Part shown: positions 1 to 40,861 of the stretch, one piece after another
Layout of the letters: each line of letters opens with the position of its first letter
Numbering within the stretch: the first letter of the stretch is position 1
DNA from: a virus
Virus record (IMG/VR): IMGVR_UViG_3300049043_000083
Coordinates: 1 to 40,861 of that record
Reading direction: 5' to 3' (one strand)
Length of the DNA stretch: 40,861 bases
Notes under the pieces: generated by a model
Database searches by the model: none
What the model was told of the DNA's origin: nothing
What the model saw: the letters and a program-made list of their open reading frames with translations, nothing else
Translations under genes and position numbers: made by a program

Positions 1-2124
1 GATTGCTCTAGCAAGGCAGGACTTGCCCTGTTGAAGGGGGAGCTGCTGCTGCTGGAGGGCGGCGCTGCGAGTGCATTTGGATTGACCTGCCTTGTGGCGG
101 TTTCCCTACTGCAAAGCTGGCTGTGCTGCTTTGGTTTGACTTGGGTCACTCTATCTCTGCTGCTTTCAATGCAGCTCTTCGCTGCGCCACAGATTGGGCG
201 TGAGTCCTTGAGCCAAAGTTGTGTTTGTTCTGCATCAGAATCCTGTGCGCCAGTTTGTGTTCAACAAGGTAAGCTATCGCCATGTTGTTGGTTTGCTTTC
301 CCGACCAAAAGCTGGGCTAATGTTTGATGATTTTGCCAAACGTGTGAAACTAGAGTGTGTCCTGCCAGGTGAGCCAGCTGGTGTTGACTTTGGGGTTTTG
401 CTGACACAGCAGCATACGAGGTCAATTGCGTGGTGGCAGACAACAGCATGAACGGTTTGATCATACAGCATTTAGCAGCAGCATTGAGATGAAGTGCGTG
501 GTGGGGACAGCTCTTGCCTTGCAGCAGCGTTGAGCAGCATTGTTGCACGAAGTTGTTGACCATACAGCTGCATTGGTGCTATTCCGATACAAGAGGTGAC
601 AAAACTACAATGACAAAAATCATACACCTCAACGATGGAGCGCGAAGGCTGGGAAGCCGATGTGCCCCGATGTTGCCGAATCCGCTCATTCGCTCATCGA
701 CGTTATTCCTTGCTATAGGTTTCGTTCAGTGAGAGGCCTTGCTGGCCCACAGCAGATTTGTCCAAAGGGTAACGCATTGAAACTTTGATGCAGCTGAGAG
801 TACACTGCGAGTAGGTGACAGAGCGCAAATCGGTGGCTTCACACCCAAGAGGTAGCAAGTCCAAATCAGCCGGTGTTTGACAGCTGCTCGTGTTCCCTTC
901 AGGGGTGGCTCAAATGTCAGAGGGGAGTCGAAGATCAGACTGAATGCTTGCTTACCGCCCTCACCCAACCCGAAGATGTCGACGCCGACGCTGATGGCGT
1001 TTCAGCGTGAAACGGAGGTATACTTGCATCGCGCACGTGCAGCTGCATCGGTCTTCGGCGACAAGTGCATCCAGCAGCTGTGTTCAGCGACACAACGCAG
1101 GTTCTTGAGGGCGCAGAAAATGCTCCAGCAGCGAGCGCCCTTGCAGGCCAGCCCTGCGTCCTCTAGCACTTTCACGATTGTGCTGTCCAGTGGAATGCTG
1201 CAGACTTGAACATCAGGAACCATGCGCCAGCGTCTGTACAGCATTTCTTCATTGAGCCCGTGCAGTGGCGCTTGTGCAGGTGGCTTCCAGGCAGCCATCA
1301 TTGCCAGCTTTCCTGCAAGCGCAGTCTCCTCAGCGCACTTGCTCACGGCCGCGCACAAGAACACCACGGCGCACAAGAACAAGGAGTCGCTGATATCGTG
1401 GACCATCGAGCCGCCGATGCGAGCCTGACCCTGCGCCCCTTTGGCACTGGCGCGGTTCAGCGGTCGAATTTGTGCTGCGACGTGTCGTTGAGCAGGATGA
1501 CCCCATGTGCAGCTGCATTCAGCAGCATGGCAGCGTCGACGTTTTGATCATACAGCAGCATTGAGGTCAATTGCATGGTGGCTTACAACAGCATGGAAAG
1601 TTGCGAGCATACAGCATTCGAGGTGACGTGGTGTCACATAACAGTCAGCATCATTGAGGTAGACATTGTACAGCGCTAACGGTTTGGTCATACAGCAGCA
1701 TCGAGGTCACTTGCATGGTGGGGCACAACATCATGAACGTTTTGAACATACAGCAGTCTTAAGTATGCGCTGCATGGTGGGGCGCAACATTATTTGCCTT
1801 GCAGCAGCATTGAGGAGCATTGCAGCATTAAGGTGGTTCTTTACAGCAGCATATGAGGTCAATTGCGTGGTGGCACTATACATGGACCGTGATCATAGCA
1901 TTGAGGTGAATTGCGTGGTGTCACATAACAGCCGGCAGCGTCATTGAGCGGCATTACAGCATGAAGCGTTAGGTCGTACAGCAGCAATTGAGGTCACTGA
2001 TGGTGGCGCACAACGCCATGAACGTTTTGAACAGAGGCACCAGCATTGAGACTACTGCGTGGGTGGGGGTAAACATTTGAGCAACACGAACTGAAACGAT
2101 TACAAAAAACAGTTATGTATTGCT
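1..2124. repeat. Repeat-rich non-phage flank with a degenerate ~60-bp unit
   Basis: No convincing gene is visible over two kilobases. The sequence instead repeats a degenerate unit of about 60 bp whose core reads CAGCAGCATTGAGGTCA followed by ATTGCGTGGTGGC, then CACAACAGCATGAACG and TTTGATCATACAG. Copies or partial copies begin near 407, 475, 1545, 1690, 1750, 1845, 1895 and 1978. Composition, spacing and lack of bacterial gene density differ sharply from the phage part that follows. A minus-strand open frame at 1002-1406 (134 codons) starting MVHDISDSLFLC is the only long frame not dominated by the repeat, but I recognise no domain and see no ribosome binding site. I infer eukaryotic, possibly dinoflagellate, DNA; this is not proven by the sequence alone. 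Confidence 0.6.
2081..2123. repeat. Imperfect palindrome at the left edge of the insert
   Basis: The arms GCAACACGAACTG (2081-2093) and CAGTTATGTATTGC (2110-2123) form an imperfect inverted repeat around an A-rich centre. A related element, GCAATACGCAACTGAACG to CGTATTGC, lies at 40286-40332 immediately beyond the right end of the phage part. A third half-site (ATACGTAACTGAACG) is at the very end of the window. The elements belong to the flanking DNA rather than to the phage. Confidence 0.6.
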
Positions 2125-2411
2125 CGCACCACGCACCGCGCCCTGGCGCTCGCCCCACGCCCCACGCCCCACGCCCCACGCCCCACGCACCACGCCCTGG
2201 CGCTCGAACTCGCATGCCCTCCAGGCCTCGCACAACGCGCCACAAGCCACGCGGGCTTATAGTGCTACCCTACCAGATGGCTTACGGCTAGCGTGCGCTG
2301 TAGGCCTTCCTACGCGGTTATAGGGGCATGCGGGCCAGTGGGCGGGATGAATTCTGCGTGCGGATCGGGGCCCGGGCAGGGCCTTAAGGGGCGAGTGACT
2401 GTTACAGTAGC
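2125..2411 (+). repeat. Left copy of ~287-bp direct terminal repeat
   Basis: This segment recurs at 40002-40287 in the same orientation. By eye the only difference is one extra C here in the CCCCACG run (about 2150-2190). The first part is C-rich low-complexity sequence (CACGCCCC and CCCTGGCGCTCG units); the rest, from about 2215, is unique-looking sequence ending in GTGACTGTTACAGTAGC. To its left is non-phage DNA and to its right the phage terminase region. That is the arrangement expected for a linear phage genome with direct terminal repeats. An overlap of circular-assembly ends, or a host repeat at both borders, are the alternatives. Confidence 0.85.
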
Positions 2412-2446
2412 CCCCAAGCAAAATTTTTTTTTGATAAAAAAACAGC

Positions 2447-2475
2447 TTGCAACCGAACAACTTTTGCTGTAGAAC
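2447..2475 (+). promoter_or_regulatory. Candidate late promoter before the terminase genes
   Basis: TTGCAA (2447-2452) is followed after 17 bases by TAGAAC (2470-2475), a moderate sigma-70-like pair (4/6 and 4/6). The -10 element lies inside the perfect palindrome at 2464-2495. An A/T-tract (2421-2442) lies just upstream. This is a consensus match only; the first gene of the late operon starts at 2506. Confidence 0.35.
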
Positions 2476-2495
2476 TGCCAGCAGTTCTACAGCAA
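2464..2495. promoter_or_regulatory. Perfect palindrome upstream of terS (15-bp arms)
   Basis: TTGCTGTAGAACTGC (2464-2478) and its exact reverse complement (2481-2495) are separated by only CA. It ends ten bases before the start codon of the small terminase gene and overlaps a candidate -10 box. It could be an operator, a hairpin in the leader of the late mRNA that hides the start region, or a terminase recognition structure near the genome end. No T-run follows, so it is not an ordinary terminator. Confidence 0.7.
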
Positions 2496-2505
2496 CAGGC
2501 CATTT

Positions 2506-2904
2506 ATGCGAGGTCTTCCGCTCACCATCCGCGACATCAACGCGACCGAGGCGCATTTGGAGGCGTTGTACGCAGCGGCGCACAAGGGTTTGAAGGGTGA
2601 TTCGCTGGCGTTAGCGGCCGGGATGTTACCGGCTGAGTACCGTCGGCTGTCGTCGGCAGATCCGTTGGTTGAGTTGGCGATAGCGAAGGGTCGTGCGGAC
2701 GCGGAGGTTGCGTTGTCGAATGTGTTGCACGCAGCGGCGTTAGACGGCGACACCAAGGCGGCCGAGATGATTTTGAAGCACCGTTACGACTGGGTCGCAA
2801 AGACGCATGTGCAGGTGGACGTAGCGCAGCAGATTTCGATCACAGACGCGCTGGCGCAAGCGCAGGCGCGAGTCATCAACGGCGAAGCGAAGGTCATTGA
2901 TTGA
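2506..2904 (+). CDS. Terminase small subunit (putative)
   Basis: A 132-residue protein immediately upstream of, and overlapping by one base, the large terminase gene, which is the usual place for the small subunit. The small subunit recognises the packaging site on concatemeric DNA and hands it to the large subunit. The sequence is alpha-helical and acidic/basic mixed, with a central helical stretch near residues 55-95 (DPLVELAIAKGRADAEVALS) and a C-terminal helix rich in Ala/Gln. I do not recognise a specific family signature, so the call rests mainly on position and size. The ATG at 2506 follows the palindrome at 2464-2495 and has only a poor ribosome binding site. No frameshift is seen. 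Confidence 0.7.
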   Translation: MRGLPLTIRDINATEAHLEALYAAAHKGLKGDSLALAAGMLPAEYRRLSSADPLVELAIAKGRADAEVALSNVLHAAALDGDTKAAEMILKHRYDWVAKTHVQVDVAQQISITDALAQAQARVINGEAKVID

Positions 2905-4430
2905 TGCAGCGCCCCATCTACAGCGCGGAAGAAGAGCAGACGCTAATGACCCGGCTATGGTCGCCGGCCATTGCTGACGACCCGGAAGCGTTCGTGTTGT
3001 TCGCGTTCCCGTGGGGACAACCGAACACGCCGCTGGCGAAGTTCAGCGGGCCGCGTCAATGGCAGCGCGAGGTGCTGCGAGGACTTGCGGCGCACATCAA
3101 GCGTAACAAGGGGCAGGTCAACATGGACACGCTGCGCTCGGCGGTGGCATCCGGGCGCGGTATTGGCAAGTCGGCGCTGGTGAGCTGGCTGATCCTGTGG
3201 ATGCTATCTACCCGGATAGGGTCGAGCGTAGTGGTGAGCGCCAACAGCGAGGCGCAGCTGCGGTCGGTGACGTGGGGCGAGTTGAGCAAGTGGGCGGCGA
3301 TGCTGATCAACTCGCACTGGTGGGAGGTAAGCGCGACCAAGCTGCTGCCGGCGCAGTGGCTGACGGACATTGTGGAGCGGGACCTGAAGAAGGGCACGCG
3401 CTACTGGGCGGCGGAAGGCAAGCTGTGGAGTGAAGAGAACCCGGACAGTTACGCGGGCGTGCACAACCACGACGGGATGATGCTCATCTTCGACGAGGCG
3501 AGCGGCATACCGGACTCCATCTGGTCGGTAGGGGCGGGGTTCTTTACGGAGAACATTCTTGACCGTTACTGGCTGGCGTTCAGCAACCCCCGGCGCAATC
3601 AGGGGTACTTTTACGAGTGCTTCAACGGGAAGCGGGACTTCTGGCAGTCGCGGAACATTGACGCCAGGACGGTGGAGGACACCGACAAGCAGGTGTACGA
3701 GCAGATCATAGCCGAGTACGGCGCAGACTCGCCGCAAGCGCGGGTAGAGGTGTATGGTGAGTTCCCGAGCGAGGGCGACGACCAGTTCATCTCGCCGTCG
3801 CTGGTGGACGACGCCATCGGCCGACCGGCGTACAAGGACGAGACGGCGCCCGTGGTGATGGGCATTGATCCGGCGCGCGGAGGCGCGGACTCGACGGTCA
3901 TCGTGGTGCGCCAGGGCCGCGACATCAAGGCCATCCGGCGCTACCACGGCGAGGACACGATGGCGACGGTGGGGCGCGTGATCGAGGCCATTGAGGAGTT
4001 CAAGCCGGTGCTGGCGGTCATCGACGAGGGCGGGCTTGGGTATGGCATCCTGGACCGGCTGCATGAGCAGCGGTACAAGGTGGTGCGTGGGGTTAACTTT
4101 GGGTGGAAGGCGAAAAACCCGGTGATGTACGCCAACAAACGGGCGGAACTGTGGGGGGCTATGAAAGATTGGCTGAAGTCTGGTAGCATCCCGGACGACC
4201 GCAGGTTCAAGTCTGACTTGACCGGGGTAATGGTCAAACCGACCTCATCTGGGGTAATCCAGTTGGAGTCGAAGAAGGACATGAAGGCGCGCGGGCTGGC
4301 GAGTCCAGACGCGGCCGACGCACTAGCGGTGACGTTTGCCTTTCCGGTAGCGCACCGCGAGTATGTGGAGAAACCGCGACGCATCGCCACGCAATCGGGC
4401 AGCGTCATCAACTCTTGGATGGGAGCTTGA
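2904..4430 (+). CDS. Terminase large subunit (packaging ATPase/nuclease)
   Basis: A 508-residue DNA-packaging motor protein. The ATPase domain has a Walker A motif GRGIGKS near residue 85-90 and a Walker B LIFDEAS near 195-200. The C-terminal RNase H-fold nuclease has its acidic residues in GIDPARGGADS (about 320-330), VIDEGG (about 373-378) and the DAADALAV segment (about 469-476). Length is normal for phage large terminases. The ATG at 2904 overlaps the terS stop (TGATG); a TTG three bases upstream is also in frame. It docks on the portal and translocates DNA into the prohead. This is one of the longest frames in the window with no frameshift, and its sequence looks fully functional. Confidence 0.95.
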   Translation: MQRPIYSAEEEQTLMTRLWSPAIADDPEAFVLFAFPWGQPNTPLAKFSGPRQWQREVLRGLAAHIKRNKGQVNMDTLRSAVASGRGIGKSALVSWLILWMLSTRIGSSVVVSANSEAQLRSVTWGELSKWAAMLINSHWWEVSATKLLPAQWLTDIVERDLKKGTRYWAAEGKLWSEENPDSYAGVHNHDGMMLIFDEASGIPDSIWSVGAGFFTENILDRYWLAFSNPRRNQGYFYECFNGKRDFWQSRNIDARTVEDTDKQVYEQIIAEYGADSPQARVEVYGEFPSEGDDQFISPSLVDDAIGRPAYKDETAPVVMGIDPARGGADSTVIVVRQGRDIKAIRRYHGEDTMATVGRVIEAIEEFKPVLAVIDEGGLGYGILDRLHEQRYKVVRGVNFGWKAKNPVMYANKRAELWGAMKDWLKSGSIPDDRRFKSDLTGVMVKPTSSGVIQLESKKDMKARGLASPDAADALAVTFAFPVAHREYVEKPRRIATQSGSVINSWMGA

Positions 4431-4435
4431 ACTAG

Positions 4436-4849
4436 ATGAGCAGCAATACCAAACCGATTGGCGTGGCGTACGCGGATCAGGAAATCAACGGTTCGGACGT
4501 CATTCTGTCCGACCGCGAACTGGGCTATACCGCCGCGGCGCAGGGCACGGTGACGCAGGCGACCAGCAAGTCCACTGCCGTGACGCTGAACAAGTCGGCG
4601 GGGCGCATCACGATGAACGCGGCGTCGCTGGGCGCCACGACCAACGTGTCGTTCACGCTGAACAACAATTTGATCAGTTCCAACGACGTGCTGATTCTGA
4701 ACGTCGCCGCCGGCGCTACCGCTTCGTCCTACAACCTGTGGGTGGACTCGCTCGGCACGGGTACGGCCAGCATCACGCTGCGCAACACCACGGCGGGTGC
4801 GCTGGCCGAAGCGGTGGGCATTAACTTTGCGCTGGTCCACTGCCGGTAA
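4436..4849 (+). CDS. Beta-rich structural-type protein of unknown function
   Basis: A 137-residue protein rich in Thr, Ser, Ala and Asn, with alternating hydrophobic residues typical of beta-sandwich virion proteins. A conserved-looking core (SAGRITMNAASLGA, then FTLNNNLIS and SYNLWVDSLGTG) resembles small decoration or fibre-like modules found near portal genes in podoviruses. It sits between the terminase and portal genes and stops one base into the next gene (TAATG at 4847-4851). A GGGAG ribosome binding site lies inside the terminase gene end. I have no named family for it; a minor head or decoration role is inferred from position and composition. Confidence 0.6.
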   Translation: MSSNTKPIGVAYADQEINGSDVILSDRELGYTAAAQGTVTQATSKSTAVTLNKSAGRITMNAASLGATTNVSFTLNNNLISSNDVLILNVAAGATASSYNLWVDSLGTGTASITLRNTTAGALAEAVGINFALVHCR

Positions 4850-5106
4850 TGGCCAAGAAATCCGTCTCCTTGAGCGTAGGGCGCGGCGAGAAGTTGCCGA
4901 CGTCCAAGGGCGCGGGGCTCACGGCCAAAGGGCGGGAAAAGTACAACCGCGAGACTGGCAGCAAGCTGAAAGCGCCTGCGCCCAGCCCCAAGACGGAAGC
5001 AGACAAGGGGCGCAAGGCGTCCTTCTGCGCCAGGATGGGCGCCGTGGCGGCCAAAGCAGAGAACGGCGAGCGGGCCAAAGCCGCACTCAAACGATGGAAG
5101 TGCTGA
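4849..5106 (+). CDS. Small basic phage protein, DUF6321-like
   Basis: An 85-residue lysine-rich protein. The run GAGLTAKGREKYNRETG, followed by KAPAPSPKTEADKGRKASFC and ending KAALKRWKC, resembles the small DUF6321-type family often found next to terminase and portal genes. Its function is unknown; the high charge suggests nucleic-acid or capsid interaction. Its ATG overlaps the preceding stop (TAATG). No frameshift is seen. The DUF number is from memory of the family pattern and is less certain than the family resemblance. Confidence 0.7.
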   Translation: MAKKSVSLSVGRGEKLPTSKGAGLTAKGREKYNRETGSKLKAPAPSPKTEADKGRKASFCARMGAVAAKAENGERAKAALKRWKC

Positions 5107-5107
5107 G

Positions 5108-5235
5108 ATGCCTCTGAAAAAAGCGGGACGAAGGAAGCCTTTCGGCAGAACGTCAAGGCTGAAGTCAAGGCGGGCAAGCCGGTAAAGCAGGCGGTCGCCA
5201 TTGCGTACGCGGTGAAACGTGGCGCAAAGAAGTAA
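5108..5235 (+). pseudogene. Small basic phage protein, frameshifted
   Basis: The start MPLKK at 5108 and the tail GKPVKQAVAIAYAVKRGAKK are in different frames. Adding one base after the AAAAAAGC run near 5125 joins them into a protein of about 42 residues: MPLKK, a Gly/Thr-Lys linker, EAFRQNVKAEVKAGKP, then the tail. Tiny proteins with the pattern MPLKKG...AGKPQKQAVAIAL are common next to portal genes in podoviruses and siphoviruses; their role is unknown. The stop at 5233-5235 overlaps the start of the portal gene. The break is probably an indel in the A-run. Confidence 0.65.
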
Positions 5236-7302
5236 TGAAGAGCTGCTAGCCAAAGCCCGTCATCGCATGACGATGGCGGTGGCGGCGTACTCGGAGTCTC
5301 GCGAGGACGAGATTGACGACCTGCGGTTTGCCGCGGGCAGCCCTGACAATCAATGGCAGTGGCCGGCGGACGTGCTGGCGACGCGAGGCTCGGTGCAGGG
5401 GCAGACCATCAACGCCCGACCGTGCCTGACTATCAACAAGCTGCCGCAACATGTGAAGCAGGTCACTAATGACCAGCGTCAGAACCGGCCGAGCGGCAAG
5501 GTCATCCCGGCGGACGACAAGGCCGACCCGGAAGTTGCTGAGATTTTCGACGGGATGGTGCGTCACATTGAGTACATCTCGGACGCGGACGTGGTGTATG
5601 ACACGGCGTGCGAGAATCAGGTGACGTATGGCGAGGGGTACATCCGCATTCTGACGGAGTACTGCGACGACAATTCGTTTGACCAAGACATCAAGCTGGG
5701 CCGCGTTCGGAACAGTTTCTCGGTCTACATGGACCCGACCATTCAAGACCCATGCGGCGCAGATGCCGAGTGGTGCTTCATCACGGAAGACCTGCTGAAG
5801 GATGAGTTCTTGCGGCAGTACCCCAACGCCCGTCCGCTATCGAGCATTGAGCAGCAAGGCGTGGGCGACCAGTCGCTGAGTCAGTGGATCAACGAAGACA
5901 CGGTTCGAATCGCGGAGTACTTCTACGCGGACTATGAGCCGGGCACGCTCAATCTGTACCCTGGCAACGTGGCGCTGTTCGATGACGACCCGCAGGTGCA
6001 AGATGATTCCGTTCGCGCCCATCAAGACCCGCAAGGTCAACCGGCGCAAAATCAAGTGGTGCCGCATCAACGGGTTTGAGGTGCTGGAAGAGCGCGAGTG
6101 GGCGGGCAAGTGGATTCCCGTTGTGCGCGTTGTCGGCAACGAGTTTGAGGTTGATGGTCGGGGTGTTCCTGTCCGGGATTGTGCGGAACGCCAAAGACGC
6201 CCAGCGCATGTACAATTACTGGGTCTCGCAGGAGGCTGAAATGCTCGCGCTGGCGCCCAAGGCGCCGTTCATTGGCTACGGCGGGCAGTTTGAGGGCTAT
6301 GAGCAGCAGTGGAAGACTGCGAATACGACCAACTGGCCGTATCTGGAGGTCAATCCTGACGTCACGGACGGGCAAGGCAGTGTACTGCCGTTGCCGCAAC
6401 GTGCGCAGCCGCCCATGGCGTCTCAGGGGCTGTTACAAGCCAAGCTGGGCGCGTCGGACGACATCAAGTCAACCACTGGGCAGTACGACTCTAGTCTTGG
6501 CGCGACCAGCAATGAGCGGTCGGGCAAGGCTATTCTGGCGCGGGAACGGCAGGGAGACACGGGAACGTATCACTTTGTGGACAACCTGGCGCGTGCGGTG
6601 CGGTATGCGACCCGTCAGATTGTCGATTTGATACCGAAAATCTACGATACGCAGCGAATTGCCAGAATTATCGGTCTGGACGGCGAGACCAAGATGGCAA
6701 AGATTGACCCCATGCAGCCTGAGCCGGTGCGAAAGATTCAGGATGACTTTGGGGATGTGATCGACATCATCTATAACCCCGGCGTTGGCAAATACGACGT
6801 CTGCGTGACCACTGGCCCCAGCTACATGACCAAGCGGCAGGAGTCGATGGACGCGATGTCGCAGATTCTGCAAGGCAATCCCAACCTGTGGGCTATCGCG
6901 GGCGATTTGTTCATCAAGAACATGGATTGGCCGGGTGCGCAGGAGATGGCTGCGCGGTTTGCGAAGACGATTGACCCGAAACTGCTGGAAGACGACGACA
7001 AGACGCCCGCGCTGTTGCAGGCCGAGCAGCAAATGCAGGCGATGGGGCAAGAGATGGAGCAAATGCACCAGATGTTGCAAAGCATGTCGCAGTCGATGGA
7101 AGCCCAGGAACTCAAAATCAAGGCTTATGACGCCGAGACCAAGCGTATTTCCGCTACTATGGCGGGGATGACGCCGGATCAAGTGCAAGACGTGGTGCTG
7201 GGCACCATTCACGGCATGATGGAGTCAGGTGACTTGCAAAGCCCGTCCGCAGGTATGCCGGAGATGCCTCAGATGCAGGAAATGCCCAATGAAATGCAGT
7301 GA
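5219..7302 (+). CDS. Portal protein, P22-type (two frameshifts)
   Basis: About 694 residues when repaired, close to P22 gp1 (725). The portal ring occupies one capsid vertex, nucleates the prohead and conducts DNA. The frame from GTG 5219 gives MAQRSNEELLAKARHRM, then DDLRFAAGSPDNQW and PCLTINKLPQHVKQVTNDQ, typical of P22-like portals, with GEGYIRILTEY near residue 140. The frame changes near 6000 and again near 6165, then stays open to 7302. The C-terminal part includes NERSGKAILARERQGD, a conserved element of the family, and ends in a Met/Gln-rich coiled-coil tail (QMQAMGQEMEQMHQM). Both shifts need one base. The stop overlaps the next start. Confidence 0.93.
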
Positions 7303-7651
7303 GTTCGTAGGCCTGTTCTTTTTGGCGCGTGATGTGACCCACAGCGTCCATCTGAACACCCGAAGCTATGCCAAGCACAAGGCGTTGCAGGAGTTCTACG
7401 AAGGCATTGTGGGCCTTGCCGACGGTTTTGCGGAGGCGTATCAAGGCCGGCATGGTCTGATTGGCCCGGTGTCGCTGCAATCGGCAAAAAAGACCACCAA
7501 TGTGGTTGAGTTTCTTCAAGACCAGCTGGAAACCATCGAGGGGATGCGGTACGAGGTGTGTGAGAAGTCTGACACGCCGTTGCAGAACCTTATTGACGGT
7601 ATTGTCGAGCTGTATCTGTCCACCCTCTACAAGTTGAGGTTTTTGTCGTGA
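7289..7651 (+). CDS. DUF5856-like phage protein
   Basis: A 120-residue alpha-helical protein. The pattern SEFVGLFFLARDVTHSVHL, then KHKALQEFYEGIVGLADGF and EAYQGRHGLIG, is that of the DUF5856 family, which is predicted to be a ferritin-like or Dps-like four-helix bundle and is usually encoded beside the portal gene of podoviruses. No enzymatic role is established. The ATG at 7289 overlaps the end of the portal gene by 14 bases, and its stop overlaps the next GTG. It is intact. Confidence 0.7.
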   Translation: MKCSEFVGLFFLARDVTHSVHLNTRSYAKHKALQEFYEGIVGLADGFAEAYQGRHGLIGPVSLQSAKKTTNVVEFLQDQLETIEGMRYEVCEKSDTPLQNLIDGIVELYLSTLYKLRFLS

Positions 7652-7951
7652 TCAAAGACGTAACGGCCTGTTATGGCTATCAGCAAATTGTGGCGCCGGC
7701 AACAAGCACCGCGTTGACTATTCCTACGCGCAGCAACCAGACTGGCATTGCAGGCACGCCTACGGTCGCGGTAATTGCTGGTTGAGTCTCAGGGCATCCG
7801 TTGGCGCGATGATGGAGTGGCGCCTACGGCAAGCGTAGGAATGCCGGTAGCTGCCGGGCGCAGTGTTTATTTACGACGGCGATTTGACCCGGCTTTCGAT
7901 TTATTCAGGTGGTCCGGATCCGCCACAGTTAATGTGAGTTACTACAAATGA
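7648..7951 (+). pseudogene. Small virion-type protein with three frameshifts
   Basis: Pieces in three frames join into a protein of about 100 residues: MIKDVTACYGYQQIVAPATS and TIPTRSNQ from GTG 7648, then QGIRWRDDGVAPTASVGMPV after a shift near 7785, then VFIYDGDLTRLSIYSGG after a shift near 7860, then SATVNVSYYK after one near 7912. The element RWRDDGVAPTA...GMP is common in small phage structural proteins encoded between portal and scaffold genes. The function is unknown, probably a minor head component. The stop at 7949-7951 overlaps the next ATG (AAATGAAT). Confidence 0.6.
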
Positions 7952-8499
7952 ATATTTATGCCCGCTTGGGACTATCCATTACTGCAGCAATTCAAGGCGG
8001 CGTCCGCCGCCGAGGACGCCGCGACCTACTGCATCCGCCCGTAATCGTCGGCGGCGTAGTCCGCACGGTTACGCCCACCACGTTCATTGCGGGTGATGCT
8101 GTTCGCCACACGATGACGACTGGCGGCAATCAGGTGACGATGCCGTACACGGTGCCGGAATCCGGGTGGAGTTACGCTGCGGCGGCTGGTGGTATTTTGA
8201 ACACTACGGTTGCGGTGACGGTAAAGGCTGCGGCAGGGGCTGGTCTTCGCAACTACATCACGAACGTTCAGGTCATGGCGGAAGCCCTGGGCGCTGCGAC
8301 TGAAGTTGCCATCCGCGACGGCGCGGCGGGTACGGTCATCTGGCGCATCAAGGTTCCGACCGGCGGTCTTCCGGCCGCTCAGTTTGATTTTGCCGTCCCG
8401 CTAAAGGGCACAGCGGCGACTTTGCTGGAAGTTGTCACGCTCACGGCCTCCGTCACTGGTGCCGTGTACGTCAACTTGCAGGGTTTTGTGGCCCCGTGA
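7948..8499 (+). CDS. Beta-structured virion protein, unknown
   Basis: A 183-residue protein in one frame. Residues 1-35 are basic (GGVRRRGRRDLL) and may be an N-terminal anchor or the result of an undetected indel pair. Residues 60-183 form a Thr/Ala/Gly-rich region of alternating beta strands (GGILNTTVAVTVKAAAG, RNYITNVQVMAEALGAATEV, ATLLEVVTLTASVTG) resembling small phage decoration or head-fibre domains. It lies just before the scaffold gene. No specific family was recognised. Confidence 0.55.
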   Translation: MNIYARLGLSITAAIQGGVRRRGRRDLLHPPVIVGGVVRTVTPTTFIAGDAVRHTMTTGGNQVTMPYTVPESGWSYAAAAGGILNTTVAVTVKAAAGAGLRNYITNVQVMAEALGAATEVAIRDGAAGTVIWRIKVPTGGLPAAQFDFAVPLKGTAATLLEVVTLTASVTGAVYVNLQGFVAP

Positions 8500-8544
8500 T
8501 ATAACTAACGACTAACGTACGGGTGCGATCACCCGGAGGGCGAA

Positions 8545-9285
8545 ATGCCAGATGAATTAGTAGCGGACACCGCGCCGGAACAGGTTGCGACGGCGGCACC
8601 TGAACCAGATGTTTCAACGCCGGAAGTTGACGGAGCCCCCAAGACCTTCACTCAGGAGGAATTGGACGAAATCGTCAGAAAACGACTTGCGAGAGAGCAA
8701 CGCAAGTGGGAACGGGCGCAGCGAGCGGCCCCCGCAGCCCCAGCAGAAGTACCTTCAGCCGACAAGTTTGAGAGTGTTGAGGCGTATGCCGAGGCACTGG
8801 CAGCCAAGAAGGCCGAGGAATTGCTGGCAGCGCGAGTGCAGCAGCAGCGGCAAGCTGAAACGATGGATGCGTATCACGAGCGGGAGGAAGAAGCTCGGAA
8901 CAAGTACGATGACTTTGAAAAAGTCGCGTATAACCCGAATTTGCCGATTACCAACGTGATGGCGGAAACGATTCAGGCTTCCGACATTGGCCCGGATTTG
9001 GCCTATTACCTGGGGGCGAACCCCGTGGAAGCAGACCGGATTTCCCGTTTGTCGCCGTTCTTGCAGGCAAAGGAAATCGGTCGGCTGGAGGTCAAGTTGA
9101 CCACCGAGCCAATGACCAAAAAGGTGTCAACCGCACCGGAACCGATTCAGCCCAACAAGCCGCGTAGCGCGGCGGCGCCCGTGTTCGATACGACTGACCC
9201 ACGCTCTATCAAGAGCATGACCACCAGTCAGTGGATCGAAGCAGAGCGTCAGAGGCAGCTGAAGCGGCTGGAACGTGCCCGCTAA
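8545..9285 (+). CDS. Capsid scaffolding protein (putative)
   Basis: A 246-residue, highly charged protein rich in Glu, Ala, Gln and Lys, with long predicted coiled coils (about residues 30-130, e.g. FTQEELDEIVRKRLAREQRK and EEREEARNK-like repeats), an acidic N-terminus and a basic C-terminal helix ending WIEAERQRQLKRLERAR. This composition and its location directly upstream of the coat gene are typical of P22 gp8-like scaffolds, whose basic C-terminal helix binds the coat protein during prohead assembly. A strong GGAGG ribosome binding site precedes the ATG. It is intact. Confidence 0.8.
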   Translation: MPDELVADTAPEQVATAAPEPDVSTPEVDGAPKTFTQEELDEIVRKRLAREQRKWERAQRAAPAAPAEVPSADKFESVEAYAEALAAKKAEELLAARVQQQRQAETMDAYHEREEEARNKYDDFEKVAYNPNLPITNVMAETIQASDIGPDLAYYLGANPVEADRISRLSPFLQAKEIGRLEVKLTTEPMTKKVSTAPEPIQPNKPRSAAAPVFDTTDPRSIKSMTTSQWIEAERQRQLKRLERAR

Positions 9286-9301
9286 CTGAAAGGAATAACC
9301 C

Positions 9302-10515
9302 GTGGCTAATTCGCTGCTTACGATTGATATGATCACTCGCAAGGCGCTCGAGATTCTCGAGAACAACCTTGTGATCTCGCGGAACATCAACCGCCAATAC
9401 GACGACAGCTTCGCCGTTGAAGGCGCCAAAATCGGCTCCACCCTGCGTATCCGCCTCCCGGACCGCGCGCTGGTGACCGACGGTGCGGCCCTCCAGGTGC
9501 AGGACGACAACGAACAGTACGTCACCCTGCCCGTGGCTTCGCAGAAGCACATCGGCGTCAACTTCACCTCCGCTGAACTCACCATGCAGTTGGACGACTT
9601 CGCAGAGCGCGTGCTGAAGCCGCGTATCTCGCAGCTCGCTTCCAGCGTGGACGCGGACGTGGCGAACGCCTACAAGAGCATCTACGCGACTGTGGGCACT
9701 CCCGGCACCACCCCGGCGACCTCGCTGGTGCTGTTGCAGGCCCAGCAGAAGCTGAACGAACTGGCTGCGCCTATGTCCCCGCGCTACGCGACCGTCAACC
9801 CGGCCGCTAACGCTGGTCTGGTGGAAGGTATGAAGGGCCTGTTCAACCCGGTCAGCACCATCAGCCGCCAGTTCAAGAACGGCATGATGGGCGAAGGCGT
9901 GCTTGGTTTCGACGAAATCAACATGTCCCAGTCGATCGTGCAGCACACCACCGGCACCCGCGATGCCACCGCTACGACCACCGTCGGTGCGACCATCTCA
10001 ACTCAGGGCGCGAGCACCATCACCCTCTCGCAGGGTGCGGTGACCACGACCATCAAGGCCGGCGACGTGTTCACGGTGGCTAACGTCAACGCGGTCAACC
10101 CGCAGACCCGTCAGTCCACTGGCTCGCTTCAGCAGTTCGTCGCTACCGCTGACGCTACCGCTGTGGCCGGCATCTGGACGGTCTCGGTGAGCCCGCCGAT
10201 GTACACCAGCGCCAACGCTCTGGCGACCATCGATTCGCTTTCCCGGTGTCGGGCGCGGCGGTGACCTTCGTGGGCGCGGCCAACACCCAGTACCCGCAGA
10301 ACCTCGTCTACCACAAGGACGCCATCACGATGGCGACCGCTGACCTCCTGCTCCCGCAGGGCGTGGACATGGCTAGCCGCCAGGTCCACAACGGCATCAG
10401 CCTGCGTATCGTCCGTCAGTACGACATCAACAACGACCGTATGCCTTGCCGCGTAGACGTTCTGTATGGCTATTCAGTCATCCGGGCGCCGATGGCCTGC
10501 CGCATCTGGGGTTAA
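9302..10515 (+). CDS. Major capsid protein, P22 gp5-like (one frameshift)
   Basis: About 404 residues after repair of one shift near 10240 (P22 coat, 430). The N-terminus MANSLLTIDMITRKALEI and then NNLVISRNINRQYDDSFA, with GAKIGSTLRIRLP, is the P22 coat signature. The middle has an inserted Thr-rich domain (about 220-330) corresponding to the telokin-like I-domain region, including TIKAGDVFTVANVNAVNPQT. The C-terminus, MATADLLLPQG...VRQYDINNDRMPCRVDVLYG, is in the second frame. The GTG start at 9302 follows AAGGAATAA. Codons end almost always in C or G, more strictly than in neighbours, which fits high expression. Confidence 0.95.
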
Positions 10516-10527
10516 GGAGAAAACACC

Positions 10528-10929
10528 ATGCCATTACCTTCAATCGGCGGCGGCTATCAGTTTGGCGACGGCAACGGCAACGAAGCCAACCTCTACGCGC
10601 AGGCTGCGCCGCAGACGGCTACGGCCACTGCTACGCTCACCGGCACGCAGTTGTTCACCAACCTGCTGGTAGCCAACCCCAGCACGACTGCGGCGGCTTA
10701 CACGCTGCCGCTGCCGGCTACGCTGGAAGCGGTTGCGGTGAACGCTCACAACGACAGTGCTTTTGAGTTGATCGTAGTCAACCTCGGCACCGGCGCGGGC
10801 GCCATCACCATGACCACCAACACCGGCTGGACGCTGGTGGGCAACATGGCGATTGCGGTCACCTCCTCGGCTCGGTTCCTCGCTCGCAAGACGGGTGACC
10901 TTGCCTGGACTCTGTACCGCACCGCCTAA
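10528..10929 (+). CDS. Small virion-type beta protein, unknown
   Basis: A 133-residue Thr/Ala-rich protein with a strong AAGGAGA ribosome binding site and ATG at 10528. The pattern of short beta strands (ATLTGTQLFTNLLVANP, AAAYTLPLPATLEAV, GWTLVGNMAIAVTSSARFLA) resembles the proteins at 4436 and 7948 and suggests a decoration or minor head protein. It follows the coat gene with the same C/G-ending codon style, so it may be highly expressed too. It is followed by a hairpin at 10941-10962. Confidence 0.6.
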   Translation: MPLPSIGGGYQFGDGNGNEANLYAQAAPQTATATATLTGTQLFTNLLVANPSTTAAAYTLPLPATLEAVAVNAHNDSAFELIVVNLGTGAGAITMTTNTGWTLVGNMAIAVTSSARFLARKTGDLAWTLYRTA

Positions 10930-10940
10930 GCCAAACGGAA

Positions 10941-10962
10941 ACGGGGGCCGCAAGGCCCTCGT
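10941..10962 (+). terminator. GNRA-loop hairpin after the capsid genes
   Basis: ACGGGGGCC and GGCCCTCGT form a 9-bp stem (one G-U pair) closed by a GCAA loop. No T-run follows, so it is more likely an mRNA-stabilising or partial-termination structure at the end of the capsid block than a strong terminator. It lies 7 bases before the ATG at 10970, and shares its GGCC-GCAA-GGCC core with the terminator at 31300-31324. Confidence 0.5.
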
Positions 10963-10969
10963 CCTCCCA

Positions 10970-11070
10970 ATGAACGTCAAGCTGTATCATCCCGTTCACG
11001 GCACTGAAAATTGCCATCTCGGAAGCGGAAGAAGAAGCTGATTCCCGCGAGGGATGGTTTAGAGAGGTGA
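10970..11070 (+). pseudogene. Small conserved-type phage ORF, frameshifted
   Basis: MNVKLYHPVHGT from ATG 10970 is followed, one frame away, by KIAISEAEEEADSREGWF. Joined, they resemble a small phage protein of the form KLYHP...G...VAISEAEA that occurs before tail genes. A further one-base change near 11062 would end it at the TGA at 11068-11070, adjacent to the next ATG. The function is unknown. Confidence 0.45.
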
Positions 11071-11076
11071 ATGAGA

Positions 11077-13217
11077 ATGCAGAAATACCAAAACACACTG
11101 GTGGACCTGAACGGCAACGTCATCGCCGGCGCGCAGGTCGAAGTTCAGACGTCTAGCGGCGCGGCCGCATCGCTTTACAGCTCCAACGGCTCGGGCCTTC
11201 TTCCTAGCAATTATGTTGTATCCGACAGTCAAGGCGTGTTTTATTTTTATGCGGAGAATGGTCGATACAACCTTCTACTGACTGCCAATCAATTTACGGC
11301 CGAGGCCTATTCAGACATTTTGCTGTTTGACCCGGTGGACGCTGGCATTGTTAGCCCATTGACATATGGCGCTGTCGGCGACGGCGTGACTGACGACACG
11401 GCGGCTATTCAGGCCGCATTTACGCAGGTAGGAGCCTCGGGGGGCGGAACAGTCACGTTCCCCGCCGGCGTGTTCGTAATTAGCAGCGGACTGACGGTTT
11501 ACAAAAATCTGAACATCCAAGGAGCCGGCAGAGAAGCCACTATCATAAAGACCCAGCAATACGGCCCTGGCGCCAGCTTTACCGGGCCGGTAGAGAATTA
11601 CATGCTGTATGGGTCGGATTGCGATTATCTGACCATCCGGGACTTGAGCCTGTATGGTCCGGGCATTGACGCGGCCAGGGGTGGCGGGATTTACATTTCC
11701 GTTCCGCCCGGAAACAACCGGCACATGTCTTTTGAAAACCTTCTTATGAAGGATTTTGCCGCCAACGGCATCTACATCAAAACGCCAATTCTGACTTCGT
11801 TCAAGAACGTGCGCATAAGTTCGTGCGTGTCGAGCGGCGTATACCTTGATGGGGGCACTTCAACGTGCTTTGACAACTGCATGATGACTAGTTGTCTGGT
11901 GGCTGGCATTCGCATGGTGGCTCACACCTATTCTTATGTGATTGCCGGCGGATCTGAAAACAACAGCTATGCTTATAAGCTAGAAGGCAGCAACAACATC
12001 ACGTTTATTGCCACTGGTTGCGAGGGAATGAAATACCGCTCAAGCGCAGCGCAGTCAGGCGTGTGTTTTCATTTCAGCAATGGCAGGAACAACACAATCA
12101 TCGGATCCTTACGCCAGCCGGTTTTCCGAAGATCCGACTCTAGACCCTTTGGTTGAAAACACTTTCCTGTACGCGGATGCAGAACGACAACTGACCGTCA
12201 TCAATTTCCGCGGAAACGTGCCTTCGTTTAGCGCCTCTTCACAGTCCTATAAGGCGCGTCGCAATTATCAATTGCTGAACAACGCCGAAGCCAACCTCAT
12301 CAACTGCACGTTCCCGTACAACAGTGGAGTTGGAGCCCCACTGAATCCACCTACCGGATATGCGCGTGAAGTGGTCAAAGAGCGTGGATTTCGCCAAGGG
12401 TTCTTTCCTCGACTGCATGGCCGGCGTCGCCAATTTCCTGCCGAACACCAGCGCCTCGCTGACTTTGCACCTCGCAGAACATGACGAGCGTTAACCCGTT
12501 CATCGTAACTGTATGGCTGTGGGGGCAGAAATTCTTTCGTATGGCGCAACTGCTACTGCGGGCGGAGCTGGCATGTTTACGGATGGGCCTGTTGATTACG
12601 CTCGGGCAATCAACCAATCCGATTTCATGGGCGCTGCCGGCTGAGTTCAACGTCTTACCTTTATGTCACCGTGAACACGGACGGCACATTGACTGCCGGG
12701 TCCACTACGCTTGCGCCGATTTACCAGTACGCGGGCACGCCCAGCGTTGTGAGCGGCCAAGCGACTTTTGATTACGCCGCGATGAAAATGTACCTGGGGA
12801 TGGTGCAACTGCAAACGCGGCTTACATTGTGTTTGTGGGGGAAGCGGTGACAAGCGGATCTGGTGTGACTAGCACGGTGCGTTATCAACCGCGCGGTTTC
12901 TACACTGAGGTGCAGGCACTGGCTGCATCCACGGGCTACACCGTAAATCACAATCTGGGTCTGCCCGGCAGTCACGATCAAGGCCCGTCTAAAAAACAAG
13001 ATTGCCGAATTGGGATACTCGCCGGGTGACGTGTGCGAGATTGGCGCCGTGGGCGGCACAGGATTCGCAGGGCGGCCCCGCCCTCACTCGCAATGCGGCA
13101 TATTTTCGGATAGGGGCGACAGCTCCTTCAGTGGTGCCAATTCCGCCGACCTCAACAGGATCGTACCCTGACGCTTGCAAACTGGGATGTCGAGTTTATC
13201 ATCCAGAGGAGTTGGTG
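11077..13217 (+). CDS. Tailspike/tail fibre with pectate-lyase-like beta-helix (many frameshifts)
   Basis: About 715 residues when repaired. ATG 11077 (MQKYQNTLVDLNGNVIAG) has better spacing from AGAGAGG than ATG 11071. Residues about 1-85 form a virion-anchor-like module; from about 90 comes the Pectate_lyase_3 entry YGAVGDGVTDDTAAIQAA followed by GGGTVTFPAGVF and a right-handed beta-helix to about 360. Shifts near 12108, 12380, 12490, 12650, 12795, 12970, 13065 and 13170 connect the rest, including TGYTVNHNLG and KNKIAELGYSPGD, ending NWDVEFIIQRSW. It probably binds and may depolymerise the host surface polysaccharide. It has the highest density of breaks in the window. The C-terminal part could be a separate gene. 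Confidence 0.75.
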
Positions 13218-13384
13218 ATGCCGGAATTCATGTTGTTGCTGGCCGTGGAAAGAAACCTCAATACCGATGAAACATTCGTTCTGAAGTATCTGATATAACG
13301 TTGTAAGATGTGCATTCGGCGTGGTGGAACCTGACGCTGCCGGTGTTGGCAGTTGTCGCAATTGCAAAAAAGGCTAGCATATGA
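13218..13384 (+). pseudogene. Small membrane-type ORF, frameshifted
   Basis: MPEFMLLLAVERNLNTDETF starts directly at the end of the spike gene (TGATG). Near the end, in another frame, comes WWNLTLPVLAVVAIAKKASI and a stop overlapping the next ATG (ATATGAC). The overlap on both sides suggests one small gene of about 55 residues with a C-terminal hydrophobic segment. Two one-base shifts would be needed. The function is unknown. Confidence 0.35.
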
Positions 13385-14122
13385 CTTTGCCAATGACCTA
13401 CGCCCCGGCTCTCGCCTACCGCAGGCGAACAGATTAATGGAGCTTTGCGGCTGATCGGACAGCTAGCTGAAGGCGAAGTGCCCTCCGCAGCAACCTCGAT
13501 GGACGCGCTGGCCGCGCTCAATCAGATGATTGATTCGTGGAACACCGAGCGCCTGAGCATCTTCTCTACGCAAGACCAAGTGTTTACTTGGCCCGCAGGG
13601 GCAATCAGCCGCACGCTGGGGCCTTCTGGCAATTTCGTGGGCAATCGGCCCATTCAGCTGGATGACTCGACGTACTTTCGTGATGCGAGCACGGGTATTT
13701 CGTTCGGCATCAAGCAAATCAATCAGCAGCAGTATGACGGGATTGCGGTCAAAACGGTGACCAGCACCTACCCGCAGATCATCTGGCTGAACATGACCTA
13801 CCCCGACATCGAGATGTATCTTTACCCGGTGCCCACTAGGGCGCTGGAGTGGCATTTCATCTCGGTAGAAGAACTGACCCAGCCCGCCACGCTGGTGACG
13901 CAACTGGCGTTTCCTCCGGGCTACCTGCGGGCGTTTCGGTACAACCTGGCGTGTGAATTGGCGCCAGAGTTCGGGGTTGAGCCGTCGCGTACGGTCAGCC
14001 GGATTGCGATGACCAGCAAGCGCAACTTGAAGCGCATCAACAACCCGAATGACATTATGGGCTTGCCCTACAGCATCGTAGGCACCCGCCAGCGGTTCAA
14101 CGTTTTTGCTGGAAATTATTAG
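13381..14122 (+). CDS. Tail accessory factor, P22 gp4-like (one frameshift)
   Basis: About 246 residues. MTLPMTYAPALA from 13381 runs into the frame AGEQINGALRLIGQLAEGE after one base near 13415. The body, including TSMDALAALNQMIDSWN and ERLSIFSTQDQVFTWPAG, matches the gp4-like head-completion/connector family, in which gp4 binds below the portal and seals packaged DNA. The C-terminal part has an all-helical stretch (VSRIAMTSKRNLKRINN). The stop TAG shares its G with the GTG start of the gp10-like gene, the same order as in P22 (4, 10). Confidence 0.85.
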
Positions 14123-15528
14123 TGAAGTCGCCCATCCTTGGCCAAGCGTATGTAGCCCGAAGCGTCAACGCGGCGGACAACCGCATGGTCAACATGTTCC
14201 CGGAAGCCACGCCGGAAAACGGCAAGACGGTTGGGTATTTGATGCGGGCACCGGGCCTGCGTCGGTTGGTGACGGTCGGGTCAGGCCCTATCCGAGGCAT
14301 GTGGCAGTTTGGTGGATACGGCTATGTGGTTCGGGCAACAATCTTTATCGCGTAGACGCGGCTTGGACGCCGACGCTGCTGGGTCCTGTGTCTGGCACCG
14401 GGCCGGTCAGCATGTCCGACAACGGCATCCAGTTGTTTGTCGCCTGTAACCCCGCCGGCTACATCTACAACTCGGTCACTGGCGGCTTTGGTCAGATCTC
14501 CGATCCGGACTTCCCCGGCGCGGTAACGGTCGGGTACTTGGACGGCTACTTTGTGTTCAACGAGCCCGACTCGCAACGGGTCTGGGTGACGCAGCTTCTG
14601 GACGGCAACTCGATCGACCCGCTGGACTTCGCCAGCGCGGAAGGCGCTACGGATAACCTGCTGGCTTTGATCGTAGACCACCGCGAGGTGTGGCTGTACG
14701 GCACCAACTCGGTTGAGGTCTGGTACAACGAAGCTGGATCTGCGGACTTTCCTCTGGCCCGCATCAATGGCGCGTTTAACGAAATCGGCTGCGCGGCGGT
14801 CTACTCGGTGGCCAAGCTCGACAACGGGCTGTTCTGGCTCGGCGCGCGGACGCTCGGGGAAAGGCATAGTCTATCGGGCGAATGGCTACACCGGGCAGCG
14901 CATCAGCACCCATGCCGTTGAGTACGCCATACAGAGCTACGCCACCATTTCCGACGCCATCGCCTACACCTACCAGCAAGACGGGCACTCCTTCTACGTT
15001 CTGACGTTCCCAACGGGCAACGCAACTTGGGTCTACGACGTGGCGACCGGCGCATGGCACGAACGCGCCAGGTTCGAGAACGGTCAGTTTTACCGACATC
15101 AGTCCAACTGCCAGATGAACTACAACGGCGAGGTGGTAGTGGGTGATTCGGCCAACGGTAACTTGTACGCCTTTGACCTTAACGTCTACTCGGACAATGG
15201 CCAGCCGCAAAAGTGGTTGCGCTCCTGGCGCGCGTTGCCGCCCGACGCCAACACGTTGAAGCGCACGGCGCACCACGCGCTGCAACTGGACTGCGAGACC
15301 GGCGTATCGGGTCAGGTGATGCTGCGATGGGCGGACGATGGCGGGCACACTTGGTCAAACGAGCATTGGGCCTCGCTGGGCGCGGTGGGGTCTTTTGGCT
15401 CGCGGGTCATCTGGCGACGGCTGGGGATGACCAAGAAAATCCGCGACCGGGTGTATGAGGTGTCTGGCACCGACGCTGCGAAGATCGCAATCGTAGGCGC
15501 GGAACTCACCATCGGCACCAACGCCTAG
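14122..15528 (+). CDS. Packaged DNA stabilisation protein, P22 gp10-like (two frameshifts)
   Basis: About 468 residues after repair, nearly identical in length to P22 gp10 (472), the tail hub that binds gp4 and the tailspikes. GTG 14122 gives MKSPILGQAYVARSVNAAD and RMVNMFPEATPENG, the typical beginning. Shifts near 14335 and 14855 lead into VDAAWTPTLLGPVSGTG, then HREVWLYGTNSVEVWYN (a conserved motif of the family) and finally VVGDSANGNLYAFDLN and SNEHWASLGAVGSFGSRVIW. Residues are beta-rich throughout, as expected for a propeller-like hub. It overlaps the gp4-like gene by one base. Confidence 0.88.
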
Positions 15529-15550
15529 CATCCCGTCATCCCGCGTTCCG

Positions 15551-15919
15551 TTGACGGACGCCCGGAATGGTTTGATCGACCGGTCATGGTACCGCTACCT
15601 TTACGACCTGTTCACACGCAGCAATGCCATTATTTTGACACCCGCCCAAACCGTATCGTCGCTGGCCTATGTGGTGGCGGATACCGACGCCGCGCTGCGG
15701 TTTACAGACAATGACTGCGTTCTGACTTTGCCACCTCGCGCCAACGGGCGGGTGCTGCTGTTGAGTACGGTGACGGCCAACGCTGTCGTATCCGGCGAGA
15801 ACAACGTAGTGCCGTTAGGGTCTACGGTGGCGGGGTCGGCAATTCTAGCCGCGACGGCAGGCAAGTTTGCTATGCTTCAGTCCGACGGCACCAACTGGTT
15901 AACCTTGCAGGCAAACTGA
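15551..15919 (+). CDS. Small tail-associated beta protein
   Basis: About 123 residues. The motif RNGLIDRSWYRYLYDLF at the N-terminus is common in small proteins encoded between the tail hub and fibre genes of podoviruses. The remainder (TLPPRANGRVLLLSTVT, NNVVPLGSTVAGSAIL, AMLQSDGTNWLTLQAN) is a beta domain seen at the ends of phage fibre-type proteins. The start is uncertain: TTG 15551 is the first usual codon in frame, but the frame is open upstream to the end of the previous gene (PSSRVPLTD), and the true start may have been shifted by an indel near 15528. Confidence 0.6.
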   Translation: MTDARNGLIDRSWYRYLYDLFTRSNAIILTPAQTVSSLAYVVADTDAALRFTDNDCVLTLPPRANGRVLLLSTVTANAVVSGENNVVPLGSTVAGSAILAATAGKFAMLQSDGTNWLTLQAN

Positions 15920-15920
15920 T

Positions 15921-17537
15921 ATGGCAATCCTAAGCCCACTCCCCAAGATGCAGTTCTTCGCGACGTCCGGCGCGCCTCTGGTGGGGGCAAGCTGTATTCT
16001 TACGCGGCAGGCACGACGACGCCGCTTGCGACGTATACCGACCAGAGCGGCGCGACGCCCAACACCAACCCGGTGATTTTGAACTCACGAGGCGAGGCTG
16101 GCGTCTGGCTGTCGTCCGCGTTGTACAAGCTGAAGCTCACGACGGCGGATGACGTTGAGATCTGGACTGTCGATAACATCAGCAGCGCCGAGACCTTCGG
16201 CGTGTCGCAGTTCTTGAGCGGTGTGGGCGGAACAGCCAACGCTGTAACGGCTACGGTCACGTCGCCTAACTTTACTGCTTACGCTGCCGGACAACAGTTT
16301 TCATTCGTAGCCGCCGCAACCAACACCGGCGCCATGAGTCTCAATTTGAACGGGTTGGGTGCTAAATCTTTGCTTAAGCAAGGCACCAGCCCTTTGGTGG
16401 CCGGCGACGTCAAAATTGGCCAGATTGTGCTGGTTGAGTATGATGGTACGCAGTTCCAGTTTGTCAATTACTCATACGTTCCTGTTGGCACAGGGTTGCA
16501 GAACAACTTCAACCGCATCATCAACGGCGGATTCATGATCGACCAGCGCAACGCCGGCGTTTCGATTACCGGAACTTCCGCGTCGTTTATTGCTGACCGG
16601 TGGCAGTATTACTTTACCGCGCCCGCCGCCCCCGCGCTGGTAGCCAATATTCAGCAAACCACTTCAAACCCGGGCGCTCCGGTCGCGGCGAAGTTTGCTG
16701 GCTTGTGGAATTGCACTACCGCACACGCCACCGTAGCTATCGGAGACCTCGCCTACATTGTTCAGAAAATAGAAGGCTACAACATCACCGATTTGATCGG
16801 GCAGACCTTCACGCTATCTTTCTGGGCGCGGTCCAGCAAGACGGGCGTGCATTGCGTTGCGTTCAAAAATGACCCGGTCACGCACTCCTACATTGCGGAG
16901 TACACAATTAGCGCCGCCAACACATGGGAATACAAAACCATAACGGTCGCTAACGGATTGCCATCAACAATATCTTGGAACACTACCACCGGAATTGGCT
17001 TGTATGCTCAATGGGCCTTGATGGCCGGCGTAACGTATCAGTCCACTGCCGGCGCATGGACCGCAGGTAACTATCTGAGCACCGGCTCGCAGGTCAACCT
17101 TGGCGATACTGCGGGCAACACATTTATTTTGACCGCAGTGCAATTGTTTCCCGGGGCCAGCGCCCCGACGTTTGAGAACCGCTCGATCACGACGGAAACG
17201 CAGCTATGCCAGCGGTATTATCAGGCTACCGATAATAATTCGCCCAGCGAAATGTATCCGTTTGCCGTTGCGCTCACGACCGACCGCGTTGCGTTCGTCC
17301 GTGCAGTTTCCGGTTCCCATGCGCGCGGCGCCAGCCGTTACTACTCTCGCGGGAACCACCACCACCACCGCGCGGGTCAGCCCGTATAACGCGGCGGGAA
17401 CACCGGTAGTCGGTACGTCAGGATACGCGCCATCATCTGTTTACAAAGGCGGGTACCGCTACCTTGACGGCGCAGGCGCAGCGTTGACTGTCGGAAATTA
17501 CTACACCTGGACACACAAAGCGGACGCGGAGCTATGA
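15921..17537 (+). CDS. Tail fibre protein (two frameshifts)
   Basis: About 538 residues. MAILSPLPKMQFFATSGAPL from ATG 15921 is followed, after a shift near 15983, by GGKLYSYAAGTTTPLATYTD, an N-terminal anchor module widespread in phage fibres. A linker-like region (GVGGTANAVTATVTSPNFT) leads to a large beta domain (about 190-440) with RIINGGFMIDQRNAG and FTLSFWARSSKTGVH, a jelly-roll carbohydrate-binding-like fold. A second shift near 17300 leads to the C-terminus GGYRYLDGAGAALTVGNYY. It likely recognises the host receptor, alongside the spike at 11077. The last codons overlap the next gene. Confidence 0.8.
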
Positions 17538-17659
17538 CCTATCAGAAACGCGAAAACGGGGTCTTGAGGTCGGATGGGATGTTCATCCCCAACGATCCGG
17601 ACAACCGGCACTGGCAGGAATATCTGGCGTGGTTGGCCGAGGGTAATGAGCCATCGTGA
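17534..17659 (+). CDS. Small fibre-associated protein (XkdW-type)
   Basis: 41 residues, too short to be found by size alone: MTYQKRENGVLRSDGMFIP, then NDPDNRHWQEYLAWLAEGN. The pattern of a short polar N-terminus, a proline, and W..Y..WLAEGN is that of small proteins or fibre-gene tails linked to fibre assembly. Its ATG overlaps the fibre stop (CTATGA). It may be a chaperone-like accessory; the exact role is unknown. Confidence 0.6.
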   Translation: MTYQKRENGVLRSDGMFIPNDPDNRHWQEYLAWLAEGNEPS

Positions 17660-19333
17660 GCACCACTTACCGCCGGCCAAAGAAGGGGATGTCCGCGTCT
17701 TCAAAGGCGTGAAGGTTCGCTTTGGCATGTCGGGTGGGTTCAAGCACGACGAGGACGTCAAGCGGTTCGCGACCTCGGAAGGCGCAGGGCTGTGGGCGCG
17801 GGCATACCCCAACTCGCCCACGGTCGAGCAGGACACGATTGCGTGGCTGAAGCGGTACGAGGCGAACCCCAACAACCGCCGAGGCCAGCCGGGTACAACC
17901 GGGCGTTCTCTGACGTCAGTTACGGGCGAGACGACGCGCGCCAGCCGGGCTTGCGACGTTAGTTGCGAACAATCCAGGCGTTCCGATTCACAAGCTGTTT
18001 GACATGACAGCTCGGAACTATCAGGCGCAGAACGCTTTGCCGCCGCGTGACTTTGACATCATGACGATCCTGGACCCCATCATCATGACCGCGCTGGCCA
18101 TGATCCCAGTGGTCGGGCCATACGCCAGCTATGGGTATGGGATGATCAAAGGCGGCGTTGAAGACGGCCGCGAGGCGTGGTCAAGGCGCGCTCTCCGCCG
18201 CCGGCGCAAACAGCTTAGGCTCGAGCATATCCGCAGGCATTAACTCGGCGGGGAGCCTGTCGAACTATGTCAGCAACATAGGCTCATCCATCGCCAACGC
18301 CCCCAGCAACGCGCTAAACTACCTGCGGTACGGCCCTGAGATGACAAGCGCGCAGTTCGCCAGCAGTATGCCGAGTTGGGTCTCCGAGGGGGCTGCGGCC
18401 GGCGCGTCTGGCGCCATGCGGGCGGGGCTATCGGCGGGGTCAGCAGCCGCAGGATTCGGGGGCCGGACGACTTCCGGCAATTCGGTACCGGGGGCCAGAG
18501 CGGCGCCGGGTACGATTCCAGGCGCAACATCAGGCGGCGGTTTGACGACCGCTGCGGGCAGCGGGACAGGAGGCAGTATGGGTTGGTTTACCGACATGAT
18601 GAATGACTGGGGCGTAAGCAAGGGCGACTTGTTGCGCGCCGGGGTAGACCTTTACTCAGGCATGCGTGGAGCGGACGCTACGCGGGAAGCGGCGCGGATG
18701 CAGAGCGAAGCCGCGCAGCAAAGCGGGAACATCCAGTCGGGGATTGCGAACCGTCAGATTGACCTTGCCCGTGAGATGTTCAACAAGCAGCTTGAGTTGG
18801 CTGCGCCGTTTCGGCAGAGCGGACTGAACGCTACGAACCGCCTGAGCGAACTGCTGGGCGTAGGCGGCAACACCAAGGCGCCGGGGTACGGCTCGCTTGG
18901 GCGCGGGTTCACGATGAAGGACTTTGAGGCAGACCCCGGCTATGCGTTCCGGTTGAGCGAAGGTCTGAAGTCGCTGGATCGACAGGCCGCGGCGCGCGGT
19001 GGGCTCATCTCTGCAACGCGCTGAAGGCCGCACAGCGTTATGGCCAGCAGGAGGGCGCGCAGGAGTACATGAACGCCTTCAACCGCTTCCAGACGAACCG
19101 TACGAACCTGCTGAACCCATTGCAGAGTCTTGCGGGCGTTGGTCAGACGGCGAACACCACGCTGATGAACGCAAACCAGAACTACGGCACCAATGTCAGC
19201 AATGCTCTGACCAATCAGGGCAACGCGCTGGCCGAGTCTACGCGGCTGGCGGCGGATGCACGCGCCTCGGGGTACCTGGGCGGGCAGGAGAGCTGGAACC
19301 GTGCGATTAACAGCGCGATTGGCCGAACGATGA
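17646..19333 (+). CDS. Ejection-type internal virion protein A (several frameshifts)
   Basis: Reconstructed as about 560 residues in at least four frames, with shifts near 17890, 17950, 18180, 19020 and 19325. It begins with a charged domain (FKGVKVRFGMSGGFKHDEDV, then SPTVEQDTIAWLKRYEAN). A hydrophobic helix (IIMTALAMIPVVGPYASYGY) and a Gly/Ala/Ser-rich region follow. Then comes a helical domain with EADPGYAFRLSEGLKSLDRQ and QEYMNAFNRFQTNRTNLL, a segment typical of podovirus proteins ejected with the genome. Position between fibre and lysis genes fits P22 gp7/gp20/gp16 analogues. It may be two genes divided near 18004. An A-E-R-stop frame at 19331-19333 overlaps the next ATG. Confidence 0.6.
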
Positions 19334-20676
19334 GCGACGAAGACTTGATCTCCTCAGATATCTCCGCAGCCGGATTACCTGATATGCCGCTAGACCCTAC
19401 CCTTGTTCGCGGGCTGACCCCTATTGGTTTCCTCAGCGCGCGCCGGAGGACAAGCTGAACCAGCTTGCCGCCATCATGCGGATGGAAGAGTTCGACCAGC
19501 AACGCGCAGGCCAACGCGCTGGCGCGCCAGGAGTCCGCGCGGAAGCAGGAAGAGGCCAACATGCTGCGGCAAGCGACGCAGGGGATTGACCCGTCAAAGC
19601 CAGAGACGTGGAACCCTTTGCTTAAAGCGGGTGGGTCTGGCGTAGATCTATACAAGTCGCTGGGCGAAGCGCGCAAAGCCGAGCAAGCTGGTTCACTTGA
19701 ACGCGCCAAAGTAAAATGGAGTTTTTCAGAACCAACTTGCTGCCCATGGCGAATACGCCGGATGCGCTTCGCAAGTATGTGCTGGCGCTGCAGCATAGAT
19801 CCTGAGTTAGCCCCCTTGGTGGGCGCCACAGGCGACGAAAATTCGCGATGCAGGAATTCGACACGGCGCTGCAAAACGGCAGTCTTGACCAAGTAAAATG
19901 GCGCTGTCGGGCGCCACGCCGGACAAATGGGAAGACCTCCAGCTTAGACGTAAACAGCGGCTGGTGGACGAGCGTCGGATAGGGCTGGACGAGGAAAAGT
20001 TCGCGTTTGAGCGGGCTAACCCTGGCCTTGAAATCAAGGAAACTCCGCAAGGTCTGGTCGCGGTTGACAAGCGCACGGGCGCAGCTCGGAGCGTTACGCT
20101 CGACGGTCAGACAATCGAAAGCAAGGATTCGCCTGAGTATCAGGCCAAAGTCGCAGGCGCCAAGAAAGAAGCGGAACTTAACGTGCAGTCTGTTGCAGAA
20201 CAGGCGGCACGCAAACGCGGCGCGACGCAAGTGTTGTCCGCGCTCGACATTACCGCTGACAAGCCGGATGCGGAAGACCGCATCTCTACGCTCATTCAAA
20301 AGTCTACCGGCGGGCTTGTGCAACGAGGTGTTTCGGAAAATCCCCGCGCAGTGGGCCTCACCACTTCGGGTCGGCAGGCTATCTCTGAACCTGAGACGTT
20401 GGCGACCAGCACCACGCTGGACCTGCTTAGCGGCAAAGTAGGCGCGGGCATCTCCAACGCCGACCGTGACTTTTTCTTAGCCACGCTGGGAGATATCGCC
20501 AACCCTAACAAGCCCGCACAAGAAAGACTCGCCGCATGGAATCAGGCCAAGATGCGGCTGATGCGTATGAGCCGAGACTCTGAGAAGTTTTCGACGCCGG
20601 CCGCTGCGCCGGTGGTGATGCAACTACTACGAAAAGCTACGTTTACGTTCCTGGCCAAGGAATGGTGCCGAAATGA
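19330..20676 (+). CDS. Ejection-type internal virion protein B (several frameshifts)
   Basis: About 448 residues. ATG 19330 (MSDEDLISSDISAAGLPDMP) overlaps the end of protein A. Shifts near 19440, 19510, 19725, 19795, 19845 and 20610 connect EDKLNQLAAIMRMEEFDQQ, ALARQESARKQEEANMLRQ, KMEFFRTNLLPMANTPDALR and a long helical region (LRRKQRLVDERRIGLDEEKF). The sequence is highly alpha-helical and charged, as in gp20/gp16-like proteins, which form a conduit through the cell envelope during DNA entry. After the last shift it ends YVYVPGQGMVPK with a TGA overlapping the next ATG (AAATGAA). The role is assigned by position. Confidence 0.6.
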
Positions 20677-22960
20677 ATACAGTGGATATTCCGGGCGTAG
20701 GTACGGTCACTTTTCCGGCGGAAATGACGCCGGATCAAATTCAGACTGTTATTGAAACGGAAATACTACCAAAGAGTAAATCTGCGGCGCCGCCGGGCAT
20801 GGCAGGGCTAGCGGGCTTGAGCCTCAATGAAGTCCGGCGCCGCTTCGCCTTTTCAAACCGCCCGCGACGTAGCGGCGGGGGTTGCGGGCGGTGCGGTTCC
20901 GCTTGTCGGGATGACATTAGGCGAGTCAAAGGAAGAAATGAACCAGCGCCGCGCGGCGATTCAGCGCGCTACTGGCGGCGACCCCAATTCAAGCGGGTAC
21001 TCATTAGGATCCTTTGGCACTCAGTTTGGACTGCTGGCCGGCGCCGGCAATGTGCTGGGCGGCGGCGCGCGGGCGCTGGGGGCGGCGCCAGAGGTCATCT
21101 CTGCCTTGCAGGCTGGCGGTTTCGCCAGCAAAGCGCCATGGTGGGCTCGCGCTGCGGGCGGCGGCGCTGGCGGCGCGCTATCGGGCGGCATGATGGAGCC
21201 CAGCGAGCCGGCAAGCGGCGGTGCGGGCGGCGCTGTGCTCGGGGCGACCGCATCGATGTTGCTTCCGTATCTTGGGGCTAAAGCCATGGGCGTGGTCAAC
21301 GCGCTATCCCCCCGGCACGCGCAGAACGTCATCAACAGCATTTACTCCAAAGCGTTTAACAATGACCCGGCCAAGATTCAGATGGCTGAGTCGCTGGCGG
21401 CGCAGGGGCGCAACCGCAGAACAGATCCGCAGTAGCTACGCAATCCCCGGCGTTTGCGGTATTGGTGGCCCAGTCCAAGAAAAGCACGCAAGCAGTCAAC
21501 CTGCTCGCGTTTGACGTGGAGACGGCGCGCGACACCGCGCTGGCGAACACGCTTGCGGGTGCGGAGAACGTAGTCGCACCGGCAGCGACACGCGCGCAGA
21601 CCGCAGCGCAGAGCAGCGGCGCGCTGCTACCGGAAGTCGCGCCTGAGCGGCCCTGGCGCCGAACTGCTTCAAGCGGCGAAAGCGGAAAAGAAGGCCGCGC
21701 GCGACACGATAATCCGCCCCGCGTATGAAGCTGCTTTCAAAGCCGCCGGGGAAACGCCGAACATTGATGTCAGCACGCTAGTACGCGACTTCGCTAAAAT
21801 TGCAGGGTCGCCGTCTGCCAAATGGAGACCAACTGACGTGCCGTCTCAAGTCGGGGCTACGCTCCGCAGCTTCAAGACGCGGAAAGAACAGTTAGGGTTT
21901 ATGGAGTCTAGGGCGGCGAAAGATATTCCGCCTACCGCATCTCTGCGCGAAATGGACGGGCTCGGAGCGCAATTAACGAAGAATCGCGGAATGCTGCCGC
22001 ATTGGGGGACGCTAACCGCGCGAAAATCTTAAATGAACTTCACGATTCTATTGATAACGCTGTAGAGAAAAGCAACCTTTCGCAAACGGCAAAAGATTTG
22101 TACGGCGACGCGATAACGAAATATCGCGAAGATTTTATGCCTCGGTTTAAGACCGGAGAGCAGGTGGACGTTTTTCGCCAGGTTCGTAACCAGCCCGGGG
22201 TTTTGCCGGAAGACATGATTACGAAGTTCATCCAGCCTGGCGGCGAACAAGGTGCGATTAACTTGGTGAAGATGATCGGAGACAACCCGCAAGGCAAACA
22301 AGCCGCCACCCAAGGGCTGAGCAACTGTTTCGCCAGAAGGTAGTCAAAAACGGCGTCATTGACCCCAAAGCCGTAAACAAGTTTATGGCTGACTACAAGC
22401 AGCCGCTGGCAACGCTGGAAGCCGCCGGTATCCGACTTGCCCCCACGGCGTCAATGGCGCGTCAAGAAGCAATCGCGCTCCCGGCCGAGGCAAAGCGTCT
22501 GACTGACCAAAGCAACACCATTGCTCAGCTAAAACAAGAAATCGCAGTCAAGCCAAACAGCCCCGCTGCAATTCGGTCCTTGGCTGACGCGGAAGCCGCC
22601 ATTGCGGATGTGTCCGCCGCGCTTCAGGATAAGCAGAAGTTCCTAAAACTGGTGTCGTTTGGCTCTGGCGTAGACGAGAAATTGATGAATCTTGGCGTAA
22701 GCGGGCCAATCAAAATCCCGGTCGGGATCACAACTGAAATCCTCTATAACAACGTCAATCGATTCCTGCGCGAGCGCCTTAGCGCCAAAGTAGCCGATAA
22801 AATCGGGCGTGAGTTGTTGGACTCCGGGGCGCTTGAAAAGGCTCTCCAGAACCTAAGAGGGCAATCGCCAGTACCCCAGAATACGCTGGCGCAGCGCGCA
22901 GTTGGGTTCGCCAAGAAGGCCACCCCTAACGCTCTGCTGACGCTGCCGATTGAAGATTAG
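20673..22960 (+). CDS. Ejection-type internal virion protein C (about seven frameshifts)
   Basis: About 760 residues when rebuilt. It begins MNTVDIPGVGTVTFPAEM, followed by TPDQIQTVIETEILPK, a short domain common at the start of large podovirus internal proteins. Then a Gly/Ala-rich, membrane-prone stretch (about 60-200: GSFGTQFGLLAGAGNVLGGG, GGALSGGMMEPSEP) and a long helical C-terminal half, with breaks near 20835, 21410, 21465, 21640, 22000 and 22320. The end GFAKKATPNALLTLPIED at 22960 is intact. A glycine-rich membrane-active segment in a large virion protein fits a role in genome delivery like P22 gp16. No lytic transglycosylase motif was seen. Confidence 0.6.
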
Positions 22961-23010
22961 GACAAACTCCCAATGACCACCCGGCTTTGCTGCGGTATAA
23001 GGAGACTTTG

Positions 23011-23256
23011 ATGAGCTGGGTGCTGGATATGCAGGGTGTGATCAACGCGGCACTTGGCGCGCTCATCACCGTCATCGCGTGGCTCGCGCATGAACTGTGG
23101 TCGGCGGTTAAGGAGCTGAAGGCTGACCTGTACAAGCTGCGCGAAGACTTGCCCCGCACTTACGTCCTCAAGGAGGACTATCGCCGGGACATCTACGAGA
23201 TGAAAGACATGCTCGCCAAAATCTTCGACAAGCTGGACGGGAAGCAGGACAAATGA
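23011..23256 (+). CDS. Small membrane protein of the lysis module
   Basis: 81 residues. An N-terminal hydrophobic segment (VINAALGALITVIAWLAHEL, about residues 9-28) is followed by a charged helix (ELKADLYKLREDLPRTYV and MKDMLAKIFDKLDGKQDK) suggestive of a coiled coil. It has a good AAGGAGA ribosome binding site and a stop overlapping the endolysin start by four bases. Similar small proteins precede endolysins in many podoviruses and are annotated as holin-like or spanin-like; I cannot tell which. Confidence 0.65.
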   Translation: MSWVLDMQGVINAALGALITVIAWLAHELWSAVKELKADLYKLREDLPRTYVLKEDYRRDIYEMKDMLAKIFDKLDGKQDK

Positions 23257-23606
23257 CACTTGGCGAGAAACAGAGACTTTTCACCCGCCTAGTCGGAAGG
23301 CTCATCGAATGGGCCTACGCGCAGGGCTACGAACTCACGTTTGGCGACGCATACCGCAGCCCGGAGCAGGCGCGCATGAACGCGCAGGTGGGGAAGGGGA
23401 TCGTGAACTACTCGCACTGCGAACGCCTGGCGATTGACCTCAACCTGTTCAACAACGGCGTCTATCTGCTCCGCACCGAGGCCTACGAACCACTAGGCGT
23501 CTACTGGGAGACGTTTAGGCGCCGAGCTGCCGCTGGGGCGGGCGGTTCTCGCGCCCGGACGGCAACCATTTCAGCATCGCGCATGGCGGGCGCAAGCGAT
23601 CGGCGA
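23253..23606 (+). CDS. Endolysin, peptidase M15-like (frameshifted)
   Basis: MTLGEKQRLFTRLVGRLIEW, then GDAYRSPEQARMNAQVGKG and NYSHCERLAIDLNLF give the first half; SHCERLAIDL corresponds to the zinc-binding SxHxxGxAxDL element of VanY-type M15 peptidases, with Leu in place of the usual Gly. After a shift near 23520 the second half has RFSRPDGNHFSIAHGGRK, carrying the other zinc histidine in DGNHF. The enzyme should cleave peptidoglycan stem peptides. Length (about 115-120 residues) is normal for small M15 endolysins. The 3' end is uncertain because the next gene overlaps and another indel is likely near 23600. Confidence 0.82.
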
Positions 23607-24009
23607 CCTCATCGCCGGCCTGCTTGGCAAAGTCCTCGACCGCGCATGGCCCGACCCAACCAGAAAGCAGCAGCCGCGCAGGCCCTCGCGGAACTCCAGC
23701 AGGCGGGCGAGTTCAAGCGCCTCGATGTCGAACTCGCAGCAATGCAGGCGCAGACCAACATCAACGCCGCCGAGGCCGCTAGCACCGACCCGTTCACCAG
23801 CCGCTGGCGCCCGTTCATCGGTTGGGTGTGCGGCGTTGGCTTTGGCTGGAACTTCATCGGCCTGCCCATCGCCCGCGTGGCGTGCGACCTAGCGGGCCAT
23901 CCGCTAGCGATTGCCCCCGCCGATATGTCCGAGATGATGCCGATTCTTCTCGGGATGCTCGGCCTGGGCGGGCTGCGGACGTATCGAGAAGATGGCCGGG
24001 AAGGCATGA
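23583..24009 (+). CDS. Holin, GTA_holin_3TM-like (frameshifted)
   Basis: Rebuilt as about 141 residues. IGDLIAGLLGKVLDRAWPD at the start is in one frame. The main frame then gives ALAELQQAGEFKRLDVELAA, the conserved STDPFTSRWRPFIGWVCGVG and three hydrophobic stretches up to MMPILLGMLGLGGLRTY. A one-base shift near 23985 restores the usual ending TYEKMAGKA. This is the 3TM holin seen in gene transfer agents and many phages; it makes membrane lesions that release the endolysin. ATG 23646 is an alternative shorter start. The stop overlaps the next ATG (ATGA). Confidence 0.8.
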
Positions 24010-24472
24010 CGTTCTTCGTCATCCTGTTCGCCGCGCTGGCCGACCGTATGCGTGGCGGTTTCCCGGAGCGCCGCTTCTGGGGCCGTGACATCGTCCGCAT
24101 GGCCGCTTGGTACGCCAGCGGCGCGCTGGTCGCCATGCTCATCCGCCCCGACTGGTGGTGCCTGCTGGCCGGCGTCCTGTACGCCCAAGGCGACCGTCAG
24201 GACATGTCCGTCATGGCAGAACTCATCCGCCCCGACGGAAAACGGCTGAAAGGCTGGCTGGGGCAGTTCCGCATTGGCGCGGTTTTCGCCGCCTGCGTGG
24301 CGCCGATGCTGGCGGTTGACCTAGCCTACTGGCCGATGGTCGTGGCGGCGGGGTGGCCCCTGCGCTGGGCGCTATCGCCGCGCAGGGGGTGCCGGTCAGC
24401 AGTCGATGGGCTTGGATGGAGGTCGGCCGGGGGGCGGCGGTGGCGGGGCTGGCGGCGCTCCTCGCGCGATAA
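24006..24472 (+). CDS. Membrane protein of the lysis region, unknown (one frameshift)
   Basis: About 155 residues. MTFFVILFAALADRMRGGF, then MAAWYASGALVAMLIRPDWW, GQFRIGAVFAACVAPMLAVD and PMVVAAAL-type hydrophobic segments give three or four membrane helices. A shift in a G-rich run near 24355 leads to the end WMEVGRGAAVAGLAALLAR and TAA at 24470-24472. It is the last gene of the late operon and converges on the minus-strand gene at 24396-24669, overlapping it by 77 bases. Its function is unknown; a lysis or superinfection role is possible. Confidence 0.6.
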
Positions 24473-24669
24473 GCCGCTCGATGTACCAGCGGGCCTTCCG
24501 CAGGTCTTCGATCCCGCCCTTGCGCTTCCACCGCCACAGGTACTTGATGGCGTTGGCGGTGCATACCGCCTCGATGCCCGTCCAGACCGACGGTGGCGGC
24601 CTCCAGCGCGTCAATGCACTCGACCCCACCGGCGGTGTAGTGGGGCGGGTGGTTGACCGAGTCGGTCAT
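24396..24669 (-). CDS. DUF3310-like protein (one frameshift)
   Basis: Reading leftward from ATG 24669: MTDSVNHPPHYTAGGVECID then, after a shift near 24590, GIEAVCTANAIKYLWRWKRK, GGIEDLRKARWYIERLIA and a proline-rich tail. NHPxHY at the N-terminus and NAIKYxxRxxxKG...DLxKAxWYL are the hallmarks of the DUF3310 (SaV-like) family, common in phage genomes and of debated function (a link to nucleotide metabolism has been suggested). It is the last gene of the leftward operon. Its start follows the preceding stop directly. Confidence 0.85.
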
Positions 24670-24839
24670 GCCATCAGTTCCTTACGCTCGCGCTCGGCGC
24701 GCATCGCGCAGAACCGCTGGTGCAGCCGCAGCATGACGGTCACGCGGCGCCGGCCTGCGTGTTCCTCCATCAGCATTTCCTTGATTTCGTTCTCGGTCAT
24801 GTTCGGCATGTCTGCCAGCAGTTTTCGCCAGGTCTTCAT
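24666..24839 (-). CDS. Small helical protein, unknown
   Basis: 57 residues: MKTWRKLLADMPNMTENEIK, then EMLMEEHAGRRRVTVMLRLH and a basic end (MRAERERKELMA). It is charged and fully helical. Its ATG overlaps the helicase stop (AAATGAAG) and its stop abuts the DUF3310 start, so it is certainly in the operon. Similar short ORFs accompany SNF2/VRR-NUC cassettes in phages. No function is known. Confidence 0.65.
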   Translation of the reverse strand: MKTWRKLLADMPNMTENEIKEMLMEEHAGRRRVTVMLRLHQRFCAMRAERERKELMA

Positions 24840-26139
24840 TTCAGCGCCTCCAAGGCAATATCGGACAGGTTTCGTTTGTCGTGCAGCGCGCGCCAGATGG
24901 TCTGGTCTATCGTCTGCTGCGCCAGAAGGACATAGCACCAGACGGCGATGTTGCTGCCCGCTGCGATGCAGCCGGCCGACGGTCTGTTCAAAGAGTTCCA
25001 GTGACCACGGCAGCGACAGGAACACAATCTTGCTCCCGCCCTGCTGCAAGTTGAGCCCGTGCCCTGCTGATTTTGGGTGCAGCAGCAAGATAGACACTTT
25101 CCCGCAGTTCCACCGCTGAATGGCTCGGTTGTCATCTAGGGTCACCGCCATAGCGCCGTACCGCGCCTTGAGCGCGGCAAGTTCCGCCTGAAAATTGTAA
25201 ACGATTATTGTAGGTGCGAACTGATTTTCCGCAAGCAATTCGTCAAGCCTTTCCAGTTTATGTTGCGAGTACCAGTGGGTGTTGCCGTCAACGTAGACGA
25301 ACCCCGCCGACAACTGCTGGAGCTTGTTCGTCACGCTGCCGGCGTTGAGCGCCACGGCCCTGGCGTCCGGCAGATCAGCCACAAACTGCTTTTTCATGGA
25401 GTCATAGGGCGCCCGATCCAACAGCTTGGTGTGAACCTCTACCACATTGAGCGGAGGCAGCGTGTCGGCGTATACGCCCGCTTCTAGTAGAAAGGTCGCC
25501 GGCTTGATGCGTGCCATCACCTTCTCAAGAGAACCCGGAACCGGCGCCCATTCGTCAAACTCACGGCTGATGCAGGTGAAGTACTGTTGCAGGAAGGCGC
25601 CCTTGCTGCGGCCGAGCAGGGACTGGTCGACGATCTTGCACTGCCCGAACACATCCTCCAGCCCGTTGGACTGGTAAACGACCCGGTCAGGCCCCACCGC
25701 GTCTCGATGTTGCCGATCGACCTTCTCAAACGCCTTGAACCGCTTGCCGCTCGCTGTTCTTCAGCCGGGTGAGTTCGTCGAACACCACAGCGTCGAAGGC
25801 CAGCGGCTGCTCGGCCAGCCATTGCAGGTTGTCGTAGTTGGTCACCACGACATGCGCGTCGGCGCGGCCAGCGCCGCCAGCCGCTGGGCCGGCGTGCCAA
25901 TGCGGCCAGCGACATGAGCAGCCCCGGCGCCCATTTGACGGCTTCCACGGGCCACACGTCGGTCACGACGCGCTTGGGAGCTACCACAAGGAAACGACGC
26001 ACGTCGCCGCGCCAGATTGCGTCTTGCATGGCCGTGAGCGTGGTGGCTGTCTTGCCGGCGCCTACGGGCGCCAGCACCATAGCGCGGGGGTGCGGGTCAG
26101 GAACTGGGCTGCTGCCAGTTGATAGGGTCGGAGATCCAT
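24836..26139 (-). CDS. SNF2/SF2-family DNA helicase (several frameshifts)
   Basis: About 434 residues when joined. From ATG 26139: MDLRPYQLAAAQFLTRTP, the Q-motif-like beginning; after a shift near 26088, VLAPVGAGKTATT (Walker A); then VVAPKRVVTDVWPVE (motif Ia); a DEAx-type motif VVFDELTRLKNSE near 25750 in another frame; and the second RecA-like domain with TIIVYNFQAELAAL, GHGLNLQQGGSKIVF and ETVGRLHRSGQQ-like motifs V and VI (here EQTVGRLHRSGQQ). The last shift near 24970 gives the end WRALHDKRNLSDIALEALK. Such small SNF2 helicases next to VRR-NUC genes belong to a common phage replication/recombination cassette. The gene overlaps VRR-NUC by 43 bases. Confidence 0.88.
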
Positions 26140-26390
26140 TGGTCTACATCCTCTTTGGTCCACAGGACCGTATAGTTTTGTCCCAGCCGGCGCATGTCCT
26201 CCGCAAAGACCTTTTGCAGCTCAGACAGGCGCCCGCCGGTTGTTTTGAGTTCAATGAACCACGTCTGGCCGGGCAGGCAGACGATGCGGTCAGCCACGCC
26301 CCGATGGCTCAGGCTGGCGAACTTATACGCCACCCCGCCGGCCGCCTTGACGCGCTTGACCAAGTACTGCTCGACGACCTTCTCACTCAT
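26097..26390 (-). CDS. VRR-NUC domain nuclease
   Basis: 97 residues: MSEKVVEQYLVKRVKAAGG, with VAYKFASLSHRGVADRIV and TWFIELKTTGGRLSELQ. The GVADRI...FIELKTTGG...Q pattern gives the PD-(D/E)XK catalytic residues (D, E, K) of stand-alone phage VRR-NUC nucleases, which act on branched or flap DNA structures. It ends DVDQWISDPINWQQPSS. It is intact. Its ATG overlaps the end of the preceding small gene (GATGAGTGA). It works with the SNF2 helicase downstream. Confidence 0.92.
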   Translation of the reverse strand: MSEKVVEQYLVKRVKAAGGVAYKFASLSHRGVADRIVCLPGQTWFIELKTTGGRLSELQKVFAEDMRRLGQNYTVLWTKEDVDQWISDPINWQQPSS

Positions 26391-26538
26391 CGCGCTTCGC
26401 CGGGCTGTTCGCCTGGTGCAGCAGCCACCGCTCGCCCAGCCAGTCCAGCGCCGCGCGGCGCTTTTCGTCAAGGTCGGGCGCTTCGTCCCGAACCGGCGCC
26501 TTGAACAGCAGCGCCTCGATAAACTCGTTGTCAGTCAT
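26383..26538 (-). CDS. Small acidic protein, unknown
   Basis: 51 residues, found by reading through the short gap: MTDNEFIEALLFKAPVRDEA, then LDEKRRAALDWLGERWLLHQ and ANSPAKRDE. A good AAGGAGA ribosome binding site lies before ATG 26538. The stop overlaps the VRR-NUC start. It is helical and charged, with no recognised family. In related cassettes a small ORF of this type commonly precedes VRR-NUC. Confidence 0.65.
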   Translation of the reverse strand: MTDNEFIEALLFKAPVRDEAPDLDEKRRAALDWLGERWLLHQANSPAKRDE

Positions 26539-26568
26539 TTGCAATTCTCCTTCCTGCGCTCAGGTATC

Positions 26569-26874
26569 TCATTCCTGTCCCCTTGCGCGGATGGCGGCAG
26601 CCAGCAGATGCCCCGCCTCGTCCTCGCACACTTGCGCGCACGCCTCGCGCTCGGCTGCGAGCATCGCCTTGAGCGCATCGCGCTCTTTGGTCATTGCCAG
26701 CAATCTGGCCTCGGGCGTCCCAAGATAAAACGCATTGATCTGTGCTTGCTGCGCTGCCAACTCGACGGCGCACTTTCTCCGCTCGGCAGCGGCGACGAGG
26801 GCGGCGAAGCGTTCGATGTCAAGCGGGTCGCCGCCAGCCTCCCGCGCCATGCGGATAATGTCTTCTCTGGTCAT
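26569..26874 (-). CDS. Small phage protein, paralogue 1 (MTREDIIRMAREAGG type)
   Basis: 101 residues. The N-terminus MTREDIIRMAREAGGDPLDI and ERFAALVAAAER, a helical middle (MTKERDALKAMLAAEREACAQ) and the end AAAIRARGQE form a pattern frequent in phages of proteobacteria. Its role is not known. The neighbour at 26871-27104 shares the N-terminus and the end, so the two are paralogues. Starts and stops overlap (ATGA). Confidence 0.7.
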   Translation of the reverse strand: MTREDIIRMAREAGGDPLDIERFAALVAAAERRKCAVELAAQQAQINAFYLGTPEARLLAMTKERDALKAMLAAEREACAQVCEDEAGHLLAAAIRARGQE

Positions 26875-27104
26875 CGCTCACCCCTTGCTCGAATGGCTTT
26901 GAATACGCATCCAATGGATGCGTATATTCGTCCTCCGGCTTCGTCTGCCAAAGCAGCTTGATGCATCTCTTCCCGTTCGGCAGCGGCGACAAGGCGAGCG
27001 AAACGTTCGACATCGCTGATGTAGAAAACCCAGCGCACGTCAAAATCTGAAGGCCAGCCGCCCGCCTCTCTCGCCATGCGGATGATGTCGTCTCGGGTCG
27101 TCAT
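26871..27104 (-). CDS. Small phage protein, paralogue 2
   Basis: 77 residues: MTTRDDIIRMAREAGGWPSD, then DVERFARLVAAAEREEMHQA and the ending FKAIRARGER. It is clearly homologous to the protein at 26569-26874, but with different middle residues and shorter by about 24. Tandem duplication followed by divergence is the simplest explanation. It is intact and translationally coupled on both sides. Confidence 0.7.
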   Translation of the reverse strand: MTTRDDIIRMAREAGGWPSDFDVRWVFYISDVERFARLVAAAEREEMHQAALADEAGGRIYASIGCVFKAIRARGER

Positions 27105-27251
27105 TCAGTCATGTCCTCCAACTCCGAATCCCGATCCTGCGTGCGCTCCACAATCCTCAAAATTCTCAGCAAATGTAAATTGGTCAAGGGAATTTCTCCA
27201 TTTTCTCACCGATTTCTCAAGAATGTCCACAAGAATTTCTTCAAAAGTCAT
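27105..27251 (-). CDS. Small AT-rich ORF, unknown
   Basis: 48 residues: MTFEEILVDILEKSVRKWRN, then SLDQFTFAENFEDCGAHAGS and a short glycine-rich end. Base composition is markedly more AT-rich than the neighbours, especially in the first half, which hints at a different origin or at a structured region. The stop directly abuts the next ATG in frame, and the ATG overlaps the preceding stop. No family was recognised. Confidence 0.55.
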   Translation of the reverse strand: MTFEEILVDILEKSVRKWRNSLDQFTFAENFEDCGAHAGSGFGVGGHD

Positions 27252-27418
27252 TTCTGCTCTCCGTTCAGCATTCGATGCACATCCTGCAGCAACATCTTGT
27301 ACTCCACCATCTGATGAAACACGTCGCGGTAGTTCGCCCAGGCTTGGTCTGCCCTGCGCTGCTCCTCAGCCAGCAGGATTTCCAGTTTGGCAATCTCTCC
27401 GTCCTTGGCGACGGTCAT
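27248..27418 (-). CDS. Small coiled-coil protein
   Basis: 56 residues: MTVAKDGEIAKLEILLAEEQ, then RRADQAWANYRDVFHQMVEY and KMLLQDVHRMLNGEQK. The whole protein is predicted to be a single coiled-coil helix. Its start overlaps the preceding stop (ATGA) and its stop overlaps the following start. The function is unknown. Confidence 0.65.
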   Translation of the reverse strand: MTVAKDGEIAKLEILLAEEQRRADQAWANYRDVFHQMVEYKMLLQDVHRMLNGEQK

Positions 27419-27770
27419 GCCTGCCCCCTTGCGCGGATTCGCCACCGCGCAGTCACGTGTGATAAACAGATGCTCCAATGCTGCGCGATCCCACGCTCCA
27501 ACCCAGCCGTGCGGCGTCTCGGCCAGCCAGCGCACCGGCGCACATCGTTGCGCCTTCTTCGTTCGGCGGCTTGATGTCAAGCGCCATAGGCTTGGCCCGC
27601 TGCGCGCACGCCTCGCGCTCGGCTTTGGCCGCAGCGCGCCAGCCTTCCCAAGCCCAGAACGCTGGACTGCCCAGATAAAAGGGATTGCCCGGCGTTCCAG
27701 ATTTGTCACCGGAATCCCACCACGCGTGGAACTCCTGTGGGATTTCATCCCATGCTTCTTGACTAGTCAT
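27415..27770 (-). CDS. Small phage protein, Trp-rich (two frameshifts)
   Basis: About 118 residues when joined. From ATG 27770: MTSQEAWDEIPQEFHAWWDS, then FYLGSPAFWAWEGWRAAAKA and EREACAQ, with shifts near 27545 (into APVRWLAETPHGWVGAWD) and near 27440 (into RWRIRARGQA and a stop at 27415). The AEREACA and IRARGQ elements recur in the paralogues at 26569 and 26871, so this belongs to the same loose family. The role is unknown. Confidence 0.6.
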
Positions 27771-28163
27771 CTCTCTCTCCTTTTGTGATCGCCCAGCGCC
27801 TCTTGCCAAGTAACGCCCTTACTGTAGTTCTGCTGGTACACCAGCCTGATTGCCCGCTTCACCACGTCCGGCTGCTGCCGCCTGGCGCGCACCTCTTTCG
27901 CCGTCAGCGGCTCTGGGCGCGGCTTGTCGGCCTTGTTGCCCCAGCGGTAGACCGGCATCCAGTGCCGGTAGGTGCGGTCCCAGTTCGCAGATGTGGATCA
28001 GTTCCAGCGACCACAACTCGCGCAGGTGCCGGTAGGCGCAATTGGGCGCACAGCCCAGTTCCGCCGCCACCTCTAGGATGGTGTAGGGCTCGTTGTGTTC
28101 CTTCAGGAGCCACAGCACTTGGTACCCGGCGAACCGCTTCGCCTTCGTGTTAGTCCGTGCCAT
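27767..28163 (-). CDS. Winged-helix-like DNA-binding protein (one frameshift)
   Basis: About 131 residues. From ATG 28163: MARTNTKAKRFAGYQVLWLL, then EHNEPYTILEVAAELGCAPN and YRHLRELWSLELIHIC, a helix-turn-helix/winged-helix arrangement (about residues 15-60). After a shift near 27978: WDRTYRHWMPVYRWGNKADK and a basic C-terminus (TAKEVRARRQQPDVVKR). Phage proteins of this kind are often early regulators or replication accessory factors. Its start overlaps the stop of the small HTH gene. Confidence 0.7.
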
Positions 28164-28332
28164 TGATTTCCTCCACTGCCTGCCGCAGACGGTCCAGCGC
28201 CGGCGACCTCGCCCGCAGCCCACCGTCGCGCCACCGCGACACCTTGCTCGGCAGCACTCCGCATCGCCGACCAATGTCGGCTGCGGTCATGCCGCTATCC
28301 AATAGCGTCAGCACAAGGTCGCTGGTCTCCAT
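28150..28332 (-). CDS. Small helix-turn-helix protein
   Basis: 60 residues. METSDLVLTLLDSGMTAADI followed by GRRCGVLPSKVSRWRDGG is a compact HTH (Cro/XRE-like; recognition helix around SKVSRWRDG), then SPALDRLRQAVEEINGTD. A stand-alone HTH of this size in an early leftward operon is a candidate regulator, for example of the divergent promoter at 29450-29483. It is intact. Confidence 0.7.
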   Translation of the reverse strand: METSDLVLTLLDSGMTAADIGRRCGVLPSKVSRWRDGGLRARSPALDRLRQAVEEINGTD

Positions 28333-28656
28333 TGCGCGCCGGGCGGACGTCCAGCAGCGCCTCCAGCGCGCTGTAGATATCTGGCCGGCACGTCGTGCAG
28401 TTCCCACTTGGCGAGCTTGCGCGAGTCCACCCCCACGACCGTCCGCAGCGCGGTGCGCGTCCAGCCGGCCGGTGACCAGCCGCTGGATGAGCGGCGTCAG
28501 CACCGGCGGTGCGGTGGTCAGCGGTGGGCCGTCGAGGTTCCAGCGCACGCGCCAGGCGCGGCGAGGCAGGCCCTTGGCCTCCAACTGGTCGGCCAGGGCC
28601 ATTGCCTCGCGCCACTCTCGGTCGCTGGCGAAGTGAAGCCGGAATGCGTCACTCAT
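28295..28656 (-). CDS. Putative HTH-type early protein (two frameshifts)
   Basis: About 120 residues when joined. From ATG 28656: MSDAFRLHFASDREWREAMA, then ADQLEAKGLPRRAWRVRWN and LTPLIQRLVTGRLDA; after a shift near 28460, RTALRTVVGVDSRKLAKWEL (an HTH-like segment); after another near 28380, DIYSALEALLDVRPARNGD. The stop is at 28295. The RTVVGVDSRKLAKW element suggests DNA binding, but the family is not recognised. It overlaps the following HTH gene by about 38 bases. Confidence 0.5.
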
Positions 28657-28859
28657 CGTACGGGTCCACATAAACTTCATCCTCAATGAGGACGTCCAGC
28701 GCGTCGTCCAGCGCTTCAAAGACGTCGCCGCCGGGGAAGGTCGCGAGGTGCCAGGTGGTGTACTCCGCGTGCTGTGGCCGGCGTCGCGCGCCGGAACTCG
28801 CTGACCCGATGGAACCCCAACTGATGCAGGAAGCCCCGCACTCTCAATGCGTCAATCAT
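28649..28859 (-). CDS. Small acidic early protein (one frameshift)
   Basis: About 70 residues when joined. From ATG 28859: MIDALRVRGFLHQLGFHRVS, then EFRRATPATA; after a shift near 28770, HAEYTTWHLATFPGGDVFEA, LDDALDVLIEDEVYVDPYDE. The strongly acidic C-terminus recalls DNA-mimic proteins, but this is only a resemblance in charge. The stop overlaps the next ATG (GATGAGTGA). Confidence 0.55.
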
Positions 28860-29073
28860 CGCCAAGCACTCCCATGATCTGTTCGTCCACGTTCTCGGCC
28901 ACCCGCCAGTTCTCCAGCTTGTGGTCCAGCCACCGCGCCCGCCGACCGCGCCGGTCGAGCAGCACGTAATTGAACTCGATTGTTCGGGGCTCATGCCACC
29001 CGTCGCCCGCGCGGTAAACCGACCCGACCCGCGCAATGGCCGGGATGCCGGCCACCCTCACTTCAACTTCCAT
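28852..29073 (-). CDS. Small early protein, unknown
   Basis: 73 residues: MEVEVRVAGIPAIARVGSVY, then RAGDGWHEPRTIEFNYVLLD and RRGRRARWLDHKLENWRVAE. It is beta-rich at the start. ATG 29073 shares its A with the preceding stop (TGATGG). It is intact. No family was recognised; the sequence suggests a small beta-barrel or DNA/RNA-binding fold. Confidence 0.6.
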   Translation of the reverse strand: MEVEVRVAGIPAIARVGSVYRAGDGWHEPRTIEFNYVLLDRRGRRARWLDHKLENWRVAENVDEQIMGVLGDD

Positions 29074-29423
29074 CACGCCACCTCCAGCCAGTAATCGGAT
29101 CCAATGCGAGCGCCGTCCTTGTCCGCGTTCCGCATCCTCTGAATCATCTCGACCGACCGCCCGATGTCGCGGGGGTTAGTCATGACTGAGTAGATGACCG
29201 GGCCATGCCCAGCCGGCAGGTAGCGGTAGTCCCGGCACCAAACCTTGTAAACCTGATCCTCGGTCGGCATCAACCAATACTCTTCGCCGCCGACAATCTT
29301 GGAACTGCCCCGCAGGATAGCCAGCGTCCGGGTGGCGCCCTCGATATCGTAGGTGCCCAGTTCAACCTCCATCGACGGTCCGGAGCCCGGGTGGTAAAGC
29401 CGCATCATCACCGTGTAGTTCAT
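29073..29423 (-). CDS. First gene of the leftward operon, unknown
   Basis: 116 residues: MNYTVMMRLYHPGSGPSMEV, then ATRTLAILRGSSKIVGGEEY and DQVYKVWCRDYRYLPAGHGP. Mixed alpha/beta, no hydrophobic segments. It has a strong AAGGAGA ribosome binding site and lies about 24 bases from the predicted transcription start of the promoter at 29454-29483, so it is probably expressed early. No family was recognised. Confidence 0.65.
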   Translation of the reverse strand: MNYTVMMRLYHPGSGPSMEVELGTYDIEGATRTLAILRGSSKIVGGEEYWLMPTEDQVYKVWCRDYRYLPAGHGPVIYSVMTNPRDIGRSVEMIQRMRNADKDGARIGSDYWLEVA

Positions 29424-29449
29424 TTTCGCGTCTCCTTCGTTGGTGTGGG

Positions 29450-29483
29450 TGGCACTGTAGCAGTGTCACGAACATGTTGACAA
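29450..29483. promoter_or_regulatory. Divergent early promoter with operator dyad
   Basis: On the minus strand, TTGTCA (29478-29483) and TACAGT (29454-29459) are separated by 18 bases, a good sigma-70-type match. The plus-strand TTGACA (29477-29482) overlaps the same -35, facing the replication genes, though its -10 (near 29501) is poor. TGGCACTG-TAG-CAGTGTCA (29450-29468) is an inverted repeat with one mismatch covering the minus-strand -10 box, placed as an operator would be. Confidence 0.6.
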
Positions 29484-29530
29484 GCCCTTCGCGGGTCGGC
29501 ACGATGCGCCTCACCAACAACGGAGGTCCC

Positions 29531-30628
29531 ATGTCCACAGCGCCGTTCAATCGTCGGCGGCAGCACCGCCAAGCGCGTCATCAACTGCCCCGGCAGCGTG
29601 GCGCTGGTCGGCCAGGTGCCGCCCGCGCCGTCTAGCCCGTACGCGGAAGAAGGCACCCTGCTCCACAACGCCATTGCGGCGATGCTGGAGGGCGCACAGC
29701 CGGAGGTCAGCCCGGAACTGATGGAGTCCAAGCTGACGCCCGCGCTGGCGGCGCTGGACTACCTCGACCCGTTCAAGGACGGCGAGTATTGCCGTCGAGT
29801 CGCGCGTTGAGTTCGGTGACGACATTCCCGGCGCGTTCGGCTAGCGCCGACCTTCTCATGCGCGTCGGCAAGATTGCGTACGTCATCGACTGGAAGTTCG
29901 GCTCCGGCGTCGCTGTCGAGCCGGAAGCCAACGAACAGCTGATGTTCTACGCCGCTGCAGCCATGCGGACGCCGGAAGTGCAGTGGGTGTTCGACGGGGC
30001 GGAGACCATCGAACTGGTCATCATCCAGCCGCCGCACGACGCCAAGCGTTGGGCCGTCACCCGCGAGCGGCTTGACCTGTTCGTTCGCGACTTCGAAGGC
30101 GGCTGTGCGGCTCGCCCAGGCAGCCGCACGCGCCGCCAAGGCCGGTGAGTGGTGCCGGTTCTGCCCGGCCAGAGCCCATCTGCCCGCAGCAGACCGGGGC
30201 GGCGGAGCGTGCGCTGAAGGTCCAGATGGACGCCGTTGACGTCCGGCAGTTGGGCGCGCATCTCCGCCTGGCGGATATGGTGGAGGACTGGAGCAAGAGC
30301 GTGCGCGGTTTGGCTTTACAGATGTTGGAGTCCGGTGTTACGGTGCCCGGGTACAAGCTGGTTGCCAAGCGCGCCACCCGGTCATGGGTGGACGAAGCGG
30401 TGGCGCTCGGGGCGCTCAAGGCGCTCGGGGCGGAAGAATCTGAACTGGTTGAACTGCGCTCTCCCGCGCAGGTTGAGAAGGCGCTCAAGGCGCGCAAGCT
30501 CAAGCTGCCGGGGGAATCTCACGGTCTCGATCAGTTCCGGTCACACGATGGCGGTTGAGGATGACCCTCGGTCGGCCGTCGTGCTCATCGGGCAGCAGGT
30601 TGCTGCGGCCCTTAGTAAACTTCAGTGA
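29531..30628 (+). CDS. DUF2800-like PD-(D/E)XK nuclease (about four frameshifts)
   Basis: About 366 residues when joined, the usual DUF2800 length. MSTAPF at 29531 (GGAGG ribosome binding site) continues, after a shift near 29548, with IVGGSTAKRVINCPGSVAL and YAEEGTLLHNAIAAMLEGA; then, after one near 29790, VEFGDDIPGAFGSADLLMR and AYVIDWKFGSG (catalytic D and DxK); after one near 30105, AKAGEWCRFCPARAHCP, a Cys cluster as in Cas4/AddB-type nucleases; and the end NLTVSISSGHTM after one near 30515. Such RecB-like exonucleases sit in the replication block of many podoviruses and siphoviruses. Confidence 0.8.
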
Positions 30629-30638
30629 GGAGACAGTC

Positions 30639-31277
30639 ATGTCTAGTTTGGTGAAATTCGCAGGCGCTGGCCTGCCCTCCGCTGAGTCCGTGAAGACCTG
30701 CTGTCCGCCGACCTCAAGACCCTTGACGCGGGCGGGGGGCTGGATGGTGTTGCCATCCTGAGGATGGACAAGACCGGACGCTGGGTGTTCGGCGCCGACC
30801 ATACCGAGGTCGAGTCCGACAGCGATTGGGCTGTCAACCCGTTCTCGTTTTTGCATGGGTTCATCGCGTGGGGCGAGTGGCGCAGCCGTTGGGCGAGGCC
30901 GATGGTGCCGGTGTCGGAACCGCTGCCCGAGATGGGCGCGGCCCCGGCGGGGTCGCAGCGGGGGTGGAAGAAGCAGATCGGATTCAGCCTCCAGTGTTTC
31001 GTCTGGCGCTGACGAAGGGCTGGAATGCCGGTATCACTGGTGACCTCGGTTGGCGGAAAGAAATCGGTGCAGGAACTGGCGATTGCCATCGCGCATCAGG
31101 TGGACAAAGACCAGACCAAGCCGGTGCCGGTGGTGCGCCTGAAGAAGGACCACTACCAGCATAAGAGCTACGGGCGAATCTTCACGCCGGTGTTCGAAGT
31201 CACCGGCTGGATGTCGCTGGGCGAGCCCGGACGCCGAGCCGGCCGCAGACATCGGTCGCCGTCGCCGCCTCGCGTAA
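30639..31277 (+). CDS. Conserved phage replication-module protein, unknown (about four frameshifts)
   Basis: About 212 residues when joined. MSSLVKFAGAGLPSAESV, then SADLKTLDAGGG, ILRMDKTGRWVFGADHTEVE, NPFSFLHGFIAWGEW, then, past a shift near 30990, SVGGKKSVQELAIAIAHQVD and KKDHYQHKSYGRIFTPVFEV. The combination RMDKTG.W..GAD..EVE ... NPFSF.HG.IAWG ... LKKDHYQHKSYGRI is a recurring protein located between the DUF2800-like and polymerase genes in related phages; a single-strand DNA-binding role is plausible from position (compare DUF2815) but not shown. It has a strong ribosome binding site (GTGAGGAGACAG). Confidence 0.6.
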
Positions 31278-31299
31278 TCCAGCATCAACCTGAAGGAGA

Positions 31300-31324
31300 A
31301 CGGGGCCGCAAGGCCCCGTTTTTT
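31300..31324 (+). terminator. Intrinsic terminator between SD and start of the polymerase gene
   Basis: ACGGGGCC (31300-31307) and GGCCCCGT (31312-31319) form a perfect 8-bp stem with a GCAA loop, followed by six T residues. It lies after the gene at 30639-31277 and immediately before ATG 31327. The best Shine-Dalgarno (AAGGAGA, 31293-31299) is upstream of the stem. If the stem forms, SD and ATG are about seven bases apart in space. Confidence 0.8.
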
Positions 31325-31326
31325 CT

Positions 31327-33257
31327 ATGACTCTTTGGATTGACTTCGAAAAAAATCAGAATGCAGCCTGACTGACGCAGGCGTCTACGGCTACGCCATG
31401 CACCGCTCAGACCGAGGTACTGTGCATGTGCTACGCCTTTGATGACGGCGACGTCCAGACATGGGCGCCGGGCCAGCCGTTCCCGCAGGACGTGTTCAGC
31501 TACGCCGGTCCCATCCATGCTCACAATGCGACGTTCGAACGTCTCATCCTGTGGTACGTTCTCCAGACCGACCACAAGTTGGAACAGTTCGTCTGCACCG
31601 CCGCGCAGGCCCGCGCCAACTGCGCACCTGGCAGCCTTGAGGACATCGGGCGGTTCATCGGGCGCCGGGATGCGCAAGAACCACACTGGCGCCGGCGCTC
31701 ATCCGCAGGTGCTGCGTCCCGCCGTTCAGGCACACCGAGCAGGACTTGGCCGACCTGTTCGCCTACTGTCGCGCAGGACGTGCGCGCCATGCGTGAGTCA
31801 GCCGGTTGCTGCGCGCCGCTGTCGCCGGTTGAGCTGGCCGACTACCACGCCAACGAACGCATCAATGACCGTGGCGTGCTCGGTGGACGCGGCGTCTGGC
31901 GCGCGCAGCGACACAGTACGCCGAGCGCGGAGACCATGGACATCCAGAACCGCGTGTGGGAGGTGACCAAGGGCCATGTGCTGTCCGCCCGCTCGCCGGC
32001 CATGCGCGTGTGGGTGCTGGACCGCCTGACGCCGGAGCAGTTGGACTTGACCGAGGTCAACGGCAAGGCCTGCATGGACAAGTCGCGCGCGCCAACTTGC
32101 TGGCTTGCCGATGACCTTGACCCCGGACGTGCGCGAGGTGCTGGAGTGCCGCGGACGCCATCTGGTCGTCCAGCGTCGCGAAATTCGGCAGGATGGCCAA
32201 TCTCGCCGATGAAGAGGACAGCCGTCTGCGCGGTGCGTTCGTGCTTGCCGGAGGCTCCGCTACCGGCCGCGCTGCGTCCTACGGCGCGCAAGTGCATAAC
32301 CTGCCCCGAAAGGTCGCCAAAGACCCTGTGGGCCTGCGGCAGGCCATCGTGCGAGGACACGCCTTGCCCGATGGTGTCGGGCAGACACTGAAGTCCATGT
32401 TGCGGCCGGCGCTCATCCCGCGCCGGGGCACGTCTTCATCGGCGCGGACTGGTCGGCCATTGAGGGGCGGGTGCAATGCATGGCTGGCGCAGTCGCCTGC
32501 TGGCGAGGAAAAACTGGACGTGTTCCGGTCTGGCCGCGACCCCTGATATCGGTGAACGCTGCGGCTACGTTCGGCGCGGCGTATGGCGCGTTGGCCGCTG
32601 CCGTGCAGGCTGAGGACCCAGAAGCCGTACAGCGGCGGCAGGTCGGCAAGGTTCAGGAACTGGCGCTTGGGTTCGCCGGGGCGTCGGCGCCTTTGCGGCG
32701 ATGGCGCGGGTTACGGCGTGACCGTCGAGCAGCCAAAACGCATTGTGGCCGCATGGCGCGAGGCGAACCCGTGGGCGCCGGTGTTCTGGCGGCAGCTGGA
32801 GGACGCCTACCTGGCCGCCATGCGCCGCCCAGGTGTGGAGCAGACCGCCGGCCGCGTGACCTACCTGTTCGACGGAAAACATCTCTGGTACATGCTGCCA
32901 AGCGGGCGTGTGCTCTGCTATCCGTTTGCCAAGCTCGCCGACGAAGGGCTAACCTACGCGAAAGCAGCATGGAAACCTAAGGCGGACGCGACGGAATGGC
33001 CGCGCGCCAGACTTTGGAGTGGCATTGCGTGCGAGAACGTCGTGCAGGCCACCGCGCACGACCTGCTGCGCGAGGCATTGCGGGTGCTGGATGATGTGGT
33101 TCTGCACATCCACGACGAAATCGTTCTGGAGGTGCCAGAACCCGCCGCTGAGACCGCCGCTCGGCGGCTGGAGACCGCCATGCAGACGCCGCCCGCATGG
33201 GCCGAGGGCCTGCCGCTGGTCGCGAAGGCCAAGACGTTGTTGCGATTCGGCAAGTGA
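31327..33257 (+). CDS. DNA polymerase, family A, with 3'-5' exonuclease (eight or more frameshifts)
   Basis: About 643 residues when joined. The start MTLWIDFE carries the Exo I acidic pair (DxE), then VLCMCYAFDDGDVQTW and IHAHNATFERLILWYVL (Exo II). The polymerase domain shows GHVFIGADWSAIEGRV (motif A, around 32430, after shifts), RRQVGKVQELALGFAG (motif B region, 32635-32680) and VVLHIHDEIVLEVPE (motif C, 33100-33140). It ends TLLRFGK at 33257. It replicates the phage genome with the adjacent primase-helicase. Breaks occur near 31355, 31400, 31670, 31760, 31890, 32085, 32425, 32500 and 32690. The start is placed by the T-run and terminator. Confidence 0.9.
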
Positions 33258-33258
33258 C

Positions 33259-33286
33259 AAAAAAAACCCCGGCGTGTGAGGCCGGG
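33259..33286 (-). terminator. Minus-strand hairpin with T-run, after the polymerase gene
   Basis: CCCGGC (33268-33273) and GCCGGG (33281-33286) with a seven-base loop, next to eight A residues on the plus strand (33259-33266), read on the minus strand as a GC stem followed by eight T residues. On the plus strand the run precedes the stem, so it would not terminate the polymerase transcript. No leftward gene ends here; it may insulate against antisense transcription or mark the end of an ancestral module. Confidence 0.5.
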
Positions 33287-33312
33287 CAGAAACCAACAAG
33301 AGGAGGATCAAC

Positions 33313-35627
33313 GTGAGCGATTATGCCCGGTTCACAGAATGGTACGCAAGCCTTGCGCCAGCAGGCGAGACCGCGCTGGTGCTGCGCCAGAAGCCCGTCC
33401 GGCCCCCGGCGCTGCACGCCGACGGCAGCCCCAAGTGCGTTTTGTGCCGCTTCTACCCTCGGCAAGAGTTGACCCGTCAGTGGTCGGTGTTCGGCAACAC
33501 CGGCAGCTTCATCATTCGATCGATTCCCGGATGGCCGCCCGGTTGCGCAGGCGCGGTGCGTGGAGTACCCGCTCGTGATGATGTTGGACGACGTCGGCAC
33601 CAAGTCAAAAGTTCCGCCAGTGCCGCCGACATGGGTCATGGAGTCAAGCCCGAACGATTACCAGTACGGCTACGCCTTCGCCGAGGACGGCGTGCCGACC
33701 GGAGCGCAGTTCGTCCAGACCGTCAAAATTTTGGCGGAACTAGGCTATACCGACCCCGGCGCTGGCGGGCTGGTTAGAAACTTCCGGTTACCGGGGTCCA
33801 TCAACCTGAAGCGCGGCGGTTTCGCGGCGCGGCTGGTGGAGTTTCACCCCGACCGCCAGTTCAGTTACCTCGCGTTGTGCGACGGCTTCGGCATCGCCCC
33901 TGCATCGCCCGACGATGCGCGCGCCAGCTGGTCGCCCATCGCCGCGCTGCCCGACGATGGCACGGACGACGTGTGGGCGTGGTTGTTGGCGCAAGGGCTG
34001 GTGGCGTCTCGCCCGAATGCCGAGGGTTGGGCGGCTGTGGTGTGCCCAAACGCAGCCCAGCACACCGATGGCAACCCTGAGGGGCGGTACTCGCCGGCCA
34101 ATCGGGCGTTTTGCTGCCTGCATGGGCATTGCGTGGGCTTGGACTCTCGGACGTTTTTAGACCTGGGTGGCCGAGCAGGGGGTCCGAAAACGTGAGCCTG
34201 GGCTGCGGGATGAACTGCTGACAGCCGCCATGGCCAGCGCGGTGGCGCGGTTGCCTGCTGCCGCTCCGATGGCCGATGCGGCCGCCGCGGCGCTGGCTGA
34301 TGTTGAGGCGAGGGAGCATTCCCGGATCGAGCGGGATGACCTGCATCGGCACTGGGCGTACGTCGTCAGCGACGACGCGTACTTCAATCTGGATGACCGC
34401 AGTGAGGTGTCGCGCGCCGCGTTCAACGCGCTGTATGCTGGCCTCAGCTGCCGGTCGCGTCACGGCAAGCGTCCGGTAGTGACCGCGTCAAAATGGTTCG
34501 ACGAATGGCGCCACGAGCGGGGCGGGCGGGCGCTGAGCGCCATCACCTACGCCGCTGGCTTGCCTGCACTAGTCGAGCGGGCGACGGCGACGCGCTGGGC
34601 AACCGATGGGTTGATGCCCGACCGCCACGCGTCGAAGGCGCGGGGTCGGCGGCGTTGTGGCTGGCGCACCTGGAGTCGCTGCTGCCCGAAGCCGCCGAGC
34701 GCGAGGCGCTCCTGGACGTGCTGGCGTTCAAGCTCCAGCACCCGAACGTCAAGATCAATCACGGCGTGCTGCTCGGCTGGCCATGCCGGCTGCGGCAAGG
34801 ACAGCCTGATGGCGCCGTTCCTGCGCGCCGTCTGCGGGCCGCATCAGCGCAACCGAGGACTGGTGCAAGGTGACGAACTCAATAGCCAGTTTGGATATCA
34901 CCTCGAATGCGAGGTGCTGGTCCTGAACGAATTGCGCGACTCCGACCGCCGGCGCGCGGCGCGCGCTGGCGAACAAGCTGAAGCCGTTGCCCGCCGCGCC
35001 GCCCGAATACCTGAGTGTGAACCGAAAAAATCTGCGCCCATACGACGCGCTCAATCGGTTGCTGGTGATCGCCTATTGCAATGAACAGGTGCCGCTGGTG
35101 CTGGACAGGACGACCGCCGATGGTTGGCGCTCCGATGCGCTGGAGGGCGGATGGACCCTGGCGACGCTGAACTTCTATGGTCTTGGTCTCGGCGCGGCGG
35201 CTTTGACGCCGTGGCCGCCCTGTTCATGGTCGCGCGATGTGTCGCGCGTCGACCCGGGCGCCGCGCCGATGCGGACCCGGTATTGGGAGACTCTGGTCTC
35301 TGACGGGCGTTCTTCCGCTGAAGAACTATTGATCGACATGATCGAAAACCGCGTCAGCGAGTTCGCGCGGGGGGTTGTCGGCGCGCCATTGTCGGCGCTG
35401 TGCGACCGAATCCGAGCTGGCGGCGACACCCGAATCCCGAAGCCTGCGCTGCTGCACGCGCTGTCCGAATGCGGATGGCTTGACCGTGGCGTAGTGTCGT
35501 CGCGCGAGCATCCGACAAAGAATAGGCCGACTGCGCGCCAGCGCTGGCCAGTGTCAGCAACTCAGAAATCCGTCGGATGCTTGAGCCCGACACCACGGCG
35601 CCGGGCCTGCGCGCGGTGACCGGGTAG
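33313..35627 (+). CDS. Bifunctional primase-helicase: RepB-type primase plus P-loop helicase (several frameshifts)
   Basis: About 771 residues when joined. GTG 33313 has an AGGAGG ribosome binding site. The first part (MSDYARFTEWYASLAPAGE; after a shift near 33540 VEYPLVMMLDDVGTKSKV, SSPNDYQYGYAFAEDG, GGLVRNFRLPGSINLK) is a RepB-like archaeo-eukaryotic primase fold. After shifts near 34165 and 34595 comes a helicase with Walker A GHAGCGKDSL (near 34790) and LECEVLVLNELRD, as in DUF5906/VirE-type phage helicases. Further shifts occur near 34950, 35205 and 35530; the end LEPDTTAPGLRAVTG stops at 35627. It would prime and unwind DNA for the polymerase. Confidence 0.85.
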
Positions 35628-35645
35628 CCCGAAGGCCCGAAGGCC

Positions 35646-35663
35646 GGCCTGCAAGGCCATTTT
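35646..35663. terminator. Candidate terminator between convergent operons
   Basis: GGCCT (35646-35650), GCA, AGGCC (35654-35658), then ATTTTC. It lies 19 bases after the primase-helicase stop and just below the end of the leftward operon, where a terminator is expected. The stem is short and the T-run is only four. Confidence 0.4.
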
Positions 35664-35673
35664 CGCCGCGCGG

Positions 35674-35915
35674 CTAGCCACGCGCATCGCGGCTTGGGTA
35701 ATTGTTGACGGGGTTATCCAGCGCTCGCGCGCCCAGGTAGGCGCATGCGCACGCCAGGACCAGCCCCAACGCCAGTAGCGCGGCATCGCCACGGCGCGCG
35801 CGGCGCCGCGCGGCACGCGCGCGCAGGATCTCTTCGTGGTGGTCAGTACGTGGCTCAGGCTCTCCGAAAAGGCCGCCGACCCGGGCCTTCAGGCGCGGGT
35901 CGGCAGCTTACTCAT
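35674..35915 (-). CDS. Single-TM protein, paralogue of 37448-37947 (one frameshift)
   Basis: About 80 residues when joined. From ATG 35915: MSKLPTRA, then LKARVGGLFGEPEPRTDHHE and, after a shift near 35890, EILRARAARRRARRGDAALL, ALGLVLACACAYLGARALDN and PVNNYPSRDARG. A very basic Arg-rich stretch precedes a hydrophobic segment (about 50-70), giving an N-in membrane topology by the positive-inside rule. The same Arg-rich/TM/DNPVN unit occurs at 37448-37947. It is the last gene of the leftward cluster. The function is unknown. Confidence 0.6.
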
Positions 35916-35980
35916 TTTTCTCTCGGTCACCGACGCGCGGAAGGCGCTTTCGTCGCTCGGCCAGACCGAGCTAGGCGGCG

Positions 35981-36895
35981 TCAGCAAACTCCGCCTCGGG
36001 CTCTGGTCCCGGCGCTAGCCAGCAGGAAGTCGGCCAGGCTTCTCGAGCGGCTGCGGCAGCAGTAAAGATGGGCTCGCCTTATCGGACTTTCAGAACCGAC
36101 AGCCACGAAGCCAGATAGTCGGCGTGGCGCGGATTATCCAGCGGGATTACACCGAGTAAGTTCGTACAAAGGTAGGCGTGAACCGATTTCAGCGACTAGC
36201 TCTTCGAACGCATACCCCGAGTCGCCGAACTGATTTTAAAATCCAGCCTAGCCAGCCGGCTCGCCATGATCCGTCCAGTGCGTCGCTTCGTGCAGAGCGG
36301 TGCCATAGTAAGCCTCGACCGATTCGAAGATCGAATCGGCGGCATCACGATATGGTCGCGCGACGGGATATAGCAGGCATTCGCGCCGGCAGTGATCGCT
36401 ATCTTATGTCGGCGGAACATCGCCTCTACCGAAGCTAGCCGGTCATGACCAGACCCGACGTCGTGGCCCTGCTGGCACAACGCGTCGATCTTCGACTGCA
36501 CCGATTCCGCCCAGTCCACCTGCCCGACGTTGAACATTGCGTAACGACGCAAGATCGGGAAGGTGTCTTCGTTCCCGTCGTCGCGGGCGACGGTGAAGAC
36601 CTTCCAGAACGATATGGGCGTAGACTTCGCCCCCTTACGCACGCGCCCGCCGAGCGCCTGCAGCCTGCCGGAACGAGACCGAGCACCGGCAAGCGATGGC
36701 ATCCGGCCGCCTGAGCCACGTTCAGCAGAGAACACGTTAACGCCTCGGTACGGCTTCCGCGTGATCCAGTTGTTCTGGGCCATCGGTCGGCCCAGTTCGT
36801 CGTTCACCGCCCACGATTGCTGCCATGGGACCGTCCCAGCCTCAAGCTGAGTTATAATCAAATCTTGTAACGTGCTGGTACATATTAATTGTCAT
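35981..36895 (-). CDS. ardC: ArdC-type antirestriction protein (several frameshifts)
   Basis: About 300 residues when joined. ATG 36895 has an excellent AGGAGG ribosome binding site. The N-terminal ssDNA-binding domain (after a shift near 36868: LIITQLEAGTVPWQQSWAV, GRPMAQNNWITRKPYRGVNV, KGAKSTPISFWKVFTV) matches ArdC/DUF1738. The C-terminal zincin-like domain shows ALHEATHWTDH near 36290 (HExxH zinc site) and FEELVAEIGS with the third ligand glutamate, then LCTNLLGVIPLDNPRHADYL. ArdC from plasmids binds single-stranded DNA and protects incoming DNA from type I restriction. Breaks are near 36650, 36250, 36200, 36090 and 36055. The end at 35981 is approximate. Confidence 0.85.
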
Positions 36896-36904
36896 GGGAT
36901 CCTC

Positions 36905-37373
36905 CTAAGGTTTGACATCCACGCGCGGCCGCAGGGCCGACGCGCAATTCCGGGCAAGCCTGCACGCGCAGGCCGGCTCCCGACGGCACTGGTCGCCGGC
37001 ATGGGCGTTGACCCATGCCGTAACGGCCAGGCTCTCAAAGGCCGACGAGCCGAGACCAATCCGGGCCGTCGAAGCACTTTTCCCAAGTGCTACGACGTTG
37101 GCCGTTGATCGGGTAGTCGCGGCCCGCGACAGGCCTATCATCGGCCGGCACGACCTTGGCCTGAGCAGCGGCAATGCGCTGCTCGTCGAGCGCCTTGGCG
37201 GCCTCGACGTCGAGCCAATGCGGGCGCTTTCCCGGGATGTCCGAATGCCCGAGGGCAAGATCCCGGCAGCCCGCCCGCGACAAGTTGCGGGCCTCGGCCA
37301 CGGCCTCGGCCCAGGCCACAATGAGCAGCCCGTGCTGCGTGCCACAGCACGGGCCTGGCAGCCAGCAGCTCAC
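36905..37373 (-). CDS. Accessory protein of the ArdC cluster, unknown (one frameshift)
   Basis: About 156 residues. From GTG 37373: MSCWLPGPCCGTQHGLLIVA, then WAEAVAEARNLSRAGCRDLA, RPHWLDVEAAKALDEQRIAA and VPADDRPVAGRDYPINGQ; after a shift near 37050, SAFESLAVTAWVNAHAGDQC and a basic end (LRPRVDVKP). The stop TAG overlaps the ArdC ribosome binding site. It has several Cys residues (CCG..., GDQCRREPACAC) that could bind metal. The start overlaps the stop of the small gene at 37370-37467. No family was recognised. Confidence 0.5.
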
Positions 37374-37420
37374 GACATCACCAGGCGCGTCACGGCCACC
37401 ACGTGGCCGGCCGCGTCGCG
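37367..37420. repeat. 54-bp direct repeat, copy 1
   Basis: Identical to 38635-38688 except for one base (C at 37391, A at 38659). On the minus strand it encodes the gene end AAGHVVAVTRLVMS in both places. The spacing between copies is 1268 bp. Confidence 0.9.
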
Positions 37421-37467
37421 TGATCGACGACTACAAAGCCGCCAGTACTATCGATTCGGTATTGCAT
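37370..37467 (-). pseudogene. Short fragment paralogue of 38638-38957
   Basis: From ATG 37467: MQYRIDSTGGFVVVD, then, after a one-base shift near 37422, AAGHVVAVTRLVMS. The C-terminal 14 residues are identical to those of the protein at 38638-38957, and 54 bp of DNA are nearly identical, so this looks like a truncated duplicate or a shorter sister gene. Start and stop overlap neighbours, which suggests it is still translated in the operon. Confidence 0.5.
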
Positions 37468-37947
37468 TGTTCCATTCCATCTTGCTTGGGTAGACGTTCA
37501 CGGGGTTGTCTAGCGCACGCGCGCCCAGGTAGGCGCAAGCGCACGCTAGGGCCAGCACGGCCGCTAGCAGCGCGGCATCGGACCGGCGCGCGCGGCGCCG
37601 GGCGGCACGCGCGCGCAGCGTGCGTTCGTGATCGAAGGTTATTCCTGGATCCTGCCAGGCTGCGAAGGCGGCGTCCGGCAGGCTAGCGGTTTCGGCCAGC
37701 CAGGCCTGCGCCTGCTCGCTGCCTGAGTGCGGCGCAGGTGGCGCAGGTCGCCCTCCACCTGCGCCCGCAGGTCCGCCCAGCACATCCCAGCAGGCCGGAT
37801 CCAGCGCATCCGTAACGCGCAGGCATCCGGCCCAGTCCGGGTGATTCGTGAATGGCAGCAGCCAGCAGCTGATCGCACGCGTCACTAGCCTGATCCGCAG
37901 TGTCGGTAACGATGGATCGAGACACTACCGCCCGTCCGAGCGTTCAT
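37448..37947 (-). CDS. Arg-rich single-TM protein, unknown (frameshifts)
   Basis: About 165 residues when joined. From ATG 37947 (MNARTGGS) with shifts near 37925 and 37865 into SCWLLPFTNHPDWAGCLRV, DALDPACWDVLG, then near 37790-37730 into LRAQVEGDLRHLRRTQAAS and EQAQAWLAETASLPDAAFA, TFDHERTLRARAARRRARRS and the hydrophobic AALLAAVLALACACAYLGAR, ending MEWNNAIPNR. The Arg-rich/TM/DNPVN unit is shared with 35674-35915. It is a membrane-anchored accessory protein of unknown role. Confidence 0.55.
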
Positions 37948-38095
37948 GAGACGCCGGCGCCAAGCCGGCGATACAGCGGGCGCTGCACCATCATGCCAGC
38001 AGCGGTACGGCGCAACGTGTAAATGCTCGCGCAGGGTTAAGTGATCAATTCCCGTAGCTGCGGATTCCAGCGGGTAACAGGCCGTCTCGGTTCAT
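37944..38095 (-). pseudogene. Small ORF of the right cluster (two frameshifts)
   Basis: From ATG 38095: MNRDGLLPAGIRSYGN, then IDHLTLREH and, in a third frame, LRRTAAGMMVQRPLYRRLGA followed by GVS and TGA at 37944-37946 overlapping the next ATG (TCATGAAC). About 50 residues, basic. The overlap on its 3' side supports it as a gene. The function is unknown. Confidence 0.45.
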
Positions 38096-38224
38096 GAGTT
38101 AATCGTCGCAAGTACGCGCCCGGCATGATGGACGCTTGTTGGTTATTGCCGGACGCGCCTTGTGCGCGTTTCGGCCGACTCCCGTCGGCCTCGTCGAGCG
38201 GCTCAGGCGCGCTCGCGGGCTCAT
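38092..38224 (-). pseudogene. Small ORF of the right cluster (frameshifted)
   Basis: From ATG 38224, overlapping the previous stop (CCATGAGC): MSPRA, then, after a shift near 38205, APEPLDEADGSRPKRAQGAS and NNQQASIMPGAYLRRL. A TGA at 38092-38094 overlaps the next ATG. About 44 residues, polar and disordered-looking. It is assigned mainly on operon geometry. Confidence 0.35.
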
Positions 38225-38641
38225 GGCCGCTCCCTCAGAAGCGCGCCGAGACCGGCCAGGGCAAAGTTGCCGGGCGCTGTCGGCAGGTCAAAGTTGCCGG
38301 GCGCGGCGCCGGCGACCCGGCTAGGCTTGGCCCACATCCGGGCCGGCCCAGTCCCAGTACTTGTACTGGGCGGCCTGATCACTCGAGCCGACATGCCAGG
38401 CGGCAGCCACTGCCGATCGCGGCGAATCGTCAGTAGTTCCTCGCGAGCTAGCGGGCAGTGCCCGTCGCCGCAGCGCGGCAGGATTCGCGATTGCGTTAGC
38501 CCGCAGCGCCTCAACCGCAGCAGCCCGGCTGGCGGCGCGTGCTGCTGACGCGAGGCGGAGGTCGCGGCGATACGACGACTCGCCACCGTGGTCGTACCCT
38601 CCGATGTCGGCGGCGAGGCCGCCTTCGTAGCCGTAGCTCAC
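38221..38641 (-). CDS. Polar Arg/Ala-rich protein, unknown (one frameshift)
   Basis: About 140 residues. From GTG 38641: MSYGYEGGLAADIGGYDHGG, then ESSYRRDLRLASAARAASRA, EALRANAIANPAALRRRALP; after a shift near 38455, EELLTIRRDRQWLPPGMSAR and the end GALLRERP at 38221. A short APGNF motif occurs twice near the C-terminus. Without the shift, the first frame remains open to 38321. The GTG start overlaps the stop of the upstream gene. No family was recognised. Confidence 0.5.
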
Positions 38642-38688
38642 GACATCACCAGGCGCGTAACGGCCACCACGTGGCCGGCCGCGTCGCG
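38635..38688. repeat. 54-bp direct repeat, copy 2
   Basis: Second copy of the repeat at 37367-37420 with one mismatch (38659). It lies at the 3' end of the gene at 38638-38957 and encodes the same C-terminal residues. Confidence 0.9.
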
Positions 38689-38957
38689 GAGTGCGGTGGC
38701 GCCCGTATCGGCGCGTAGACGCCGGGCGTGCCGGCCGGCAGGGCCGACAGCACCTAGGGCCGACACCAGGCACGGTTCGCCGTCGGGCGGCAGGCCCTCG
38801 ACGGCGCCTAGACGGCGGTGGACGGTGGGGATGCCGGCGAAGTTGCCGGCCGCAATTTCGTAGCTTACGACGCGGGCGACCTTGCCGGACGGTGGGTAGG
38901 TGCGGTCGGTGCCGTCCGGCATGCGGACGACGATGGCGTGGGGGTAAGGTTGATCAT
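38638..38957 (-). CDS. Conserved phage protein of MINLTPHAIVVR type (one frameshift)
   Basis: About 106 residues. ATG 38957 gives MINLTP and, with one base added in the CCCC run near 38940, HAIVVRMPDGTDRTYPPSG, KVARVVSYEIAAGNFAGIPT, GLPPDGEPCLVSALGAVG and the end TGATALRDAAGHVVAVTRL. This is a recognisable small beta-rich family in phages and bacteria (N-terminal NLTPHxIxV, C-terminal DTGATAxRDxxGxVxAVxRL); its function is unknown. It has an AAAGGA ribosome binding site. Its C-terminus was duplicated at 37370-37467. Confidence 0.75.
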
Positions 38958-38984
38958 GGCGTAGGTCCTTTTTTTCGCTAAATA

Positions 38985-39006
38985 GGCCCGGCGATTTCGC
39001 CGGGCC
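38985..39006 (-). terminator. Perfect GC-rich hairpin between leftward genes
   Basis: GGCCCGGCGA (38985-38994) and its exact complement (38997-39006) with a two-base loop. On the minus strand it follows the gene at 39043-39323 and is succeeded by TATTTA, so it may be a partial terminator or processing site before the gene at 38638-38957. Confidence 0.6.
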
Positions 39007-39042
39007 AGGTGTTGAACAGCTGCGCCGGCTTACTTCCGTTGT

Positions 39043-39323
39043 TTACAGGTCTTGCGCCGGGGTGCCGGGATCAATGTCCACCAGATAGCACAGGCGCAGC
39101 CACTGGGAATGCCTCAGTTGCTTGTAGCTCGTACCTTCACAGCAGTGGCTGCGCTGGTTGACCCAGATCGAGTCCCATTCCGCCACCATGCGGCCGGTGC
39201 GAGTGCCGCGATAGAGTGCGGTCAGAAAGTAACCCGCATGAATTCCTGACGCCCAGTCCAGGAGGGTTTGGGCAGGTTGATGCGCTCGCGCTCACCGTTC
39301 GACATTTCAACAGTCACTTTCAT
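39043..39323 (-). CDS. First gene of the right-hand leftward operon, unknown (one frameshift)
   Basis: About 93 residues, missed as one frame: MKVTVEMSNGERERINLPKP, SWTG, then after a shift near 39254, ASGIHAGYFLTALYRGTRTG, RMVAEWDSIWVNQRSHCCEG and YKQLRHSQWLRLCYLVDIDP. It has a GAGGAAAAG ribosome binding site and lies about 30 bases downstream of a strong promoter, so it is probably an immediate-early protein. The paired Cys-Cys and aromatic-rich middle are notable. No family was recognised. Confidence 0.6.
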
Positions 39324-39360
39324 TGTCTTTTCCTCTTTGGGTTGGGTAGTTGCGGCTGCA

Positions 39361-39390
39361 ACGATAACGGGCCGTTGCGGCGACTGTCAA
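39361..39390 (-). promoter_or_regulatory. Strong sigma-70-type promoter for the ArdC cluster
   Basis: On the minus strand: TTGACA (39385-39390, perfect -35), 18 bases, TATCGT (39361-39366, 4/6 to TATAAT). A ribosome binding site and ATG 39323 follow. The region upstream (39391-39440) is AT-rich with A/T-tracts, like an UP element. This is the best promoter match in the window. Confidence 0.7.
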
Positions 39391-40001
39391 GCATTGTTTT
39401 GCATTTTTGTTAAGTCTCTGATCCACCTAGAGTTTTTGCTTTTTGTGGAATGTCGGCGGTCGCCGGTCGAGTTTGACCGGGCTTCGCGTTGTGTGTTGGT
39501 GGTGTCGGCGGTGAGTGGGCGGTGAGTGGGCGGTGAGTGTGCGCGGCCTAAGTGTCTGACTGCGCGGGGCTTTTTGCTGTTTGTGGGCGATGTTGGTGAT
39601 GTTGGTGATGGATAGTGATCAGATCAGTTAATATATTAGTTCATAACGCTCCAGCCGATTTTTCAGGCGCCCGAGAACTGCCGACATTGCCGACATTGCC
39701 AACAATTGCCCCCGCGCGGGCGCTGTCCGGCCCGCGCGCGGCGCAATCGGCGCTCGCGCCTGCGGATTGCCAACTGCCGACAATTCCACAAGCCGTGCGG
39801 GTAGTTCGGGCACCCCCGCTTTCGCCCTGGCGCACCCAGCCCCACGCCCCCACGCCCCCACGCCCCCACGCCCCCACGCCCCACGCACGCCAGCCCCACG
39901 CCCCACGCACCACGCACCACGCCCCACGCCCCACGCACCCAGCCCCACGCCCCACGCACCACGCACCGCGCCCTGGCGCTCGCCCCACGCACCACGCCCC
40001 A
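39391..40001. other. Non-coding right end of the phage part
   Basis: No credible gene in about 600 bases. It holds an AT-rich stretch (39391-39440), three tandem copies of GCGGTGAGTGG (39508-39540), two GATGTTGGT repeats near 39590-39605, an AT-rich segment (39620-39645), a GC-rich segment with repeated TGCCGACATTGCC near 39680-39700, and the start of the C-rich array (39838). Candidate functions are an origin of replication, a packaging or terminal-repeat processing signal, or simply end-of-genome spacer. Confidence 0.55.
39508..39540 (+). repeat. Three tandem 11-bp repeats (iteron-like)
   Basis: GCGGTGAGTGG at 39508-39518 and 39519-39529, and GCGGTGAGTGT at 39530-39540. Direct, exactly spaced copies in a non-coding region next to an AT-rich stretch are typical of initiator-binding iterons, but three copies are few and no initiator gene is adjacent. 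Confidence 0.75.
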
Positions 40002-40075
40002 CGCACCACGCACCGCGCCCTGGCGCTCGCCCCACGCCCACGCCCCACGCCCCACGCCCCACGCACCACGCCCTG
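39838..40075 (+). repeat. C-rich low-complexity array (CACGCCCC/CACGCAC)
   Basis: About 240 bases of CCCCACGC, CCCCCACGC and CACGCACCACGC units, interrupted by the longer unit CACCGCGCCCTGGCGCTCG at about 39967 and 40012 and a variant at about 40067. It overlaps the start of the right terminal repeat (40002). Open frames here translate to meaningless GVGRGAW or HAPRPT repeats and are not genes. Confidence 0.85.
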
Positions 40076-40287
40076 GCGCTCGAACTCGCATGCCCTCCAG
40101 GCCTCGCACAACGCGCCACAAGCCACGCGGGCTTATAGTGCTACCCTACCAGATGGCTTACGGCTAGCGTGCGCTGTAGGCCTTCCTACGCGGTTATAGG
40201 GGCATGCGGGCCAGTGGGCGGGATGAATTCTGCGTGCGGATCGGGGCCCGGGCAGGGCCTTAAGGGGCGAGTGACTGTTACAGTAGC
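40002..40287 (+). repeat. Right copy of ~286-bp direct terminal repeat
   Basis: Same sequence and orientation as 2125-2411, one C shorter. It is preceded by the rest of the C-rich array on its left, which the left copy lacks, and followed directly by non-phage DNA. The offset between copies is 37,876-37,877 bp, which would be the unit length of the phage genome if the repeat is terminal redundancy. Confidence 0.85.
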
Positions 40288-40757
40288 AATACGCAACTGA
40301 ACGAAGTACACCGCAAAAACCTTACGTATTGCTTTCTCACGCCCGTGAGGATGGCCAGCTTGACGAGGTCCCTGAACCAGGCGGCCCAGACCTTCTGCGC
40401 GGGCTCGCTCTTGCTGAAGTGCCAGCCGTCAGGCCTTTTCTGCGACCGCACGCTCTCCAGGAAGGGCATCCCGTCCAGCGCACAGATACCCACGCTCCGT
40501 AGCATCTGGATCGCCCGGTCGCGGTCCGCGTCGAACTGCTGCCTGGCGGCGATGTTCCAATACTCGCCGCTGCCAGCAACCACCACCACAACCGGGCCTA
40601 GCCGCAGGGCCACCTCCACCATGGTCTCCACTCGGGCCACGAACTTCGGGTTGCCCTGATACAGCCACTCCCCGTCGCAGAGGTCGTTCAACGCCCAGAC
40701 GATGATCGTGGGGCTACTCCGGCCAGGCCCGGCGGTAGGAGGGGTGAGTGGCCCCAC
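40278..40757 (-). CDS. SGNH-hydrolase-like protein fragment in the non-phage flank
   Basis: About 159 codons open on the minus strand from 40757. IIVWALNDLCDGEWLYQGNP contains a block III-type Asn (ALND), and KRPDGWHFSKSEPAQKVWAA contains the block V DGxH catalytic His; the intervening helix (RVETMVEVALRLGPVVVVVA, then SGEYWNIAARQQFDADRDRA) fits a SGNH fold. The N-terminal GDS block is missing, so this may be one exon of a larger eukaryotic gene. The predicted protein is unlike the phage proteins in style. The real 3' end is uncertain, because the frame runs into the terminal repeat. Confidence 0.5.
   Translation of the reverse strand: MGPLTPPTAGPGRSSPTIIVWALNDLCDGEWLYQGNPKFVARVETMVEVALRLGPVVVVVAGSGEYWNIAARQQFDADRDRAIQMLRSVGICALDGMPFLESVRSQKRPDGWHFSKSEPAQKVWAAWFRDLVKLAILTGVRKQYVRFLRCTSFSCVLLL
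40286..40332. repeat. Palindromic element at the right edge of the insert
   Basis: GCAATACG (40286-40293) and CGTATTGC (40325-40332) are exact inverted arms around an interior that aligns with the element at 2081-2123 (AACTGAA.CGA, then AAAAAC). Its first two bases overlap the end of the terminal repeat. Confidence 0.65.
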
Positions 40758-40861
40758 AGTGTACTCCCACAGTCATGGCCTGCAAGTTGTAGGCCTGCGC
40801 GCCTCTCCGCCTTGCCATACCCACGGTCAATCCAGATACGTAACTGAACGGGTTAAAAAGG

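Follow-up and report, generated by a model that had tools for sequence, protein, structure and literature searches.

A terminator-like hairpin as the probable spacer of a split ribosome-binding site at the start of a phage DNA polymerase gene

In bacteriophage T4, genes 38 and 25 are translated from split, or accommodated, ribosome-binding sites (Nivinskas 1999; Malys and Nivinskas 2009; reviewed in PMC3014915). A hairpin cuts the distance between the Shine-Dalgarno (SD) sequence and the AUG from 22 to 5 nt in one case and from 27 to 11 nt in the other, as shown by mutation, reporters, and probing (PMC3014915). A hairpin is also present at the start of the DNA polymerase gene of T4 and RB69 (gene 43), where it serves as an operator: the polymerase binds it, its loop is conserved, and the ribosome-binding site is located downstream of it (PMC3014915). 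When we searched the open-access literature for terminators inside ribosome-binding sites, only the T4 cases were found.

The DNA examined here, referred to as the window, is an IMG/VR virus record of 40,861 bases with 61% G+C. It contains an element at the start of a DNA polymerase gene that resembles the T4 gene 38 and 25 sites in that a long SD-AUG distance at an intercistronic junction would be shortened by a hairpin. The T4 sites and the window module alike are retained among close relatives but missing from distant ones, and on every feature testable in silico the two agree. The window hairpin differs in carrying a U-run, whereas the review does not call the T4 hairpin a terminator (PMC3014915), and the phage group of the window swaps the hairpin sequence freely and places the module before different downstream genes. 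With the gene 43 operator, the element shares an RNA hairpin at a phage polymerase start, but here the hairpin would lie inside the ribosome-binding site and is not specific to the polymerase gene. Its G+C-rich stem, tetraloop, and T6 run are those of intrinsic (Rho-independent) phage terminators; unlike ordinary intergenic terminators, behind which the SD of the next gene is found (a tandem arrangement, seen in 17 clusters here), it has the SD in front. The gene order at the site is a DUF2800 exonuclease, an approximately 210-residue protein with an arginine tail, DNA polymerase family A, and a RepB-primase-like gene. The features are as follows.

29531 to 30626 (end approximate), plus strand: DUF2800 / PHROG 69 exonuclease gene, upstream, frameshifted, beginning with MSTAPFNRR at 29531; the homolog in relative L002 matches PF10926 (E 1.4e-64).
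30639 to 31277, plus strand: upstream gene, frameshifted, for a phage protein of about 210 aa with a C-terminal RRRR tail, phrog_9528-like by PHROG match and alignment of relatives.
31293 to 31299, plus strand: putative SD sequence AAGGAGA; GGAGA in close relatives L001, L003, L082, and L083, GAGGA in L002, and a weaker GGGGA, the only SD-like block, in L004.
31299 to 31320, plus strand: hairpin AACGGGGCC-GCAA-GGCCCCGTT, candidate structured spacer and terminator stem; the stem is kept in close relatives, and unrelated stems occur elsewhere.
31319 to 31324, plus strand: T6 run of the putative intrinsic terminator; T7-T8 in close relatives.
31327 to 33257, plus strand: DNA polymerase family A gene, frameshifted, start ATG at 31327, with an N-terminal DFE exonuclease motif; 64 to 66% identical to relatives L001 to L004.

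Frameshifts break nearly every gene of the window, including those for the polymerase (A7 run, 31348-31354) and the upstream protein (near 31225), in a pattern that reads like uncorrected long-read sequence. Because the record is full of frameshifts, the length of the T6 run and of other homopolymers may be off by one. The upstream gene begins with MSSLVKFAGAGLP at 30639 and ends with GRRRRLA* at 31254-31277. Since it stops at TAA 31275-31277 (after the frameshift), the SD, hairpin, and ATG are all intergenic. Its product probably has a role in ssDNA binding or replication; identification as DUF2815 was ruled out, as there was no Pfam match.

An earlier note on this DNA had described AAGGAGA, a perfect GCAA hairpin, T6, and ATG 31327, and sequence and coordinates are as it gave them. 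The hairpin consists of AACGGGGCC (31299-31307), GCAA (31308-31311), and GGCCCCGTT (31312-31320), forming a perfect 9-bp stem with 7 G-C and 2 A-U pairs immediately followed by T6, which is the sequence form of an intrinsic terminator. Folded alone, it has an energy of -18.3 kcal/mol (z -4.4; 0 shuffles as good). The automated terminator scan did not report the window hairpin, probably as a result of extending the stem into the U-run. The SD and AUG are separated by 28 nt in linear RNA, a distance that exceeds the working range, and by 6 to 8 nt with the hairpin closed, which bears out the claim that the SD is too far if linear and near if the hairpin closes. The stretch between hairpin and ATG is only TTTTTCT and harbors no SD. 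In first-order Markov sequences of the window's composition, searched on both strands for an SD, a perfect stem of at least 6 bp, and an ATG, a much looser pattern than the element itself, 0.22 matches per window are expected, with one site counted up to three times; the real window contains a single such site, whose stem has 9 bp and is followed by T6, and its position is exactly that of a gene start. A weak outer helix of the SD with the U-run and nearby codons is possible (-22.7 versus -18.3 kcal/mol). A second-layer helix that pairs the SD flank with polymerase codons 2 to 6 in the window fold was rejected, as no matching complementarity was seen in L002, L082, and L083.

Homology supports ATG 31327 as the polymerase start. 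The polymerases of 80 related IMG/VR contigs start at its position with the motif M-x(0-3)-[LIV][WYF]xDFE. The window frame breaks after 14 codons at the A7 run, which is one base short compared with the relatives and looks like a sequencing error. A true start farther downstream with its own SD, the outcome that would have spoken against the earlier note, fails in the relatives, in which homology begins at the ATG behind the hairpin.

To examine the junction in relatives, several hundred loci containing either the upstream gene or the polymerase were collected, and the sequence behind the stop of the upstream gene was read. The closest relatives retain the stem CGGGGCC/GGCCCCG, a T7-T8 run, and purines that resemble an SD (GGAGA or GAGGA, in one case GGGGA). 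Farther away, the layout recurs with unrelated hairpins: AAGGAG-agg-GGCGGC..GCCGCC-T7-ATG in L005 to L044, CAGGAGGAA-CGGGGGC..GCCCCCG-TTTTTTATCAG-ATG in L059, and AAGGAGAA-GCCCC..GGGGC-TTTTTTAGCC-ATG in L098. Seven loci (L051, L101, L102, L134, L164, L230, and L236) have the layout without a U-run, L051 reading AAAGGAGC-GGGGGCTG..CAGCCCCC-AATCTTTC-ATG. The U-run, kept in the clade of the window, is missing in about half of the hairpins with this layout in the wider group, and termination is therefore not essential to it. In many clusters the fold starts 6 to 9 nt past the upstream stop, and L095 and L105 have an overlapping stop-start TGATG without a hairpin. MW202483.1, the nearest annotated GenBank relative, has a different upstream gene and no hairpin at the polymerase start. 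An Rfam search of the window and junction loci gave no match at the gathering threshold.

Dereplication resulted in 46 junction clusters. In 24 of them, called nested, the start codon follows the hairpin within 11 nt and no SD intervenes; in 17, called tandem, the next gene has its own SD after the hairpin, and the SD in front is mostly lacking. The median energy of the SD in front of the hairpin was -5.75 kcal/mol in nested versus -1.8 kcal/mol in tandem clusters (p=0.005), and good upstream SDs were enriched in the former (Fisher OR 6.5, p=0.011), with 16 of the 24 at -4.5 or below. Effective spacing in these 16 was 6 to 12 nt (mean 8.9, sd 1.7), a range partly bounded by the method, in which a 16-nt SD segment was scored, and linear spacing was 25 to 50 nt (mean 32, sd 7.4). 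The hairpin-to-ATG distance, which is not bounded by the segment length, was mostly 6 to 11 nt in nested and 13 to 30 nt in tandem clusters. Three nested clusters (L050, L116, and L283) have no SD on either side, and five more have only weak SDs. Relative to composition-matched shuffles, the advantage of the upstream SD is only moderate, 13 of 500 shuffles being as good, and the purine-rich flank could be due in part to pairing with the U-run. A second, independent scan, which covered 396 terminators in 5.67 Mb of loci including unrelated phages, showed the same association: the median SD in front was -5.2 with an ATG directly behind the hairpin, -1.1 where an SD follows (p=0.004), and -1.6 where no open reading frame follows (p=0.0002). 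The next junction, between the polymerase and the primase-like gene, serves as an internal control and has a hairpin followed by its own SD, with none in front. In a tree built from the upstream protein, the nested and tandem forms interchange at least 8 to 12 times, and among nested forms there are 7 changes of the U-run. Tree-independent pairs lie in the expected direction (4 to 5 of 4 to 5), too few for significance, and the pair L074/L071 is weakened by an AGGAGG that overlaps the stem in L071. These comparisons suggest that the hairpin most likely acts as a structured translational spacer, with an SD upstream, none behind, and an effective spacing of 6 to 12 nt across differing hairpins.

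At other junctions of the loci, 10 formal matches to the nested layout looked like internal starts or gene-call errors, and none was convincing. Behind the polymerase stop in the window (33254-33290), an A8 run precedes a hairpin, CCCCGGC..GCCGGGG, that is terminator-like on the minus strand; many relatives have this site in similar form, an A-run and hairpin followed by their own SD.

The module precedes the polymerase in L002 to L004, L082, L083, and L632, and lies directly before other genes in L001 (MQIKPIQTRYKG...) and in L576 and L627 (M[FL]STVILTDDSR...). Likewise, another gene is behind it in L091 and L100, and the polymerase in L101. The displaced polymerase of L001 has no hairpin of its own. 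As different genes stand behind one module, it must be counted as part of the 3' end of the upstream gene, a point against its being a polymerase operator. A scan by hairpin sequence revealed a similar arrangement in Pseudomonas Pf filamentous phages before coaA, TGA-CAGGAGG-AGGGGCCGAAAGGCCCCT-TTTTT-ATG, in which the coaA start annotated by the depositors is exactly the ATG behind TTTTT. Pf relatives with a GGGG-type SD behind a different hairpin are without an upstream SD. The Pf copy is independent of those in the window group. Pf type 54-4/PfAC08, with a hairpin directly before the annotated coaA ATG, was not counted, as a second ATG with a GGTGA-type SD follows.

The element is probably a split ribosome-binding site like those of T4 genes 38 and 25, compact and indifferent to which gene follows, in which the spacer hairpin doubles as an intrinsic terminator. 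At the end of the upstream transcription unit, the stem and U-run would stop part of transcription. In read-through RNA, the hairpin would stay closed and take about 20 nt off the SD-AUG distance, presenting AAGGAG and AUG 6 to 8 nt apart to the 30S subunit, and whichever gene follows, here the DNA polymerase, would be served. The weak SD/U-run outer helix (about 4 kcal/mol) should give way to the anti-SD. Use of AAGGAGA by the ribosome with the hairpin closed, transcript ends at the U-run, and the extent of read-through are what we infer from the sequence. The dual use of one hairpin requires no regulation.

It is also possible, although unlikely, that the hairpin is a terminator only, AAGGAG being a by-product of the purine flank (the A-tract side) and the polymerase being translated by coupling or re-initiation from the upstream gene that ends about 49 nt earlier. 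The clear terminator form, the tight packing of stop and start with folds 6 to 9 nt after the stop in many clusters, the three nested clusters without any SD, and the TGATG overlaps without a hairpin in L095 and L105 would all fit. Against this reading, the upstream SD is stronger exactly where none follows the hairpin, half of the nested hairpins have no U-run, effective spacing stays at 6 to 12 nt though hairpin length varies, and the same correlation is seen in Pf phages. A lock on translation, in which the SD would be sequestered by the U-run and neighboring pyrimidines and the closed structure would repress, is improbable. Its outer helix is predicted in the window, L002, and L006, and in L052 with UCUUU replacing the U-run, but it contributes only some 4 kcal/mol, from A-U and G-U pairs, less than a typical SD:anti-SD pairing (about -9 for AAGGAGA), and the constrained effective spacing would be left unexplained.

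Regulation specific to the polymerase, by an autogenous operator such as that of T4 gp43 or by an attenuator that sets its level, appears the most improbable reading. It has a precedent in gene 43 of T4 and RB69 (PMC3014915), and the module does sit at the polymerase start and can terminate, but close relatives carry the same module before unrelated genes (L001, L576, L627, L091, and L100), the gene inserted in L001 shows that it does not move with the polymerase, and stems and loops vary across relatives. The earlier note had proposed that termination and translation are coupled to control the polymerase. Its view that read-through transcripts need the hairpin for translation is supported by the comparison as far as a structured spacer is concerned; control directed at the polymerase is not supported, given the identical module before other genes and the absence of a U-run from about half of the nested hairpins in the wider group. 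A broader proposal, which we regard as doubtful, is that RNA folds of several kinds can replace one another at the polymerase junction, from terminator and plain hairpins to loop-E-like hairpins and pseudoknotted RNAs of about 90 nt, some in tandem, and that all of them bridge the upstream stop or SD to the next AUG as structured spacers for ribosome re-initiation or docking, including large RNA modules inside the ribosome-binding site.

Other structured RNAs were observed at this junction in relatives. F2, of about 90 nt, occurs in L289:5646-5735, L103:974-1065, L053, L045, L169, L322, and many of L312 to L430, with the core GTTAAGCCAGC-NN-TC(A/G)AGGATG ... TTTTCTGG(C/T)TTTC ... AAATCGA. Among 110 distinct copies, strong covariation is seen in a closing stem, an internal stem, and a crossing G-C/A-T helix; the internal stem has most pair types at most positions and is paired in nearly all copies, and the pseudoknot is AAGCCAG/CTGGCTT. 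F2 is abundant in phages; it is present in at least 120 IMG/VR stretches, frequently flanked by two phage genes and sometimes exactly before the polymerase ATG, and had no Rfam match at the gathering threshold. F3, GGGG-AAAGCGGATGC...GCAGCGAGTA-CCCC with a loop-E-like GAAA/GAGTA internal loop, was found in L104, L124, L303, L070, L123, and L431 to L510 and in at least 120 IMG/VR stretches; it stands in tandem with F2 in L140 and L269 and had no significant Rfam match. F1, GACGCCCAGCCGGCGGTGGCGTC-TAACACCGGCAGC...GACAGCCCGGAAAGACGGGC, lies behind the upstream gene in L146, L175, and L181 to L191 and has a subthreshold resemblance to RF03044 Proteo-phage-1 (19 bits; gathering 42). Also behind the upstream gene, L056, L088, L283, and L309 share a conserved CTTGGCGGCGC..AAGGTAAGCCCTGTTCTGCATCCTGCTCGACACCTTCGAGTCCGCCAAC with a TATAAT-like box in front, possibly a separate noncoding RNA gene. 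In L018 (2091-2170), L020, L027, L029, and L031, a PAPS-reductase-like gene is inserted, and its start overlaps the stop of an 8-codon reading frame (ATGTTTGTTCTTTTGGAGTTGATATGA) that begins at the ATG following the hairpin. This raises the possibility of a leader peptide with translational coupling.

Compared with T4, what is new is that a terminator would act as the spacer, that hairpins are exchanged freely, and that different genes and phage families reuse the arrangement. If the split-site reading is correct, a single 35-nt stretch would be both a terminator and the spacer of a ribosome-binding site. Gene callers that expect the SD no more than about 15 nt away would put such starts in the wrong place, and a phage engineer who removed the "terminator" would silence the next gene as well. 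The nested and tandem junctions would provide natural matched pairs for testing structured spacers on the 30S subunit. A mechanism known mainly from two T4 genes would then extend to podovirus-like phages and the Pf filamentous phages.
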